DNA of 62,764 bases. Source: Ignavibacteriota bacterium (GTDB taxonomy: Bacteria > Bacteroidota > Ignavibacteria > UBA10030). The stretch covers positions 1 through 62,764 of the forward strand of contig JAKEEG010000009.1 of NCBI GenBank assembly GCA_022616555.1, in the 5' to 3' direction. The number at the start of each line of letters is the position of its first letter. The first letter of the stretch is position 1. Position numbers and translations under genes: made by a program. This document shows, piece by piece, positions 1 through 62,764 of the stretch. A model generated the notes under the pieces. The model made no database searches, was not told the origin of the DNA, and saw nothing but the letters and a program-made list of their open reading frames with translations.

Positions 1-98
1 AGCTAATACGCGTAATGTACGAACGAGGGCTACGGTCATTCGATGGAAAAAGGATGCCCCACAGCGTGATGACCCGGATTTTGCAAAATCCCTTCTAT
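1..98 (+). pseudogene. C-terminal fragment of a large serine recombinase, 5' end outside window
   Basis: Reading + in the frame of base 3 gives an open stretch with the motif series MYERGLRS...KRMPHSVM and then TRILQNPFYA. This is the classic recombinase-domain signature that precedes the zinc ribbon in large serine recombinases (x-ILxNPFYxG). The match stops after FYA, where the expected G and the downstream zinc ribbon are missing. At the same point the DNA switches to a minus-strand N-terminal half of a similar enzyme. I infer that one recombinase gene was split by an inversion with a breakpoint near 93-100. An assembly chimera at the same spot would look identical. Confidence 0.6.
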
Positions 99-550
99 GC
101 TCTGTCGAATTTCTCTTGCAACGACTTCTTGGTTTTCCGACTGTTGATATCCGACTGAAATTGGTTCACGCTCGCGAGAATCGTATCAATCATGTTTCCT
201 TCGGGACTATCATCCAGCATCGGCTGCGCGACCGAGATCAGCTTTACATTGGCTTTTTGCAGGACCGCACGGATGGTCAAATGGTCCTTCGTATTTCGCG
301 CAAGGCGATCCGTTTCCTGGACAATGACTGCACTTATGTCCTTCTGTTGCTGACACCTTTGGAGAAGGTCTTTCAACGCTGGGCGGTCTAGAGACGTTCC
401 GCTCCTTCCCTCGTCGCGATAGACACCAATTGGGTCATATCCATTCCGCCCCGCAAAATCTCTGCATAATTTTTCCTGTACATCGAGAGAGAAGCCCTTG
501 ACGGCTTGTTCTTCCGTGGAGACTCGACAGTATACAAGAGCATTTGGCAT
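95..550 (-). pseudogene. Serine recombinase, N-terminal catalytic domain only
   Basis: This 151-residue ORF is a complete resolvase-type catalytic domain. The nucleophile is Ser11 in YCRVSTEEQ, followed by the GYRDEGRSG-like segment (here VYRDEGRSGTSLDRP), the DRLARN arginine motif near residues 82-87 and the start of helix E (INSRKTKKSLQEKF). Large serine recombinases of this class continue for another 300 or more residues with a recombinase domain and zinc ribbon; here translation stops at KFDRA just where the GWWP-like linker should begin. The missing part appears in the opposite orientation immediately to the left. It is presumably inactive as it stands. The ribosome-binding site upstream is weak. 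Confidence 0.85.
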
Positions 551-692
551 GGATTAAGATATCCAGTCGCGGTACATGGGTACACGAATCCTGCAACTTG
601 TCAATGTTTGCCGTGCAATGTAAGAAAGACCGTAAACGTGAGCTAATCACCTTAGTTTTATCTACCCTCAGAGCATTTGTAGGAGGGTATTT

Positions 693-842
693 ATGCCTAA
701 TTCGGGTGCCCATCATATCTCTCATCCGTCCAAAAAAATCCGTCCGCTGAATATCAGCCGGACGGATGTATATTGGAGAACAACAACGTGGAGGTCTTCG
801 GGCTCCAGCTGCTGCAGGAAGTATATTAACGCTTCCGTTTAA
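693..842 (+). CDS. Possible 49-aa ORF, unknown, likely decayed
   Basis: An ATG at 693 is preceded at a normal distance by AGGAGGG. It opens a 49-codon frame beginning MPNSGAHHISHPSKKIRP. After the codons for RTDVY the frame turns into unlikely residues (many W, C, S, R). One base away, the alternative frame reads ILENNNVEVFGLQLLQEVY and then stops, which looks more like protein. A one-base indel near 772 would join the two. A perfect GC-rich hairpin lies within the ORF. It could be a small leader peptide or a broken short gene; I do not recognise the family. Confidence 0.3.
   Translation: MPNSGAHHISHPSKKIRPLNISRTDVYWRTTTWRSSGSSCCRKYINASV
738..767 (-). terminator. Leftward rho-independent terminator hairpin
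   Basis: A 9-bp perfect stem (ATCCGTCCG / CGGACGGAT) encloses a second small palindrome (CTGA-ATA-TCAG). On the minus strand it is followed by a run of seven T. It would end transcription coming from the right, beyond the short minus ORF at 919-1107. Confidence 0.7.
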
Positions 843-918
843 AAAGTCAAGCCCGGTCAATAGGCTTGCTAGGTTCCGTCAAATTCAGTACATTGCAGTT
901 GCTCGCGAATATAATACC

Positions 919-1107
919 TCACAGGCAAAGGGACCTCATCCCCGTTGGAGAGCAGCGATGTTCCCTGTCAGGTCTTCGAGGACGCAGCAGAAGCTGCGGC
1001 TCTTCCGCAGGATCAACATCTTGTGTGAAGAAGTCGAGAAGATCATAATACGGCTTGCTGTTGCAGCCAGCACTGCAAAAGTCGTATATGAGGTTGTTTT
1101 TCAGCAT
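919..1107 (-). CDS. Possible 62-aa ORF, unknown, frameshifted
   Basis: The first 35 or so residues (containing SAGCNSKPYYDLLDFF and TQDVDPAEE) look like real protein; the rest is arginine- and cysteine-rich and does not. In the -1 frame the DNA further left reads GDEVPLPVRYYIREQLQC and then stops at about 870, which is again protein-like. A single frameshift near 960 would give one protein of about 80 residues. It starts 16 bp after the DUF932 terminator with no clear Shine-Dalgarno sequence. No family is recognised. Confidence 0.3.
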   Translation of the reverse strand: MLKNNLIYDFCSAGCNSKPYYDLLDFFTQDVDPAEEPQLLLRPRRPDREHRCSPTGMRSLCL

Positions 1108-1122
1108 CTTCTCAAGTAAGGA

Positions 1123-1152
1123 AAAGCCCTGCCAAACATGTGGCAGGGCTTT
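1123..1152 (-). terminator. Terminator of the DUF932 gene
   Basis: A 12-bp perfect stem (AAAGCCCTGCCA / TGGCAGGGCTTT) with a 6-nt loop and T-rich 3' flank on the minus strand lies 5 bp beyond the stop codon of the DUF932 gene. Confidence 0.9.
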
Positions 1153-1156
1153 ATTA

Positions 1157-2116
1157 TCATTTACTCAACTTTTCTACTGCTACTCTGAACGCTTTTCTCT
1201 TTATCTGCTCCCCCGACCCAAACCACATCGACTTGAGGCGTTGGGACGGCTCAGCCGAAGGCTGACGATAGTGATCGACGAACTCCGTAACGGCATTGTA
1301 AGCACCCCAGAGTGTCCCTTTGGCCATCTCTGATCCTCTTCCGGACTCGACAAGCTGCAGGATGGTGTCCTTTACAAAGTTCTTCTGCCTGCTCGGAGCT
1401 GGTTCATCAATACCAGGAAAGATACCGTTCAGATATTCGGTTAGCGACAAATTTCCAATTTTCTTCGCACTCATACCGTTGAAAATCTGTTCCAACTGGT
1501 CATAGAGCTGGTTCGTGAGACCAAGAAGCTTGTGCACTTCCTTCAGCTTGTCGCTAGCACTGGCGGTGTGTCGAATACGAACTTCTTGCTCCGCGCCTCC
1601 GAGTGCCGCAACCAGCGTATTCTCGCAGACTACACGAATGGGGGTCAGTCTGACTCTGACGACTTCGCTTCCGTCGTGCGAGTTTGTGAGCAGAAGGTAC
1701 TTTTCGACAAGATCGTTGCCATTTACACGGATGTAATCCGGCAGTTTTGCGAGAAGCCAGATGCGCTCTCCTTTGCCGAGAACTCCGGCGATGTGATAAA
1801 TCGCCTCACCCTCTCCGACGAGAGAATCGAAGACGGTAAAGGCATCCCGGTTCTGCACAGGCTGATACCGTGAGCCGACAACACCGAGGGCTTCGAAGGT
1901 ATCCATTCTTACCATCGCAAAATGCCTTTCCACAGAAATGTTCGTGTGTTCGACCTTGAGCGGCATGGCTTGCACTGTGAAATCCAAGCCTGCCGCCTTG
2001 ATTGCTTCGGCAGCCGTGGCAGGCTTATCGAGCTTTGTGCCTAGCTTATGCCAAGGCGTTTCTCCGACATACATGAACGATGTCTTTCCGTTTGTTTCGT
2101 TGAGATTGTGTGACAT
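1157..2116 (-). CDS. DUF932 phage/plasmid-like protein (LGT_TIGR03299 family)
   Basis: The protein has 319 residues from the ATG at 2116, chosen because GGAG lies 9-12 bp upstream; a longer reading from 2179 would run through a hairpin. It matches the DUF932/TIGR03299 family: an N-terminal GETPWHKLG motif, then QPVQNRDAF, a central KYLLLTNSHDG segment and LTPIRVVCENTL. Family members are found on phages, plasmids and integrative elements near recombination and replication genes; their biochemical role is not established. The neighbours here (PUR-type protein, PD-(D/E)XK nuclease) fit that setting. It has its own terminator, and a hairpin at 2152-2180 sits just upstream of the ribosome-binding site, so it is probably transcribed separately. 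Confidence 0.9.
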   Translation of the reverse strand: MSHNLNETNGKTSFMYVGETPWHKLGTKLDKPATAAEAIKAAGLDFTVQAMPLKVEHTNISVERHFAMVRMDTFEALGVVGSRYQPVQNRDAFTVFDSLVGEGEAIYHIAGVLGKGERIWLLAKLPDYIRVNGNDLVEKYLLLTNSHDGSEVVRVRLTPIRVVCENTLVAALGGAEQEVRIRHTASASDKLKEVHKLLGLTNQLYDQLEQIFNGMSAKKIGNLSLTEYLNGIFPGIDEPAPSRQKNFVKDTILQLVESGRGSEMAKGTLWGAYNAVTEFVDHYRQPSAEPSQRLKSMWFGSGEQIKRKAFRVAVEKLSK

Positions 2117-2151
2117 GGTTGTGTCTCCTATGTAGTTGGACTGAGAAAAGA

Positions 2152-2180
2152 AATGCCCTCTGGAATTTCCACAGGGCATT
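2152..2180 (-). terminator. Hairpin between PUR-type gene and DUF932 gene
   Basis: A 12-bp stem with one mismatch (AATGCCCTCTGG / CCACAGGGCATT) is followed on the minus strand by TTCTTTTCT. It is probably the terminator or attenuator of the upstream leftward genes; it lies 36 bp before the DUF932 start. Confidence 0.65.
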
Positions 2181-2321
2181 GGATTTGGTTGCTTCGGTTG
2201 TCAAAGAACGAAAAGATGGAAGAGGCACGTCCTCCATCACGAAAGCAGCTACAGCCCCCGGAAAGGGATAGCCGCCATCATCCTACAACACTGTGCCTCT
2301 CCCAATAGATCTGATTCTTAG

Positions 2322-2546
2322 CTAAGGTTCCGCAACAACCTTCGCCGCTTTATCGACAGCATCGCGGAACTCGCTCACCTTGGTGCTGACGACACGCACA
2401 GTCGTGTATTTCTTCTCCTCTCCCTCGATGTTCCTTTGGGTGATGGAGAGGTACTTGTTCCCCGCCTGCGATTCTTTTACATCCACGAAATATGTGGTCT
2501 TGCCGGCTTTAACCGTCACGGAGAATATTGCTTCCTTGCCGCTCAT
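2322..2546 (-). CDS. DUF3276 / PUR-type ssDNA-RNA-binding protein
   Basis: This 74-residue protein fits the short PUR-alpha-like family (DUF3276): IFSVTVKAGKTTYFVDVKE, then KYLSITQR and a KYTTVRV segment, giving one PUR repeat of the beta-beta-beta-beta-alpha type. Bacteroidetal PUR proteins bind single-stranded DNA and RNA as dimers. The ATG has AGGAG at good spacing. In this element it probably serves as a single-strand-binding accessory for the nuclease and DUF932 gene on either side. The chromosomal copies of the family are housekeeping proteins; this one is element-borne. Confidence 0.8.
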   Translation of the reverse strand: MSGKEAIFSVTVKAGKTTYFVDVKESQAGNKYLSITQRNIEGEEKKYTTVRVVSTKVSEFRDAVDKAAKVVAEP

Positions 2547-2585
2547 GGTGATGCTCCTTTCTTGAAAGTGTATGAGTACTGTGAA

Positions 2586-3404
2586 CTACTTCTTTGCTTC
2601 CCCGTTTACTGGTTGTTTCTGCCCCGTCCCGTTTCCTCCATTCTTCCCCTGCCAGAGCGGGCAGATGTTCGCGTACTCGCAGTCCTTGCACCAGTATCCG
2701 GGGTGAGGGTAGAACACTCCCGCCCTGATCCCCTTCAGAACTTCCTGTGCGAGAAAGAAAAATCCAACGTAGTCCTTCGTGCCTCGTGTCGTGATCAAGT
2801 TTGCCATCCGAGGCTTCTTCGACTTGATGAAGTTCACGACTTTAAGACCCTTCGGCTTCTTCCGGTTCAGGAATTCGTAGACGTAGCTGTACGCAGTGAG
2901 CTGGATGCGGCTTTCGATGTCGCTCACGCTCAATGCCTGTGCCGAAGTCTTGAACTCGGTAATCACCCCATCGTCCTCGACGAGGTCGATGAATCCTGTG
3001 AAATCGATATCGAGCGCCTCTCCCGTGGTTGGATCGGCGAGCGGGATGGTGAAGGGGACTTCGGTGCCGTTCACTTTAGCGTGAGGCTCGCGGAAATACA
3101 GAGTGAGGAGCTCCTTGCCGAGTGCAACGAGTGCCATTTCCTGCTCCCCTTCCTTGAACTTCACGTTCGCCTCGGCCTTTTGGCTGTACCAGTCGGCATC
3201 GAAAATCTTGTGAAAGGTTCCCAAGGATACCGTTGCTCCACTCATCCGTTGCTTGTGGAGCCACGAAAGCGAAGAGTGGAACGCACTCCCGAACGCAAGT
3301 GCCGAAGAACGGAACGGTTTGGGCAGCTTGTCGATGTACTGGTAGCGATACTTGAGCCCGCAGAGGAGATACAGATTGATCTGGCTACTCGATAAATGAT
3401 CCAT
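2586..3404 (-). CDS. PD-(D/E)XK nuclease family protein (Cas4/AddB-like)
   Basis: 272 residues starting at the ATG at 3404, which has a strong GGAGGGA upstream. The start MDHLSSSQINLYLLC and the GSAFHSSLSWL segment are typical of the PDDEXK_1 family. The catalytic series is visible as IDFTGFIDLVEDDG (Asp), ITEFKTS (E-x-K) and Q-LTAYSY. Four cysteines near the C-terminus (C-x2-C around YWCKDCEY and NICP, plus the N-terminal Cys near residue 15) suggest an iron-sulphur cluster as in Cas4/AddB nucleases. It overlaps the upstream gene by 20 bp, so the two are translationally coupled. The tail is Asn/Gly-rich. Likely role: end-processing in homologous recombination or element replication. Confidence 0.85.
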   Translation of the reverse strand: MDHLSSSQINLYLLCGLKYRYQYIDKLPKPFRSSALAFGSAFHSSLSWLHKQRMSGATVSLGTFHKIFDADWYSQKAEANVKFKEGEQEMALVALGKELLTLYFREPHAKVNGTEVPFTIPLADPTTGEALDIDFTGFIDLVEDDGVITEFKTSAQALSVSDIESRIQLTAYSYVYEFLNRKKPKGLKVVNFIKSKKPRMANLITTRGTKDYVGFFFLAQEVLKGIRAGVFYPHPGYWCKDCEYANICPLWQGKNGGNGTGQKQPVNGEAKK

Positions 3405-3756
3405 TCCCGTTCCCTCCTTTCCCCTCTTCCAAGAGCTGCTCGATGAGCCTGCTCGCGTCAACCTTTGAGACCTCCTTGAGCGAGGCGACTCGGAGCCGCT
3501 TCATGATCTCGTTATGTGCCACTTCACCCTCGATGCCCTGGGTCGCAAGAATCCGGAAGAGATACCGTTGTTGCGCGTTGCTCATGGCTTCGCCGTTCTC
3601 TTTGTGTTCTCCGTTCGGTTTCCGCTCTGTTTCCACCGGAATAGGACTCGGTGCGGGTTCAGTGCCGTTTAGCGGAAGATTCCTCTCCATGAGGTATGCC
3701 CTGAAACAGAGCACGCCGTTCGGTGTATACACTTCGAAGCATTTTGCAGATGCCAT
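3385..3756 (-). CDS. Small protein with ERF/SSAP-associated C-terminal domain
   Basis: 123 residues from the ATG at 3756, with AGGAGGG upstream. The first 40 residues (FEVYTPNGVLCFRAYLMER) are of unknown type, the middle is a Pro/Asn/Glu-rich linker, and residues 56-102 (QQRYLFRILATQGIEGEVAHN...SKVDASRLIEQLL) form a helical domain that I recognise from the C-termini of phage/plasmid recombination proteins such as ERF/Rad52-type annealing proteins. It is the first gene of the leftward recombination set, and its end overlaps the nuclease start. I infer a single-strand annealing or targeting accessory role; enzymatic residues are not visible. Confidence 0.65.
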   Translation of the reverse strand: MASAKCFEVYTPNGVLCFRAYLMERNLPLNGTEPAPSPIPVETERKPNGEHKENGEAMSNAQQRYLFRILATQGIEGEVAHNEIMKRLRVASLKEVSKVDASRLIEQLLEEGKGGNGNGSFIE

Positions 3757-3839
3757 TGCTGTGCCCTCCTTATTGAGTTGTGGTGAATTGCTGTCACCAT
3801 TCTCAATCCATCGAGGATGGAGCATAAGAAGGGCGATGA

Positions 3840-3853
3840 TGCCGAAATCGGCA
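3840..3853. promoter_or_regulatory. Palindrome in a divergent promoter region
   Basis: TGCCGA-AA-TCGGCA lies between the leftward recombination genes and the rightward coupling ATPase. Its place and symmetry suit an operator for a regulator acting on both; no regulator gene is visible in the window. Confidence 0.35.
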
Positions 3854-3901
3854 CAGGTGCATCACTTACGGTCAAGTAAGCTGTGCATATATCATCTCTC
3901 A

Positions 3902-5218
3902 ATGAGCAATGGAGAGGATAAGATCACCCCCGTCGCAATCACAAACTGGAGGGACATCAGGAAGAAGTTCGGCATCAAGGAGAAGAACCGGCGGGGACAC
4001 ATGTATGTGGTGGGAAAGACGGGGACTGGAAAATCCAGCCTCCTCGGTAACATGCTGATTTCTGACCTTGCCCAGGGCAACGGAGTGGCTCTGATAGATC
4101 CGCACGGCGACCTTGCGGAGAAAATGCTCGAGTTCATCCCTCCGTATCGCAAGGGCGATGTTATCTATCTCAATCCAGCCGACCTGGAGTATCCGGTTGC
4201 CTTCAATCCCCTCCGCAAAGTGGGAGCCGACTACCGGCATATCGTAGTGTCGGGTCTCATTTCTGTCTTCAAGAAAATCTGGCACGAATTCTGGGGTCCA
4301 CGGCTTGAACATCTGCTCCGCAATGCGCTGTTCACGCTGTTGGAGGTCCCAGACAGCACCCTCCTCGATGTGACCCGCCTTTTTACTGACACTGGATTTC
4401 GCGTCAAGGCAATGGGATTCCTGACTCAGGAGCCAGTCTGGGAGTTCTGGACGAATGAATTTGATAAGTATTCTGCTTGGCTCAGGTCGGAAGCGACAGC
4501 ACCAATTCTGAATAAGATGGGTCAGTTCCTGACCAGTCTCCCGCTCCGGAACATAGTGGGACAGGCTGAGAACACGTTCAGCATTCGGAAGGTCATGGAC
4601 GAAGGAAAAATCTTAATCGCAAATCTCTCGAAAGGAGCAATCGGAGAGGACAACTGCGCTCTGCTCGGGGCAATGCTGGTGACACAAATACAGCTAGCGA
4701 CACTACACCGAGCCACTTTACCCGAACACAAAAGAAGACCTTTCTATCTCTACGTCGATGAGGTACATAGTTTTCTCACTCAATCGTTTGCCGACATGCT
4801 TTCCGAGTCCAGAAAATATGGTCTTAACCTTGTCCTCGCACACCAGTATGCATCGCAATTGGACGAAGGTCTTCGCAACGCAATCTATGGCAACGTAGGG
4901 ACGATCATATCGTTTCGGGTGGGAGCGGACGACGCACACAATCTTGCCAGAGAATTCAGGCCAACATTCGAGGAGATGGATTTCGTGAATTTACCAAACC
5001 ATCACATTTATCTCAAACTCATGATCGACGGAGTTACATCCGAGCCTTTTAGTGCAACTACTATTCCCCTCCCCGAACAAGGAATCTCGGACAAGAATTC
5101 AATTATGGAAGAATCAAGAAAGAAATTTGCAAAGCCACGCGGAGCGGTTGAATCGTCTCTGCTTGCACGTTATCGCGAACCTGTCCGCAAGAAACCTCGG
5201 CAGTCCTCGTTTCTCTGA
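3902..5218 (+). CDS. VirD4/TraG-type coupling ATPase (TraM-recognition domain)
   Basis: 438 residues from the ATG at 3902. Walker A is VGKTGTGKSSLL (residues 38-49), Walker B is FYLYVDEVHSF near residue 283, and IDPHGDLAE and DMLSESRKYGLNLVLAHQ are typical of the type IV coupling protein/HerA-like superfamily. It has no predicted N-terminal membrane anchor, as in TcpA-like or soluble TraG relatives. Such ATPases pump DNA through a conjugation channel. No relaxase or mating-pair genes are in the window, though the element continues to the left. There is no good Shine-Dalgarno sequence at this ATG, in contrast to the leftward genes. Ends convergently with the next gene at a shared terminator. 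Confidence 0.85.
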   Translation: MSNGEDKITPVAITNWRDIRKKFGIKEKNRRGHMYVVGKTGTGKSSLLGNMLISDLAQGNGVALIDPHGDLAEKMLEFIPPYRKGDVIYLNPADLEYPVAFNPLRKVGADYRHIVVSGLISVFKKIWHEFWGPRLEHLLRNALFTLLEVPDSTLLDVTRLFTDTGFRVKAMGFLTQEPVWEFWTNEFDKYSAWLRSEATAPILNKMGQFLTSLPLRNIVGQAENTFSIRKVMDEGKILIANLSKGAIGEDNCALLGAMLVTQIQLATLHRATLPEHKRRPFYLYVDEVHSFLTQSFADMLSESRKYGLNLVLAHQYASQLDEGLRNAIYGNVGTIISFRVGADDAHNLAREFRPTFEEMDFVNLPNHHIYLKLMIDGVTSEPFSATTIPLPEQGISDKNSIMEESRKKFAKPRGAVESSLLARYREPVRKKPRQSSFL

Positions 5219-5231
5219 CACGAGGTACAAA

Positions 5232-5258
5232 AAAAGCCTCACGGAATGTGAGGCTTTT
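5232..5258. terminator. Bidirectional terminator
   Basis: An 11-bp perfect stem (AAAAGCCTCAC / GTGAGGCTTTT) with a 5-nt loop and A/T runs on both flanks separates the convergent coupling ATPase and the hypothetical gene. Confidence 0.9.
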
Positions 5259-5260
5259 GA

Positions 5261-5977
5261 CTATTGTATTTTCCCACCGAGGGATACACCGAAACCATGT
5301 TTCTTAGCCGCTTCAGTTAGCTCCTTACCTAAATTACTAATCGCGCTCGTCATGACAGCGAAAGAATTTCTCCCTGCATCCTCATCCTGGCTGTGATAGT
5401 ATCCCGCCTCATCATAGATGTCGGAGAACTCAATATATCTCTCTGCCATCTTGATCAGCTTGCACACGGTCTTGTGGGCCTCGAATCCTGCGAACTGTGT
5501 CTTGCAGAAAAGTCCGCCATAACCATGGACGATGCCTGGGCTGTGATCGTACGTTTCGTAGCTAGCAAGCTCGAGAGTTTTGAGGTCGAACGTGAACTCC
5601 AATCCTTCGCAGTCTGGGTGTACCTCAACCCAGATGCCTTTAACAACCGTGTCAACATAGAACGATGGCCACCTCTCTTGTGAGAATGCAGCGCGAACTG
5701 CCGCCGCATACTTCGTATCGAAGATTTTGAAGTATCCATTGCAATCTTTCGAGACCATTTTGGGAAAGTACTCGATATTCTCCTTCTTTTGTTGCTCAGA
5801 CTTTGGGATATAACCATAGCCCATTCCCCAGTTCGGTTGGAGCTTGCCCTTGAAAGCCCTGTCCACTTTTCCATAATTCCAACCTGACGCTGTTGCTATA
5901 TCCGTGAGTGTTCCTCTCAGATCGTCAATCGCCGCAAGGCTCTTGGCTCTACCTCGGTAATGAATGGTAATGCCCAT
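5261..5977 (-). CDS. Hypothetical protein, element-borne
   Basis: 238 residues with a strong AGGAGGA before the ATG. The start MGITIHYRGRAKSLAAID and the later pieces VEVHPDCEGLEFTFD, FCKTQFAGFEAHKTVC and FSDIYDEAGYYH suggest to me a family of hypothetical proteins seen in diverse bacteria, without a known activity. No signal peptide or membrane segment is visible; it is mixed alpha/beta and probably cytoplasmic. It is transcribed away from the SymE-like gene from a shared 170-bp region. Confidence 0.6.
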   Translation of the reverse strand: MGITIHYRGRAKSLAAIDDLRGTLTDIATASGWNYGKVDRAFKGKLQPNWGMGYGYIPKSEQQKKENIEYFPKMVSKDCNGYFKIFDTKYAAAVRAAFSQERWPSFYVDTVVKGIWVEVHPDCEGLEFTFDLKTLELASYETYDHSPGIVHGYGGLFCKTQFAGFEAHKTVCKLIKMAERYIEFSDIYDEAGYYHSQDEDAGRNSFAVMTSAISNLGKELTEAAKKHGFGVSLGGKIQ

Positions 5978-6149
5978 GTGTTCCTCCTATATGTTGTGGA
6001 ATGATCTCCCTCAAGCCTAAAGCCTAGGAGGAGCACAGAAAGTCGGGAGCATTACCCGAAACTGACGATAAAACCCTTCTTCTTTCTCGCAATATTTCCC
6101 TCAGACTGTCATATGAACAGTTCTTTTACAACTGATCAGGAGAGTCGAG

Positions 6150-6386
6150 ATGATTACGTTAGATGTTGATGCCCTTGAAAAGAACGGCAAATACAAGCGG
6201 CTTAGGAAGGTCTATTACGGGCATTATGACCGGGAATTTGGACCACCACACCCAATGATACGGTTGAGGGGGAGATACCTTGAGACTTATGGTTTCAAAG
6301 TGGGAGATCGGATCAATGTGAGGCTTGATGAGGGATGTATTATCATTACGAAAGTATCCGAGCTCACTGCGAACGATAAAGCCTGA
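6150..6386 (+). CDS. SymE-like toxin (AbrB/SymE fold)
   Basis: 78 residues. The C-terminal half (PMIRLRGRYLETYGF, VGDRINVRLDEGCIIIT) is the SymE signature; this fold derives from AbrB-type DNA-binding antitoxins, and in E. coli SymE acts as a type I toxin held down by an antisense RNA. GGAG precedes the ATG. Its stop codon is inside the stem of the terminator at 6378-6406. I cannot see an obvious antisense promoter by eye, so the toxin label rests on family only. It may instead be a small regulator. Confidence 0.75.
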   Translation: MITLDVDALEKNGKYKRLRKVYYGHYDREFGPPHPMIRLRGRYLETYGFKVGDRINVRLDEGCIIITKVSELTANDKA

Positions 6387-6406
6387 TGTAAAGAGCATCA
6401 GGCTTT
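6378..6406 (+). terminator. Terminator of the SymE-like gene
   Basis: An 11-bp perfect stem (AAAGCCTGATG / CATCAGGCTTT), 7-nt loop and following T run; the stop codon of the SymE-like gene lies inside the left arm. Confidence 0.9.
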
Positions 6407-6600
6407 TTGTTTTCGTTGTTGAGTCTGCAAGTTGATATTTTGTTTAGAGTTCGCTACTTTCTCAATGCTGCAGCCCTGACTTCTTTATTTAAAACTTTAG
6501 AATCATAAAAATCGGACATATGGCTTACGGTGCATATTCATCGCACTCGATCCGATACATAATGTTACAGAACTAAAACGACGACTCTTGGGAGTAACAA

Positions 6601-7572
6601 TTGAAACAAAGAGCATTAACCTGCTTTCTTAGTTATAACAGTAAAGACAAATCTTTCGCACTGAAGTTGTCAAGAGACCTCGAATCACAAGGTTTCTCAG
6701 TCTGGCTTGATGAACGAATGATTAGAGGCGGCCAGTCAATCTCTGACGAAGTTGAGAAAGGCTTAAGGAGGTTCGATGTATTTGTTATAGTCTTATCTCC
6801 GAACAGTGTGAAATCAGAGTGGGTTAAAGATGAGCTTCGAGTAGCTATTCAACGTCGCCACTCCAAGAATAGACGAGCTGTTATTATACCAGTCCTTCTC
6901 AAAGAGTGTCGCATTCCAATCTTCCTAGAGGATTATAAGTATATATCATTTCAAAACCCTAAGAGCTATTCGAATTCTTTAGCTCAGTTGTGTAACTCAA
7001 TCATCTTCAGCAGGCCCCTTCATAGCAAGTTTCGTACAACATATTCTGGAGGGTTCATAGTAGACAGTATACAAATTACAACCAAAATCTCCGGCTCTAA
7101 CTACCAAAAAGCACTTTACCAAGAACGGTATACAATAACTCCCATAAAGCCAATCACCAGAATCAATAAAGAGATTAACGTTGACGGCAGAATAATAGGC
7201 GTACATTTGTCGAATGGAACGGTTATCCGCAAACCGATTGGGAAAAAGGGTGAGCGATGGTTACTAACTCCCTCTACACCACTCGCTAGTGGGAAGGCTG
7301 TCAATTTCAATTTATCATACGAGCTTGTGAACGAATTTCGCTATGTAAAGCGATGGTACTACAGCATTGATTCTCCTACTCGTTTGTTCGTCTACAAATT
7401 CATCTTCGCTCCAGAATGTTTCCCAAAGTCTTTTAAGGTTACCCTTATGCAAACTCAAACAACAATCCTTGAAAAGGCGCTCACTAGAAGATCGACTATT
7501 CAAGGAAGTGTCTTTGAATACAAGGTAGCATTTCCATCGTGGAGGGATCGTTTCGAGTTCACTTGGATATGA
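6601..7572 (+). CDS. TIR-domain protein with novel beta-rich C-terminal region
   Basis: 323 residues from a TTG start with GGAG eight bases upstream. Residues 5-135 are a TIR domain: CFLSYNSKDKSFA, then VWLDERMIRGGQ, FVIVLSPNSVKSEWVKDEL, with Glu78 at the position of the NAD-cleaving glutamate. Bacterial TIR proteins with this residue are NADases used as abortive-infection effectors. Residues 150-323 form a beta-strand-rich region (GRIIGVHLSNGTVI, KRWYYSIDSPTRLF, FIFAPECFPKSFK) that I cannot assign; by analogy it would be the sensor or oligomerisation part. It is the first gene of a cargo operon with two further genes and the recombinase. Lower GC than the chromosome genes. Confidence 0.85.
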   Translation: MKQRALTCFLSYNSKDKSFALKLSRDLESQGFSVWLDERMIRGGQSISDEVEKGLRRFDVFVIVLSPNSVKSEWVKDELRVAIQRRHSKNRRAVIIPVLLKECRIPIFLEDYKYISFQNPKSYSNSLAQLCNSIIFSRPLHSKFRTTYSGGFIVDSIQITTKISGSNYQKALYQERYTITPIKPITRINKEINVDGRIIGVHLSNGTVIRKPIGKKGERWLLTPSTPLASGKAVNFNLSYELVNEFRYVKRWYYSIDSPTRLFVYKFIFAPECFPKSFKVTLMQTQTTILEKALTRRSTIQGSVFEYKVAFPSWRDRFEFTWI

Positions 7573-7711
7573 ACGGGTGACATAGAAATTCGTAACAACC
7601 ACATTTCTTTTTTTGCAGAACGTTTTTCAACCAGCTGATTCATGTCATCTCAATGAGGATGATTGTGTTAAAACTACACATTCGTTACTAAGTATCATTT
7701 GGAAGGTACCA

Positions 7712-8231
7712 ATGAGAAGCAAACGAAAAGAAGAACGACACTCTTATGTTCGCAAAAGAGCCCAAGAACTAGCACAGAGTGGCAACTATTCGGATTGGCT
7801 TTCTATCGAATGGGCTATACGGAAGGAAGGTTACGAAGAAGCTCGCTCGATTCTGGATGATCACTATGTCCGAAAAAACCTAAATGAGACGTGTAAGATC
7901 GCACAATCTGATGCCGAAAAAGAAAACCGGGCTGCTTTCAAACAATGGGTCGATGAATTTGTACTGATTCACGCTCCTTCTCTGAAACAGGAATTCCCTA
8001 GCGTCGATTTCTCTGCTCGGCAAAACGGTTTTTCAGTTTGCAACGACAAAAAACAGCTGGACATCTTTCGAATATTTGCTTCCCGAAAAATAACAGGCAT
8101 ATTGCACTCTAGCTAATGATGGTAATCGCTATATCGCTGATTTCTACAACTCGCCCGATAAGCCTTTCGATGAGTTCACAGTTGATGATCTACGCTCGCT
8201 GGTAAGAGTTGCAACTTCCAAGCATTTTTAA
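7712..8231 (+). pseudogene. Unknown cargo gene X with a one-base frameshift
   Basis: The ATG at 7712 follows AAGG. The first frame runs to the stop at 8116. The N-terminal 60 residues (RAQELAQSGNYSDWLSIEWA, then GYEEARSILDDHYVRKNL) form a helical domain I have seen in other short hypothetical proteins. Beyond the stop, the next frame carries on with protein-like sequence (NDGNRYIADFYNSPDKPFDE) and stops at 8231. Removing one T near 8099-8103 joins the two into one protein of about 172 residues. It lies between the TIR gene and the HEPN-like gene. Function unknown; the position suggests a partner, antitoxin or sensor. Confidence 0.6.
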
Positions 8232-8263
8232 ATTGCTGGCCAATATTAGTAGAGAAAAACCTA

Positions 8264-8951
8264 ATGGACATTAACGACATTAGAAGAATTCGATTTGATG
8301 ATGAACTCGAAAGATATCAAGGCTTTTTCGATCACCAATGGGCAAAAGATTTTCACGAGGTCATCCAAGGCTCTAAACTCGAAGGAATGGTGTTTGACCT
8401 TAGTTTGGAGTGGAAGGCAATTTCTTGTGTTCGGCGATGGCCTTGGCTGATGATTCATGGAATCAAGGATGCTATTGAACACACACTCGCCTGCGAAGAT
8501 TCAGATGGACTTGCAAAAGATATGGGCAGATTACCAGGAGGAACATGAATTCAATATGGCGCTTTGGATGTCCGAAATAAATTCATACTGTGCTGTATAC
8601 TTTGCTTATGAAATTTTTCTCATCAATAGTATTAAAGTTGCGGCTGGCATAACATCTTTACGTACTAGACAACTGCCATCTGAAATCGAAAAGCTTTTGG
8701 GATCAGTAATCGTTAGTCGTTGCTGGAACGATCAACTCATAGAGTTGGCTCGTCTCATACGACACGCCGTTACACATAATGGACGAAAGCTGACAAACGA
8801 TCTTACGAAGTACAAGAGCAAACTTACTTTAGAGAATAACGAAATTGTGATAATAGCACGTGATACAACAGAATTGTTCAATCTGTTGAAACAACGAGCA
8901 TTAGAATTTGCAACTACGGCGGTAAAATACCAATCAGTCCGGAGGGCATGA
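8264..8951 (+). pseudogene. HEPN-like RNase candidate with a one-base frameshift
   Basis: Two overlapping frames (8264-8548 and 8457-8951) read as one protein of about 228 residues if one A is removed from AAAA at 8515-8518, giving DGLAKIWADYQEEHE across the joint. The C-terminal half is helical and carries IRHAVTHNG, an R-x4-H motif as in HEPN-fold ribonucleases, after a hydrophobic helix (YFAYEIFLINSIKV). HEPN proteins cut RNA in toxin-antitoxin and phage-defence systems. The HEPN call rests on this motif and helical pattern only. Ends 3 bp before the recombinase start, so it is in the same transcription unit. Confidence 0.5.
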
Positions 8952-8954
8952 ACA

Positions 8955-10454
8955 ATGAACACACCAAAATCCGTCGGCATTTGGATTCGGGTTTCGACCG
9001 AAGACCAAGCGAAAGGCGAAAGCCCGGAACATCATGAGAGACGAGCTAAAGCTTATGCGGAATCCAAGGGCTGGAATGTCAAGGAAGTTTATCACCTTGA
9101 GGCCGTGAGCGGCAAATCGGTGATGGAGCACCCTGAAACAAAGAAGATGCTCACCGATATACGCTCGCACAAGATCACGGGCCTCATTTTCTCCAAGCTT
9201 GCTCGGCTTGCTCGTAATACAAAGGAACTGCTCGACTTCTCAGAGATTTTTCGAGAATGCAGCGCAGACCTCGTTTCGCTGCAGGAAGCGATAGACACCT
9301 CAAGTCCAGCCGGTCGCTTCTTTTATACAGTCATTGCCGCGATGGCGCAATGGGAACGGGAAGAAATTGCTGACAGGGTAGCAGCTTCTGTACAGATTCG
9401 AGCCAAACTTGGTAAGCCCTTAGGAGGCGCAGCCCCGTACGGTTACCAGTGGCTTGATAAGAGGCTGGTTCCCCATCCCACCGAAGCGCCGATACGAAAG
9501 CTCATTCATGAGCTTTTCGTGGAACACAAACGGAAAAAAGCGGTTGCAAGAATACTAACCGACAAAGGTTATCGCACCAGAACAGGAGCTAAGTTCTCTG
9601 ATACCACAATTGATCGTCTCCTGCGCGACCCTATCGCCAAGGGTCAAAGAAGAGCCAATTATACGAAGAGTCTTGGCGATGGGAAAAAGTGGGTCATGAA
9701 ACCGGAGTCAGAGTGGGTGTTCACCGAGATGGAACCAACTGTCTCTCCCGAACTCTGGGACCAATGCAAGGCTATTCTTGATGAACAAGAAAAGAAGAAG
9801 AAAATACCTGCTAAGAAAACAGTGCACCTCTTTAGCGGAGTCACCGTCTGTTATTGCGGCGGTAAAATGTACGTCCCGTCCAACATGCCTAAGTACGTCT
9901 GCCGCAGTTGCCGTAACAAGATACCTATCGAAGACCTTGAGTCCATCTTCCACGAACAGCTCAAATCGTTCTTCGTCTTGCCAGAAGAAGTAACCAAATA
10001 CCTGCAAAAAGCAGATGAAATGATCCGGGAGAAAGAACAGCTTATCGTGAGTCTGACAGAGGAAGCAACGAGGCTGCGGACCGAAATGGACAAGCTGATG
10101 AGTCTTTACAACGAAGATGTGCTCCCGAAAGAGGAATTGGGTAAACGATATCGGCCTCTCTATGAACGGGTAAAGGCGCTTGAAAACCAGATTCCGGAGC
10201 TGCAGGGGGAGGTTGACTTCCTCAAGATTCAATATCTTTCCAGTGATCAGATCGTCGCCGATGCCAAAGACCTTTACAGCCGCTGGTCAAACCTGTCCTT
10301 CGACGAAAAACGCTATATCGTTGAAACCATAACCGAATCAATCACTATTGACCAAGACGAAGTCACTATTCATCTTGCCTACCTCCCCTCTACCCTCGAA
10401 ATGACTGCAAATAGGCCACACAACCTCAGGGATTCATCGCACAGACTAACATGA
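8955..10454 (+). CDS. Large serine recombinase / integrase of the comM-inserted element
   Basis: 499 residues, GGAGG before the ATG. Catalytic domain 1-150 with nucleophile Ser14 (WIRVSTEDQ), KLARLARN and the long helix [13 protein letters not shown]. Recombinase domain 155-280 ([23 protein letters not shown]). Zinc ribbon around 290-318 (CYCGG ... CRSC). Coiled coil 345-425, then a C-terminal tail. This is the integrase layout of phiC31/TnpX-type elements. The gene ends by reading through the element/chromosome junction: roughly the last eight residues (DSSHRLT and the residue before) are encoded by the antisense strand of comM, so the C-terminus changes on integration. It is almost certainly what put this element into comM. 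Confidence 0.95.
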
Positions 10455-11484
10455 AATTTGCCGGGTAATCAATGGACATTTTAGAACGGCTGATTGTTAC
10501 CCGGCTATCCTCAAGAGGCTGACGCAACACTTCAAGGACGTTACGGGCAAATTCCGGCAGTTCGTCTAAGAACAACACGCCGTGATGGGCAAGAGAGATC
10601 TCGCCTGGCCTCGGTATCGTTCCTCCCCCGACAAGCGCAGAATCAGAAATCGTATGGTGTGGAGAGCGATACGGTCGTGCAGAAACAATTGCCGTGTCCG
10701 GTGGTAGCAATCCAGCAACCGAGTGTATCTTTGTTGTCTCCAACGCTTCGTCAAACGACATTGGTGGCAGGATTGTCGGGAGTCGTTTTGCAAGCATCGT
10801 TTTGCCTGAACCTGGAGGACCGATCAGGATGATATTGTGGCCACCCGCTGCTCCGACTTCGAGTGCTCGCTTTACGGTTTCCTGACCTTTTACATCGGAA
10901 AAGTCGAGTGCATAGCGCTGGTGATTTGAAAAAACTTCTCTTAGATCTACATGAAGTGGTTGTGCTGTTCTGTAGCCGCCGTTGAAGAAATCCGTTACAT
11001 CGGTCAGCGTATTCATCGGGTGGACAGAAATGCCCTCGACCAGAGCGGCTTCAGGCGCATTACCTTTTGGGAGTATGATGCCCTTAATGCCTTTTGCTTT
11101 CGCTTCCATCGCAAGCACTAGAGTGCCATGGACGGGACGTAAAACACCGTCTAAAGCAAGCTCCCCCAAAATAAGGTATTGATCGAGTACATCGGACGGA
11201 ATTTGCTCTGTTGCAGCGAGGAAACCGATGGCAATCGGTAAATCGAATGCCGATCCCTCCTTCTTCATATCGGCTGGGGCTAAGTTGATGGTGAGCCTAT
11301 GGAATGAAGAGCTAAATCCGGAATTGCGAATAGCAGAGATAACTCGCTCCCAACTTTCTCTCACAGCGCTGTCTGGCAATCCTACAAGGGTAAATCTGGG
11401 AGCACCCTTTTCGTAGTGGGTCTCCACTTCGATAAGGTGGGCATTGACACCTAAAGTAGCTCCGCTGAGTACGTGGGAAAACAT
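10426..11484 (-). pseudogene. comM: comM (YifB, Mg-chelatase-like AAA+), truncated by the element
   Basis: 352 residues remain of a protein that is normally about 500-510. Present are the N-terminal ChlI-like domain ([15 protein letters not shown]), the Walker [11 protein letters not shown] near residue 223 and Walker [11 protein letters not shown] near residue 307, then SRVTISRSK. Translation ends right after [11 protein letters not shown], where CPCGYYG is expected. The missing C-terminus contains the zinc-binding and sensor parts. In other bacteria ComM is a hexameric branch-migration helicase that extends incoming DNA during natural transformation, so this insertion probably lowers transformation until the element leaves. 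Confidence 0.9.
10427..10447. other. Element/chromosome junction (att half-site) inside comM
   Basis: On the minus strand comM reads GCG ATG AAT CCC TG, matching the invariant AMNPC codons, and then changes to AGG TTG TG, giving a stop. The junction therefore lies at about 10,427-10,428, with the shared core probably within GATGAATCCCTG. The matching half-site at the far left end is outside the window. Serine-integrase elements need only a short core, so this is a plausible attR or attL. Confidence 0.7.
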
Positions 11485-11579
11485 GTCTCGCTAAAATAGG
11501 TGTGGCTGGTTGATGAAGGTCGTTGGCTTAAACTATATGGTACTTTTTAGATTAGATAACATTATTAAGTCTTTATAAA

Positions 11580-12080
11580 TCAACGATATTGACGTAAGAA
11601 CTCAAGTCTATCGTGTAGCCTGGTTGTCGGAGTTAAGAGCTTATCCTTACCAAAGACTGCTTCCTCTTGACTATTAAAAACGAGCTCGTAATTCTGACTC
11701 ATAACAATAGCTTCTTCTGGGCAGACCTCCTCACAAAAGCCGCAAAAAATACAGCGCACCATATTGATCTCGAATTTAACTGGATAGCGTTCTTTCTCCA
11801 GCTCAGTTTCCGATGCCTGTACTTCTATCGCCAAAGCAGGGCAGACTCGTGAGCATAATCCGCACGCTACGCAGCGCTCCTCGCCATTTTCTTCCACAAG
11901 CACAGGGCGGCCCCGGAACGAAGCAGGCGGTTTAAACCGCTCATCCGGATACATATATGTAGACTTCTTTTTGAAGATATGAGAAAGAGTTATCCGCAAT
12001 CCCTTAAAGATTTCTGGGATGTATATTTTCTGCCAGAAGCTAAGGTCTTTCGACCGGATTATTTTACGCGGTTCTGCCAT
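11580..12080 (-). CDS. nuoI: NADH-quinone oxidoreductase subunit I
   Basis: 166 residues with two ferredoxin-type motifs: Cys70/73/76/80 (CVACGLCSRVCP) and Cys110/113/116/120 (CIFCGFCEEVCP). These bind clusters N6a and N6b, which pass electrons from NuoG to NuoB in complex I. Last gene of a minus-strand nuoGHI run; 34 bp from nuoH. No nuoJKLMN genes follow; comM does, so the complex I genes are split around the genome. Confidence 0.95.
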   Translation of the reverse strand: MAEPRKIIRSKDLSFWQKIYIPEIFKGLRITLSHIFKKKSTYMYPDERFKPPASFRGRPVLVEENGEERCVACGLCSRVCPALAIEVQASETELEKERYPVKFEINMVRCIFCGFCEEVCPEEAIVMSQNYELVFNSQEEAVFGKDKLLTPTTRLHDRLEFLRQYR

Positions 12081-12114
12081 CCAATCTCCCTTACTCTACC
12101 TTCTCAATTTAATG

Positions 12115-13176
12115 TTATGTCAACCCTAGCAAATTTCTTATCCATGGCCAAGCCAAAATTACTAATCCAGTTCCCATGACGTTTGCCAGTGTAAGCGGGA
12201 GCATGACCTTCCAGCCTAGGTTCATAAGCTGGTCATACCGAAACCGTGGTAATGTCCACCGAATGACGATGAAAAACAGGAGCACACCCACAACCTTAAC
12301 GCAGAAGGCACCTACTTGAAGCAAACTAAGCCAAAACGGCGAGATACCAAGGTTTTCAATATATGGGAAATGCCATCCGCCCAGAAACAACGTAACAATG
12401 ATGGCACTGGAGGTGATCATGTTGGCGTATTCAGCCAAGAAGAATAGTCCAAACTTAAGTCCGGTATATTCGGTGTGATAGCCTCCGACAAGCTCCGGCT
12501 CCGCTTCCGGAAGGTCAAATGGAAGGCGATTTGTTTCTGCGAACGCGGCGACAACAAACGTAATGAACGCAACCGGCTGAAGGATGATATTCCACGCTGG
12601 CAACCACCCACCAATGTATGACGCTTGGAGCTCAACAATTTGGTCTAATCGCAACGTGCCGGCAATCATCAAGACTCCTATAATTGAGAGTCCCATTGAT
12701 AGCTCATAGCTGATAAGCTGAGCAGAGGAACGCAATCCGCCTAACAGCGAGTATTTGTTGTTGGACGACCAGCCTGCAAGCGTAAGCCCGTACACTCCCA
12801 GCGAAGTGATGGCCAGGATATACAAGATACCGACATTCACATCGGCAACCTGGAGTTTAACATTCTCGCCGAAAAGCTCAATGCTATTCCCAATCGGTAT
12901 GACTGCAAAGGTGCTGAAGGCAATGCCAATAGAAATGATCGGAGCGAGATCGTGTATTACTTTGTATGCATTCCGCGGAATGATGTCTTCCTTCATCACC
13001 AATTTTACGACATCTGCAAAGGACTGCAGCAAGCCAAAAGGACCTACGCGATTTGGGCCGATTCGATCTTGCATAAATGCACTAACACGGCGCTCAGCCC
13101 ATACCAGAACGATCACTGAGTTCAGGATTGTTCCAATAATCACAGCAATCTTAATAAGTGGTATCCAAATGCTCAT
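12115..13176 (-). CDS. nuoH: NADH-quinone oxidoreductase subunit H
   Basis: 353 residues with about eight membrane helices. Family signatures: AERRVSAFMQDRIGPNRVGPFG near residues 27-48, ERSELV-like QRPEAEPELVGGYHTEYTG (seen as LPEAEPELVGGYHTEY), and the C-terminal RFRYDQLMNLGWK. NuoH forms the quinone chamber at the joint of the membrane and peripheral arms of complex I. It starts 4 bp after the nuoG stop, so the two are coupled. Confidence 0.95.
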   Translation of the reverse strand: MSIWIPLIKIAVIIGTILNSVIVLVWAERRVSAFMQDRIGPNRVGPFGLLQSFADVVKLVMKEDIIPRNAYKVIHDLAPIISIGIAFSTFAVIPIGNSIELFGENVKLQVADVNVGILYILAITSLGVYGLTLAGWSSNNKYSLLGGLRSSAQLISYELSMGLSIIGVLMIAGTLRLDQIVELQASYIGGWLPAWNIILQPVAFITFVVAAFAETNRLPFDLPEAEPELVGGYHTEYTGLKFGLFFLAEYANMITSSAIIVTLFLGGWHFPYIENLGISPFWLSLLQVGAFCVKVVGVLLFFIVIRWTLPRFRYDQLMNLGWKVMLPLTLANVMGTGLVILAWPWIRNLLGLT

Positions 13177-13180
13177 GTGG

Positions 13181-14875
13181 TTATACGCTAACCGTAGGTC
13201 GTGATGAAACTGTCTTGCTCGAATGTTGAATCATCGCGCCTCGCGAACCAACCTTAAGATAACTCAAGCCCTTATAAGCGGGAATTCGTGTTGCCATTTC
13301 CTGAAACACATCTTCAGCCGTATTGTAGCGGGTCTTTGCACCAAGGGCAGAAGCCACCGCGCTGGCAATGCGCCACGAGGGACGAGCATCCCGCTTATTT
13401 GGCCTGCCCCAGCGATCGTTGCGAGAGGCAAACTTATCCCAACGGCTCATGGAAAACCCATCTAATGCGCGGTCCTGCTCAATTGTAGAAACTGCCGGGC
13501 GAATCCGCTGTACTCTTCCTTGAAAATTGGTCAGTGTTCCGTGCTTTTCTGCATATGTGGAGCATGAGAACACTACATCTGCCATTTCGGTCGTTTTATT
13601 TTGCACAGACGAATGCACGATGAGCAATTGAAGATTTGGTAAAACTGCGGCTATTTCCGGTATGGAGGCAATGTCATCTTCTAAAACATATAATGCTTTG
13701 ATGCCACCGTCTGCAATGCCCTGCAAGATACCTTTAAGTGATAATCCACCATCAGCGGGCTTTACACCGACTTCAGTTGCGCCAAGCATGTTTGGCGTCT
13801 TATCTGCTCGAATAAGAATATCGTCCTCATCGCCTTCCTTAACATGCGGAACTACATCGACATTTTTCGTGCCGATTGTTTCTTTCATGAGGCGCTGAAA
13901 GACGTAATTGTCTTCGTTTGTCGCATAGGCAGAACCTATGCCGGCCATCTCACTTTTCTTGAATGTCTTCAATTGCGAAACAGCTTCAGCGATTGCCTCA
14001 TCCCAACCGACACGAGTAAGTGCACCGTTTTTCTTTACAAAGGGCCCGCTCAGTCGTTTTTCACTGTTGACGAATTTGAATGTATTGAGCCTGCCTTCAT
14101 CACACATCCAATACGAGTTAACGTCATCATTGAACCTTGGAGTAAGCCGCAATACCTCGTTATTGCGAACCCAAATGTTCGTGTTACATCCTCGTGCGCA
14201 ACCGTTGCAGACGCTCTCAGTTGAGGACATTTCCCAAACGCGTGATTTAAACCGAAAATCCCTGCTTGTTAAAGCGCCGACTGGGCAAAGCTCAATGACA
14301 TTCATCGAGTACGGATTATCTAGTTGCGTGTCAGGGAAGGTCGTCAGCACCACATGGTCGCCGCGCTGGGTAAATGTCAGCACTGGCTGCTTAGCTATTT
14401 CGTCTGAGAATCGGACGCACCGCGAGCACATGATACAGCGTTCGACATCGAGCATGACGCGCGGACCAAGCTCTATTCGCTTCGGTTTGTGTACTTTATC
14501 GTGCTCAAAACGACTATAGCCTACGCTGTACTTGTACGAGTAATCCTGAAGCTTGCACTCCCCCGCCTCATCGCAAATCGGGCAATCCAACGGGTGGTTG
14601 ATGAGTAGAAATTCCATCACCGCTTCGCGAGCGTTGATGACTTTTTCACTCTTCGTCTTCACAACCATGCCATCAGCAACCTGTGTCGCACAAGCAATTG
14701 CGAGCTTCGGCATCTTTTCAATTTCAACTAAGCACATTCTGCAATTACCGGCCACGGAGAGCTTTGGATGCCAGCAAAAGTGTGGTATCTCAATTCCCTG
14801 CTGAGCTGCCGCCTGAATAACGGTAAGCTTGGGATCGACCTCGTATTGTTGACCATCTACGGTGATTTTTGCCAT
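13181..14875 (-). CDS. nuoG: NADH-quinone oxidoreductase subunit G
   Basis: 564 residues, shorter than the roughly 900-residue E. coli protein but normal for a compact form. Ligands seen: [2Fe-2S] Cys34/45/48/62, N5-type His94 and Cys98/101/107, N4-type Cys147/150/153 with Cys197, and a third set Cys223/226/230 with Cys258 that matches the off-path cluster N7. The molybdopterin-fold part after residue 260 is short and lacks recognisable cofactor motifs. Electrons pass from NuoEF to NuoI through it. It lies directly downstream of an aminotransferase gene instead of nuoF. Confidence 0.95.
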   Translation of the reverse strand: MAKITVDGQQYEVDPKLTVIQAAAQQGIEIPHFCWHPKLSVAGNCRMCLVEIEKMPKLAIACATQVADGMVVKTKSEKVINAREAVMEFLLINHPLDCPICDEAGECKLQDYSYKYSVGYSRFEHDKVHKPKRIELGPRVMLDVERCIMCSRCVRFSDEIAKQPVLTFTQRGDHVVLTTFPDTQLDNPYSMNVIELCPVGALTSRDFRFKSRVWEMSSTESVCNGCARGCNTNIWVRNNEVLRLTPRFNDDVNSYWMCDEGRLNTFKFVNSEKRLSGPFVKKNGALTRVGWDEAIAEAVSQLKTFKKSEMAGIGSAYATNEDNYVFQRLMKETIGTKNVDVVPHVKEGDEDDILIRADKTPNMLGATEVGVKPADGGLSLKGILQGIADGGIKALYVLEDDIASIPEIAAVLPNLQLLIVHSSVQNKTTEMADVVFSCSTYAEKHGTLTNFQGRVQRIRPAVSTIEQDRALDGFSMSRWDKFASRNDRWGRPNKRDARPSWRIASAVASALGAKTRYNTAEDVFQEMATRIPAYKGLSYLKVGSRGAMIQHSSKTVSSRPTVSV

Positions 14876-14884
14876 GGCAAGGAG

Positions 14885-16117
14885 CTAATTCTTATATGTT
14901 TCGAGGGCGCGGCGGAGTATTTCCAGCGACCGCTGCAAATCTGGTACATTGAGCATGAACGCGAGGCGGACTTCATTTGTCCCACTGTTTGGTGTAGCAT
15001 AAAACCCATTTGCAGGGGCTAACAGAACTGTTTCTTTTTTATCTTCGAATTCTTCAATCAGCCAGCGTGAAAAATGGTCCGCATCCCTCACCGGCAAACC
15101 AATGACGATATAAAAAGCGCCTTCAGGAATGTACGAAGTAACGCCCGGGATTTTCTTCAGTCCCTCACAGACCGCGTCACGCCTCCGATGAAATTCCTCA
15201 ACGATAGGTTGCGTGTATTGTTCTGGCGAATTTAAGAGCGGTACGAGCGCTAACTGCTCTATACTGGCCACCGAAAGCCGCGCCATGCCGAATTTGAAAG
15301 TAGCTTGCATAACTTCCTCGTTATGGCTCGCAATAGCGCCGATCCGAGCGCCGCACACATTAAAGCGCTTTGAGCAACTATCTAAGAGGATTGAGCGGTC
15401 ACGGATCTCTGGGAAATCCATTACACTCGTCGCTCTCGTGTTGTACGCGAATTCACGATACACTTCATCAGATAAAAGGAAAAGGTTGTGTCGCTGGCAA
15501 AGTGTGACTAGCCGCTGCACTTCTTCACGCGAATAGACTGTTCCGGTGGGGTTGTTCGGATTGCAGATGAGTATCGCTTTCGTTTTTGATGTAACGTGCC
15601 GTTCAATTTCCTCCAAGCTCGGAAGGTGGAAGCCATTGGAGATTGAAAGCTTTACGGGTCGTAATCTTACATTCGCAATACTCGCAAATCCATTATAGTT
15701 GGTGTAGAACGGCTCAAACACGATTACTTCGTCATCAGTATCGCATACAGCGCATAGAGCAAAAATAATTGCTTCCGAGCCCCCGGTCGTAATGATAATC
15801 TCCTTCTCATCCAACTGAATACTATGGTGAGCAAAGTAGTTTTTCCATGCCGTTAATGCTTGTGGAAGTCCATTCGATGGCGCATACGCTATCGTGGGAA
15901 GATCCAGCCCGCGAATCGCTTCAAACACAGCATCGGGCGTGTGGAGGTCTGGTTGACCAATGTTAAGATGGTAAACCTTTATGCCTTTCTTTTTTCGAGC
16001 TTCTGCGATCGAGGCAAGTTTCCGGATGGGCGAGGCCTGCATCGCCTTGGCGCGATGGGAAATAGAGACGCCCGTCTCTACTTCTTCAATAATTTCATCC
16101 ATCTTTGCTGTGTTCAT
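14885..16117 (-). CDS. Class I aminotransferase (aspartate aminotransferase-like)
   Basis: 410 residues. The PLP lysine sits in DSCSKRFNVCGARIG near residue 245; NPNNPTGTVYSREE binds the cofactor and NIGQPDLHTP is the N-terminal family motif. Enzymes of this fold move the amino group between aspartate or other amino acids and 2-oxoglutarate. The substrate cannot be read from the sequence. It ends 9 bp before nuoG and is probably cotranscribed with it. The start is uncertain because no Shine-Dalgarno sequence is present; a second ATG five codons in is possible. Confidence 0.85.
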   Translation of the reverse strand: MNTAKMDEIIEEVETGVSISHRAKAMQASPIRKLASIAEARKKKGIKVYHLNIGQPDLHTPDAVFEAIRGLDLPTIAYAPSNGLPQALTAWKNYFAHHSIQLDEKEIIITTGGSEAIIFALCAVCDTDDEVIVFEPFYTNYNGFASIANVRLRPVKLSISNGFHLPSLEEIERHVTSKTKAILICNPNNPTGTVYSREEVQRLVTLCQRHNLFLLSDEVYREFAYNTRATSVMDFPEIRDRSILLDSCSKRFNVCGARIGAIASHNEEVMQATFKFGMARLSVASIEQLALVPLLNSPEQYTQPIVEEFHRRRDAVCEGLKKIPGVTSYIPEGAFYIVIGLPVRDADHFSRWLIEEFEDKKETVLLAPANGFYATPNSGTNEVRLAFMLNVPDLQRSLEILRRALETYKN

Positions 16118-16144
16118 AACGTGTACCGCTGATACATATCAATT

Positions 16145-17464
16145 TTAGTTAACAACCTTGCTGCTTTCAAGCGGATTAAAAATAATTGTAGAAAACTTAC
16201 TCGCATCAAAAATATCGTTTGCAAGGCTGTACAAGTGTTCAGAGGTAACGGCATCGACTTCTTTTGTGACCGTATCGAGCGACATCAGCTTGCCGAAATA
16301 CAATTCCGAGCTTCCAAGGCGCATCATCCGGCTGGGCATGCTCTCCAGGCTGAGCATCATACTGCCCTTGAGTTGTGCTTTAGTGCGATCCAACTCAGCA
16401 AGACTAATTTTTTTCTTTTTAACGTTATCAAGCTCTTTGAGGATCAGGTCAATCGATGCATCGACGTGCGATTTGTCGGTTCCGATGTACGCAGCAAATG
16501 TGCCCGCATCGCTCATTAAATTAGCATAACTGTACACAGAGTAAGCGAAACCGTAACGCTCGCGGATGTTTTGATAGAGCCGCGAGCTCATACCATCGCC
16601 CAAAAGTGTATTCAACGTCATCAATGGGTAGCGAAGCTTGTTATCGATGCCAAACACCTGCCTTCCCAAACATACATGTGCCTGCTGGATGGGCTTCGAA
16701 TATTCAAACCTGTCAGCTTGCTGAAGCTTTGGCTTTGGTTTCTGATCCGATGAATTTTTCTTCGACGAATTTCCCTGGAAGTACTTTTGAACAAATTCAA
16801 CAAGCACATCATGGCTGACATTACCAGCAGCGGCCACGACAATATTACGGGGTACATAATACTTCCCGTGATAGTCGATCAAATCGTTACGAGTCAGGGA
16901 GCGAAGGTTCTGTTCCGTTCCGATTACAGGATAGCCGAGCGAATGGGAGCCGAAAATCGCTTTTTCAAAATAATCGTGTATGATATCGTCAGGACTATCT
17001 TCAGCGTTTTTGAGCTCTTCAATAATAACACCTCGTTCTTTTTCAAGCTCTTTCTCCGGAAAGAGCGGACGCTGAATCATATCCGAAATGACATCGAGAG
17101 CCAATGCGGTGTGCTCATCCAAGACACGAGCATAATAACAGGTGTGTTCTTTGCTGGTGAATGCGTTGAGATAGCCTCCGACTGATTCAATGCTCCGGGC
17201 GATTTCCCGCACAGAGCGTTTTTTCGTTCCTTTAAACGCCATGTGTTCGATCAGATGTGAAATGCCATTCGTCTCTTGGCTTTCATCGCGAGAGCCGACA
17301 TCTATCCACACCCCAACCGAAACGGATCGGACATGGGGAATTTCCTCCGACACCACTCTGATGCTATTGGGAAGAACGGTTTTTCTGTAGGTCGCTTGAA
17401 GTTTATCTTCAACGACAGCCGTTCTATGAGTAGTTTTTCTAGGGGCGCGTTTTATCAATTTCAA
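16145..17464 (-). CDS. M16 family zinc peptidase (processing-peptidase-like)
   Basis: 439 residues from a TTG start; no ATG lies between it and the upstream stop. The inverted zinc motif HLIEH (His70, Glu73, His74) and the third ligand Glu150 in IIEELKN are present, so this is the active type of subunit. The GISHLIEHMAFKGT motif is typical of YmxG/PqqL-like bacterial homologues of the mitochondrial processing peptidase. The gene sits between udk and the aminotransferase on the same strand. Substrate unknown. Confidence 0.9.
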   Translation of the reverse strand: MKLIKRAPRKTTHRTAVVEDKLQATYRKTVLPNSIRVVSEEIPHVRSVSVGVWIDVGSRDESQETNGISHLIEHMAFKGTKKRSVREIARSIESVGGYLNAFTSKEHTCYYARVLDEHTALALDVISDMIQRPLFPEKELEKERGVIIEELKNAEDSPDDIIHDYFEKAIFGSHSLGYPVIGTEQNLRSLTRNDLIDYHGKYYVPRNIVVAAAGNVSHDVLVEFVQKYFQGNSSKKNSSDQKPKPKLQQADRFEYSKPIQQAHVCLGRQVFGIDNKLRYPLMTLNTLLGDGMSSRLYQNIRERYGFAYSVYSYANLMSDAGTFAAYIGTDKSHVDASIDLILKELDNVKKKKISLAELDRTKAQLKGSMMLSLESMPSRMMRLGSSELYFGKLMSLDTVTKEVDAVTSEHLYSLANDIFDASKFSTIIFNPLESSKVVN

Positions 17465-17562
17465 TCGGATTTGTATGGTAGAAAAAAACTTCTAAATTTC
17501 TAAGAAAAAGATACCGTTTTTTCTATGGATAGTCAAGAAAACAAGCAGCCGGCGTCCCCTGA

Positions 17563-18213
17563 TTATGCGGGTAAATGCTTCTCCTGTAACAGAGATTTAA
17601 TTTTTGTTACCACCATATCAATTGCCACCACGTTTTCCACCCCGCGAGGAATAATGACGTCTGCCCAGCGCTTGCTTGGCTCGACAAACTCAAGGTGCAT
17701 CGGTTTCACCGAGCCGGTATATTGCTGAACAATCGAATCAATCGACCGGCCGCGCTCAATAGTATCTCTTCGTATTCTGCGAAGCACTCGCTCATCATCA
17801 TCTGTATCGATAAAAATCTTAATGTCCATTAAATCGCGAAGCTCTTTCCGAACAAATATCAGGATACCTTCTAATATGATTATTTCTTTTGGCTCGAGAA
17901 GAAGTGTTTCTGTTTTACGAGTATAAGCTGCAAAATCATAGAGCGGTTGATGAATTGACTTTCCTTCTTTCAACTTCCTGATGTGACTAACGAGCAACTC
18001 AGTTTCGAGTGAATCAGGATGGTCGAAGTTGATCTCCGCTGGTTTGAGCCCATTAAACGCGCTAATGTCTTTATAATAGGAGTCATGTTGAATCACTACT
18101 ACCCGACTCGCATCGAGGGATTCTAAAATTTTATTTGTGACCGATGTCTTCCCGGAGCCGCTCCCGCCGGCTATCCCAATAAGTAATGAGTTTGACTGTC
18201 GATTGCTTACCAT
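17563..18213 (-). CDS. udk: Uridine kinase
   Basis: 216 residues. P-loop GIAGGSGSGKTS at 13-24, then QHDSYYKD and the uridine-binding segment NFDHPDSLE, LYDFAAYTRK, and RRIRRDTIERGR near the lid. It phosphorylates uridine and cytidine with ATP or GTP in pyrimidine salvage. A 15-bp perfect inverted repeat straddles its leader (18215-18292) and its near arm touches the start codon, which may affect translation. Confidence 0.95.
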   Translation of the reverse strand: MVSNRQSNSLLIGIAGGSGSGKTSVTNKILESLDASRVVVIQHDSYYKDISAFNGLKPAEINFDHPDSLETELLVSHIRKLKEGKSIHQPLYDFAAYTRKTETLLLEPKEIIILEGILIFVRKELRDLMDIKIFIDTDDDERVLRRIRRDTIERGRSIDSIVQQYTGSVKPMHLEFVEPSKRWADVIIPRGVENVVAIDMVVTKIKSLLQEKHLPA

Positions 18214-18555
18214 TTGTCGTCTTTGAAATATAGACGAAGATTAAAGGATATTCAATGATTTCTCGGATATTTGCTCAATTTCAAAGACGACAGATAGCCT
18301 CGAATAATGCGCCTTGGCAACATATCATGGCTTACCTTGTTTTTCAGCGGTTAGACCGGTTTCCTGAACCCGTGTGGAAATTCCCCAAACGCCCGTGGAT
18401 TCTTCCCACACATAGGAGGAGGTATCTTGACTAGGGTTTGCGTGCGGTATCGCTCTAATAGCGTTTATGATGATTCCGGAAATAGGAATTTCCAGCTTTT
18501 CATTGAAAGTTGTGCAAATTCTGCCCATTTTCTATCTCACTTTTAACATAAGCAC
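18214..18555. other. 342-bp intergenic region with an inverted repeat
   Basis: Divergent promoters for udk (leftward) and the PHP gene (rightward) must lie here. It holds the 15-bp inverted repeat at 18215-18229 / 18278-18292. A 67-codon minus ORF (18325-18528) shows no family resemblance and no Shine-Dalgarno sequence, and I do not count it as a gene. Nothing else recognised. Confidence 0.5.
18215..18292. repeat. 15-bp perfect inverted repeat upstream of udk
   Basis: TGTCGTCTTTGAAAT at 18215-18229 is repeated in inverse at 18278-18292, with 48 bp between. In the udk transcript this would form a long-loop stem that closes right at the AUG. Confidence 0.8.
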
Positions 18556-20175
18556 GTGACCGACTTTTCACAATACTCTTTACTACTACCGTTTCTTCTC
18601 TACGCCGAAACCCATTACCGCTTCAGGTACTTCTTCAGCTATCTCAAAAAGCCTGAGCCGGAGATACTTGCCGATGCACCGCACAGGTTGGAGCCGGGTC
18701 AACCCATTACTCTATTATTATTAAGTAAAGACGGTGACCTCTACCCAGCGACTTTGCGACAAGCCACAGCGTATGTTACACAGCATGGCAAAAGAATAAG
18801 TGAACACCAGCTATTAGAATCGCCTGTTCCACTCAATGCTCCTTATTGGTGGAGGGTTTGCACTATTGATTCACCCGTCCAGCAAGGTTGGATAGAAATT
18901 GATGTTGAATTCGAGCTAGAAGCCTCTCAAAAGACAACGAGGCATCGGAATGACAACTACTTGACGTCTTCTCATGCCCCACTTCGTATCTACAAGAGCA
19001 AGGAGCCCCTCCCCTGTTTTCCGGGGTTGTATCTTGGCGATTGCCATACCCACTCCACGTTTACAGAAGATCAGGTTGAATTCGGCTCGCCGCTTGAAGG
19101 CTCTCTTCAACTTTGTAAGAGCATGGGCTTATCCTTCTTTTGTGCGACGGACCATTCGTACGACCTTGACGACAAGGTAGATTCTTATCTCGAAAATGAC
19201 CCTACCCTGCCGAAATGGAATGCCTTACAGCGCCAAGCCGAGTCGTTAAACCAGGAAGAAACCGGTTTTGCCATTGTCAGAGGGGAAGAGGTTTCCTGCC
19301 GAAATGCGGAAGGCAGGAACGTCCATTTTCTTGTATTGGGAAACCGCGGGTATATTCCCGGCTCAGGCGATAGTGCAGAGCGCTGGTTCCGGACACACAG
19401 TGAACACAGCATCCAAGAAGTGCTGCAGCTGAAATCCGCTGATGCGGTCGCTATTGCGGCTCATCCGAGCGAACCGGTGCCGCTCCTCCAAAGACTGCTC
19501 TTAGGACGTGGCGGATGGGATAATGTAGATCTCAAGAATAGTTTTCTTGATGGGGTGCAGTTTCTTAATGGAAGTCGGGATAACGGTTTTCGAGCGGGTT
19601 ACAAAAGCTGGGTTCTGCGTTTGCTAACAGGACAACGCTTGTTCGCCTTCGGGGGAAACGACGCTCATGGGAATTTCAACCGTTTTCGGCAAATCGGGGT
19701 ACCATTTTTCACCATCCGGGAGAGCGGCCAACAGTTGTTCGGCAAAGCAAGAACCGGGGTTTTTCTTGACTCAAATATAACTGAAGCAAACATTCTCAAA
19801 AGCCTGAAGCACGGAAAGTCAATACTAACCGACGGACCTGTGATAAATATCCGACAAGAAGGCCGTAATCAAGTAACGGCAATCGGAAACACAATTACCG
19901 GCAAAATGGTCCAAATGGAGCTGGAGGTAAAGTCCTCAACCGATTACGGGAGCATTGAGCACATTCGCGTGTTGAAAGGAACCTTGGGTACCGACGAGGA
20001 AGAGCTTATCTATTCGAATTTAGGCGTAGGGGGGATGGAAAAGAAGGAATTGCTCTCTATCGATGTAGCGCGGCCAATGTACATTCGCGCAGAAGTGACT
20101 ACACGTGCAAGCGACTCGTATGACCGGGAATCACACTTTGCATTGACAAATCCAGTGTGGTGCAACCCTTCATAA
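18556..20175 (+). CDS. PHP-domain phosphoesterase-like protein
   Basis: 539 residues from a GTG start. After an N-terminal beta-rich domain of about 155 residues, the PHP metal motifs appear: GDCHTHSTFTED (Asp162, His164, His166), ATDHSYD, RGEEVSC and FGGNDAHGNF. The set is that of the polymerase-and-histidinol-phosphatase metal hydrolases. The C-terminal 130 residues are another beta domain. No signal peptide. The substrate is not evident; stand-alone PHP proteins of this size are usually annotated only as metal-dependent phosphoesterases. Single gene ending at a shared terminator. Confidence 0.85.
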   Translation: MTDFSQYSLLLPFLLYAETHYRFRYFFSYLKKPEPEILADAPHRLEPGQPITLLLLSKDGDLYPATLRQATAYVTQHGKRISEHQLLESPVPLNAPYWWRVCTIDSPVQQGWIEIDVEFELEASQKTTRHRNDNYLTSSHAPLRIYKSKEPLPCFPGLYLGDCHTHSTFTEDQVEFGSPLEGSLQLCKSMGLSFFCATDHSYDLDDKVDSYLENDPTLPKWNALQRQAESLNQEETGFAIVRGEEVSCRNAEGRNVHFLVLGNRGYIPGSGDSAERWFRTHSEHSIQEVLQLKSADAVAIAAHPSEPVPLLQRLLLGRGGWDNVDLKNSFLDGVQFLNGSRDNGFRAGYKSWVLRLLTGQRLFAFGGNDAHGNFNRFRQIGVPFFTIRESGQQLFGKARTGVFLDSNITEANILKSLKHGKSILTDGPVINIRQEGRNQVTAIGNTITGKMVQMELEVKSSTDYGSIEHIRVLKGTLGTDEEELIYSNLGVGGMEKKELLSIDVARPMYIRAEVTTRASDSYDRESHFALTNPVWCNPS

Positions 20176-20204
20176 ACTTGCTGGCAGGTATAGACAATAA
20201 AAAA

Positions 20205-20223
20205 CCCCATCAATTGATGGGGG
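20205..20223. terminator. Bidirectional terminator
   Basis: The perfect palindrome CCCCATCAATTGATGGGG, with an A run on the left and a TGTTT run on the right, lies between the convergent PHP and AAA+ genes. Confidence 0.85.
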
Positions 20224-20248
20224 TGTTTGTTACGAGCAACCTTGAATG

Positions 20249-21229
20249 TTATCTCTGCCGGGCGCTTGGAATACCGAGCCTCTTCAGCTTGTAGCGTAGA
20301 GTTTGCTCAGTCATGCCAAGGAAGCCGGCTGTGCGGGACTGGTTGAATGCAAACCGATGGAGGGCCCGCTCGATGATGCCTTTTTCGATGAGGTCCAACG
20401 ACCTGTCCAGAATAAACTCCTGACCAGCAACGACGTTGTTGATCATCTTCACGACTTCCGTCTTCTCGTCCACCAACTCCGGCGGCAGAACGAATTTTCC
20501 GCCTGTCGAGAACAGCACTGACTTGTCAATGACTGCTTTTAACTCACGGATATTCTCTCTCCACGCATGCCGCACAAGCACATCGATAGCGTTAATGTCT
20601 AGCGTAATGTCTTTGAGGCCAACTTCCTTGCCAATCTCGCTGACGAAGTACTTTACCAGCATGGGAATATCCTCTGGTCTGTCACGGAGCGGCGGGATGG
20701 CAAGCTGCTCAACGTCTTCCAACTTGTTGGCAAATTCCTCAAGTAGCTTTCCTGCTTCGCGCAAATTCCTCGGAGTCTCCTTCATCGTCAAAATCACACG
20801 TGTGTTTGACGGCGAAGGCTGCGTACCGCCCAGGCGGATCGTCGAACGCGTTTCAAGGTAGTTGAGAATAATTTTTTGGTTGCGGAAACTCGCCTCTTCG
20901 GCTTCTTCGATGACAACTGTACCGTTATCGCCGAGTTCAAACAAGCCGCGCTTGGTCGTTGGTGGCATGCCGGGCACGCCGCGCTCAAAACCAAGCAGGA
21001 TTGTTTCCAATTCCTTATCGTCGATGATGCCGGCGTTCACCGTCACATACGGATGTTCGCCGTGCCCGTTTGAGCTGTACTGGGTCGAATGAATATTGTT
21101 TGCGGCGGTACCTTTGCCGACACCGACTTCGCCGATAAGAAGAACATCCGTCGTCGTTTTCGCGAGCGAAGCAATGTGCCGCTTTACGGTCTCGATTGCC
21201 TTACTTTTGCCGATGAGTTGTTGTTCCAT
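20249..21229 (-). CDS. Sigma-54-activator-like AAA+ regulator without GAFTGA loop
   Basis: 326 residues with no N-terminal receiver or sensor domain. Walker A GEVGVGKGT (33-41), Walker B GTVVIEEAEEA (103-113), arginine finger region PPLRDRPEDIP, and a C-terminal Fis-type helix-turn-helix (NQSRTAGFLGMTEQTLRYKL). Where sigma-54 contact needs GAFTGA, this protein has GFERGVPGMP (80-89). In characterised activators loss of that loop abolishes sigma-54 activation, so it may be a repressor or work with another polymerase form, as TyrR and PspF-like variants do. It sits downstream of an unknown 8-TM protein and is probably cotranscribed. Confidence 0.85.
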   Translation of the reverse strand: MEQQLIGKSKAIETVKRHIASLAKTTTDVLLIGEVGVGKGTAANNIHSTQYSSNGHGEHPYVTVNAGIIDDKELETILLGFERGVPGMPPTTKRGLFELGDNGTVVIEEAEEASFRNQKIILNYLETRSTIRLGGTQPSPSNTRVILTMKETPRNLREAGKLLEEFANKLEDVEQLAIPPLRDRPEDIPMLVKYFVSEIGKEVGLKDITLDINAIDVLVRHAWRENIRELKAVIDKSVLFSTGGKFVLPPELVDEKTEVVKMINNVVAGQEFILDRSLDLIEKGIIERALHRFAFNQSRTAGFLGMTEQTLRYKLKRLGIPSARQR

Positions 21230-21292
21230 ATTCTCTTTTGCTACTCCTTCAATGTTGCCCCTGCGCTTAGCACAGAAGCAGGTGGATAAATT

Positions 21293-21475
21293 TTATTGAC
21301 CGAAAATTCTCAATGCAAGTCTCTGGATAAAGTTAGGCTTTTTCTCTTGTCGGGCGCGGTGTAAAAAACCTTCCATGAAGCGTTTCCGGGTTAAGAAAAT
21401 GGCGAACAACAAGATTATCAAACCCGTCACGCCAACGACTAATATGTTCAGAATCAGAAACGAGTTCTCGCTCAT
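21293..21475 (-). CDS. Possible 60-aa single-pass membrane protein overlapping the gene before it
   Basis: The ORF starts inside the 3' end of the 8-TM protein gene (143 bp overlap, different frame) and runs 40 bp past it. It reads as a neat small membrane protein: an N-terminal hydrophobic helix (FLILNILVVGVTGLIILLF), a basic stop-transfer TRKRF, and an amphipathic tail ending NFIQRLALRIFG. A weak AGGCG lies upstream. The C-terminus of the longer frame also looks real, so either both are used or one is a chance reading. Confidence 0.35.
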   Translation of the reverse strand: MSENSFLILNILVVGVTGLIILLFAIFLTRKRFMEGFLHRARQEKKPNFIQRLALRIFGQ

Positions 21476-22520
21476 AGAATTCGCCTTTGACGCTTGTAAT
21501 GAAGCGCAAGCGAAGGCTGAAGAAGATCAATAGGAAAAGTAGATTGGCAAATGTAAGGTACTGGCCAATTCGGTGTAGTTCGAGATAGCTGCCCCATTCA
21601 ATCGACTTAATGTAAGCGAAATGATGGAAAATTTCAAGAGAGCAGTACGGTAACAACAAAAATACAATCTTCTCGATATACGCACCTTGCGGAGGGTCAT
21701 TCTTGTATTGATAGCCGAAGAACAGGAAGATGAAAACGACACCCAGCACATTCAGATAAATGACATTCAAATAGAGCGGCTTGTAGATGAGCGTAAATAC
21801 ATTCTGGCCTTCAAGGTAAGGCAACAATTCAGCTACGCGACGCACCTTTTGATTCGCAAATAATGTACCTACTTGCAGGTCCCCATCCCACGCAGCAAGG
21901 TCTGTAAGGCTTGCGACCTTTTCAGCGGTGATCTGGTTATCCCCCGATGCTTGTAATTTTTCGACTGTAGTTCGCACAGCTCGAAAATCAACTATATCAG
22001 GAGTTGAATAGGCATACGTCGGGTTTTCGAGGATGGGGTGAAAATAATATACGAATACGCCACCAACGACTACCAATGTCAGGAGATACTTTGTGTACGT
22101 TTTGAAGTCATTGAATAGAGAATCAAACACCAAGTAAACAATTGAAATGGCAAGGAGGAAATAGAACAGCGAGTATGAGTATTCAAAGTAGAAAAATCGT
22201 GCGTAGACCTCACTTGCCCAGAGTGCTCGGCCGATAAAGATCGCCAGATAAAACAGCACAGAGCTCAAAAAGAAGAGAGCAAAATTAAAAAAGATAGGTT
22301 TGTTCTTAGGATTTGGCTCTCGCAGGAAAATGTAAAATGAAACGATTCCCAATAGCAGCATGATGGCATTAAAAGCAGCATCGCCTAACGGAAGCCCATT
22401 ATGCGGCAATACCGTAAGCAACAACGTTGCTACCACAATGCTACCAATCCAAATCAAAAATATTTTTTTAGAGAGCTTCAGTTTTTTACCTATCGTTATG
22501 CACAACGAATATAACATCAC
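21333..22520 (-). CDS. Unknown 8-TM membrane protein
   Basis: 395 residues. Five N-terminal membrane helices (the first IFLIWIGSIVVATLLLTV), a soluble loop of about 100 residues between helices 5 and 6 (from ENPTYAYSTPD to VFTLIYK, likely outside), then three more helices and a charged C-terminal tail with ISRWRDGFD. I do not recognise a family. It is followed 100 bp later by the AAA+/Fis regulator, so one reading is a membrane sensor paired with a cytoplasmic regulator. No enzymatic motif seen. Confidence 0.7.
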   Translation of the reverse strand: MMLYSLCITIGKKLKLSKKIFLIWIGSIVVATLLLTVLPHNGLPLGDAAFNAIMLLLGIVSFYIFLREPNPKNKPIFFNFALFFLSSVLFYLAIFIGRALWASEVYARFFYFEYSYSLFYFLLAISIVYLVFDSLFNDFKTYTKYLLTLVVVGGVFVYYFHPILENPTYAYSTPDIVDFRAVRTTVEKLQASGDNQITAEKVASLTDLAAWDGDLQVGTLFANQKVRRVAELLPYLEGQNVFTLIYKPLYLNVIYLNVLGVVFIFLFFGYQYKNDPPQGAYIEKIVFLLLPYCSLEIFHHFAYIKSIEWGSYLELHRIGQYLTFANLLFLLIFFSLRLRFITSVKGEFYERELVSDSEHISRWRDGFDNLVVRHFLNPETLHGRFFTPRPTREKA

Positions 22521-22787
22521 TTCTCCCGTTAGTCAAGCTCTTTCTTGGTTTCTGTAGGCGCTCTGTGGTCTTTTGTGACACTCAGCGCACTTCGCTAACT
22601 CATTGATTTATATAGCGATAATAGATTCCATGTTAGTACTCTGTGTAAAACCTACTCTATCCTACAATAATCCCTTGACAATAGCTAAAAATTAGTTGAA
22701 ATTAGTGGTGTTTTTGAACATAACGCTAATTCTTTCAGTGACAGAAATCACTTAATAACCATAATCTAATCACAAGGAGCTCTAACA

Positions 22788-23009
22788 ATGTTTTCTTCAA
22801 GCACCGCCAAACGCTTCCGTTCAATCGCAATCGCGCTTGTCATCACGTTTGCGACCAACTACGCAATCTCTCAGGCAACAATGAGTGGGCCGACAGCTCC
22901 ACCTCCGCCAATACCAGCAATCGATCGTAGCGGACCGACAGCTCCGCCGCCGCCAATTCCAGCGATTGATCGCAGCGGACCGACAGCTCCTGAGCCGCCG
23001 AGACCATAA
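22788..23009 (+). CDS. Small secreted proline-rich repeat protein, copy 1
   Basis: 73 residues with AAGGAG upstream. Residues 1-29 form a signal peptide (basic KRFR, hydrophobic IAIALVITFATNYA, cleavage expected after ISQA). The mature part is only three copies of a 15-16 residue unit: SGPTAPPPPIPAIDR twice, then SGPTAPEPPRP at the end. There are no cysteines and no other domain. The second copy 52 bp downstream is nearly identical in the signal peptide. I know no family with this repeat. It may be a periplasmic or surface peptide, or a precursor cut at the DR-SG junctions. Confidence 0.75.
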   Translation: MFSSSTAKRFRSIAIALVITFATNYAISQATMSGPTAPPPPIPAIDRSGPTAPPPPIPAIDRSGPTAPEPPRP

Positions 23010-23061
23010 GAATCGAATAATTTTATAACAATCATCTTAATTCAATACAAGGAGTTCTAAA

Positions 23062-23289
23062 ATGTTTTCTTCAAGCACCGCCAAACGTTTCCGTTCAATC
23101 GCCATCGCACTTGTCATCACTTTTGCGACTAACTATGCAATCTCGCAAGCTGCATCAAGCGGCCCAACTGCACCAGAACCGCCGCGACCTGTAACGGTTG
23201 ACCGCAGTGGACCAACTGCACCGGAACCGCCAAGACCGGCACCGATTGATCGCAGCGGACCGACAGCTCCTGAACCGCCACGACCATAA
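23062..23289 (+). CDS. Small secreted proline-rich repeat protein, copy 2
   Basis: 75 residues, tandem paralogue of the gene before it with the same signal peptide and same AAGGAGTTCTAAA leader. The mature part is SGPTAPEPPRP-VTVDR, SGPTAPEPPRP-APIDR, SGPTAPEPPRP. Compared with copy 1, PEPPRP replaces PPPPIP in the first two repeats. Conservation of the SGPTAP block and of the signal peptide between copies, with drift in the linkers, suggests selection on the repeat. A terminator follows; next comes the site-2-type protease. Confidence 0.75.
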   Translation: MFSSSTAKRFRSIAIALVITFATNYAISQAASSGPTAPEPPRPVTVDRSGPTAPEPPRPAPIDRSGPTAPEPPRP

Positions 23290-23320
23290 TCGAATAGCAA
23301 GATTTATTTCTTCGTTTTTT

Positions 23321-23361
23321 AGCTCCGGTAGAGCTATCATGAGTAGCTCTGCCGGAGTTTT
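23321..23361 (+). terminator. Terminator after the proline-rich gene pair
   Basis: A 15-bp stem with two G-U-type pairs (AGCTCCGGTAGAGCT / AGCTCTGCCGGAGTT), 9-nt loop, then a T-rich run. Confidence 0.85.
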
Positions 23362-23431
23362 TATTTGAATTTTTTGCTACATTACACAGCGTTACTGAAT
23401 AGCTTCTGAATACAACAGCATTTCCAATTGA

Positions 23432-24475
23432 ATGACTTACGAAAACCCTGTACCTACTTTTAGTTCATCTCCGCCGCCGAAGCCCGATAGACGCTTTCTG
23501 ATCAATATTGCATTATTCATCGCAACATTTTTTACTACTATGATCGCCGGCGCTGCCTGGGCAGGCAGAGATTATTACGAGCTTACCAACCTCAAATACG
23601 GTTTAGAATATTCTGTCGCTATTCTATTTATCCTTGGTTGCCATGAATTTGGGCATTATTTTGCCGCCCGATTCCACAACGTCAAGACAACGCTTCCATA
23701 CTTTATTCCGTTTCCGCCTCTTCCGTTCTTCTTAAACTTTGGAACTCTTGGTGCTGTTATCCGCACACGGGCGATAGTTCCTTCAAAGAAAGCGATGTTT
23801 GATATCGGTGTTGCTGGGCCGCTCGCCGGTTTTGTTGCCTGTCTTATTGTGCTGATCTATGGCTTTCTCACGCTTCCGGGTCCTGCGTATATACTATCAA
23901 TTCATCCACATTATGATTTTCAGTTAAATACTGACCCGACGACTTCCGGTTATCCTCTTGAATTCGGCGCTACACTATTGTATAGCGCACTGCAGCAGCT
24001 TTTTACCGACCCAACTAATCAATTTGTGCCGCCGATGAGCGAAATGTATCATTATCCCTTTCTCTGTGTCGGCTGGTTTGGCCTGTTTGTGACTGCGATG
24101 AACCTTATCCCCATCGGCCAATTTGACGGCGGTCATCTTGTGTATACGATGTTTGGAGAAAAGCACCGAATGATTGCACTCTGGGCTTTTCGTATTCTTC
24201 TTTTGCTCGGCTTTCCCGCTGCTCTGGATTTTGTAATAAAAATCCTACTGTCTATTTTCTATCAAGCGCCTGTTGGGCCGGTCATCCCACTTTCCGAATA
24301 CAGTTGGGGCGGATGGTTCCTCTGGGCTTTAATCGCTTACAGAGTTGTAAAACTCTACCATCCTCCGGTTCCCGATGAGACACCTTTAGACGAACAGCGC
24401 ATGTTCATCGGCTGGCTCTGTCTGGGTATTTTCGTAATATGCTTCTCGTTCGCGCCGTTTACGATTCAACTCTAA
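23432..24475 (+). CDS. Site-2-type intramembrane metalloprotease (M50)
   Basis: 347 residues, about seven to eight membrane helices. The zinc motif HEFGH (His71, Glu72, His75) is followed by PYFIPFPPLPFF, the GPLAGF segment and the third ligand motif NLIPIGQFDGGH. This is the M50B group, close to the large membrane-embedded site-2 proteases that lack a PDZ domain. Such enzymes cut peptides or regulators within the membrane. It is the next gene after the two secreted repeat peptides, but a terminator separates them, so a link is only suggested by position. Confidence 0.9.
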   Translation: MTYENPVPTFSSSPPPKPDRRFLINIALFIATFFTTMIAGAAWAGRDYYELTNLKYGLEYSVAILFILGCHEFGHYFAARFHNVKTTLPYFIPFPPLPFFLNFGTLGAVIRTRAIVPSKKAMFDIGVAGPLAGFVACLIVLIYGFLTLPGPAYILSIHPHYDFQLNTDPTTSGYPLEFGATLLYSALQQLFTDPTNQFVPPMSEMYHYPFLCVGWFGLFVTAMNLIPIGQFDGGHLVYTMFGEKHRMIALWAFRILLLLGFPAALDFVIKILLSIFYQAPVGPVIPLSEYSWGGWFLWALIAYRVVKLYHPPVPDETPLDEQRMFIGWLCLGIFVICFSFAPFTIQL

Positions 24476-24724
24476 GAATAAGCCGAGAAGAAACAAGCTG
24501 CCGAGTCCGGGGAGTGCGTATCGAAGCATGGTTTTCACCTGTTTGGTTATTGACATTCAAGAGTTACTTTTGTATTATTCGTATGCTTATTTCCGACCGC
24601 TTTTTCACTTCTCGAAAGGCTCTCAGCGCCTAGATTGCTACGATAGCTTTTTTGCGTGAATGGACTCAGGGGCAGCAATCATTGTTAGTTTCTTTTCCTC
24701 TCGTTATTTCCAACTGAAACCGTT

Positions 24725-25522
24725 ATGAAAAGGCTGCTTTTAATTTTTGTTGGTTTATTCCTTCTTCTTAGTTGTGAGAAGACGGACGATACTGTTATTG
24801 ATTCCGTTGGAATAAGCCCATTTATTGTCTCTGCCTCAATTTCACCCGATACAATTGATACTGATACTATCGGAACCGACCCAAATCCAGACGATGTCTT
24901 AGAATTAAGCGTCAAGACCTATGCCACAGTTACACATCCGAGTGGAATTGAGAATGTGACTGTCCAAGCAAGAATTTTTGCGGCTAATTCAGGCTCTTTT
25001 CTGTCCTCAACAATTCTTCTCGATAATGGCAATGATGTAGATTCTACAATGGGCGACGGTGTTTTCTCAGGATGGAACACTTTCGAGATTACTCGTTCTG
25101 AGATTGGTACATTTCAAGTAGAGATAGTCGCGGAATATGGGATTAGCTACCAAAGCAGTGCCCATATTTTGCCCTTACAAATTGTTCGAAACAATGTGCC
25201 ACCCGTCCTCTCAAATCTGCAGGCGCCGGATACGGTGGACGTATCCACGACAACCGAATTCCTAATTACGGTTCAGGTCGCAGACCCTAATGGATTGGAC
25301 GACATTAAATCGGTTACACGGACAACCCCCAGCAATAATGTGTATCCTCTGAACGATTCGGGCAATAATGGCGATGCCTTAGCTGGAGACGGTATTTTCT
25401 CAGAAAACGTCACTCTGACCCCCCCACCCGCTCCTGGGTCATATGAGTTTCGCTTTCAAGCTTTTGATAAATCAAACCAAGGCAGCAATATCATTTTACA
25501 TACCATTGTTATAGTACCTTGA
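24725..25522 (+). CDS. Lipoprotein with two Ig-like domains
   Basis: 265 residues. The signal peptide ends in the lipobox LLLSC (Cys17), so it is lipid-anchored. Two similar beta-sandwich segments follow, each with a DNGNDVDSTMGDGVFSGW / DSGNNGDALAGDGIFSEN hallmark, in other words an internal duplication with an acidic Asp-rich loop that may bind calcium. First gene of the surface operon; its stop codon TGA overlaps the TTG start of the BNR gene. Confidence 0.75.
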   Translation: MKRLLLIFVGLFLLLSCEKTDDTVIDSVGISPFIVSASISPDTIDTDTIGTDPNPDDVLELSVKTYATVTHPSGIENVTVQARIFAANSGSFLSSTILLDNGNDVDSTMGDGVFSGWNTFEITRSEIGTFQVEIVAEYGISYQSSAHILPLQIVRNNVPPVLSNLQAPDTVDVSTTTEFLITVQVADPNGLDDIKSVTRTTPSNNVYPLNDSGNNGDALAGDGIFSENVTLTPPPAPGSYEFRFQAFDKSNQGSNIILHTIVIVP

Positions 25523-27066
25523 GAATAGCTCGGGCTTCGTTCCTCTTTATTATATGTCTCTCAGCGACTGCGCTATCACAGCAGCCGCATTCCTTCCGTT
25601 TGGGCAGCTCGCAAGTCCAATCTGGCAGTCCCTTCAGTAACATTATCAACGACCTCGTTGTAAGTAGTGATAGCATTTGGGTTGGAACGCATAATGGCGT
25701 TGATATGACAATCGGAGATGGGAGTGTGTGGCATCATTTCAATGAATCGAACGGCATCAGCGAGCGCGGGGTCTCAGGGCTTGCCGTGAGAAACGCGATC
25801 GTTTGGGTAGCACAGTCAAGGACGCTGGACGACGAGGCGCGGACACCGGCGGGAGAAGGGCTTTCGTACAGTACAGACGGCGGTGAAAACTGGACACACA
25901 TCCCCCAGCCGCGAGAGCCTGAAGGCGCGACTGTCGATACCCTCCTTTATGGCAACAATAAAATTGCGGCGCTGGCAATTACAACAGCAGCAAATAATCT
26001 TAGTTACGACGTTGCCCTCACAAGTGAAGCAATCTGGACGGCAAATTTTGCCGGCATGCTACGGAAGTCAACCAATAACGGTGCAACATGGTCAAGAGTT
26101 ATTCTCCCGCCGGATAATCTGAGCAGCATCTCCCCAACCGACACGTTGAATTTTGACCTCTCCCCCGTCTCTGGTGGGTTAGGTTTAACCGAGAATTATA
26201 ACCATCGGGTATTCTCCGTCCACGCAGGCAGCGACAGTGTTATTTGGGTCGGCACGGCTGGGGGAATAAATAAATCAACCGATGGCGGTGTTAGTTGGCG
26301 GAAGTTCTCCCACCAGAACCAATCACAGCCGATCTCCGGAAACTTTGTGGTTGCGTTGAACACTCAACGTTGGAACAGCACGGAAATCATTTGGGCGGCG
26401 ACGGTTAATGCTCTCGGCGAAGATGAGCAACGCGGGGTAAGCTTTTCTTTGGACGGCGGTGAGACATGGAAAACCACGCTCTTAGGCGAGTTTGCGCATA
26501 ACATCGCTTTCCAGGACTCTATTGTTTACGTCGTCACGGATAACGGGTTGTTTCGGTCGTCTGATATTGGCGAGACGTGGATTCGCACCGGGACTATTTA
26601 CGACACTCAGAACATGCAACGAATTACTTCGACTGTTATGTATGCCGTCGCCGCACAGGATAGCGCCGTTTGGCTCGGGGGTATCGATGGAATCGCCCGT
26701 ACGTTTGATTCACCCACGCAACAATTCGGGTCTGAATGGAGAGTATTCCGCACTGCAGAGACGGTCGGAAATACTTCGATAACATATTCCTACCCCTCTC
26801 CCGTCTCGCCGGATGATGAGGTAGTTCGCATTCACTATAGTACGCAGGGAAGGAACGCTCCGGTTACAATCAGAATCTTTAATTACGCGATGCAGCCGGT
26901 GAAAACGTTGATACAACAAGCGCAGAGATCCGGTGCTCAAGAACATGACGAAATTTGGAACGGTAAAGATGACTACAACGGCCGAATTTCAAACGGAGTC
27001 TATTTTTATATGGTAGAGGTTGAAGGTTTGGAACCCGTTTGGGGCAAAATTTATGTGGTAGAGTAA
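25519..27066 (+). CDS. Secreted BNR/sialidase-type beta-propeller protein with FlgD-like C-terminus
   Basis: 515 residues from a TTG start coupled to the gene before it. A signal peptide (SFLFIICLSATALSQ) precedes repeated SxDxGxxW blocks: STDGGENW, STNNGATW, STDGGVSW, SLDGGETW, SSDIGETW, giving a photosystem/BNR-type propeller. The last 85 residues (SYPSPVSPDDEVVRIHY ... WNGKDDYNGR) match the FlgD-Ig-like domain that in this phylum often serves as a type IX secretion C-terminal domain. Likely exported to the cell surface. The two following PorV-like barrels fit that route. Confidence 0.8.
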   Translation: MRIARASFLFIICLSATALSQQPHSFRLGSSQVQSGSPFSNIINDLVVSSDSIWVGTHNGVDMTIGDGSVWHHFNESNGISERGVSGLAVRNAIVWVAQSRTLDDEARTPAGEGLSYSTDGGENWTHIPQPREPEGATVDTLLYGNNKIAALAITTAANNLSYDVALTSEAIWTANFAGMLRKSTNNGATWSRVILPPDNLSSISPTDTLNFDLSPVSGGLGLTENYNHRVFSVHAGSDSVIWVGTAGGINKSTDGGVSWRKFSHQNQSQPISGNFVVALNTQRWNSTEIIWAATVNALGEDEQRGVSFSLDGGETWKTTLLGEFAHNIAFQDSIVYVVTDNGLFRSSDIGETWIRTGTIYDTQNMQRITSTVMYAVAAQDSAVWLGGIDGIARTFDSPTQQFGSEWRVFRTAETVGNTSITYSYPSPVSPDDEVVRIHYSTQGRNAPVTIRIFNYAMQPVKTLIQQAQRSGAQEHDEIWNGKDDYNGRISNGVYFYMVEVEGLEPVWGKIYVVE

Positions 27067-28026
27067 ATGATGAAATACACATACATAGTGCTTGTGCTTG
27101 TCTCCCTGCTGTTCCCTTATGCCTATTCACAGATCTCGTCGGAGTTAGGCAGAGAGCCTGGAGTGGTGATGAGGATGGGATTCGGCGCTCGGGGAATCGG
27201 AATGGGCAATGCGCTCAGCTCTGTGCGAAGAGGCGAGATCAGCTCGTATTACAATCCAGCGCTCGTACCCTTCCAATCAACAAGGACCGCTTCGGCAGCT
27301 ATGGGCGTACTCTCACTCGATCGTAGCTTGAATTTTTTGAGCTATGGGCAGGATCTTAAGCCAACCGCGGGCGTTTTCTTCGGAATCATCAACGCCGGGG
27401 TTTCAGACATTGACGGCAGAGATCTAAACGGCAGACACACGGAAACCTATTCGACTTCTGAAAATGCATTTATACTTTCGTTCGGTACGAGAATAAGCCC
27501 GAAGGTTAGCATTGGATTGACCAGCAAGATATTGTACTATAGCCTGTTTGAGGGCCTTAGCTCTACAACCGTCGGCTTTGACGTCGGTTTCATTTACTCT
27601 TTCTCCGATCAGCTTGCATTAAGCGGAGTCATACAGGACCTCAACTCGAAATACTCGTGGGACACCTCTACATTGTACGGCACGAACGGGAACACGACCA
27701 TCGAACGCTTTCCTCTCAGGAGAAAGGTAGGGTTAAACTATCACCCGGAGTACTTTGAAAGCACGGTGTCGGCAGAAATTGAATTTGTGAGATCCATCGC
27801 TATAGCCCGCTTTGGCGCGGAAATATACCCTATTGAGGAGCTTGCGCTAAGGTCTGGAATCGACCAAATCGACTTAAAAGGCGATCTCTCCGCTAAACCG
27901 TCGTTTGGTTTTACTTTAAAGCCCGATTTTGGGTTTGTTTCTTCGTATATTCACTATGCGTATGTAATAGAGCCGTATTCACCGCACAATATTCACATGA
28001 TTGCCGTTTCCGTTGTGTTTGATTGA
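27067..28026 (+). CDS. PorV/PorQ-like outer-membrane barrel 1
   Basis: 319 residues with an N-terminal signal peptide (YIVLVLVSLLFPYAYS). FGARGIGMGNALSS is the UPF0164/PorV N-terminal motif, followed by alternating beta strands to the C-terminal MIAVSVVFD. PorV-like proteins shuttle type IX cargo at the outer membrane. It starts directly after the BNR gene stop and overlaps the leader of the next gene. Confidence 0.8.
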   Translation: MMKYTYIVLVLVSLLFPYAYSQISSELGREPGVVMRMGFGARGIGMGNALSSVRRGEISSYYNPALVPFQSTRTASAAMGVLSLDRSLNFLSYGQDLKPTAGVFFGIINAGVSDIDGRDLNGRHTETYSTSENAFILSFGTRISPKVSIGLTSKILYYSLFEGLSSTTVGFDVGFIYSFSDQLALSGVIQDLNSKYSWDTSTLYGTNGNTTIERFPLRRKVGLNYHPEYFESTVSAEIEFVRSIAIARFGAEIYPIEELALRSGIDQIDLKGDLSAKPSFGFTLKPDFGFVSSYIHYAYVIEPYSPHNIHMIAVSVVFD

Positions 28027-28028
28027 CC

Positions 28029-28916
28029 ATGTGCAAACGTATTATCATACTCTTCTTCCCAGTTCTCGCGTTCGCTCAGGGAAATTCCACTGGGGCTTCA
28101 CACTTGAAGCTGCCCTTCACAGCCCGGAGCGCCGCAATGGGAGAGTCATTCGTGGCAGAGCCTGGACGGCTTGGTTCATTCGCGCTCAACCCCGCGAACA
28201 TGCAGCAAGTCGCCAGTCTTGAAATATTACTCTCTCACACCGAATGGATTCAAGACATCACTTCTGAATATTTTGCTATCGCCTACCCGGTAAAGTTTGG
28301 GACAATCGCCTTTGCAGTCTCGAATACAAACAACGGGGGGATCGAAATTCGTGATACCCCCGGTCCGCCTCTCTCGACATTTACAGCCCGCTCATCATCG
28401 TTCCAGGCCTCGTATGCGACAGCGGTTGCGCAGAATATTGGGTTGGGCATCTCAGCCAAATTCCTCTACGATAAATTGTACGTGGAGGAAGCGACAGGTT
28501 TTGCGTTCGATGCCGGTGTGCTGTACTCACTTCCGATAAAGGGGTTAGTCGTTGGAGCGTCTGTTGCCAATGTAGGCCAGATGAGCGCTTTTGTCACAGA
28601 AGATATTGAACTTCCGCTAACAGCACGAGTTGGGGCATCATACCAAATTCAGTATGATGATGATTTCGCAATCAGCGTAGGCTCTCTTTTTGCCAGCGAA
28701 CAGCGGGCGGAAACAGCCCGTTTTCATGTCGGAGCCGAGGCGAGTTACCAAAATCTCGTTGCACTCAGGCTGGGGTATCAGTCCGGCTACGACACGCGTT
28801 CGATAAGCGGAGGCCTTGGCGTAAATTTCGACTGGCTCCAATTCGATTACGGTTACGTACCCTTCTCACACGGGCTTGGCACAGCCCACGTCTTCACGCT
28901 AGGATTTCGCCTCTGA
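28029..28916 (+). CDS. PorV/PorQ-like outer-membrane barrel 2
   Basis: 295 residues from the ATG at 28029, chosen over the TTG six bases upstream. Signal peptide (RIIILFFPVLAFAQG), then the same PorV motif LKLPFTARSAAMGESF and SFALNPANM. Ends in the barrel strand HVFTLGFRL with the terminal aromatic-x-Leu pattern of outer-membrane proteins. Tandem paralogue of the gene before it in fold, though sequence similarity is modest. Confidence 0.8.
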   Translation: MCKRIIILFFPVLAFAQGNSTGASHLKLPFTARSAAMGESFVAEPGRLGSFALNPANMQQVASLEILLSHTEWIQDITSEYFAIAYPVKFGTIAFAVSNTNNGGIEIRDTPGPPLSTFTARSSSFQASYATAVAQNIGLGISAKFLYDKLYVEEATGFAFDAGVLYSLPIKGLVVGASVANVGQMSAFVTEDIELPLTARVGASYQIQYDDDFAISVGSLFASEQRAETARFHVGAEASYQNLVALRLGYQSGYDTRSISGGLGVNFDWLQFDYGYVPFSHGLGTAHVFTLGFRL

Positions 28917-28918
28917 CT

Positions 28919-29884
28919 ATGGCTCTTCGCGTCATTCCCTATACTGAAGAGTGGAAGTCGCGGTGGGATAACTTTGTTCTGAAATCGAACAATGGCACGA
29001 TGTTCCATTTACAGAAATTCCTGGATTACCACGACAAAGGGAAATTTCGCTGGCATCATCTGCTGTTCCTCGATAAGAATGAACTCGTTGCCGTATTACC
29101 GGCGAGCACCATGGGAAGCACGCTCGAATCGCCAATTGGTGCATCCTACGGCTCATTTGTAACAGCTGATATCGATTTTACCTCTGCGTTAGACCTTGTC
29201 GATACGTTTTCAGAATACTGTCGCGAACAGCACTTCGAGCGCGCTCTGCTGACACCGGCTCCGTTCATATACCAAAAAACTATCAGTCAAAACCTCGATT
29301 ATGCTCTTGCGTACCGGGACTTCACATTCGATAAGCATTACATTTCTCATGCCATACGGCTTGACGGCCCTGATTTTGTGTCGTCGTTTCAATCGACTGC
29401 GCGGCGCTACATTCACAAATATGTTCGCGAACAGTCGCTGACAATCGAGCTTAGCGACGACCTGGACGCCTTCTACCCTATTCTACTCAACAATAAGAAA
29501 CGACACGGGGTTAAGCCGACACACACGCTTGCCGAACTGGAACGATTGCGAAAATTCTTTCCTGACAGGGTTGTTCTGTTTCTTGTCAAAAAGGGGTTGA
29601 AGCCCATCGCCGGGTCGCTTGTATTTGCATGCAACGAGCAGGTTGTGCTCTGCTTTTACAACATGCTTCTTTATGAGTACGAGCAGTACAATCCTATTCA
29701 CGCCGTCATGTACGAAGTGGTGAAATGGGCAACTGAAAGCGGCTACCGTTGGGTCGATATTGGCGTCTCGCAAGATACAAAAGCGGAAAACCCAATGACA
29801 CCTTCAATGAGCCTTATACGCTTTAAGGAAAAATTCAATGCCCGGGGAATACTCCGCAGTACATTCTACAAACGATTCCTTTAG
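28919..29884 (+). CDS. FemAB/GNAT-type acyltransferase
   Basis: 321 residues; starts 2 bp after the PorV-like gene. Two GNAT-like halves are visible: FERALLTPAPF and LVFACNEQVVLCFYNMLLYEY, ending RWVDIGVSQD near residue 283 and FKEKFNARG. The FemAB/FemX layout is used to transfer amino acids or acyl groups to wall or glycolipid precursors. It heads a run of glycosyltransferases, so a surface polysaccharide is the likely target. Confidence 0.75.
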   Translation: MALRVIPYTEEWKSRWDNFVLKSNNGTMFHLQKFLDYHDKGKFRWHHLLFLDKNELVAVLPASTMGSTLESPIGASYGSFVTADIDFTSALDLVDTFSEYCREQHFERALLTPAPFIYQKTISQNLDYALAYRDFTFDKHYISHAIRLDGPDFVSSFQSTARRYIHKYVREQSLTIELSDDLDAFYPILLNNKKRHGVKPTHTLAELERLRKFFPDRVVLFLVKKGLKPIAGSLVFACNEQVVLCFYNMLLYEYEQYNPIHAVMYEVVKWATESGYRWVDIGVSQDTKAENPMTPSMSLIRFKEKFNARGILRSTFYKRFL

Positions 29885-29887
29885 GCG

Positions 29888-30958
29888 ATGAATATACTCC
29901 ACGTCGCCCCAATCAATGTTGCCGGCGTACCCTTCAATATGGTACAAATGCACCGCCAGTTCGGCAACCAATCAAGGCTCGTTACACTCCATCAAAATAC
30001 TCTTACGTTCCCCGAAGATATCTGCCTGCAGATTCCATTGCCCCGCAGTCCACTTGCTCAGCGCTGGCGCGATTATAAGCGCGTACGGACTACGGTACCC
30101 GGCGAAAGCCGGAAACCACTTATTCATAGACCTAGAAACGCAATGGAAAAACTATATTTTGCCTATGACGATTGGCGGCGAGAAAAAGCCGTCCTCACGG
30201 CTATTGAGCAATATAAGTTAGCAGAATTTGACATCGTCCATTATGACGGCGGGCTTGATTTTTTTCGAGATGCCCGGCTTGCCACTCGCTGGAAAAACGA
30301 GGGTAAGAAAATCGTCTGCCATTATATGGGCAGCGATTTGCGCCTTCGTGGCGTTGACCCGCGAATGGATGAATTGAGCGACCTGAATCTCACCAATGAG
30401 AGCGACCATCTATTGCTCCACCCTGATATACACTATATCTATATCCCATTCAACGCCTCCGAATATCGCATACGTACCTCTGAGAACAAGCGGTTGCGGA
30501 TAGTACACTCCCCTTCGAATCGCGCAGCAAAAGGAACTGAACTTATTCTACCGATCATGGAACGAGTCCGGAAGGAGCGCGATATTGAATTCGTGCTTAT
30601 AGAAAACAAGCCGCATGATGACGTTATCCGTATCAAGCAAGAATGCGACATCGCTATCGAGCAAATTGGGAATTATGGCGGAACCGGTTACGGCAGAAAC
30701 TCACTCGAAACTCTAGCGATGGGCATCCCCACGGTTACGGAAATGACTGAGGATTACATTGCGTGGTTGCCCGAAAATCCTTTTATTCTCGCTACACAAC
30801 AAACACTCTTTGATACGTTGATTGAACTTATCGATAACACCAAGTTTCGTCGCGCAAAGACCTTGCAAGGCAGGGCATGGGTCGAAAAATATCACTCATT
30901 CGAAGCGGTCAACTCTCGATTACAACAACTTTACAGCCGACATGGGATTACTGGCTAA
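29888..30958 (+). CDS. Glycosyltransferase, GT4-like
   Basis: 356 residues. KIVCHYMGSDLRLRG and the C-terminal GGTGYGRNSLETLAMGIPT (E-x7-E-type) place it in the GT-B fold group. Sugar donor and acceptor cannot be read. Overlaps the next gene by 17 bp. Confidence 0.8.
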   Translation: MNILHVAPINVAGVPFNMVQMHRQFGNQSRLVTLHQNTLTFPEDICLQIPLPRSPLAQRWRDYKRVRTTVPGESRKPLIHRPRNAMEKLYFAYDDWRREKAVLTAIEQYKLAEFDIVHYDGGLDFFRDARLATRWKNEGKKIVCHYMGSDLRLRGVDPRMDELSDLNLTNESDHLLLHPDIHYIYIPFNASEYRIRTSENKRLRIVHSPSNRAAKGTELILPIMERVRKERDIEFVLIENKPHDDVIRIKQECDIAIEQIGNYGGTGYGRNSLETLAMGIPTVTEMTEDYIAWLPENPFILATQQTLFDTLIELIDNTKFRRAKTLQGRAWVEKYHSFEAVNSRLQQLYSRHGITG

Positions 30959-32255
30959 CCTTCGGTCGCTTCCTCGTAACGCTCTTCTTCTCCTTCTGGC
31001 GGGTCTTGCGCTGCGAGTTGCATTGGTTTCATTTCATCAACGCCCCATCATTTCTGACGAAAAGGATTACCACCGCCTCGCAGTTTCGCTTTCGACAACT
31101 GCTGAGTACTCAAATAATGGTGTACCTACCGCATATCGGCCTATCGTATACCCCGCTTTTGTAGCTATAGTTTATAGTATCTTAGGAGAACACCCACTCA
31201 TTGTAAAAATCCTGCAGGCATTCATCGATATCTTTACCGCTATATTGCTTTATCTGATAGTAAGGGAGGAATACCCGGGCGCACAAGTTACGGTCTTATC
31301 TCTTTGGTGCTTTTATCTACCTGCAATCCTCTATGCCAATCTTCTTATCACTGAAACAATCTTTACATCATTAGTGGTGCTGTGTTGTTACTTCGTTTTG
31401 AAGAAGAGGCTCGAAACCCCTGCAAGTACTTTTATCGTTGGAATAATTTTAGGCATGCTCGTCTTGATAAAATCAGGAATGGCGTTATTCGTTTTGGCTT
31501 TTATAGTTCTACTGCGCGTCTCGCGAATCCCATTTACACGTTACAGTTACATTTTTGCAGGAGCGGTCATAGTGCTTGCTCCATGGCTTATAAGAAACTA
31601 CATCACGCTCGGCAAACCAACGCTGAGCACTAGCGGCGGTATTAACTTATTGATTGGAAACAATCCAAACGCGAATGGAAGTTACACGCTGAATTTTCCT
31701 GAAGAAGCATTCACGGAAACTAGCAGTGAAATTGAGGCCGATGAATCAGCTTACAGCTATGCTGTACAGTATATTGTTGATCATCCCGTACGCTTTGTAG
31801 TGAACGGTATTAAAAAGATCGCTCATTTCTTCTCTAGCGAAGGTGGCTTGCTCGTCTGGAGCTTTCACGATAATCCGGAAGATTTCTCAGAGCGATTTGC
31901 TCATAAGTACGCGTCGATTCCAGTGGTCTATACAGTTTTGGTAAATATGATGTACTTTGCGGCAATCATCTTGGGTTTGCTGGGATTTCTACAGGCAAAA
32001 AATGATTTACTGTGGTGGTTCATCGGTTCTTTCGCCGGTTGCCTGCTTGCGACGCACATCATTTTCTATGGCGGATTCCGTTATCATTTTCCCATCATGC
32101 CCTTTGCTATTCTGTATGCAACTCCGATGCTCACTACGGGGCTACAAGCGTTCAACCGCCTGGCGATAGCGAAAAAGGCACTTTTCATAGCTATAACGGC
32201 CGGACTCGCTTCAATTTGGGTGGTTGAATTCATCACCGTCTATAATGCGCGTTAA
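30942..32255 (+). CDS. ArnT/PMT-type membrane glycosyltransferase (GT39/GT83-like)
   Basis: 437 residues from the ATG at 30942, inside the end of the GT4 gene. About ten membrane helices; the first external loop holds PIISDEKDYHRLA with the Asp-Glu pair expected of the catalytic site, and PTAYRPIVYPAFV follows. These enzymes move sugar from a polyprenyl-phosphate donor onto lipids or proteins outside the inner membrane. C-terminal domain is short. Confidence 0.85.
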   Translation: MGLLANLRSLPRNALLLLLAGLALRVALVSFHQRPIISDEKDYHRLAVSLSTTAEYSNNGVPTAYRPIVYPAFVAIVYSILGEHPLIVKILQAFIDIFTAILLYLIVREEYPGAQVTVLSLWCFYLPAILYANLLITETIFTSLVVLCCYFVLKKRLETPASTFIVGIILGMLVLIKSGMALFVLAFIVLLRVSRIPFTRYSYIFAGAVIVLAPWLIRNYITLGKPTLSTSGGINLLIGNNPNANGSYTLNFPEEAFTETSSEIEADESAYSYAVQYIVDHPVRFVVNGIKKIAHFFSSEGGLLVWSFHDNPEDFSERFAHKYASIPVVYTVLVNMMYFAAIILGLLGFLQAKNDLLWWFIGSFAGCLLATHIIFYGGFRYHFPIMPFAILYATPMLTTGLQAFNRLAIAKKALFIAITAGLASIWVVEFITVYNAR

Positions 32256-32291
32256 TCCTTTCGCACATATTTACTTAACAATGAAAAATCC

Positions 32292-33155
32292 ATGAAGATT
32301 TCAGGCTTCTCGTTCGTACGAAATGGCATAAAGTATGATTATCCGTTTGAAGAATCGATACGCTCAGTTCTGCCGTTGTGCGACGAATTTGTACTTGCGG
32401 TAGGAAAATCCGAGGATGATACGCTCAAACGTGTTCTGGCAATTAATCCCTCGAAAATAAGAGTCATTGAGACGGTCTGGGACGATTTGCTGCGCGAGGG
32501 CGGAGCAGTACTCGCTCAACAGACCAATATTGCTTTGGACCAAGTGACCGGTGATTGGGCATTCTACTTGCAAGTCGACGAAGTCATCCATGAACGGGAC
32601 CATACGTCAATTCTGGATGCGATGCACCGGCACCAGCATGACCACAATGTCGAGGGACTTCTTTTCTCATACACTCACTTCTTTGGGAGCTATCGATACG
32701 TTGGCAACTCCCGCCGTTGGTACAGGAATGAAATTCGCATCATCAGACCGGAAATTGGTGTGCGTTCGTGGGGAGACGCGCAAGGTTTTCGCAAGAACGG
32801 GCAAAAACTCCGCGTAAAACCTGTAAACGCCGTGATCTACCACTACGGCTGGGTAAAACCACCGGCAGTGCAGCAGGCAAAACAGTTGACCTTCAACAAA
32901 TTCTGGCACCCGGATGAGTGGGTAGCAGAACACGTTGGAGATAGCGCCCAGTACGATTATTCAAGCGGCGGAAGGTTACAGCCATTTAACGGCACCCACC
33001 CCGCTGTGATGAAACGGCGTGTCGAAAGCCAAAACTGGCAATTCAACTATGACCCTGAAAACATTCAAGAGTCCCTGAAGGAAAAACTCTTAAATTGGAT
33101 TGAAGCCAAAACGGGCTGGAGAATCGGGGAGTATAAGAATTATGAAGAGCTTTGA
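32292..33155 (+). CDS. Glycosyltransferase family 2
   Basis: 287 residues. GFSFVRNGIKYDYPFEESI is the N-terminal motif of a GT2 subgroup; QVDEV stands at the DXD-like metal site and RIIRPEIGVRSWG follows. Probably adds a sugar to a surface glycan with the neighbouring enzymes. Converges with and overlaps by 16 bp the O-antigen ligase on the other strand. Confidence 0.8.
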   Translation: MKISGFSFVRNGIKYDYPFEESIRSVLPLCDEFVLAVGKSEDDTLKRVLAINPSKIRVIETVWDDLLREGGAVLAQQTNIALDQVTGDWAFYLQVDEVIHERDHTSILDAMHRHQHDHNVEGLLFSYTHFFGSYRYVGNSRRWYRNEIRIIRPEIGVRSWGDAQGFRKNGQKLRVKPVNAVIYHYGWVKPPAVQQAKQLTFNKFWHPDEWVAEHVGDSAQYDYSSGGRLQPFNGTHPAVMKRRVESQNWQFNYDPENIQESLKEKLLNWIEAKTGWRIGEYKNYEEL

Positions 33156-34345
33156 GCACGCACCACAATTTTGTCTGCGGTAAAAATCAGGCCCACTATA
33201 AACCACCACCCAAGGCAATTGATAAACGTCCCATAATAATTTTGGAAGAAACTCCCTACCATAAAACCTAACACAGACAGTGAAGCACCGAGAGCAATGG
33301 CTTTGAGCTCAGGCTCATGAGCATTTTTCCATGCCTTAAACCCAACGCGCAATGAAACAACCCACATCCCGACAAAAGCTAACAATCCGGGGATGCCCGA
33401 TGCCACAAGAACATTAAGATAATCGTTGTGGGGGTGCACTTTGGTATCGTAGTATCCTTCAGCTTTATGAAGCGGAAAAAAATAATCCCAGTTGTCTTCG
33501 CCCACGCCGAGCAGTGGGTAACTCTGTGCGATGTTCAAAGACGTTTTCCAAAGGTTAATCCGCGTTTGGTTTTCTTCAATATCAAAAATCGACAACGCAC
33601 GTGCGCGTATATTTTCATCGGCAATTGTCCCTAAAAGAACAACAAGAGCCAACGCGACTGTAGCAATAAGTCCCACCCTTCTATTTTTAATAAACCCGAG
33701 CACTGGAATGCCAACTGCAAGCGAAAGCCAAATGCTGCGCGCAAAACTCGCGATGATAGCTAAAAAGCTCGCTAGAGCAACAGCACCACTGAAAAGGCGT
33801 TTTTTTGTGTCTTCAAGAAACAATGTCGCAGAAAGAAAAAACGCCATCATGACAAGCGCTGCAAATGTAAGGTAGAACCCGTAAAATCCGACCGCGCGAT
33901 AATATCCGCCAATCCAATAAAGCGCCATGGAACGGTAAAATTCCACGCCGGTAAATGTTTGCCAGACCGCATACAATGCTGCTATACCCGACGTACAGAG
34001 GAACAGCATCAGCAACAAGCGAAGGAACTTCACATCGTCAATCGTCCAGTACATCATCACCATGATGAGGAATGGCCATTCATTATCCCCCACAGCGTTA
34101 AGACTGTGTAAAGGACGGGGCGAGAGCAGCGCAGAGAGAATATTCCATAAAAGATAAACTAGAAGAATGCCGAGAAAGGTGTGTTTGACAAAAGTGATTT
34201 TTTTATTTACCACGGCACCAACCAACCAGCCAACCACTGCAAGCCCAATGCCAATTTGTGCAGGCACATGGGAAATAGGAAGCGAAAGCGCAAAGAGCAT
34301 CAGCCCACCGCGCTGGATTTTTACGGCTACAGAATGTGTATTCAC
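33140..34345 (-). CDS. O-antigen ligase/polymerase (Wzy_C family)
   Basis: 401 residues from a GTG start overlapping the stop of the gene before it (GTGA). Ten to twelve helices; the large outer loop carries NLWKTSLNIAQSYPLLGVGEDN and HPHNDYLNVLVASGIPGLL, the Wzy_C signature with its essential His. It joins O-chain to lipid A core, or polymerises repeat units. End of the leftward LPS operon. Confidence 0.9.
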   Translation of the reverse strand: MNTHSVAVKIQRGGLMLFALSLPISHVPAQIGIGLAVVGWLVGAVVNKKITFVKHTFLGILLVYLLWNILSALLSPRPLHSLNAVGDNEWPFLIMVMMYWTIDDVKFLRLLLMLFLCTSGIAALYAVWQTFTGVEFYRSMALYWIGGYYRAVGFYGFYLTFAALVMMAFFLSATLFLEDTKKRLFSGAVALASFLAIIASFARSIWLSLAVGIPVLGFIKNRRVGLIATVALALVVLLGTIADENIRARALSIFDIEENQTRINLWKTSLNIAQSYPLLGVGEDNWDYFFPLHKAEGYYDTKVHPHNDYLNVLVASGIPGLLAFVGMWVVSLRVGFKAWKNAHEPELKAIALGASLSVLGFMVGSFFQNYYGTFINCLGWWFIVGLIFTADKIVVRAQSSS

Positions 34346-35493
34346 CTTGCATACTCCTTTGCTGGTGTTCCGAGCGTAGCGAGAAACCTATCAGCTTGTG
34401 CTGCCATTTCATCCAGCGGGATTCCAGAAACCGGTTTGCCCGGAGGCGCATAGACGGCTGCGTTCTGCACGTAGTAGGGCACCCATTCATGCGCCATTTG
34501 CAAAGGAGTAAAAAAACCCATGACCGGAGTTTTCGTCGCCGATGCAAAATGAATGATTGAGGTATCCGGTGTAAAAACACAAACAGCGCCCTCAACAAGA
34601 GAAGCAATCTCTAGTAACGTTGCATCTCCCTGTTCAGGATACAACAAGCAACGCTCGAGCTTCAGCTGATGAACAATACTTATAAGAACTTCACGCTCTG
34701 CAGGTGAGGCAATCATAACGACTGGATAATGCTTACGCATGGTCAAATGTTTTACCAAGAAAATAACTTGTTCGCGCTGTATCTTGCGCACAGAATCTGT
34801 AGCCGAGATGTTCAGTACAACGTATTGGGTCAGTTCCGTAGCAAGAGCGCTGCGTCTTGCGAGTTGATGTTTGCCGAGAAAGAGGTCGACTTTATTTCGC
34901 GATTCTTCATCGACGAAGATTTCAAATTGTAGCTCTTTCCGGTCTATTTTAAAACCAAAGACTGACTCCACATAGTAAGCCAATACCTCCACCATGTGCA
35001 ACTCCGTTCGGTCTAAGCGCAGGAGACGATTAAAATAAAACTTATATTTCTCAGCGCCTTGGCCAACTTTGAAGCCGTTGGGAGCAGCAAGGTTAGCAAG
35101 AATACCAGCAGAAGTCGTACGATTAAATATGAAATTCAGCACAATGTCATAGCCTTCTTTTCGTGCTTTGAGTACTTCTTTCCATAGCCGCCACCAATTT
35201 AGGCCAAGCGTATAGATTTTATCGACATTGGTATTATTACGAATAATTTCCGCGTTGGCAAGACTTGTAAAAACGGCTATGTGAAGTTCAGGATTTCGTC
35301 TTTTGAGAGTGGCGAAAATCGGAGTTGTAACGATCATGTCACCAATTCTATCAAAGCGAAGTACAAGAATTTTCTTTAGGCTCTTGATGTCAAGCGTTGC
35401 ATCAGAGTACTTGTTATGGAAAACAACGCGAAAGAAAGGATAGACGATAAGGTGACGGAATACCCACTCAAGAGTGACGATAAATTTCTTCAT
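34342..35493 (-). CDS. GT9 heptosyltransferase-family protein 1
   Basis: 383 residues. KILVLRFDRIGDMIVTTP is the GT9 start and TPDTSIIHFASATKTPVMGFF the nucleotide-sugar site. An LPS-core type transferase, sugar unknown. ATGA overlap with the gene upstream. Confidence 0.9.
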   Translation of the reverse strand: MKKFIVTLEWVFRHLIVYPFFRVVFHNKYSDATLDIKSLKKILVLRFDRIGDMIVTTPIFATLKRRNPELHIAVFTSLANAEIIRNNTNVDKIYTLGLNWWRLWKEVLKARKEGYDIVLNFIFNRTTSAGILANLAAPNGFKVGQGAEKYKFYFNRLLRLDRTELHMVEVLAYYVESVFGFKIDRKELQFEIFVDEESRNKVDLFLGKHQLARRSALATELTQYVVLNISATDSVRKIQREQVIFLVKHLTMRKHYPVVMIASPAEREVLISIVHQLKLERCLLYPEQGDATLLEIASLVEGAVCVFTPDTSIIHFASATKTPVMGFFTPLQMAHEWVPYYVQNAAVYAPPGKPVSGIPLDEMAAQADRFLATLGTPAKEYAR

Positions 35494-36614
35494 GATGTGC
35501 TCGTCTTATGAATGGGGAACGTTCCGTGAGGCGATAGCATATGCTGCAGCATCTGTCGGCATCCATTGTAGACCGCACTAACCGAAATCGCCGTCAAGTC
35601 ATCGACGTCAGTTACAAGAGAGACGGTTGGAGCATTGTACGGCTCCCAAATGCGAAGCTCTTTGTTCGATTGAACATACAGTACCACCGAAGGTATTTGA
35701 AACGCTGCCGCAAGATGCACGGCGGATGTATCGGGAGTAACTAATATATTTAATCGTTTGATCACCGCGGCAAACTGATCGAACGAATCGGTCGGCGGAC
35801 AAACTACAGCATTCGCGAGCGAGTCCGCAATTGTGCGAACATGCTGTTCGTCTCGCGGGTGGTAAAGAAGCAGCGCTACACTATCCGGATAACTTTTTGC
35901 AAGCTCTTGTACCAAACCTCGAAAATTGCTTTCACCCCAGAACCTAGCTTTGCTGCCTGACGAGATATTGATACCGATGACCTTTCTGCCGACAAATCCA
36001 TTTGCTTGCCAAACGTGCTCAGCAAATAAGTCAGAGGAATGAGTGGGATTGTATCGTATGTGTAACTTCTTTGAATCCAGTTTAACACCAAATGGTGTGA
36101 GGAGCTGCGCCAGGCGGTCGACGATATGAACATCTTTACGAGATGGAAGCGGAACCTTTACATCATAGACATAGGAATTATCCTTGGTTAGCCCGACATT
36201 CCACTTCCCTCCCGCCAACGCGAGAAATAACGTCGAGGTTGCAGATGGATTATCCATCAGATCGATGACGACATCATACTTTTCACGGCGCAAAGCTCGG
36301 ATCAGTTTCCAAGTCGAAGCAATGCTTTTCTCGTACAGCCAACGTTGACGGATGAACGGTTCATTCTCAAGCACTGAATAGTTATTCCTGCTGAGCAGGA
36401 TGTCGATGGTTGCTGCCGGAAATCTTTCCTTCAGTAGAGGAAACAACGGAGTGGAAACGAGCACATCGCCGATTCGGTCCTGCCGAATGAAGAGAAACTT
36501 TGAGGAATTGAAATCTTCGAGAGAATCGAATGCTCGAGAGCGATGAATAAACAACCCCAGAAACAACACAAGAAATTTCCGGAATCCGATTTCAGCTTCT
36601 TTAAACAACCCCAT
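35490..36614 (-). CDS. GT9 heptosyltransferase-family protein 2
   Basis: 374 residues. KFLFIRQDRIGDVLVSTP and VTPDTSAVHLAAAFQIPSVV are the two family motifs. Paralogue of the next gene. Begins 3 bp after the exporter. Confidence 0.9.
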   Translation of the reverse strand: MGLFKEAEIGFRKFLVLFLGLFIHRSRAFDSLEDFNSSKFLFIRQDRIGDVLVSTPLFPLLKERFPAATIDILLSRNNYSVLENEPFIRQRWLYEKSIASTWKLIRALRREKYDVVIDLMDNPSATSTLFLALAGGKWNVGLTKDNSYVYDVKVPLPSRKDVHIVDRLAQLLTPFGVKLDSKKLHIRYNPTHSSDLFAEHVWQANGFVGRKVIGINISSGSKARFWGESNFRGLVQELAKSYPDSVALLLYHPRDEQHVRTIADSLANAVVCPPTDSFDQFAAVIKRLNILVTPDTSAVHLAAAFQIPSVVLYVQSNKELRIWEPYNAPTVSLVTDVDDLTAISVSAVYNGCRQMLQHMLSPHGTFPIHKTSTS

Positions 36615-36617
36615 ACG

Positions 36618-38456
36618 CTACGTTTCCCTCGCAGCTTCGGGTTCATCTTGGAACTGTAAAGAGTATAGACGCTTATACAAACCGTTTCCGTTACGGAGCA
36701 ACTCTTCGTGCTTTCCTTGCTCAATAAGCTTGCCACGCTCAAGAACAAAAATCCTATCACAATGCTGAATCGTTGAAAGCCTATGGGCAATAATGAACGT
36801 CGTCCTCCCTTGCATCAACCGCCCGAGCGCTTCCTGCACCATTTGTTCGGATTCCGAATCCAACGCAGATGTCGCCTCATCAAGCAATAGTATCTTCGGG
36901 TTTCGGAGTATTGCGCGAGCTATGGCAATGCGCTGACGCTGCCCTCCGGAAAGCTGAACGCCGCGCTCACCGACTTCCGTATCGTATCCCCGTTCAAACC
37001 GTTGAATAAATTCGTGGGAGTTTGCCTGTTTTGCCGCTTCCTTCACTTCTCCCTCTGTAGCTTCCAGCCGTCCATATCGAATATTGTCCAACACAGTTCC
37101 CGAAAACAACATTACATCCTGAGGCACGATACCAATCTGAGAGCGTAAATCCAAAAGGCTCATCACTGAGGTATCTATCCAATCGATAAGGATGCCCCCA
37201 CTTGTTGGATTGTAAAATCGCGGGATAAGATTGATGAGTGTGGTTTTTCCGCTTCCACTGGGACCAACCAGAGCAATTTTCTCACCGCCGCGAACGCTGA
37301 AGCTGACGTTCTCTAAGGCTGGGATTTCCGGCGCATACGAAAAACTCACGGAACGGAATTCCACGTCGCCGCGTCGAATTTCTACACGCGGGGCAGCAGT
37401 TGTAAGCTTTTCTTTCTCCAGATCAAGCAGCTCGAAAATATACTGCGCCGATACAAGCGTTTTCTGTAAACGCGCCACGCCCTCTCCAAGCGCTTTTACA
37501 GGCTTTGCCAAAGAGATCATCAGCAACAAGAAATACACCATCGCTTCTATCGTCATACTTCCCTGAATGAACAAATAGCCCGTAAAGACGACCAGCAGAG
37601 AAGTCACAGTTGTGTTAAAAAGCTCATTCGTCGGACTAAGATATGCCATTGTGCGGACAATTTTCATCGAGTGATGATAATTCGTCTCTACCTTCTTGCG
37701 GAAAGATTGTCGCTCATGCTCTTCGCGAGTGAACGATTTGACAATGCGGATGGCGTTAATTTTTTCCTGAAGGAAAGAAGAAATATCAGCAAGAGTGTTG
37801 GTTAAAAAATGGCTGTGAGTGCGGATACGGTCGCCGAATTTTCTCGAGATAATGCCTGAGATGGCAAAAATGAAGATCGTAAAGAGTGTTAACTGCCAAT
37901 TCGTATACAACAAAGCTGTGGCAAAAATCAGAGTGTAAACGACGTTTTGAGCGATCTCTACCATGAGATACAACGACTGTTCGAGTGCGTTGACATCATT
38001 CGTAATCCGGGACATAATTCTGCCCGTTTTCTCAGAATCAAAATATCGCACGGGCAGGACTAAAACCGTATCGAATAATTCAATACGAAATCGCATGAGT
38101 ATTTTCTGTTGCACCGAACTCATGAGATACTCACGGATATAGACAAAAACAACCTTGACAATGATTAAGACAACGATGGCGATCGCAAACGTGACAATGA
38201 GCTGGAAGCTCTCATCATACCCCCGGATGTTGATCGAATACAGCATGCGCCCCAACGCTTCAAAGGGGACTTCAACGAGAATTTCTTCTCCGCGACGGAC
38301 GAGATCACTGATTTGCTGCAGGACATTTACGAGGCGAGCGATGAGAAATGCCCCTGCCGTATCAGACAGGCTCATGACAGCAACCGAGATGAGCCCGCCG
38401 ATAATGCGAGATTTATAGCGGAGAAAATATGTGAGCAACCTAAGGAAAGTCTTCAT
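36618..38456 (-). CDS. MsbA-like ABC exporter
   Basis: 612 residues: six-helix membrane domain (1-340), then an ATPase with Walker A GPSGSGKTTL near residue 402, signature LSGGQRQRIAIARA near 505 and Walker B ILLLDEATSALD. A homodimeric half-transporter. Its operon partners (two GT9 enzymes, O-antigen ligase) point to lipid A-core flipping. Confidence 0.9.
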   Translation of the reverse strand: MKTFLRLLTYFLRYKSRIIGGLISVAVMSLSDTAGAFLIARLVNVLQQISDLVRRGEEILVEVPFEALGRMLYSINIRGYDESFQLIVTFAIAIVVLIIVKVVFVYIREYLMSSVQQKILMRFRIELFDTVLVLPVRYFDSEKTGRIMSRITNDVNALEQSLYLMVEIAQNVVYTLIFATALLYTNWQLTLFTIFIFAISGIISRKFGDRIRTHSHFLTNTLADISSFLQEKINAIRIVKSFTREEHERQSFRKKVETNYHHSMKIVRTMAYLSPTNELFNTTVTSLLVVFTGYLFIQGSMTIEAMVYFLLLMISLAKPVKALGEGVARLQKTLVSAQYIFELLDLEKEKLTTAAPRVEIRRGDVEFRSVSFSYAPEIPALENVSFSVRGGEKIALVGPSGSGKTTLINLIPRFYNPTSGGILIDWIDTSVMSLLDLRSQIGIVPQDVMLFSGTVLDNIRYGRLEATEGEVKEAAKQANSHEFIQRFERGYDTEVGERGVQLSGGQRQRIAIARAILRNPKILLLDEATSALDSESEQMVQEALGRLMQGRTTFIIAHRLSTIQHCDRIFVLERGKLIEQGKHEELLRNGNGLYKRLYSLQFQDEPEAARET

Positions 38457-38502
38457 GCGCTCGGTTGAGTCTTAACGTACTGGATTTTTCTCCGAATGGC
38501 AA

Positions 38503-38850
38503 TTATGCTGAGCTAGCGGACGAAGCTTTGCTCTTTTTGGCAAGGCACTCGGCACATTCGCAAAGCAACCGCAGTCGTTCAAACGTATAGATACCTGTTC
38601 GATGCCCGTCACCCCACGACATACCTACGGCGTACGACCCAACGACTTCTGCACCAACGAGCTTATATTTCCCGGGCTGCTCCGGTTGAATCACTGGTAA
38701 GTAGCTTTTCAACAGTACTGTTTCGCCCTGACAGCCGGCACAAGGACAGTTGTCCCGTAACGTTCTGAGAGAGGTACTTCCCTGATGCCCGTCATCCCAA
38801 AGAACGAACAAGGTCTGAGGGTTCGCGAGTTTGATCTGAGTTGGAGTCAT
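38503..38850 (-). CDS. DUF971 domain protein
   Basis: 115 residues from the ATG at 38850; the longer reading would run through the tRNA. FVLWDDGHQGSTSLRTLRDNC and the Cys pairs (NCPCAGC, CECAEC) fit the DUF971/GBBH-like N-domain, a small zinc-binding fold found stand-alone and in iron-sulphur proteins. Its role is unclear. Confidence 0.85.
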   Translation of the reverse strand: MTPTQIKLANPQTLFVLWDDGHQGSTSLRTLRDNCPCAGCQGETVLLKSYLPVIQPEQPGKYKLVGAEVVGSYAVGMSWGDGHRTGIYTFERLRLLCECAECLAKKSKASSASSA

Positions 38851-38923
38851 GATATCCAATTTGCATAACGAAAAAGGACAATCGGGCGGATTGTCCTTGT
38901 GTGAAGATAATTTCCGAATATCG

Positions 38924-38997
38924 TGGACCGTACCGGGGTCGAACCGGTGACCTCCACAATGCCATTGTGGCGCTCTCCCAAACTGAGCTAACGGCCC
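38924..38997 (-). tRNA. tRNA-Ala (anticodon GGC)
   Basis: Full cloverleaf by eye: acceptor GGGCCGT/ACGGTCC with one G-U pair, anticodon stem CCACA/TGTGG with loop ATGGCAT, T arm ACCGG-TTCGACC-CCGGT. Discriminator A; CCA is not encoded. Confidence 0.95.
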
Positions 38998-39175
38998 CAT
39001 CTTTATCTCACGGTGAATAAAAGATACCCAAACATTCGCGCAAAGTCAACGCGAAATTCCTTGCAGCGCGGAACAGTTTTCGGTAGATTTTAGATAGGTC
39101 CTCTGGGAATTATTGCTTTGCTCCAAATGTTGAAATTTATGCACTGAGAAAAACTCGTTTTGAAAGGATTGAGAA

Positions 39176-39607
39176 TTGTTGCAGTGTACATCCCCTGTTA
39201 GTAAGCTGCTGGGAAAATTTACTGTAGCCGGCTTGATATCGTTTGGCGGTATCGTTTTTTCCCTTTCTTGCGAGAGCACGACTGACCTGGGCGATGACTT
39301 CGTTTTCCCGGATTCCAACGTCAGTTTCGGAGAACATGTCGGTGCGTTTTTTAACGTGCGGTGTACGGGACCGTGCCATGCTGGAGCAACACCGGCAGAG
39401 GGATTGGATCTCACTTATCCTCAATCGTACTTCAATCTTATAAACGGGCCACAACTTGTGATACCGGGGAATAGCAATCAGAGTGTACTCATTATGCGAT
39501 TGGATGGACGGATCCAACCACAAATGCCGCTAAACTCAAGGTTGCTTACACCAAATCAATTGAACGGTATTAGGAAGTGGATAGACGAAGGCGCACAAAA
39601 CAACTAA
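39176..39607 (+). CDS. Cytochrome c-type lipoprotein with C-x3-C-H motif
   Basis: 143 residues from a TTG start; lipobox-like FSLSC near residue 32 suggests a lipid anchor. FNVRCTGPCHAG is a haem site with three residues between the cysteines instead of two. PGNSNQSVLIMRLDG, MPLNSRLLT and GIRKWIDEGA match the planctomycete-type cytochrome C domain family. It would be periplasmic or outer-membrane. The start is uncertain, and it overlaps the nadK stop by 4 bp on the other strand. Confidence 0.7.
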   Translation: MLQCTSPVSKLLGKFTVAGLISFGGIVFSLSCESTTDLGDDFVFPDSNVSFGEHVGAFFNVRCTGPCHAGATPAEGLDLTYPQSYFNLINGPQLVIPGNSNQSVLIMRLDGRIQPQMPLNSRLLTPNQLNGIRKWIDEGAQNN

Positions 39608-40494
39608 TCCTCTGACCGCATTCGGATGTCTTTGCCCCAGTGGAGTTTTCTGCGAAGGAGTTCATAATAGCTGTTGCCATGCCGCTTTACTAAGCGCGTT
39701 GTATATCCCGCTTTCCGAATAACAACTTCAACCGGAGGTGAAAGGAGTTTTCCCTCTTGGCCATCAGCCGTTACGTGTATTTTATCCGGTGCGGAAGAAA
39801 TGCGTAAAGTGACTACACATGAGTCCGGAACGAGGACAGGGCGAATTGTCAGCGTGTGAGGGCAAATTGGGCTAATCACTACTGCTTTGTTTGATGGAAC
39901 AACAATCGGCCCGCCGTTAGCCAACGCATATCCTGTAGAACCGGTAGGAGTTGAAACAATGACCCCATCACCCGTAAATGTCGCGAGGTACTCGTTGTTG
40001 ACAAACGTCTCAATATCCATCACCCGTGAAGAGCCAGCCTTATCGACAACAATTTCATTTAACGCTGTGAATGCCATCTTATCTTTCTTCAGCGTTGCTT
40101 CAAGCATCATCCGCTCTTCAAGGGCATATTTTTTCTGGGCAACTTCCGTTAGACAGTTGTCTAATTCCTCAACTGAAACCTCGGCGAGAAAACCTAACTT
40201 CCCCAAATTTACCCCAAGGATCGGCGTTCCGCGCGATGCAACAAGCCGGGCAACGCGCAAGATTGTTCCATCTCCGCCCAGAGAGATAATCATATCACAG
40301 GAAGCAGCAAGCTTTTTATCCGAAACAAACGACGAATTGGAAAGAATTTTTCTGCCGAGTTTTTTCTTAAGTACTGAAGCAAGGTTATCGTGAAAGACAA
40401 ATGGAGTCCCATCCGCTTTAAACCGTCGTATAAGTCTCACAACGACGAGCGGTAGTTCGGTTTTCTCCGGATTGCCGGCAATCCCGAATTTCAC
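39604..40494 (-). CDS. nadK: NAD kinase
   Basis: 296 residues. GGDGT at 73-77, GVNLGKLGFLAEV, and the NE/D and TPTGSTGYALANGGPIV motifs are all present. Makes NADP from NAD with ATP. Overlaps the DUF1844 gene by 4 bp. Confidence 0.95.
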   Translation of the reverse strand: MKFGIAGNPEKTELPLVVVRLIRRFKADGTPFVFHDNLASVLKKKLGRKILSNSSFVSDKKLAASCDMIISLGGDGTILRVARLVASRGTPILGVNLGKLGFLAEVSVEELDNCLTEVAQKKYALEERMMLEATLKKDKMAFTALNEIVVDKAGSSRVMDIETFVNNEYLATFTGDGVIVSTPTGSTGYALANGGPIVVPSNKAVVISPICPHTLTIRPVLVPDSCVVTLRISSAPDKIHVTADGQEGKLLSPPVEVVIRKAGYTTRLVKRHGNSYYELLRRKLHWGKDIRMRSED

Positions 40495-40793
40495 GACGGC
40501 TCCTTTTTTTCGTCTGATGTCTTCGATTGATCCTTCGCCTGCTCGTCGACGTAGTTTAATTTTAGCTCTTGAAGCGCGCTTGAAAGAAAACGCTTCTCGT
40601 CTTCGTTGGTATTCCCTTTCGTTTTGCGGACAAGCATGTCAAGCATATCAATCATCGCTTGCGCCTGTTCGAGATTGCGCTCGATGTTATCCGTAGCCGG
40701 GTTTTTGATTTTCCCCATGTACTGCATCGCTGCAGCTTGAAACGTCAACACCAAGCCGGTAAATAATGCAGTGTCTTTTTCGTCCGGAGTCAT
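40491..40793 (-). CDS. DUF1844 protein
   Basis: 100 residues. ALFTGLVLTFQAAAMQYMGK, then IERNLEQAQAMIDMLDML, is the DUF1844 helix pair; the tail is charged and probably disordered. Often found next to leuS or nadK. No known function. Confidence 0.85.
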   Translation of the reverse strand: MTPDEKDTALFTGLVLTFQAAAMQYMGKIKNPATDNIERNLEQAQAMIDMLDMLVRKTKGNTNEDEKRFLSSALQELKLNYVDEQAKDQSKTSDEKKEPS

Positions 40794-40794
40794 A

Positions 40795-41568
40795 CTATTT
40801 TGCTTTCTGCTTTCGTCTCAGCTCTCTTAGCTTTGCATACTTTGTAAAAACATAACACGATGAAAGAACACACAACATAAATCCTTCGACGCCATCCAAA
40901 AAACCACGCCTCAGAATATACATCCGTAGAAACGTCCAGAAAGGGCGAAAGAGCATCTTATCGAACGAGAACCGTTCACCTTTGCTGAGTAAATCCTCAG
41001 CTGCAAGAGTCGTGTACCGATTAAACTTTTGAAAGTAGTGTTGAAGGCTCGGGTCGGTATAGTGGAGCAAGTCCGACCTCAGTACGCCGATGGTCCCATT
41101 CACCGCTATTGCTTCATGGACTTGCGACGGAGTAAATCTGCCATGCTTGCGTCTGAAGAGCCGCACTACTCGCCCCGGATACCAACCACAATGCTTAATC
41201 CATTTACCGAGGAAAAAAGCCTTTCGCGGGACTGAAAACCCGGTGTGGCTCGCTACATTGTGTTGGACGACAGAGCGGATTTCGTCTGCTAACTCCGGTG
41301 TAACGCGCTCATCCGCATCGAGCGAGAAGACCCATTCGCATTTTGCTTTGGACAGGGCAAATGCTTTCGTCGCGCCAAAGCCTTCCCACTCTTTTTTGTA
41401 AACTTTTTTGGTATGCTTGTGCGCGTATTGAACAGTTTTATCGGTACTGCCCGAATCGACAACAATAATTTCGTCAGCCCATTGAACACTCGCCAAGCAC
41501 TCTTGTATATTCGCCTCCTCATCCTTCGTGATGACGATAACGGAAAGTGTGCTCTTCTGTGCGCTCAA
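40795..41568 (-). CDS. GT2, LPS-core type (WaaE/KdtX-like)
   Basis: 257 residues. SVIVITKDEEANIQECLASV, the metal motif FSLDADERVTPEL and VHEAIAVNG match WaaE/KdtX enzymes that add the first branch glucose to the LPS inner core. Starts 24 bp after leuS, in the same operon. Confidence 0.85.
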   Translation of the reverse strand: MSAQKSTLSVIVITKDEEANIQECLASVQWADEIIVVDSGSTDKTVQYAHKHTKKVYKKEWEGFGATKAFALSKAKCEWVFSLDADERVTPELADEIRSVVQHNVASHTGFSVPRKAFFLGKWIKHCGWYPGRVVRLFRRKHGRFTPSQVHEAIAVNGTIGVLRSDLLHYTDPSLQHYFQKFNRYTTLAAEDLLSKGERFSFDKMLFRPFWTFLRMYILRRGFLDGVEGFMLCVLSSCYVFTKYAKLRELRRKQKAK

Positions 41569-41592
41569 AGATCGCTCTCTTCGTTTGGCCTG

Positions 41593-44169
41593 TTAGTTCG
41601 GAGAGATAACAATGTTTACCAGCTTATTTTTGACCACGATCGTACGCGTAATACGTTTACCATCCACATGACGTTTCACATGCGTGTCATTTTTTGCCAG
41701 ATCCTCCAGATCGCCTTCGGCTGTGTTCAACGCGACAACCGCCTTTGAACGAACTTTGCCGTTCACTTGAAATACCACCTCGACTGTGTCTTCAATCGTT
41801 TTCTCGGCGGTGTACGAGGGCCAGGGCGCATAAGCAAGCGACTCAGAATGTTCTAATTTGTTCCAAAGCTCTTCGGCAATATGTGGTGCAAACGGTGCGA
41901 GGAGAAGCACAAATTGTTCAAGTAGCGCGCGAGGCTTCTTCTCAAGCTTCATTGTCTCATTAAGGAAAATCATCATTTGTGAAATCGCCGTGTTGAATCG
42001 CAATGCTTCGATGTCCTCCCCCACCTTCTTTACCGTCTGGTGATACAACCGTTCAAATTCCGGCGAGGCTGGCACATCTTGTATCGAAGGGTCGATAGCG
42101 CCCTCCTCCGTGACGAATACCCGCCACACGCGATTCAGGAACCGGTACACACCCTCCACACCGCGCGTACTCCAGGGCTTCGAATCTTCCAATGGCCCCA
42201 TGAACATTTCAAATAGCCGCATCGAATCTGCGCCGTACTCTAGCACTACTTCATCAGGGTTGACGACATTCCCGCGGGATTTGGACATCTTTTGATTGTC
42301 CTCGCCAAGAATCGTACCCTGATGCAAGAGTTTCATAAACGGCTCTTTTGTTGTCACGTACCCGAGGTCGTACAATACCTTGTGCCAAAAACGCGCGTAC
42401 ATCAAATGCAGCACCGCATGTTCTGCTCCACCGATATACAGATCGACGGGCATCCAATATTTTTCTTTTGCGGGATCACACAGTACGCGATCATTGTCAG
42501 GATCAATGTACCGTAAATAATACCAACACGAACCAGCCCACTGCGGCATCGTATTAGTTTCGCGCCGACCTTTCAAGCCAGTTTGCTTATCGACGACATT
42601 AACCCAATCCGTTGCGAGCGCGAGTGGTGATTCAGTGGTTCCGCTCGGTTGAAATTTTTCTAACTCTGGGAGCAACAGCGGCAGCTCGCTCTCATCGAGA
42701 GGCTTCATCGTACCGTCTTCAAGATGAATAATCGGTACAGGCTCACCCCAATAGCGCTGACGGGAAAACAGCCAATCACGCAATTTATAATTAATCTTCC
42801 GTGTGCCGAGTTTATTCGACTCTACCCATTCAATAATTTTTACCTTCGCCTTGTCAATATACAGCCCATTTAAAAAATCGCTATTGATTGCCGGACCATC
42901 GCCTAAGTATGGTTTACCCTTGAAATCTGAAGGCGGTTGTACCGTGCGGATAATCGGTAAACCGAAGCGTTCGGCAAATTCCCAGTCGCGTTCATCTTGA
43001 CCTGGAACAGCCATAATTGCGCCAGTGCCGTATCCCATCAAAACATAATCGGCAATCCAAATCGGTATTTCTTTTTTCGTTGCCGGATTAATGGCATAAC
43101 TTCCAGAGAATATGCCGGATTTGTCCTTATCGATCCCGCGCTCAAACTCGGATTTGAGCGCAGCTTGTTTCCGGTACTCTTCTACCGCATTCTTTTGCTG
43201 TTGAGTTGTGATGACGTTGACGAGTGGGTGTTCGGGAGCGAGAACCATGTATGTCGCCCCAAAAATCGTATCTGGCCTTGTTGTGAAGACAGTGACAGTT
43301 TCACCGTTGCCTTTAATCGGGAAATGAATCTCAGCGCCTTCGGAGCGGCCGATCCAGTTTTTTTGCTGGTCGAGTGTCGATAGGGGCCAGTCAAGTTCTT
43401 TCGAATCTTCCAACAGGCGCTCCGCATACGCCGTAATGCGCATCATCCATTGCTTCATCGGGCGGCGCTCAACAGTGTATCCCTTCTCTCGCCACTCTTC
43501 CACTTCTTCGTTTGCCAAGACGGTACCTAAACCCTCGCACCAATTGACGGGTATTTCAGCTACGTACGCTAAACGAAAATCAGCGAGTATGTCCTGCTGT
43601 TCTTTCTTCGACTTCTTTCGCCATTGCTCGGCAGTAAATCCCGGTTCGAGCGACAGACCCTCCGACCCTTTTTGTTCAAATTCGCGAATTAGGGCGTCAA
43701 TAGAGCGTGCTTTTTGTTGACGCAGGTCATACCATGAGTTATAGATTTTTAAGAATATCCATTGTGTCCAGCGATAGTACTTTGGGTCGGTGGTATCGAC
43801 TTCACGTGACCAGTCATAACTCAAGCCGAGCATTTTTATCTGGCGGGTGAATGTCGCAATGTTTTGTTCTGTAGTGATACGCGGATGGATATTCGTCTGC
43901 ATCGCATAACGCTCGGCCGGCAGGCCGAAAGCATCCCAGCCGATTGGGTGAAGGACATTGATGCCCTTCATCCGCAGATAGCGGCAGTAAATATCAGTGG
44001 CAGTATACCCTTCCGGATGGCCCACGTGCAAACCAGCGCCGGAAGGATAAGGAAACATATCCAAGATATATCGTTTAGGCTTAGACGGGTTGTCAACAGT
44101 TTTAAACGTTTGGTGACGTTCCCAGTAATCTTGCCACTTTTTTTCTATATCGAGAAAAGGGTATTTCAT
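41593..44169 (-). CDS. leuS: Leucyl-tRNA synthetase
   Basis: 858 residues, normal length. HIGH-type HVGH at 47-50 in [15 protein letters not shown], editing domain with [14 protein letters not shown] and [21 protein letters not shown] in [12 protein letters not shown], and the C-terminal anticodon domain ending VNIVIS. Charges tRNA-Leu and hydrolyses mischarged products. Confidence 0.97.
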
Positions 44170-44333
44170 TGCGCTTTACGATGAGAGTAGAATGAATGTA
44201 ATAAAATTATCATCAAATTTCAATGGAGAATTTAGAACTGCGCAACAAATGTCAACGCAGCAAGTTGATTTGAACGATTACCAGATTGTAGTTCGGTTAC
44301 TCAACATTCACTCACAACTAGAGGAGAAAAAAA

Positions 44334-44975
44334 ATGAGACGACGATTTCTTAGCGCACTTGTGCTCTGCAGCCTGTTCCTGGTGAGCGCAACGTCTTTTG
44401 CTCAACTGCGCGCGTGGAAGTTTGGCGTTGGGCTGAACGGTTCCGTGAGCCAACTGCAATCAGACTTGCGGACGAACGACCTCGGCTTCGGCGCATCAGT
44501 CGGGTATACGCTTTCTGTCGCGGAGCATGTCGGGATTCGCGGCTCTTTCGGGTTAAACTCATTCACCGGGAAGGATGCCCTTGGCAATGAGTACCGAAGC
44601 AACCCGTTCTCCGCGAAATTCTTCCTGAGCTACGATATTCTGCCGGAGAGTCAATGGAATCCATTTATCTTCGCTGGCGGCGGCGTGTATTATGTCAGCG
44701 CCACGAGGAACGATACGGAGTTTCTGATCGGAGCCAACGATCAGCCATGGGATATCCTTTTTGCCGGTGGCGCCGGGATCGATATCTTTCCTGATCCGCT
44801 CTGGTCGATTACCATATCGGCCGAGGGCACGCTTATGGGCAAGGACAAAATCGAGGGAGTTCGCGGAGGATCCAGCAAAGACGTTTATAGCCAGGTCAAT
44901 ATTGGATTCCGTTACTACTTCTACGATACGCTGTTCTTCCTCAATCAGCAGGTTTCACCATCCGATTCTAACTGA
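44334..44975 (+). CDS. Outer-membrane beta-barrel protein (OmpA-like fold)
   Basis: 213 residues. Signal peptide (FLSALVLCSLFLVSATSFAQ), then eight or so amphipathic strands (WKFGVGLNGSV, FGASVGYTLSV, FNPFIFAGGGVYY) and an unusual 14-residue tail after the last strand FRYYFYD. No periplasmic OmpA domain. AGAGG ribosome-binding site. Single gene. Confidence 0.8.
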   Translation: MRRRFLSALVLCSLFLVSATSFAQLRAWKFGVGLNGSVSQLQSDLRTNDLGFGASVGYTLSVAEHVGIRGSFGLNSFTGKDALGNEYRSNPFSAKFFLSYDILPESQWNPFIFAGGGVYYVSATRNDTEFLIGANDQPWDILFAGGAGIDIFPDPLWSITISAEGTLMGKDKIEGVRGGSSKDVYSQVNIGFRYYFYDTLFFLNQQVSPSDSN

Positions 44976-45106
44976 TTGAAGTGTAGAGGATAGCGCTATC
45001 TAACTTCATAGCTATGGCGTCCTCACCGAAGTGTTTTTGGTTTAACAAAATGCTCGACGGGGACGCCTTCGCGTTTGTTCAGAAAGTTGAAAAGCTTTTT
45101 CGATGC

Positions 45107-46834
45107 CTATAGTACTTTCACCACCAACATTGTTATATCGTCCGACTGCGGCGTGCCCTGCGTGTACGTGGTGAGGTCGCTTGTGATTTTATCGATAACC
45201 TCGCGAGCAGAAAGCGTTCGGATTTGTAAGAGTATTTTCTCAAGCCGCTCTTCGGTATAGTCCAAGCCTTCCGCGCTCATCGCTTCGCTTACTCCGTCTG
45301 TGAACAACACAAGCATATCGCCTTGCTGAAGAGTTGTGCTGCCTTCTTCATAAGGTACCATCGTAGGCATCATCCCGAGGATAATGCCACCCACTTCAAG
45401 GCGTTCCAGTGTTCCATTTGCACGAAGCAGGAACGGAAAGTTGTGTCCGGCATTTACATAGCGGAACACGCGAGTAGGAACATCAAGTGAACCCCAAAAA
45501 AAAGTAATAAACCTACCTGACGACGTGTTCTTGCTTGTAAGGTCGTTGATACGCGCAGTTGTTTCAGGTAAGGAAAGTCCCATCGGTGTAAGGGCTCGCA
45601 GTGCTGCTTGAACGTTCGCCATCAAGAGCGAGGCGGGCGTCCCTTTTCCTGAGACATCGCCAATAGCAATTACAACTTCATTTTCCGAGCGTTGAATGAC
45701 ATCGTAATAGTCGCCTCCAACCTGCTTCGAGGGAATGTTGATCGCTTGAATTTCAAATTCAGGTATCTCAGGCAAAGTTCTTGGCAGAAGCCCTTGCTGG
45801 ATATCTCTTGCAATAGCCAGCTCGTCCTCCATACGCTGCTTTTCAATCGCCTCCCTGAATAGCCGGGCGTTCTCGATGGAGATAATTGCGAGGTTCGCCA
45901 TTGAGTAGAGGAATTCAAGGTCGCCTTTGGTATAGTTGCCACCGCGCAGCTTGGCGCCGAGCAGAATAAGCCCCTTTGTTTCATTCTGCACTTGCATGGG
46001 AATTACCGCAGCAATACCAGCTTGATCGAACTCCAATGCGGCGGATTTGAACTTCTTCTTGCGATACAACTCACTCACGAGCGACGGTGATTTCAGAAGG
46101 CAGCAAAGTTGCAAGGCTGCTGTTAGATCCACCTGCACCTCCAACCTTGACGATGCAATATCAATCGAACCGTTCTTCATTAAACACACGGCATATCGGT
46201 TCACTCCTATTTGGCCCAGTAAGGAAAACGTCAACAACCGGAGCACGCGATTGGCGTCCAGCCCGACGTTGAATTCCTTGCTCAAATCAAAGAGCGTATT
46301 GAGTTCCTGATATTTCCTGTCGAGGCTGCGGTTAACATCTTGCAGCTCCTCAATCATTTTCGCTTTCTCGATTGCCGAGCCTGAGAGGTCAACCAGAGAA
46401 CCAATGAGCGATTGATCGAGAGAGGAATATTTTCTACTTCCCAATCTCTCGCCAAGGGCAATCAATCCAACAAGCTTCTTTCGCACGATCACGGGGACAA
46501 GCAATTTCATGTCGTGTTGCTTGAAGAAAGCCGCCCAGGGGCGAGCCCCGGTTTTGAGTTTATCAAGTTGTGTAATCGCGCGCGAGGGCCGTGCCAACGG
46601 AATCGTATGCCCCGTTAATTCTTGCTGTATCCCCTTCGCAGAAACAATCTCGAACCAACCCGATTCGCGCTCTACCAGAACGATTCCCCGCGAGACAAGC
46701 ATCTTGCCCATCACCGTCAAGAGCAACGTGCCGAGAATGAATTTTAAATCAAGCGATGAATTGATGATTTTACTGTATTCGAATAACGGAAGCAATTCTG
46801 CGGATGCTGCCAAATGTTGGCGGGAAGATTTCAT
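45107..46834 (-). CDS. SpoIIE-type PP2C phosphatase with two GAF domains
   Basis: 575 residues. Two GAF domains fill 20-170 and 190-330; the phosphatase from about 360 has QQGLLPR, GDYYD, IGDVSGKGTPASLLMANV and FTDGVSEAMS, all metal Asp residues in place. RsbU-like: it would dephosphorylate the STAS antagonist encoded at 47362. Starts 43 bp after the kinase gene. Confidence 0.9.
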   Translation of the reverse strand: MKSSRQHLAASAELLPLFEYSKIINSSLDLKFILGTLLLTVMGKMLVSRGIVLVERESGWFEIVSAKGIQQELTGHTIPLARPSRAITQLDKLKTGARPWAAFFKQHDMKLLVPVIVRKKLVGLIALGERLGSRKYSSLDQSLIGSLVDLSGSAIEKAKMIEELQDVNRSLDRKYQELNTLFDLSKEFNVGLDANRVLRLLTFSLLGQIGVNRYAVCLMKNGSIDIASSRLEVQVDLTAALQLCCLLKSPSLVSELYRKKKFKSAALEFDQAGIAAVIPMQVQNETKGLILLGAKLRGGNYTKGDLEFLYSMANLAIISIENARLFREAIEKQRMEDELAIARDIQQGLLPRTLPEIPEFEIQAINIPSKQVGGDYYDVIQRSENEVVIAIGDVSGKGTPASLLMANVQAALRALTPMGLSLPETTARINDLTSKNTSSGRFITFFWGSLDVPTRVFRYVNAGHNFPFLLRANGTLERLEVGGIILGMMPTMVPYEEGSTTLQQGDMLVLFTDGVSEAMSAEGLDYTEERLEKILLQIRTLSAREVIDKITSDLTTYTQGTPQSDDITMLVVKVL

Positions 46835-46877
46835 TGTGCAGTACGGATGTACAGAAAGACGAAAAGCCGATAAATTG

Positions 46878-47324
46878 TCAACGGCCGTGGGGGAGATATT
46901 TCAACAGCCGGACAACATTCTTTTTGCCCGGTTTGAGATTATATTCAACTTCATCCATCAATGTTTTCATCAGGTACACGCCAAGGCCGCCGCGGCGGTA
47001 ATGCTGCAGGTGCTGTTTCAAATCCGGCGGCTTGATGGCCATCGGGTTAAAGCTCTTTCCCTCGTCTTCGATCAAAATTTCCAACGCGCCTTTCGTGCTG
47101 TTGATGGAGATACGAATTTCTTTGTTCGGGTCGTAATGATACGCATGCTTAATGATGTTCGTGCATGCTTCGTCGACCGCCAGGACAATCTTCGAGGTCT
47201 CTTCGTCCGAAAAACCCAATTGCTGGGCTGCGGACGAAACAAAATCGCGCACCTCGAGGAGATGTTCCGTTCTGCTTTTAATCGTTCGTGTAACTGACGC
47301 TGTCATAGTCGAAAATATCGTCAA
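46878..47324 (-). CDS. RsbW-like anti-sigma kinase
   Basis: 148 residues, GHKL ATPase with N box DEACTNIIKHAY near residue 51, G1 box LEILIEDEGKSFNP and G2 region RRGGLGVYLMKTLMDEV. It would phosphorylate the STAS antagonist and hold a sigma factor or another target. Confidence 0.9.
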   Translation of the reverse strand: MTIFSTMTASVTRTIKSRTEHLLEVRDFVSSAAQQLGFSDEETSKIVLAVDEACTNIIKHAYHYDPNKEIRISINSTKGALEILIEDEGKSFNPMAIKPPDLKQHLQHYRRGGLGVYLMKTLMDEVEYNLKPGKKNVVRLLKYLPHGR

Positions 47325-47361
47325 TTCTGTCCAGGATACTGCGGAGAATACGAGTTCTTCC

Positions 47362-47721
47362 TCACGACTTCTTCGGTTGTGTGAATCGTACGATAGCTTC
47401 CTTTTCCTCTTTGTAAATCTCGTAGAGGATAGGAAATCCGAGCAGGTCGAACACGTTGTACACTTTAGCTGTCATGTTCGACAGCTTGATGTCCCCTTGG
47501 TTCTTCCGGACGTCTTCGATGTACGCCATGAACACGCCCAGCCCCGCGCTGCTGATGTACGTCAGGTCCTTGCAGTTGACGACGATATTGAATTTCTTGT
47601 CGTTCAGCAGTTTCTGAAATGTGGTTTCGAGCTCAGGGGCAGTATGGGCGTCAAGGTAGCCTTTCAGCTCAATGACGTTTACACCCTCTCCCTCGCGGTG
47701 GTGGATTTTAAAATCACTCAT
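47362..47721 (-). CDS. STAS anti-sigma antagonist (RsbV-like)
   Basis: 119 residues; NCKDLTYISSAGLGVFMAY has the phosphorylatable Ser in SSAGL. When unphosphorylated it would bind the kinase. The gene lies between kinase and the second phosphatase. GGAG precedes the ATG. Confidence 0.9.
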   Translation of the reverse strand: MSDFKIHHREGEGVNVIELKGYLDAHTAPELETTFQKLLNDKKFNIVVNCKDLTYISSAGLGVFMAYIEDVRKNQGDIKLSNMTAKVYNVFDLLGFPILYEIYKEEKEAIVRFTQPKKS

Positions 47722-47781
47722 GGTGCTGATCTCCTTCTAGCAGGCAAACAATGTTGATTGTCATGCTCAAGTACCCTGATG

Positions 47782-49872
47782 TTATTTCGATTGTGTAGGC
47801 CCTACCCACTTCGCAACGACCAACGTCATGTCGTCGGCAAAGGACTGATATCCTGTATGGGCTTTGACCTCATTCAGCAATGTCGTCATAATGTGCTGTG
47901 CTGATTCATTCCGCGTCGAAGTGACGACCTGCAACAACCTCTCATAGCCGTATTCGTCGCCCTCAGCATTTCGCGCTTCTGTAATGCCGTCGGTATAAAA
48001 TACACAAACATCTCCATCAGTCAAACGAATTATTGACCCTTCCGTCGATTGCTGAAAAATCTCGCCATCCGTCAACCCCAGGCCCAACCCGTTCGGGCGT
48101 ATTAATTCCTGCTTTGTTGCCGATACATAAACCACCGGGCAGTGCCCTGCCCGCGCAAGCTGAACTGTCCCTTTCACATAATCAAAAATCGCGTACACGA
48201 TGCTGATGAACGCTTTTCTCTCCAGGCTACCCATGAGCGTTTCATTCGCGCGCACCAGGAGCTCTTTTGGCGATTTGCACAGCTTGCTGAGCGACTGAAA
48301 AATTCCTTTCACTTCTGCCATGTAAAAAGCGGCCGAAACGCCTTTGCCGGCCACATCGCCCACAACAAGTCCTACCTTATTGCTGCCGAGGTTGACGAAG
48401 TCATAATAATCCCCGCCGACTTCCATCGAGGGCTCCCAGCTCGCAGCGAATTGTAGAGACGGAAATTGCGGCGGATGCTCCGGCAGCAATTTCTTTTGCA
48501 TCTGTTGAGCCACCATAATTTCCTGCTTCAAACGCTCTCGTTCAAGAGATTCGGAAATCAACCGCGAGTTCTCGATGGCAATCGTTACATTGTCGGCGAA
48601 TGTCGTCAAAACGTCAACATCATCCTGGTCAAAACCATACTCGATATCCTTGGTTGCATGGAGGATTCCAATAAGCTCGTTGTGCGAAATCAGCGGCACG
48701 CTGACGAGAGAGGCAATCTTGATGTCAGATCCCTTCAAATGCTTCGTGCGGCGGTCGTTCGGCACATCATCGACAATGAGAAACTTTTTCGAATCCACAA
48801 GCAAATCGCGCAAAGGAGATGCACCGTTGCCCGTTACAGCTTCGATTTGTTCTGCTGAAATGTTTTGTTGCGAGGCGATGTCAAATGCCAGTCCGCTCGA
48901 CACTTCTTTCTTCTTGCGAATTTCCAGCCACGCCCGATTCGCCCCGACGACGTCCAGCGTCATGTGCGTAACGGAGTTGACCAAGTCCTGGAAGTCGAAC
49001 ACTTGCGATACGAGCCTGGTCAGATTGTGCAGGGAGCTAAGCTCGGACTGCTTCCGTTCGTATTGTTCAGCAGTCGGCAGATGAAAGAGCGTGCTCACAA
49101 ACGCCATACCTGAGTAGATTGCGCCGAAAATGAAATTCAAAAAAGCAAAATGCTGCAAAGGAGCGCTGATCGTGCGCAACGCCTTCTGACCGAATTCATT
49201 TTCAGACAATACTGCAAGCAGCGTAAAGACACAGAACAAGAGCGCGGAATAAATGATGGAGTATATCTTTTCCCGCCGCGAGAGCGTCACAATCCAATTT
49301 TGCTTGAACGAATTGACAATAACCATGATGATCGCCAAAAATGTTATCGAAGAGGCGATCAGAGCGAATTCAACGGTCAGCAACGGAAGTGTGCTGAAAC
49401 ACGCGAGCACGAGAAGCACAAGATAGATGAGGAAATTTCTCCAGGCGCCCTTTCGACGCTTGTAAAGCACCAGGTCTTTGATAGTAAGGAGCGTGATGAT
49501 GGCAAACATCCCGAGTGGAATCCCAACAGCGAAAGAGAGAAATCCGTCAATGGCTTTTACGCTGATTTGCCTTACATCATCGGGATTGCCCGAAGATGAA
49601 AGAAATGAGGCGAGCGCGGTAATGCTCGCAAGAAAAGCGCCCACGAGCAATAAGCGCCCGAGTTCCTTCGGAATGCCGCGCACTCGCTGACCGCGCCGGT
49701 CTTGCAAGAGCAAGAACAGAAGCGTGAACGAGATGATCATCAGGATCTCGCGCACGTACATTCCATCGCCCACCTCGACGCGCGTGGCATATTGCGTCAC
49801 GTCGTAAATATACACGCCGAGAAAGCTTAAGGTCGGAATCAATATGTAGATGATTCGTCTGAGCCGCGACAT
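47782..49872 (-). CDS. Membrane SpoIIE-type PP2C phosphatase with GAF domain
   Basis: 696 residues. About eight membrane helices in 1-270, a linker, GAF near 290-440, then a phosphatase with QKKLLPEHPP, GDYYDF, VVGDVAGKGVSAAFYMAEV and FYTDGITEARN. Likely a membrane-signal-responsive phosphatase for the same STAS protein. Starts 2 bp before the MATE gene ends. Confidence 0.9.
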   Translation of the reverse strand: MSRLRRIIYILIPTLSFLGVYIYDVTQYATRVEVGDGMYVREILMIISFTLLFLLLQDRRGQRVRGIPKELGRLLLVGAFLASITALASFLSSSGNPDDVRQISVKAIDGFLSFAVGIPLGMFAIITLLTIKDLVLYKRRKGAWRNFLIYLVLLVLACFSTLPLLTVEFALIASSITFLAIIMVIVNSFKQNWIVTLSRREKIYSIIYSALLFCVFTLLAVLSENEFGQKALRTISAPLQHFAFLNFIFGAIYSGMAFVSTLFHLPTAEQYERKQSELSSLHNLTRLVSQVFDFQDLVNSVTHMTLDVVGANRAWLEIRKKKEVSSGLAFDIASQQNISAEQIEAVTGNGASPLRDLLVDSKKFLIVDDVPNDRRTKHLKGSDIKIASLVSVPLISHNELIGILHATKDIEYGFDQDDVDVLTTFADNVTIAIENSRLISESLERERLKQEIMVAQQMQKKLLPEHPPQFPSLQFAASWEPSMEVGGDYYDFVNLGSNKVGLVVGDVAGKGVSAAFYMAEVKGIFQSLSKLCKSPKELLVRANETLMGSLERKAFISIVYAIFDYVKGTVQLARAGHCPVVYVSATKQELIRPNGLGLGLTDGEIFQQSTEGSIIRLTDGDVCVFYTDGITEARNAEGDEYGYERLLQVVTSTRNESAQHIMTTLLNEVKAHTGYQSFADDMTLVVAKWVGPTQSK

Positions 49873-49873
49873 A

Positions 49874-51223
49874 TTACACGACGATCCGTTTCCAGCTGCC
49901 CGATCGGAATTTTAGCCAAGCCATAAGTGTGTACGAAACAATATAAATTGGAAGCGCCAACCACGCGCCAGTTAACCCGTGCTCGAACGTCACCCCGATG
50001 ACATACGCGAGCGGCAGGAAAATGACCCAGTGCGTTATAATTTCGATGACCATCACATAGACAGTATCGCCCGCGGCTTGCAGCGCATATGCCAGCACGA
50101 TTCCCGCGCCATAAAAGATTTGCGCAATCCCCGCAAGCTGCAGGATTGGCTTTGCCACGGCCACAACGTCGTCGTTCGGCGTGATGATACGCAAGACAAT
50201 TTCCGGCGCGAACACAAAGACCGCACCTAACAAGACCGTAAAGATGACGGCGATCTTCGCCGTCTCAATCCCATAGCGATACGCTTCATCCGGCTCGCGA
50301 TTGCCGAGTGAATTTCCCACCAGCGTCTGTGCGGCAATCCCCAGTCCGAAGCACGGCATAAACGACAGGAACAGCGCGGTGATCACGACTTGTGTCGCCG
50401 CTTGCTCGGCTGTTCCAATAATTCCGGTGATGGCAACAAACAACAGGAAGCCGAACAGGATCAGTATGTTCTGGAACGACACTGGCAGGGAGATCCGCAC
50501 GATCGATTCAAGGTTCTTCCACGCCAGGGCAAGCCGGTCATAGTATTTATATTTCTTTCGATAAGAATGCAAAAAAGTTACAACCACAAAAAAGAGCCAG
50601 CCGAGAAACATACCGATGGAAGCCGCAAAACCCGCGCCAGCAACGCCCATTTCGGGGAAACCGAATGTTCCGAAAATCAAAAAATAATTGAAGAGAATAT
50701 TGATAACGTACGAGATAATCGCCGAGAACATAAAAATCTTCGTATGCCCGATTCCATAGAAGAACCCCCGATACGCCACGGCAAGCAAGAAAAAGGGCAA
50801 GCCCAGCGAGCGGTACTTCATATATTCCCCGCCCAAAAACTCCACACCATCGTCACTGGAAAAAAATCCGATAATCTCATGCGAAAAATAATATCCGAGA
50901 AGTCCGAAGACTACGCCGAGAATAAACGCCAACACGAGAGAGTTATTCAAGACGACACCGGCTTCGGAGTAATTGCCTTCGCCATGGCGACGCGCGACAA
51001 GTATGTGCGTGCCAGTTGCGAGGCTTGAAAAGAACGCAGTCAGCGTCCAGGTCGCGAGTACCCCAAGCCCCATGGCAGCAAGAGCAACGGCGGAGTTTTC
51101 CAACCTGCCAACCATTGCTGTATCAATGATCGAAACGACCATTTGCGAGGAAAGTCCAGCGACGGCAGGAGTGGCGATTTTGAGGATGCGGTTGGCATAC
51201 CGCTTAGCAGGTAGAAAAGACAT
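49874..51223 (-). CDS. MATE family efflux transporter
   Basis: 449 residues, 12 helices in two six-helix halves; GLSSQMVVSIIDTAMVGRL and PVSFQNILILFGFLLF mark the paired starts. Exports drugs or cationic compounds using Na+ or H+; substrate unknown. First gene of the run into the partner-switching set, though the link may be only positional. Confidence 0.9.
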   Translation of the reverse strand: MSFLPAKRYANRILKIATPAVAGLSSQMVVSIIDTAMVGRLENSAVALAAMGLGVLATWTLTAFFSSLATGTHILVARRHGEGNYSEAGVVLNNSLVLAFILGVVFGLLGYYFSHEIIGFFSSDDGVEFLGGEYMKYRSLGLPFFLLAVAYRGFFYGIGHTKIFMFSAIISYVINILFNYFLIFGTFGFPEMGVAGAGFAASIGMFLGWLFFVVVTFLHSYRKKYKYYDRLALAWKNLESIVRISLPVSFQNILILFGFLLFVAITGIIGTAEQAATQVVITALFLSFMPCFGLGIAAQTLVGNSLGNREPDEAYRYGIETAKIAVIFTVLLGAVFVFAPEIVLRIITPNDDVVAVAKPILQLAGIAQIFYGAGIVLAYALQAAGDTVYVMVIEIITHWVIFLPLAYVIGVTFEHGLTGAWLALPIYIVSYTLMAWLKFRSGSWKRIVV

Positions 51224-51302
51224 TCAGTATTACGTCGAGGGGTTTAGTCCAATTGCCGTGTAGCACTGCTTGCGAAGCAGCGCCGGCTGCGCCGTTCGCG
51301 TA

Positions 51303-51992
51303 TCAGGAATTGACCTGCGCAATGTAGCGCTCAATGTCTCGTGCAAGCTGGGACGTCGGGTAATCTTTTTTCACTTTTTGCAGGAGAGCAATCGCCTTCT
51401 CTTTATTCCCGGCGGCTGCGTAATTCATGGCAGCATGGTGCAAGTGCTCAGGTGCGAGAGGATTGCTTTTCCCGAACTGCGCCGCTCTCTCGAAGTACTG
51501 TGCAGCGTTTGAGCGGTCTCCTTTCACTTCGTAACATGCTGCAGCACCGGCAAGCGCTGAAGATTGAATCAATTCATCATCCACATCAACGTCGAGGTAA
51601 AACTCCAACGCGTTATCATAACGCTGTGTCGCGTAACATGCGCCGGCGAGATAAAATTTCGCATATTCCCCTGCACCGGTGCTGCCGTAGTCGTTGACAA
51701 TTGCCGTTAGGCCGCGAATGTTTTCCTGCGGAATGCCGTTCATTGCCCCTTCGTAGTTTCCCCGGTCGAAGTATGGCATCACCTTCGCAAGCTCTACCTG
51801 CGCCTGCTCGTTGTTGCTGACAATGTTGTTCCGAACCACCACCGCTATCACGACGAGAATGATGACCCCGGTGATGACTGTGCTGACTAATTTCTTGTTT
51901 TGCTCATACCAGCTCGTCGCTTCAAAGTAGGATGAAACAAGCTTATCTTCCTTTATTTCGCGCTTGCTGATTTTTTTCTTCGGTCTTAGCAT
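51303..51992 (-). CDS. Membrane-anchored TPR protein
   Basis: 229 residues: basic N-terminus, one membrane helix at 36-57 (LVSTVITGVIILVVIAVVV), then TPR-like helix pairs (GAGEYAKFYLAGACYATQRY, AAACYEVKGDRSNAAQYFERA, AAMNYAAAGNKEKAIALLQ). Resembles YfgM-type envelope chaperones. tRNA-Arg lies just upstream. Confidence 0.85.
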   Translation of the reverse strand: MLRPKKKISKREIKEDKLVSSYFEATSWYEQNKKLVSTVITGVIILVVIAVVVRNNIVSNNEQAQVELAKVMPYFDRGNYEGAMNGIPQENIRGLTAIVNDYGSTGAGEYAKFYLAGACYATQRYDNALEFYLDVDVDDELIQSSALAGAAACYEVKGDRSNAAQYFERAAQFGKSNPLAPEHLHHAAMNYAAAGNKEKAIALLQKVKKDYPTSQLARDIERYIAQVNS

Positions 51993-52034
51993 GGAATTCC
52001 TTGCTGATTCTTGCTTGAGTGTTGTTTAATCTTG

Positions 52035-52108
<74 letters not shown>

Positions 52109-52154
52109 AGGTTATTTTAATGTAGATACATTTTAGTTGAAATTCAATGATTAC

Positions 52155-53039
52155 TCAGCCGAGCTCGCCTCGCACTGTTGGAATGACTGACCCGCCAATG
52201 TGAATTTCGTATGAAGAACCATTTTTCTGTGCACGCAACATCACTAAGGAAGGCCGGTTGATTTCGTAGCCTTGCTCAATTCTCAGCGTCAAATCAGTTT
52301 TGTTGAAATATTGATGCTCAAGCAAATAAACACCGAGAAACGATGCTGCATTGCCGGTCGCCGGATCCTCACGAACTCCGTTTGACATAAAAAAGAATCG
52401 CGCACTCAGCTGATTTTTCTCGCTGCGGGTCCCGGGACAAAAGAGATAGATGAGTTGCGGCAAACCCTCACGCTTAAGAAAGTTCATGCCTTCCATATCA
52501 GGCGAGCTGCGCTTGAGTGCATCAAGATTGCGCAGGGGAACGACGATAGCAGAAACACCGGCGGAGAACACCTGAACTGGCGCTCGCGAGTCGATATCGT
52601 CCTGCTTAATCTGAAGAACGTTGGCGACAAGTTCAGGTTTGATTGTCTTTCCAGCTGTAACGAGCGGAGCCTCGAACCATGGAACTTCGCGACCGTCGCC
52701 CATCATCTCAAAGCTGACAGGAATTTGTCCAACGGGTAAACTCAACGAGAGAGTCTTGTGTATTTGTTGCTGAACATGATTCCGTATCACCCAGGCGGTC
52801 CCAAGGATGGGATGACCTCCGAAAGCAACCTCATGAGTAGGTGTGAACATGCGAACATGAAAAGAGCCATTCCGGTCAGCTTTAGTTCTGACAAAAGTCG
52901 TTTCGGAAAAATTCATATCCTGGGCAATGTGCAACATCTCGGCTTCAGAAATCCCGTCCGCATTGAGAACAACTGCGAGCTGGTTTCCGGTATAGCGTTC
53001 TTCCGCGAACACATTGACGATATGGAACGGATAGGGCAT
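52155..53039 (-). CDS. PhzF-family epimerase/isomerase
   Basis: 294 residues from the ATG at 53039; a longer reading would overlap the gene upstream. NVFAEERYTGNQLAVVL, the catalytic Glu in FSETTF, FGGHPILGTAW and VREDPATGNAASFLG fit PhzF. Substrate unknown outside phenazine makers. Confidence 0.9.
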   Translation of the reverse strand: MPYPFHIVNVFAEERYTGNQLAVVLNADGISEAEMLHIAQDMNFSETTFVRTKADRNGSFHVRMFTPTHEVAFGGHPILGTAWVIRNHVQQQIHKTLSLSLPVGQIPVSFEMMGDGREVPWFEAPLVTAGKTIKPELVANVLQIKQDDIDSRAPVQVFSAGVSAIVVPLRNLDALKRSSPDMEGMNFLKREGLPQLIYLFCPGTRSEKNQLSARFFFMSNGVREDPATGNAASFLGVYLLEHQYFNKTDLTLRIEQGYEINRPSLVMLRAQKNGSSYEIHIGGSVIPTVRGELG

Positions 53040-53073
53040 TTCGTTATACAGCCATCCTCGTGATGTTTTTCTA

Positions 53074-54120
53074 TTATTTTGACCGTTCCAATGCAACTAT
53101 GACCTTCTGAAAGACTATCTCTTCGGTAATATTTTTCATGCACTCGAAAGTCTTAATGGGACACTCATCGCCGCCGTGTTTTGAGCAGGGACGGCATTTG
53201 AGTCCGCGCGTCTCGACGATGATATCATTTTTTCCATAGGGAGCGAAGCCGAACTCCGGCACCGTCGCGCCAAAAATCGAAACGACCGGTGTGCCTACGG
53301 CAGCAGCGAAATGCATCGGGGCGCTATCGTTGCACACGAGCAGCTGGCAGCGCCGGATCAACTCTGCTGATTGCAGCGTCGAGAGCTTCCCTGCCGCGTT
53401 ATAAATCCTGGAAGATGTGTTCATGTTCCGTATGTCCTCGCACAACCCCTCATCTTCTTTTCCGCCAACAAGCACAACGTCGAACTGTTCATTTGCCAAT
53501 AAGCCTGCAAGCCCGGCATAACGTTCTTTTAACCATCGCTTTGTATTCCACACCGTCCCAGGCGCGACCGCAATGAGGTTCCGCGTGTTTGGTAGTTCGA
53601 GATCGTCTAATATTGCATTGACTTTCATTCGATCGCTTTCCGAAGGATACAGCCTAGGCAGCACACGAGCAGAATGCTCAATCCCGATTGCTTTGAGCAA
53701 CAAGATGTTGCGCTCGACTTCATGCAAATCCTTCCGATAGCGTACAGTCTTGTTGAACAAGATTCTTCCGGTACTTTTGTCGAACCCGATACGCAACGGA
53801 ATACCAGCTAGGAATGTCAACAGCGCACTTCTCATCGAGCGATGAGGAACCACCGCAAGCCCGTACTGGCGTTCTTTCAACCGGCGAACAAGTCGCATGA
53901 AGCCCCGGACTCCCCGGTCAGCGCCATACTTATCAAACACTAAAGCCTCGTTGAGAACGGAGTGCGTACGGATTAAATCTGCAGAACGCGGCACAACGAG
54001 CATATCGATTTTTGACGACGTGAAATACTCCTTGAGAACCTGCGCAAGCGGGAGCGTGAGCACGACGTCGCCTAAGAACGCCGTTTGTACAATGAGTATG
54101 CGGTCAACGTTTCTCATCAT
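53074..54120 (-). CDS. GT9 heptosyltransferase (WaaF-like)
   Basis: 348 residues. ILIVQTAFLGDVVLTLPLA and NDSAPMHFAAAVGTPVVSIFG are the GT9 motifs; GATVPEFGFAPYG is typical of WaaF-type heptosyltransferase II. Overlaps the acyltransferase gene by 4 bp, so LPS core and lipid A are made from one transcript. Confidence 0.9.
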   Translation of the reverse strand: MMRNVDRILIVQTAFLGDVVLTLPLAQVLKEYFTSSKIDMLVVPRSADLIRTHSVLNEALVFDKYGADRGVRGFMRLVRRLKERQYGLAVVPHRSMRSALLTFLAGIPLRIGFDKSTGRILFNKTVRYRKDLHEVERNILLLKAIGIEHSARVLPRLYPSESDRMKVNAILDDLELPNTRNLIAVAPGTVWNTKRWLKERYAGLAGLLANEQFDVVLVGGKEDEGLCEDIRNMNTSSRIYNAAGKLSTLQSAELIRRCQLLVCNDSAPMHFAAAVGTPVVSIFGATVPEFGFAPYGKNDIIVETRGLKCRPCSKHGGDECPIKTFECMKNITEEIVFQKVIVALERSK

Positions 54121-55025
54121 ACAGTCTCTCGATTTGGATCATGAGTACCGAGCGCGTGTTTCCAGCGTTTATGCATCCACATCCAGTGGTCTGGGTATTG
54201 ACGGATAAAGCGCTCAGTGATTTCTACATGTCGGCGCGTAAGTTCTGTTACGTTTTGTTCATTGTATTCGGTCAGGTCAACGGTGGGAATCTCTTCATAG
54301 TGCGATTGATACGTTCCGTCGGGTTGACGGATGGCAAAACCGATCATGATGGGCGCGCCGGTCTTCAAGCTAAAAACAGCCGGCCCTTCGTACGTAGGAA
54401 CGTTTCTTCCGAAAAACTCTATGGCAACGTTTTCTTTCGGAGCACTCTGGTCGGCGATAATCCCAACGATGCCGCCAGCTTCAAGGGCGCGAAACATTTC
54501 ACGCACCGCTTTACTCATCGGAACAACGATGTTTCCACATTGCGCTCGCCAGCGGTTTATTTTTTTATCTACATAAGGATTAGACTGCGGCTTTACGATA
54601 ATCGAAGCAGGAATACCCAGAGCAATGGGTGTTCCAATCGCAAGCAATTCCCAATTCCCAAAATGCGCAGTAAGAAGAATGACGCCTTTACCTCGACCGT
54701 GGATTGCGCGTACAACTTCGGGGTTCTCAATGCGAGCAAGCTCTTTAATTCTTTCAGGTGAAAGACAAGGGAACCACAAGAATTCGAACAATGCTGTTCC
54801 AACATTGCGGTACGACGCTCGGGCAATTGTCTCGCGTTCTAGCGGAGTTTTCTCCGGATACGCAAAACGAAGGTTTTCTAGCGTAACGCTTCGGCGAAAT
54901 CCCAGTGAGTAAATGCGCTCTCCCAACGAAGCGCCCATGCGTTGAACTGTTCCAAGAGGCCAGAGGCGGACAAACCAACCCAACACGCTGAAGCAGACAT
55001 ATTCCACGATGTGCTGCAGTTTCAT
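54117..55025 (-). CDS. Lipid A acyltransferase (LpxL/HtrB family)
   Basis: 302 residues with an N-terminal anchor. The catalytic HX4E appears in [10 protein letters not shown] near residue 118; [18 protein letters not shown] and [16 protein letters not shown] follow. Adds a secondary acyl chain to lipid A. 4-bp overlap with YjbQ. Confidence 0.9.
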
Positions 55026-55435
55026 TCGCCTAACACTTTCACAATGACACGCTTTTTCCGCTGGCCATCAAACTCTGCATAGTATACTTGCTGCCAGGGA
55101 CCGAAATCAAGTTTGCCGTCCGTTACGGGCAGGATCACTTCATGGTGCATCAGTAAGCTTTTGAGGTGCGAGTCTCCGTTGGTCTCGCCGGTGCGATGGT
55201 GGCGATAGTTCTGGTTAAACGGCGCGAGCTGTTCGAGCCACTCGTCAATATCTTGTATAAGTCCTGACTCGGCGTCGTTGACATATACCGATGCTGTAAT
55301 GTGCATAGCCGAAACCAGTACCATTCCTTCTTTGATGCCATTTTTTTTAAGAATGGACTCCACGTCGGATGTAATATTAATATACTCCCGGTGTTTCTTT
55401 GTGTTAAACCAAAGGTATTCTGTATGTGATTTCAT
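55022..55435 (-). CDS. YjbQ/UPF0047 family protein
   Basis: 137 residues. [47 protein letters not shown] and [16 protein letters not shown] match the family. A trimeric fold with a proposed thiamine-phosphate-synthase-like side activity; the true role is unclear. Starts at the base after the amylase-like gene ends. Confidence 0.9.
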
Positions 55436-56805
55436 TACTTATTTCCTTCACTCGTGCGTATCAGTATTTTCGCATCCATCGGCTTTACAGTGAACTCCAA
55501 CCCACCCGCATTTTGGGTGAGAGATGTGCCCGAAAGGTAATCGTTGAAACTTCCACTGAAATTCTCAGGCAGTTGCAAGCGGATTTGTTGCTCATCGCTT
55601 GCGTAATTCAGAAGAATGAGCAAGCGCGTGTTCTCAAACTTTCGCTCATAAGCGATGAGCGACGCTTGTTCGGAAAGCTGCCGCGCCGTCAAACCTCCAC
55701 TAGCCGCTGCCGGAAATTCTTTGCGGAATTCATTTAAACGAATCGCCAATGGCGATGGTTTCGAGTTTGCGGAGTTTAACCAATTCGCATCGAACACCGT
55801 AACCGGAATGCCGGGAAGCGTGTACGCCATGACCGTAAATATATTCTCAAGATATGTGTGTTGTGCGCTTGTGCTCATCACGTGGGGATTATCGCTGATG
55901 ACACGACTTACTCGCATTCGCAATGAGCCTTTCGGAAACATTGATAGCTCGGACTCAATGGCCGGAGCAAGAGATAATGGGATTCCGCCGCGCTCAGTTT
56001 CCGGTATTCCGCCGTCGTTCGAATAAGCCGCATCGAATGCTTCCAGAAAATGCGCCGGCACATTGCTCTGTGCAAGAAAAACCGTTTGGGTGTCGGATAC
56101 AACTTCACTTCTTGCGCGCACCCAAAAATCGAGCGGTATCAAATGGGCTTTGTGGAACGCCAGCCCATCAACGCCAACATCGCCAACCCAAAATCTCAAC
56201 ACGCCGAACATGTACTTTCGTAGCTCGTGGTGTTCATAATTCAAGTCGGCAACATCGGACCACTCGGTATTCGGCGCAACAATGGCCCCTTCCTCATTCG
56301 TGTGAAACCAATCCGGGTGCTCTTTCACAAGCTCGCTATCCCACGCGGTATATTTGGTGGGAAGATCGATGATCACTTTCAATCCACTCGCATGCGCATC
56401 ATTTACAAGCTTCTTAAATTCGTCTAAGGTTCCCAGCCCCGCGTCGACATTGAGAAAATCCTGTGCGGGTACGGGCTCGGTTGGACCGTACTCGCGATAT
56501 AGCGTGCTTGTCGGTATGACAGTTGAAAGCCAAAGCGCCGTAAATCCCACTCGCTGTAATTCAGGGAGTTTTTTTCCAACCCGTTCAAAAATATTTTGCC
56601 CTCGCTCCTTTGATAATTCAATGCGCGCAACTGTGCTTTCTAAAAGCCATTGCGGCGCTTTGCGCGCTATACGTTGTGCGAGGGGCGTGTCGGATTCTTT
56701 CTCACACTGGCAGCCGGATAGTGAGAGAAGAAACGAGACGCAAAAAAAGATGAGCCTTGAGCGGAAATAAGTGCGCGCTATCTTCAACAAAAAAAAGCTT
56801 GCCAT
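55435..56805 (-). CDS. GH13-like lipoprotein lacking catalytic residues
   Basis: 456 residues from the ATG at 56805; the extra N-terminus in the longer reading is translated from a dispersed repeat. Signal peptide with lipobox LSLSGC near residue 32. The TIM-barrel strands are recognisable, but the GH13 active site is gone. Region I has DLPTKYT where D-x3-NH is expected, and region II has GLAFHKAH where the nucleophile Asp of GFRLDxx-H is expected (Arg and Asp both lost). Region III has LAQSN with Gln for the acid Glu, and region IV has SDNPH in place of NHD. It is probably a non-enzymatic binding protein. The GH57 gene lies next to it. Confidence 0.8.
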
Positions 56806-56822
56806 CTCCGCGGATTGTAGGC

Positions 56823-56868
56823 GGGGATCCAGCTGCTGGATTCCCGACAAAAGCATTCGGGAATGACA
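56823..56868. repeat. Dispersed palindromic repeat (type 1)
   Basis: Two stacked stems: GGGGATCCAGC/GCTGGATTCCC, then CCCGA/TCGGG ending GAATGACA. Repeats of this type are common in genomes of many phyla and produce false peptides such as CHSRMLLSGIQ when translated. Confidence 0.75.
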
Positions 56869-56925
56869 GCTATTATTTTTTTTTGAGATAAAATCTACAA
56901 GGTTGTAAACATTCATGGCGGGTAA

Positions 56926-59148
56926 TTACATCGTACCGAAGCGATCGCGTAGCACTACGGTGTCACCGGGATTGTTATCGACAATGATGCGGCGATGCTC
57001 GCCGGGAAATTCTTCGCCGGTCTCCCAGTTTCCCTCCGCACCGCTGTTGGTAAATTTATATTGGATTTCCGTTCCGTGCGGGACGCGCACTTCGAGCGTC
57101 CACACGCCATCACCAGCCTGCGCATCGCCGTGCGAGCCGTCGTCATACAGTCGGACTTTGTTCGGCGTCCACGCGCCGAGCGACTCGAGATTGCCGACGA
57201 TATACAGCGACGCCGGGACATTCATTTTCCGCGCGTCGCACTGAAAGACAACGGAGACGAGGTCATTGCGGCTTTGCTTCATCGAACCTTGTTTGGTTAA
57301 GCTGCTAAGAAAGGTACCGTCAGAGATAAGCGGGAACTCTCGTTTCGGCATTTTTCCTTTTGCAAGCTTCGCGAACTTGTACACATAATTTATCAACGTC
57401 GTGAACACGCGGTCGAACGGTTTCTCTCCCGGTACGCGTGAAAGCTCAGTGCCGTACCACCAGAACCAGTCGGAGCCTTCTGCCGTGTAGAGTGACTCCC
57501 ACGCGCGGAACGTGTACCATGCTTTCGTCTCGCGCTTGGGTACTCGCCCTGCAGGGTTAGGTTCTTTCAGACCGGAGTACGCGAGGTCTTGCCGCGCCAT
57601 AAGGAGATATCCCCATGCCCTGTTTTTTTCCTCCTGACCGATCCACGTATCGAAGTTTGCGTTAATCCACGAGCCGGGCCAGAGCCATTCGAGTTTTGGC
57701 AGGCTTTCTATGGGATGAGCTGGAATTGATCGCTTGGGGTTGCCCTGCAAGTACTCCGTCATCGTAGTCGTTACAACCTGCCGCGTCTCATGTAGTTTTG
57801 ATAGCTTTCTATAGAGAGCGTTCTGAAATCCCTTTCCATCGTGGTCGTACTTGTACCATTCCCACGCATTCTCGCCGTCCAAAATTACACTGAGCAACCG
57901 GTCTGGCTCGTTCTCGCTCGGCACATACCTCAGCACATGCTGAATAAAATCCTCCGCTGCATCCTCCCCATTCCAGTCTTTATACACAAAACCAATCTTA
58001 TCTGAAAGCTCGGTATCGCGGAACGTAATCGCAACGGCGTGACTGGCATTGCCCGGAGCATAAAGAGCGTACGGGTAATATTTCGGCTGTCCGGGCGGTT
58101 TGCTATTGGCTAGGATTTTTTCATCTGTGGCTATCCACTGAATGCCCTGTTTTGCAAGCACGGCAACGATATCGTGCGCCACCGCGCCCTCAGCAGGCCA
58201 CATGCCGATGGGTGCCGAGCCGAATTTCTTTTTGTAATATTCTACTGCTTTCGCAACTTGCACTTCGGCGTCTTGAGGAAAGTAGTAACGGCCAGGCATG
58301 GGGTGTTCAGGCTGGCATAAACGAGCCAAATCGCTATCATAAATCAGCGGCAGAATTGGATGGAAATACGGCGTCGTGACGATTTCAACCTGGCCTTTGT
58401 TCGTTGTGGTGTCATACATCAGCTTTTTGTGAAGAGGGACAACGCCGGCAAGGATTTTGTAAGCCTCGACGACGATGCGATTACAATCTTCTTCTGTTAT
58501 TGATCGTTTCGCCCAAAATGTGCCTTCAGAACGTCTCTCTATGAGGTCGGTAAGATTAAGAGTTGAGCCTGAAGCAAGCTTGATTTTACTCTCTAGGAAA
58601 AGCGGGTCAAAATTCGCTGCATAGAACCAGAATTTCACCTCACGCCTGTCTTGTTCGGTAAGACCCTCCACACCTGACTGGTCGAATTTCTCTTTGAGCC
58701 GGGCATACTGTGGGAATCGGTTCAAAATAAAGGGACTAACGCCGAAAGCATTCCACGTATCCGTAAGCAGATAGCCGAGGTCTTTCTTATCAAAATCTCC
58801 GGTAGGCTTCAGCGCGAGGTCGATCCAGGGGTCGGTTCTTCCTCCCCACTCCGCAAAATACTTCTTCGCGTTGATGCGGTTTTTTCTTAGGTCGATATAC
58901 GGTTTGAGCCGCTCAACGTAATAGTGTTCCAGCTGGAACAGAAGCGATGATGTAAGATTGACAGTGAAATGAATGTCCGGCCAACTCTCCAGCACCGCGA
59001 CCATATCGTAATAGTCTTTTGTTCCGTGTGTTCGCACCCACGGACCGCGGAGCTGGCCCTGCTCAGGATCGAGGTACGACGGCTGATGCTGATGCCAGAT
59101 GATGTTGAGGTAAAGCGTTTTTCCGGTTTTAGGATATTCGTCTGCCAT
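56926..59148 (-). CDS. GH57 alpha-amylase with C-terminal starch-binding domain
   Basis: 740 residues from the ATG at 59148; the longer reading goes through repeats. GH57 motifs: WHQHQPSY near residue 18, GMWPAEGAV with the nucleophile Glu, and VILDGENAWEWY with the acid Asp. Residues 630-740 (SVVFQCDARKMNVPASLYIVGN, LGAWTPNKVRLYDDGSHGD) form a CBM20-type domain. No signal peptide, so it acts inside the cell on glycogen or starch unless exported otherwise. Followed 9 bp downstream by nothing until the GH13-like gene. Confidence 0.9.
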   Translation of the reverse strand: MADEYPKTGKTLYLNIIWHQHQPSYLDPEQGQLRGPWVRTHGTKDYYDMVAVLESWPDIHFTVNLTSSLLFQLEHYYVERLKPYIDLRKNRINAKKYFAEWGGRTDPWIDLALKPTGDFDKKDLGYLLTDTWNAFGVSPFILNRFPQYARLKEKFDQSGVEGLTEQDRREVKFWFYAANFDPLFLESKIKLASGSTLNLTDLIERRSEGTFWAKRSITEEDCNRIVVEAYKILAGVVPLHKKLMYDTTTNKGQVEIVTTPYFHPILPLIYDSDLARLCQPEHPMPGRYYFPQDAEVQVAKAVEYYKKKFGSAPIGMWPAEGAVAHDIVAVLAKQGIQWIATDEKILANSKPPGQPKYYPYALYAPGNASHAVAITFRDTELSDKIGFVYKDWNGEDAAEDFIQHVLRYVPSENEPDRLLSVILDGENAWEWYKYDHDGKGFQNALYRKLSKLHETRQVVTTTMTEYLQGNPKRSIPAHPIESLPKLEWLWPGSWINANFDTWIGQEEKNRAWGYLLMARQDLAYSGLKEPNPAGRVPKRETKAWYTFRAWESLYTAEGSDWFWWYGTELSRVPGEKPFDRVFTTLINYVYKFAKLAKGKMPKREFPLISDGTFLSSLTKQGSMKQSRNDLVSVVFQCDARKMNVPASLYIVGNLESLGAWTPNKVRLYDDGSHGDAQAGDGVWTLEVRVPHGTEIQYKFTNSGAEGNWETGEEFPGEHRRIIVDNNPGDTVVLRDRFGTM

Positions 59149-59161
59149 AACTTTTATTCTC

Positions 59162-59251
59162 GTTCCCAAGCTCCGCTTGGGAACAATTTGGTTGACCCCC
59201 TGCGTTCCGTTTACTCCGTAACCGGAACGCGTCCCCCCTGCTAAGGGGGAC
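59162..59251. repeat. Two dispersed palindromes upstream of the GH57 gene
   Basis: GTTCCCAAG-CTCCG-CTTGGGAAC (59162-59184) and GTCCCCC-CTGCTAA-GGGGGAC (59231-59251). Both are repeat types that recur in many genomes; translated they give PKRSLGTR and SPLAGGTRSG, which contaminate N-terminal extensions. Confidence 0.75.
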
Positions 59252-59276
59252 AAAAAACATCAGAGCACACCCCAAA

Positions 59277-60527
59277 TCATTTCACAGGTACGATTCTTAA
59301 AATGCGGTCGTCGTTGTCGAACGGGCGCGCGCGTCCATCTTGGTTGCTTGTTGAGAAATAAATATAGCCGTCGGGTCCTACTACGACCTCCCGTATTCTT
59401 CTGTAATCACCCGGGAGCAATGACTCCTCGCTTAAAACCGATCGCGGGTTTTCGGGATCTAAGACGATCCGTTGGATTCTCGTACCGCGAAGGCAGCCGA
59501 AAAAGAAATTGTTCTTGAATCTCGGAAAAGCCTTTCCGCTATAGAACGCCGCACTCGCTGGAGCAATAGCCGGGGTGTACTCTAAGAGAGGTGATTCCAT
59601 TCCCTCTCGTTGTTCTCGATGATGAATAGCAGGCCAACCGTAGTTCTTTCCTGCTTCGACGATATTGACTTCATCCCCGCCACCGGGACCATCAAACCCA
59701 GATGGCCCGTGCTCCGTTTCAAACATCAGCTTTGCATCAGGGTGCCAAGCAATGCCCTGGGGATTGCGGAAGCCAAGAGCATAGATATACGAGCCGGCTG
59801 CCGGATTGTCGGTTGGAACCGAGCCGTCGTCGTTCATTCTGAGAATTTTTCCGCCTAGCGAATTTCTATCTTGGGCGATGGTACGGTTAGCGGCATCACC
59901 GGCAGTGACGTAAAGCTTACCATCGGGACCAAATTTGATTCTGCAACCGTTATGGACTGAAGAGCCGGGCAACACGGGCCCGATTCCTTTAAAATCTGAA
60001 AGCGCGCCATTGCGCAAGCGATACCGAACAACACGATTTGCAATATCGCCTCCATCTTCAAACGTATAACTTACATACAACAAGCCGTTGGACTCGAACT
60101 CCGGATGTAATGCGAGCCCCATCAAGCCGCCCTCTCCACGATGCCTCACTTGGTCTAAGTCGGCTATCAGCGTCGGCTGCGTTGCTCCAGCTTTGAGCAC
60201 CTGAAGTCTGCCCGGGCGTTCGGTGAAGTACAGATTCCCTACTTTATCGAACGCGATTGACCAAGGGATTTCCAGATTCGAGAGGACAGTTTCGACTTTA
60301 AACCGTACGCCGTCGGAAGTGGTGTAGGTTTGTTCCTGACCTGATAGGTTGGAGAAAGAGGCGAAAAGGACTAAGAGACTACTAAAGAATAGAAACGAAT
60401 TGTCATTCTGAGGAGTGAAGTGACGAAGAATCTCATGTTTAATGCTTAGATTCTTCGCTGCACTCAGAATGACATCAAATCTAGAATTCTTCAACACTAT
60501 AGGGAGAATGTTCTTCAGAGAGCGCAT
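59277..60527 (-). CDS. PQQ-dependent sugar dehydrogenase-like protein
   Basis: 416 residues in the open frame. The mature part begins at about QEQTYTTSDG and is a six-blade propeller with IPWSIAFDKVGNLYFTERPGR, HRGEGGLMGLALHPEF (catalytic-type His), NGCRIKFGPDGKLYVTAGDA, GFRNPQGIAWHP and ETEHGPSGFDGPGGGDEVN. Soluble glucose/aldose dehydrogenase family, periplasmic. The N-terminal part is odd: residues 19-42 are the translation of a dispersed repeat (VILSAAKNL type), inserted between MRSLKNILPIVLKNS and the hydrophobic signal core. No later ATG, GTG or TTG starts the signal peptide in frame. Confidence 0.85.
   Translation of the reverse strand: MRSLKNILPIVLKNSRFDVILSAAKNLSIKHEILRHFTPQNDNSFLFFSSLLVLFASFSNLSGQEQTYTTSDGVRFKVETVLSNLEIPWSIAFDKVGNLYFTERPGRLQVLKAGATQPTLIADLDQVRHRGEGGLMGLALHPEFESNGLLYVSYTFEDGGDIANRVVRYRLRNGALSDFKGIGPVLPGSSVHNGCRIKFGPDGKLYVTAGDAANRTIAQDRNSLGGKILRMNDDGSVPTDNPAAGSYIYALGFRNPQGIAWHPDAKLMFETEHGPSGFDGPGGGDEVNIVEAGKNYGWPAIHHREQREGMESPLLEYTPAIAPASAAFYSGKAFPRFKNNFFFGCLRGTRIQRIVLDPENPRSVLSEESLLPGDYRRIREVVVGPDGYIYFSTSNQDGRARPFDNDDRILRIVPVK
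60401..60474. repeat. Dispersed palindromic repeat (type 3) within the gene start
   Basis: TGTCATTCTGAG ... GAAGAATCT / AGATTCTTC ... CACTCAGAATGACA, imperfect stem of about 25 bp. It lies wholly inside the first 45 codons of the sugar dehydrogenase gene. Confidence 0.85.
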
Positions 60528-60943
60528 TAGATCGAATACTTTTGGATGATCCAGTCCGGGATTGCTTCCGCTCGCCCGGTGTTTAAGTTAACCATTGTAT
60601 AATCAAAATACCCGCTGCAGGCAAGCTTGCCGTTGCCAGATTTGAGTATCTCGAACTGTACTTTTACGCCGTCTTTCACCACGCTATCAATCCACGTGCG
60701 GACAGTAAACTTATCGCCCAATCCCAGAGGCCTTTTGTACTCCACATATGCCGCTTTGACCACCCAGCCGAAGCCGAGCTTGATGAATTCCTCCATCGGC
60801 ATTTTGTAGCAGCGCTCCATTTGGTCGTATCGTGCTGCAAGAACGTAGTCAAAATAGCGGCTATTATGGACATGCTGGTTCATATCGATATCATCGGGAC
60901 GAACCTGCATTTCGGTTTCGAACTTGGAGTGTACGGAGGTCAT
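60527..60943 (-). CDS. Hotdog-fold acyl-CoA thioesterase
   Basis: 138 residues. The family motif DIDMNQHVHNSRYFDYVLAAR is followed by YKRPLGLGDKFTVRTWID and GRAEAIPDW. 4-hydroxybenzoyl-CoA thioesterase/YbgC-like subgroup; the acyl chain is unknown. Overlaps the dehydrogenase start by 1 bp. Confidence 0.85.
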   Translation of the reverse strand: MTSVHSKFETEMQVRPDDIDMNQHVHNSRYFDYVLAARYDQMERCYKMPMEEFIKLGFGWVVKAAYVEYKRPLGLGDKFTVRTWIDSVVKDGVKVQFEILKSGNGKLACSGYFDYTMVNLNTGRAEAIPDWIIQKYSI

Positions 60944-61074
60944 TCGGATTAGCTATATTACTTGGGCCTGCCTAACGGCAGGCATTTCGTGCGGATAAAT
61001 AACGCTGAAAAAGGAACGAGAAGCAACAAACGAAAATCTCTAAAAACCTTAGCAATTTTGGAAATTTACTTTGT

Positions 61075-61134
61075 GATTTTCCTAAGAAATTTAAGAATTT
61101 TTCGCGCGAAAAACTTCGTGAATACTTAGGAAAA
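61075..61134. repeat. Nested palindrome between HU and thioesterase genes
   Basis: Outer arms ATTTTCCTAAG (61075-61085) and CTTAGGAAAAT (61124-61134) share one centre with the perfect 16-bp palindrome TTTTTCGCGCGAAAAA (61097-61112). The DNA between them does not pair. Confidence 0.85.
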
Positions 61135-61166
61135 TGGATAAGTTTTTTCGCTGATTATCGAAATAA

Positions 61167-61197
61167 AAACGCCGATGAAACAAACTCACCGGCGTTT
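61167..61197 (-). terminator. Terminator of the HU gene
   Basis: AAACGCCG / CGGCGTTT stem with an extra TGA/TCA step past one mismatch, followed by T-rich sequence on the minus strand, 25 bp beyond the stop. Confidence 0.8.
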
Positions 61198-61221
61198 CCC
61201 TGGAAAGTTTAGATAAGCCCT

Positions 61222-61509
61222 TTATTTCGCGCCCAAAATCGCTTCCTTAGCCGCCTTGGCTACGCGGAATTTTAATACGGTCTTTGCAGGGATATGAATC
61301 TGCTCGCCTGTGGCAGGGTTTCTGCCCATACGTGCTTTACGCTGCACGAGGACGAGTTTGCCAATGCCGGGCAGTGTGAAGGAATTCGGAGCCTCTCTGT
61401 AAGCAAGGCTGGCGATTTCCTCAAGGATCGCAACTGCCGTCTTCTTCTTCAGCTCAAATTTGCTTGCGATGTGCGCAGCAATTTGGCTTTTCGACATTGC
61501 TTTTCCCAT
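61222..61509 (-). CDS. HU-family DNA-binding protein
   Basis: 95 residues from the ATG at 61509, chosen because GAGGG lies 8 bases upstream. MSKSQIAAHIASKFELKKKTA and the arm motif RMGRNPATGEQIHIPAKTV fit HU/IHF. A dimer that bends DNA. It has a long upstream region with a DnaA-box-like site. Confidence 0.95.
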   Translation of the reverse strand: MGKAMSKSQIAAHIASKFELKKKTAVAILEEIASLAYREAPNSFTLPGIGKLVLVQRKARMGRNPATGEQIHIPAKTVLKFRVAKAAKEAILGAK

Positions 61510-62311
61510 ATAAGTGACCCTCATTAAATTAGTGAGTAATTAGTGATTAATTAAAGCTAACTTGAAGCAGAACTCTCTAGGTCGTTTGCCTGTAAGGGGA
61601 CTTGAGAATTCACCAGTAAATATAGGGTTTTCAGAACGAATGTCAATAGAAATGTTGAATTTCTTAGGAAATAGCTAAAATTTAATATTGCCCTTTATTT
61701 GCAGGCGTTTTCTCGCGCCTATAACTATAATGATAACAATGTATTACGGGGATGAAAATTGAGGGTCTGACAGTCGACTCACCGCCTATTCCCAAAAGGA
61801 TATTTTTTATTTTCTGCATCCCTTGGACGTACTCTAACAAACTTTAGTAGCAACAACTTAGGAGAGACGATTTTTTTTGAGCGAGTCCGCAACCACAGAA
61901 AAGCCGTAGCACTAAAAGTTATCCACATTTTTTTTACATAATCTATAAATTGAGTGCAGAGTATTTTTTTCAGTACAGAATTTTCAAATTCTGACGAGGA
62001 GTCGGACAGAATGACGCACTTACACAATTACACTACCGTATGGTAATATATTCTTTAACTTGCGCATCTTGTTTTTTGAGTTTTAGTTCGGTACGTTAGC
62101 GCCGGAGTTTGATGCGATTCCTTTTGGACTTGTTTTTGACATATCTCTTTCTTAATGTTGTAGCGTTCTCGTGAATCATTTTTTTCAAGAAGCTGTCCGA
62201 GTCTGCACAACATAAAGAGTTACAGGCCCACCACGTATGTCTCGGAATAATCATGCTCTCATATAATCTCAATTACTTCACCTATTTCACAATTCTATGA
62301 ATGGAGGATCT
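61510..62311. other. 802-bp AT-rich intergenic region
   Basis: The promoters of HU (leftward) and the TonB receptor (rightward) are here. A perfect DnaA-box consensus TTATCCACA is at 61919-61927, but I see no cluster of boxes, so it is not a replication origin on this evidence. An 82-codon minus ORF at 61779-62027 has no family features and no ribosome-binding site. No known RNA recognised. Confidence 0.5.
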
Positions 62312-62764
62312 ATGAAGCTGACCATTACAAAATGGTTTGCTCTGATGACGGTGCTGAGCCTTCTGAGTTTCTCAGCTTATGGGCAGGACGCTGAGATCAA
62401 AGGTAAAATCATCGACTCAGAAACCCAGGAGCCCCTCGTAGCCGCTTCGGTTGCGATTGTGGGTACCACAATGGGCGCTGCAACGAACACCGACGGTGAT
62501 TATGTCATTAGGAATGTCCCGCCAGGCGTATATCGGCTGCGCGCTTCTTTTGTTGGTTACGCTCCACAAGAAAAAACAGTTAACGTCGGTACTGACGGCA
62601 CAACTGCTGATTTTGAAATGAAGTCAACATCCATCGAGTATACCGAAGTTATCGTAGAAGTTAACAGAGCACGTGAGCGCGAAACGCCAGTTGCCTTTAC
62701 GACAGCAGATAAAGAAGAAATCGAGCAGCGGATGCATGGCCAAGATGCTCCCTTGTTGTTAAAG
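62312..62764 (+). CDS. TonB-dependent receptor, N-terminal part (runs off window)
   Basis: 151 residues visible. GGAGG before the ATG, signal peptide (WFALMTVLSLLSFSAYGQ), then a CarbopepD-type regulatory domain (IKGKIIDSETQEPLVAASV, NTDGDYVIRNVPPGVYRLR, FVGYAPQEKTV) and the start of the plug (HGQDAPLLLK). Such receptors import siderophores, vitamins or glycans across the outer membrane; here the substrate cannot be told. Confidence 0.9.
   Translation, partial: MKLTITKWFALMTVLSLLSFSAYGQDAEIKGKIIDSETQEPLVAASVAIVGTTMGAATNTDGDYVIRNVPPGVYRLRASFVGYAPQEKTVNVGTDGTTADFEMKSTSIEYTEVIVEVNRARERETPVAFTTADKEEIEQRMHGQDAPLLLK

Follow-up and report, generated by a model that had tools for sequence, protein, structure and literature searches.

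A candidate peptide-signalling cassette in uncultured Bacteroidota: a multi-copy peptide precursor, a predicted seven-helix membrane protein and an AAA+/Fis regulator

Introduction

Fungi and animals are known to pair multi-copy prohormones with seven-helix receptors. In bacteria a precursor usually yields a single signal peptide, which a kinase or a cytoplasmic protein reads; the Gram-positive systems as a rule follow this scheme, with a histidine kinase or a cytoplasmic receptor as the reader. In enterococci, pheromones are processed by the M50 protease Eep. The closest architecture to the one described here is that of the fungal Kex2-processed repeat proteins (KEPs) (PMC7329392), and Gram-positive peptide quorum sensing is treated in PMC7425212 and PMC7595303. 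Bacterial receptors with seven transmembrane helices (7TMR-DISM, 7TMR-HD and the LytS-type BtsS) carry fused output domains (PMC10653868). A literature search, with many subscription journals outside its reach, returned no bacterial precedent for a cassette of precursor, receptor and regulator.

Here we describe such a cassette in a stretch of 62,764 nucleotides, referred to as the window, and in related genomes. We regard it as a peptide-signalling candidate, to be placed in a separate category should the receptor role be proven.

Results

Two repeat-peptide genes in the window

The sequence-only reading of this DNA had picked out two open reading frames that each consist of a signal-type leader and three SGPTAP-x-PP-x-P units, and both are present as described.

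22788-23009, + strand: precursor gene 1, 73 aa; leader (residues 1-30) and three units
22884-22916 and 22929-22961: SGPTAPPPPIP units of gene 1; 22974-23006: its SGPTAPEPPRP unit; both spacers AIDR
23062-23289, + strand: precursor gene 2, 75 aa; leader as in gene 1
23158-23190, 23206-23238 and 23254-23286: the three SGPTAPEPPRP units of gene 2; spacers VTVDR, then APIDR

The 30-residue leader (MFSSSTAKRFRSIAIALVITFATNYAISQA) is near-identical in the two genes. The accompanying claim that the repeats end in DR holds only for units one and two in either gene, which are followed by DR; the third ends in PRP directly before the stop codon. Neither precursor falls into a family of Pfam, NCBIfam or PADLOC.

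Spread and anatomy of the precursor family

One hundred related genomes were searched at the protein level, and a profile made from the true matches (alignment A1) then detected relatives in 41 of the 98 genomes that represent the order. The sequence-only reading had proposed to look for such repeats in relatives. This recurrence, together with the use of different synonymous codons for the same peptide, indicates that the repeat pattern in the window is not due to chance. Members occur in metagenome-assembled genomes (MAGs) labelled Ignavibacteriae, Ignavibacteria, Chlorobi and Bacteroidetes, UBA10030 included. The family also comprises a precursor in G045 that is truncated where its contig stops, and one on a small contig (L167) in a MAG titled Nomurabacteria, which is probably misbinned. 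In a phylum-wide sample the precursor profile gave three short, doubtful matches outside the order, in frames of 136-1197 codons, and a genome-contig search with the precursor alone gave no match.

The leader, called by eye, follows the pattern K-R-x-R-S-[IVL]-x-[IV]-T...A-T-N-x-A-I-S in nearly every member, and one Asn within the hydrophobic part is invariant (alignment A1). Behind it the 41 precursors carry 2-9 units of 11-14 residues, usually with a PRP or PKP end, for example SGVMNIPDPPRP and STVPLLPDSPRP (four copies each), AGIPTLPDSPRP (three), SGGPIAPSDIPRP (nine) and ASGTTSNPLPPPP (seven); in the precursor of G016 a single clear unit is left. The longest chain seen, with nine units in one precursor, is that of locus L066 (G003). 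Between genomes the leader is conserved and the unit sequence differs. A single-copy precursor-like open reading frame ending in PTEPPPPPPPPIK / GSDPTEPPPPPPPPIK lies divergent from a distant relative of the membrane protein described below in G084 (L190, 333-647), and may be a minimal or decayed precursor.

Within one gene the units are identical or nearly so at the peptide level. When each of the 41 precursors was averaged over its unit pairs, pS was 0.483 (∼ 48%) versus a pN of 0.024 (2.4%), a ratio of about 0.05, with units delimited by hand-written patterns that admit only the variants seen and with serine codon switches raising pN. Since the units stay alike as peptides despite ∼ 48% synonymous divergence, each copy is selected as a peptide; recent duplication is not the cause of their identity, because DNA-identical unit pairs are rare.

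The spacers vary in length and sequence. Many consist of a single K or R, and longer ones include VTVDR/APIDR, RT/IVSERA/RT, KT/DAEKT and TLVDSR/TR/TRVRNLTAR. K or R ends or sits within most of them; spacers without either are found in G005, G065, G066, G082, G087 and G011, several of these in family f5, and a single protease specificity can therefore not be claimed for all genomes. The first unit is mostly preceded by K/R or by a leader-cleavage-like AxA, and in most members the last residue of the last unit is the C-terminus of the precursor. Judged from its sequence, this anatomy is that of a prohormone, and the genes are predicted to code for a multi-copy secreted peptide precursor. The earlier suggestion that the chain is cut by a protease into several peptides is thus supported by conserved units that are separated by variable spacers, mostly with a K/R end.

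Identical units, variable spacers and a varying copy number would also be explained if the PxxPRP units stayed in one secreted or membrane-tethered chain that binds a partner, for instance the membrane protein, and two members do weakly match the Pfam formin FH1 proline-rich model. We nevertheless consider such an uncut multivalent ligand unlikely: a rod would need neither the cleavable-looking start of the first unit nor a chain that mostly stops exactly at a unit, and basic residues lie at most unit boundaries.

A three-gene cassette

The multi-copy precursor is encoded in a conserved neighbourhood, which in the window is as follows.

18556-20175, + strand: CehA/McbA-family metallohydrolase (NCBIfam NF038032), left flank of the cassette site
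20249-21229, - strand: regulator with an AAA+ (Sigma54_activat) domain and a Fis-type HTH, without a receiver domain; adjacent in 36 of 41 loci
21333-22520, - strand: 8-helix membrane protein, putative peptide receptor; adjoins the precursor divergently in 36 of 41 loci
23432-24475, + strand: M50 site-2-type metallopeptidase (Pfam PF02163, 76 bits) with HEFGH and DGG motifs

In the 41 loci, inspected over up to 20 kb, the regulator and membrane-protein genes point one way and the precursor and M50 genes the other, with membrane protein and precursor back to back. Four of the exceptions for the membrane protein, and four of those for the regulator, are contig ends; in the remaining cases the membrane-protein frame is broken although the gene is present (G057), and the regulator was left unresolved by the calling of open reading frames (G003). 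The precursor, the membrane protein and the regulator are together in essentially all intact loci. The M50 protease, which the sequence-only reading had noted next to the repeat genes, is not their defining partner; the partners that co-occur with the precursor, not mentioned there, are the divergent membrane protein and the AAA+/Fis regulator.

Of the 57 genomes that have no match to the precursor profile, 52 also lack the membrane protein, and the five exceptions are contig ends (G027, G063, G071) or divergent versions (G018, with tandem receptors, and G084). Regulator matches of the same strength in this precursor-less set come from G018, G027, G045, G051, G063 and G071, nearly all of them contig ends, and a weaker one from G056. 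At two sites without the cassette (L196, L197) a CehA/McbA-like gene lies 41-66 bp from the M50 gene; in the window the three-gene cassette sits between these two genes. A tree of the M50 proteins calls for at least 3 changes of the cassette state (the starred branches) and for up to 5. The phyletic pattern, the empty sites and the M50 tree together argue that precursor, membrane protein and regulator were gained or lost as one unit.

Two loci, L213 6278-9561 (G005:C7) and L186 219-3558 (G018:C205), hold two tandem paralogous membrane proteins with an AAA+ gene; no repeat precursor is recognisable near either. For a defence reading, PADLOC offered only generic RtcR/PspF AAA matches for the regulator and none for the other genes.

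Models of the membrane protein suggest a GPCR-like arrangement of helices

The start codon of the window gene is uncertain, and relatives begin up to about 15-20 codons later. None of the 35 members (alignment A2) matched a Pfam or NCBIfam family over the cut-off, a 7TMR-DISM, 7TMR-HD or LytS-type domain of Pfam included. The membrane-protein profile found nothing among PDB sequences at E ≤ 1, and no match outside the order in the phylum-wide sample.

The AF2 model of the window protein has eight helices (pLDDT 86.5), and a second member, 39% identical, was modelled with a pLDDT of 83.0. For both models nearly all structural matches are GPCRs, aligned over TM2-TM8 (best Foldseek E 0.011 and 0.013; VIA Z 14.3 and 15.2; about 230 residues, rmsd about 4.3), with Foldseek E values that stay above 0.001 and Z values of a size that helical bundles reach by common arrangement. 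Because the PDB is rich in GPCRs and high scores come easily to helical bundles, we take the matches to reflect a shared arrangement and as no proof of kinship or function. From a positive-inside reading of loop charges, TM2 is predicted to start outside and the tail to lie inside (N-out/C-in), as in GPCRs. A variable outer loop of 81 residues (conservation 0.34) would then link TM5 to TM6, in the position that ECL2 has in GPCRs. The best-conserved parts are the cytoplasmic loop (0.83; QYKNDPPQGAYIE) and the tail (0.58; SRWRD). Examined for co-evolution, peptide distances and outer-loop distances showed no correlation beyond relatedness, with a partial Mantel r of 0.144 (p 0.096) given the regulator, and 0.02 given the rest of the receptor.

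The 3′ part of the membrane-protein gene is overlapped by a second frame (21293-21475, - strand), whose hydrophobic product is conserved: M..NWFLxLNILVVGxxxLIILxYxIFLTRKR... The frame is also present in L047, L048, L050, L051, L056, L058, L066, L097, L101, L104 and L105, and is confined to families f1 and f5. It may be a genuine overlapping gene, or may merely result from the conservation of the codons.

Regulator and transcription

The GAFTGA motif of AAA+ activators contacts sigma54 (PMC7057263). It is replaced in all 25 aligned regulators, for example by GVPGMP, as in the window, or by GVEGLP. All 20 genomes examined for rpoN have the gene, and a -24/-12 signal is not enriched in the intergenic regions between receptor and precursor (3.39 versus 3.27 in shuffled sequences). 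With the motif missing and these elements unenriched, a role as a sigma54 enhancer-binding activator was rejected. CTTGACA occurs in 29 of the 41 intergenic regions, versus at most 16 for any 7-mer in the shuffled set, and its boxes face both genes.

22675-22680, + strand: TTGACA box, putatively of a sigma70-type promoter for the precursor, whose start lies about 110 bp downstream; -10 element weak

The replaced GAFTGA and the sigma70-like promoters suggest that the regulator does not work through sigma54.

The regulator also bears on whether the peptides could be bacteriocins or antimicrobial peptides, with the membrane protein as immunity factor. That the products would be short, secreted, proline-rich and hypervariable between species speaks for this. 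Most units, however, hold one D/E and one R/K, a net charge of about 0 as read from the sequence, and the doubt that the sequence-only reading had itself raised over antimicrobial activity is upheld; an insect-type proline-rich antimicrobial peptide was rejected for lack of the strong net positive charge. An immunity function would hardly call for a Fis-type regulator or for a cytoplasmic tail that is conserved, and the cassette is without an exporter or a modification enzyme. We therefore rate a bacteriocin as very improbable.

The M50 protease is a neighbour that can be separated from the cassette

A site-2-type protease is indeed the gene that follows the repeat pair, as had been read from the window. 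Its retention beside the precursor in relatives, also expected, is seen in 35 of the 41 loci; in G038 and G052 it is unlinked, and the other four cases are contig ends. The M50 gene is present in all 38 precursor genomes that are ≥ 90% complete, and in family f6 the cassette and M50 tend to be absent together, which makes a helper role possible.

23321-23359, + strand: intrinsic terminator-like hairpin and T run between precursor gene 2 and M50; 17 pairs, about -28.6 kcal/mol

In 27 of 35 loci a strong hairpin of this kind, with its T run, lies between the two genes. With this element and the promoter boxes described above, the precursor is most likely its own transcription unit.

These observations bear on the idea that precursor and M50 form a functional pair, with M50 cutting the leader or the precursor as Eep does for enterococcal pheromones. 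Such a pairing would fit their frequent adjacency, the HExGH and DGG motifs of M50, its presence in every near-complete precursor genome, and the invariant Asn in the hydrophobic stretch of the leader, which could aid intramembrane cleavage. It is doubtful all the same, and we give it little credence: M50 is kept in 35 of the 57 precursor-less genomes, where lipoprotein, T9SS-like and porin-like genes accompany it in conserved order, it is unlinked from the precursor in two genomes, and terminators mostly lie between the two. On the same grounds M50 was rejected as an obligate or dedicated partner; if it processes the peptide, which is possible, it would be at most a shared protease. In the window (23432-28916) M50 is followed by genes for a lipoprotein, a beta-propeller/T9SS-like protein and two PorV-like outer-membrane proteins, an order that is kept without the cassette too and marks an uncharacterised conserved locus of the order. 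No match was found when viral contigs were searched with M50.

The precursor might instead be a dedicated substrate of periplasmic proteases whose freed peptides tell the membrane protein and the regulator about secretion or proteolysis within a single cell, with no signal passing between cells. An envelope-state sensor of this kind would use the same cassette logic, its receptor is predicted to lie in the inner membrane, and the M50 gene adjoins and is shared by all near-complete precursor genomes. Yet a housekeeping role needs no change of unit sequence from species to species, and the cassette is dispensable, with its three or more gains or losses; we hold this explanation, too, to be unlikely.

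Discussion

We lean towards an autocrine or cell-to-cell peptide signal, composed of a multi-copy precursor, a seven-helix receptor and an AAA+/Fis regulator, and consider this reading somewhat probable. A signalling peptide was among the options listed by the sequence-only reading, and it is the one that gains support. The family, the repeats, the selection on the units, the three-gene cassette and the predicted seven-helix fold rest on data; around them we propose the following mechanism. The leader would carry the precursor over the inner membrane, and proteases may cut the spacers, mostly at or beside K/R, and so free several copies of a peptide (in the window SGPTAPEPPRP and its sibling SGPTAPPPPIP, whose exact mature ends are putative). 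The divergently encoded membrane protein would sense the peptide from the periplasmic side, and through its conserved cytoplasmic loop and tail may govern the AAA+/Fis regulator, whose gene comes directly after its own. The regulator would in turn act on the promoter region that the divergent genes share, and probably on further genes. Since the units differ between genomes, the signal would be species-specific. To be a cell-to-cell signal, the peptide of 11-14 residues must also cross the outer membrane.

If uncultured Bacteroidota do communicate by a conserved, co-inherited cassette of precursor, receptor and regulator, this would be a new architecture of bacterial communication. It would give about 40 natural peptide-receptor pairs for work on specificity, and would offer a bacterial model for the coupling of a GPCR-shaped receptor to a partner that is not a G protein.

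The individual parts have relatives among known systems. The regulator shares the AAA+ Sigma54_activat domain and the Fis HTH with enhancer-binding proteins of the PspF/NtrC type, but differs by its replaced GAFTGA (25 members) and by a promoter region with sigma70-type elements. As in the Eep system, an M50 protease lies near the gene for a secreted peptide; here, however, M50 is separable from the cassette and the precursor is not a lipoprotein. With 7TMR-DISM, 7TMR-HD and BtsS the membrane protein would share a seven-helix sensor in the bacterial inner membrane. Unlike the 7TMR-DISM, 7TMR-HD and LytS-type receptors it has a short C-terminal tail only, with no kinase, cyclase or HD domain, and its gene stands beside that of a peptide precursor. 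Gram-positive quorum sensing (agr, Com, Rgg/Rap) likewise places the gene for a secreted, species-specific peptide beside those for receptor and regulator, whereas our cassette has many copies per precursor, a multi-helix membrane protein without a kinase, and an AAA+/Fis regulator.

The comparison with yeast α-factor and the KEPs goes furthest. In these, as here, a leader is followed by several copies of a short peptide with basic residues in the spacers, the last copy is C-terminal and the units are diverse; a seven-helix receptor, which we propose here, would add to the likeness. The cassette differs in being bacterial, in its mostly single K/R or longer, sometimes non-basic spacers, in a receptor gene that lies beside the precursor and in the absence of a G protein; sequence homology was not detected. 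It is conceivable, though we put it forward tentatively and as less than probable, that the cassette encodes an α-factor-like bacterial peptide hormone, with a Sec-secreted multi-copy precursor that is cut into identical peptides and a GPCR-shaped receptor that signals to an AAA+ factor without G proteins or kinases.
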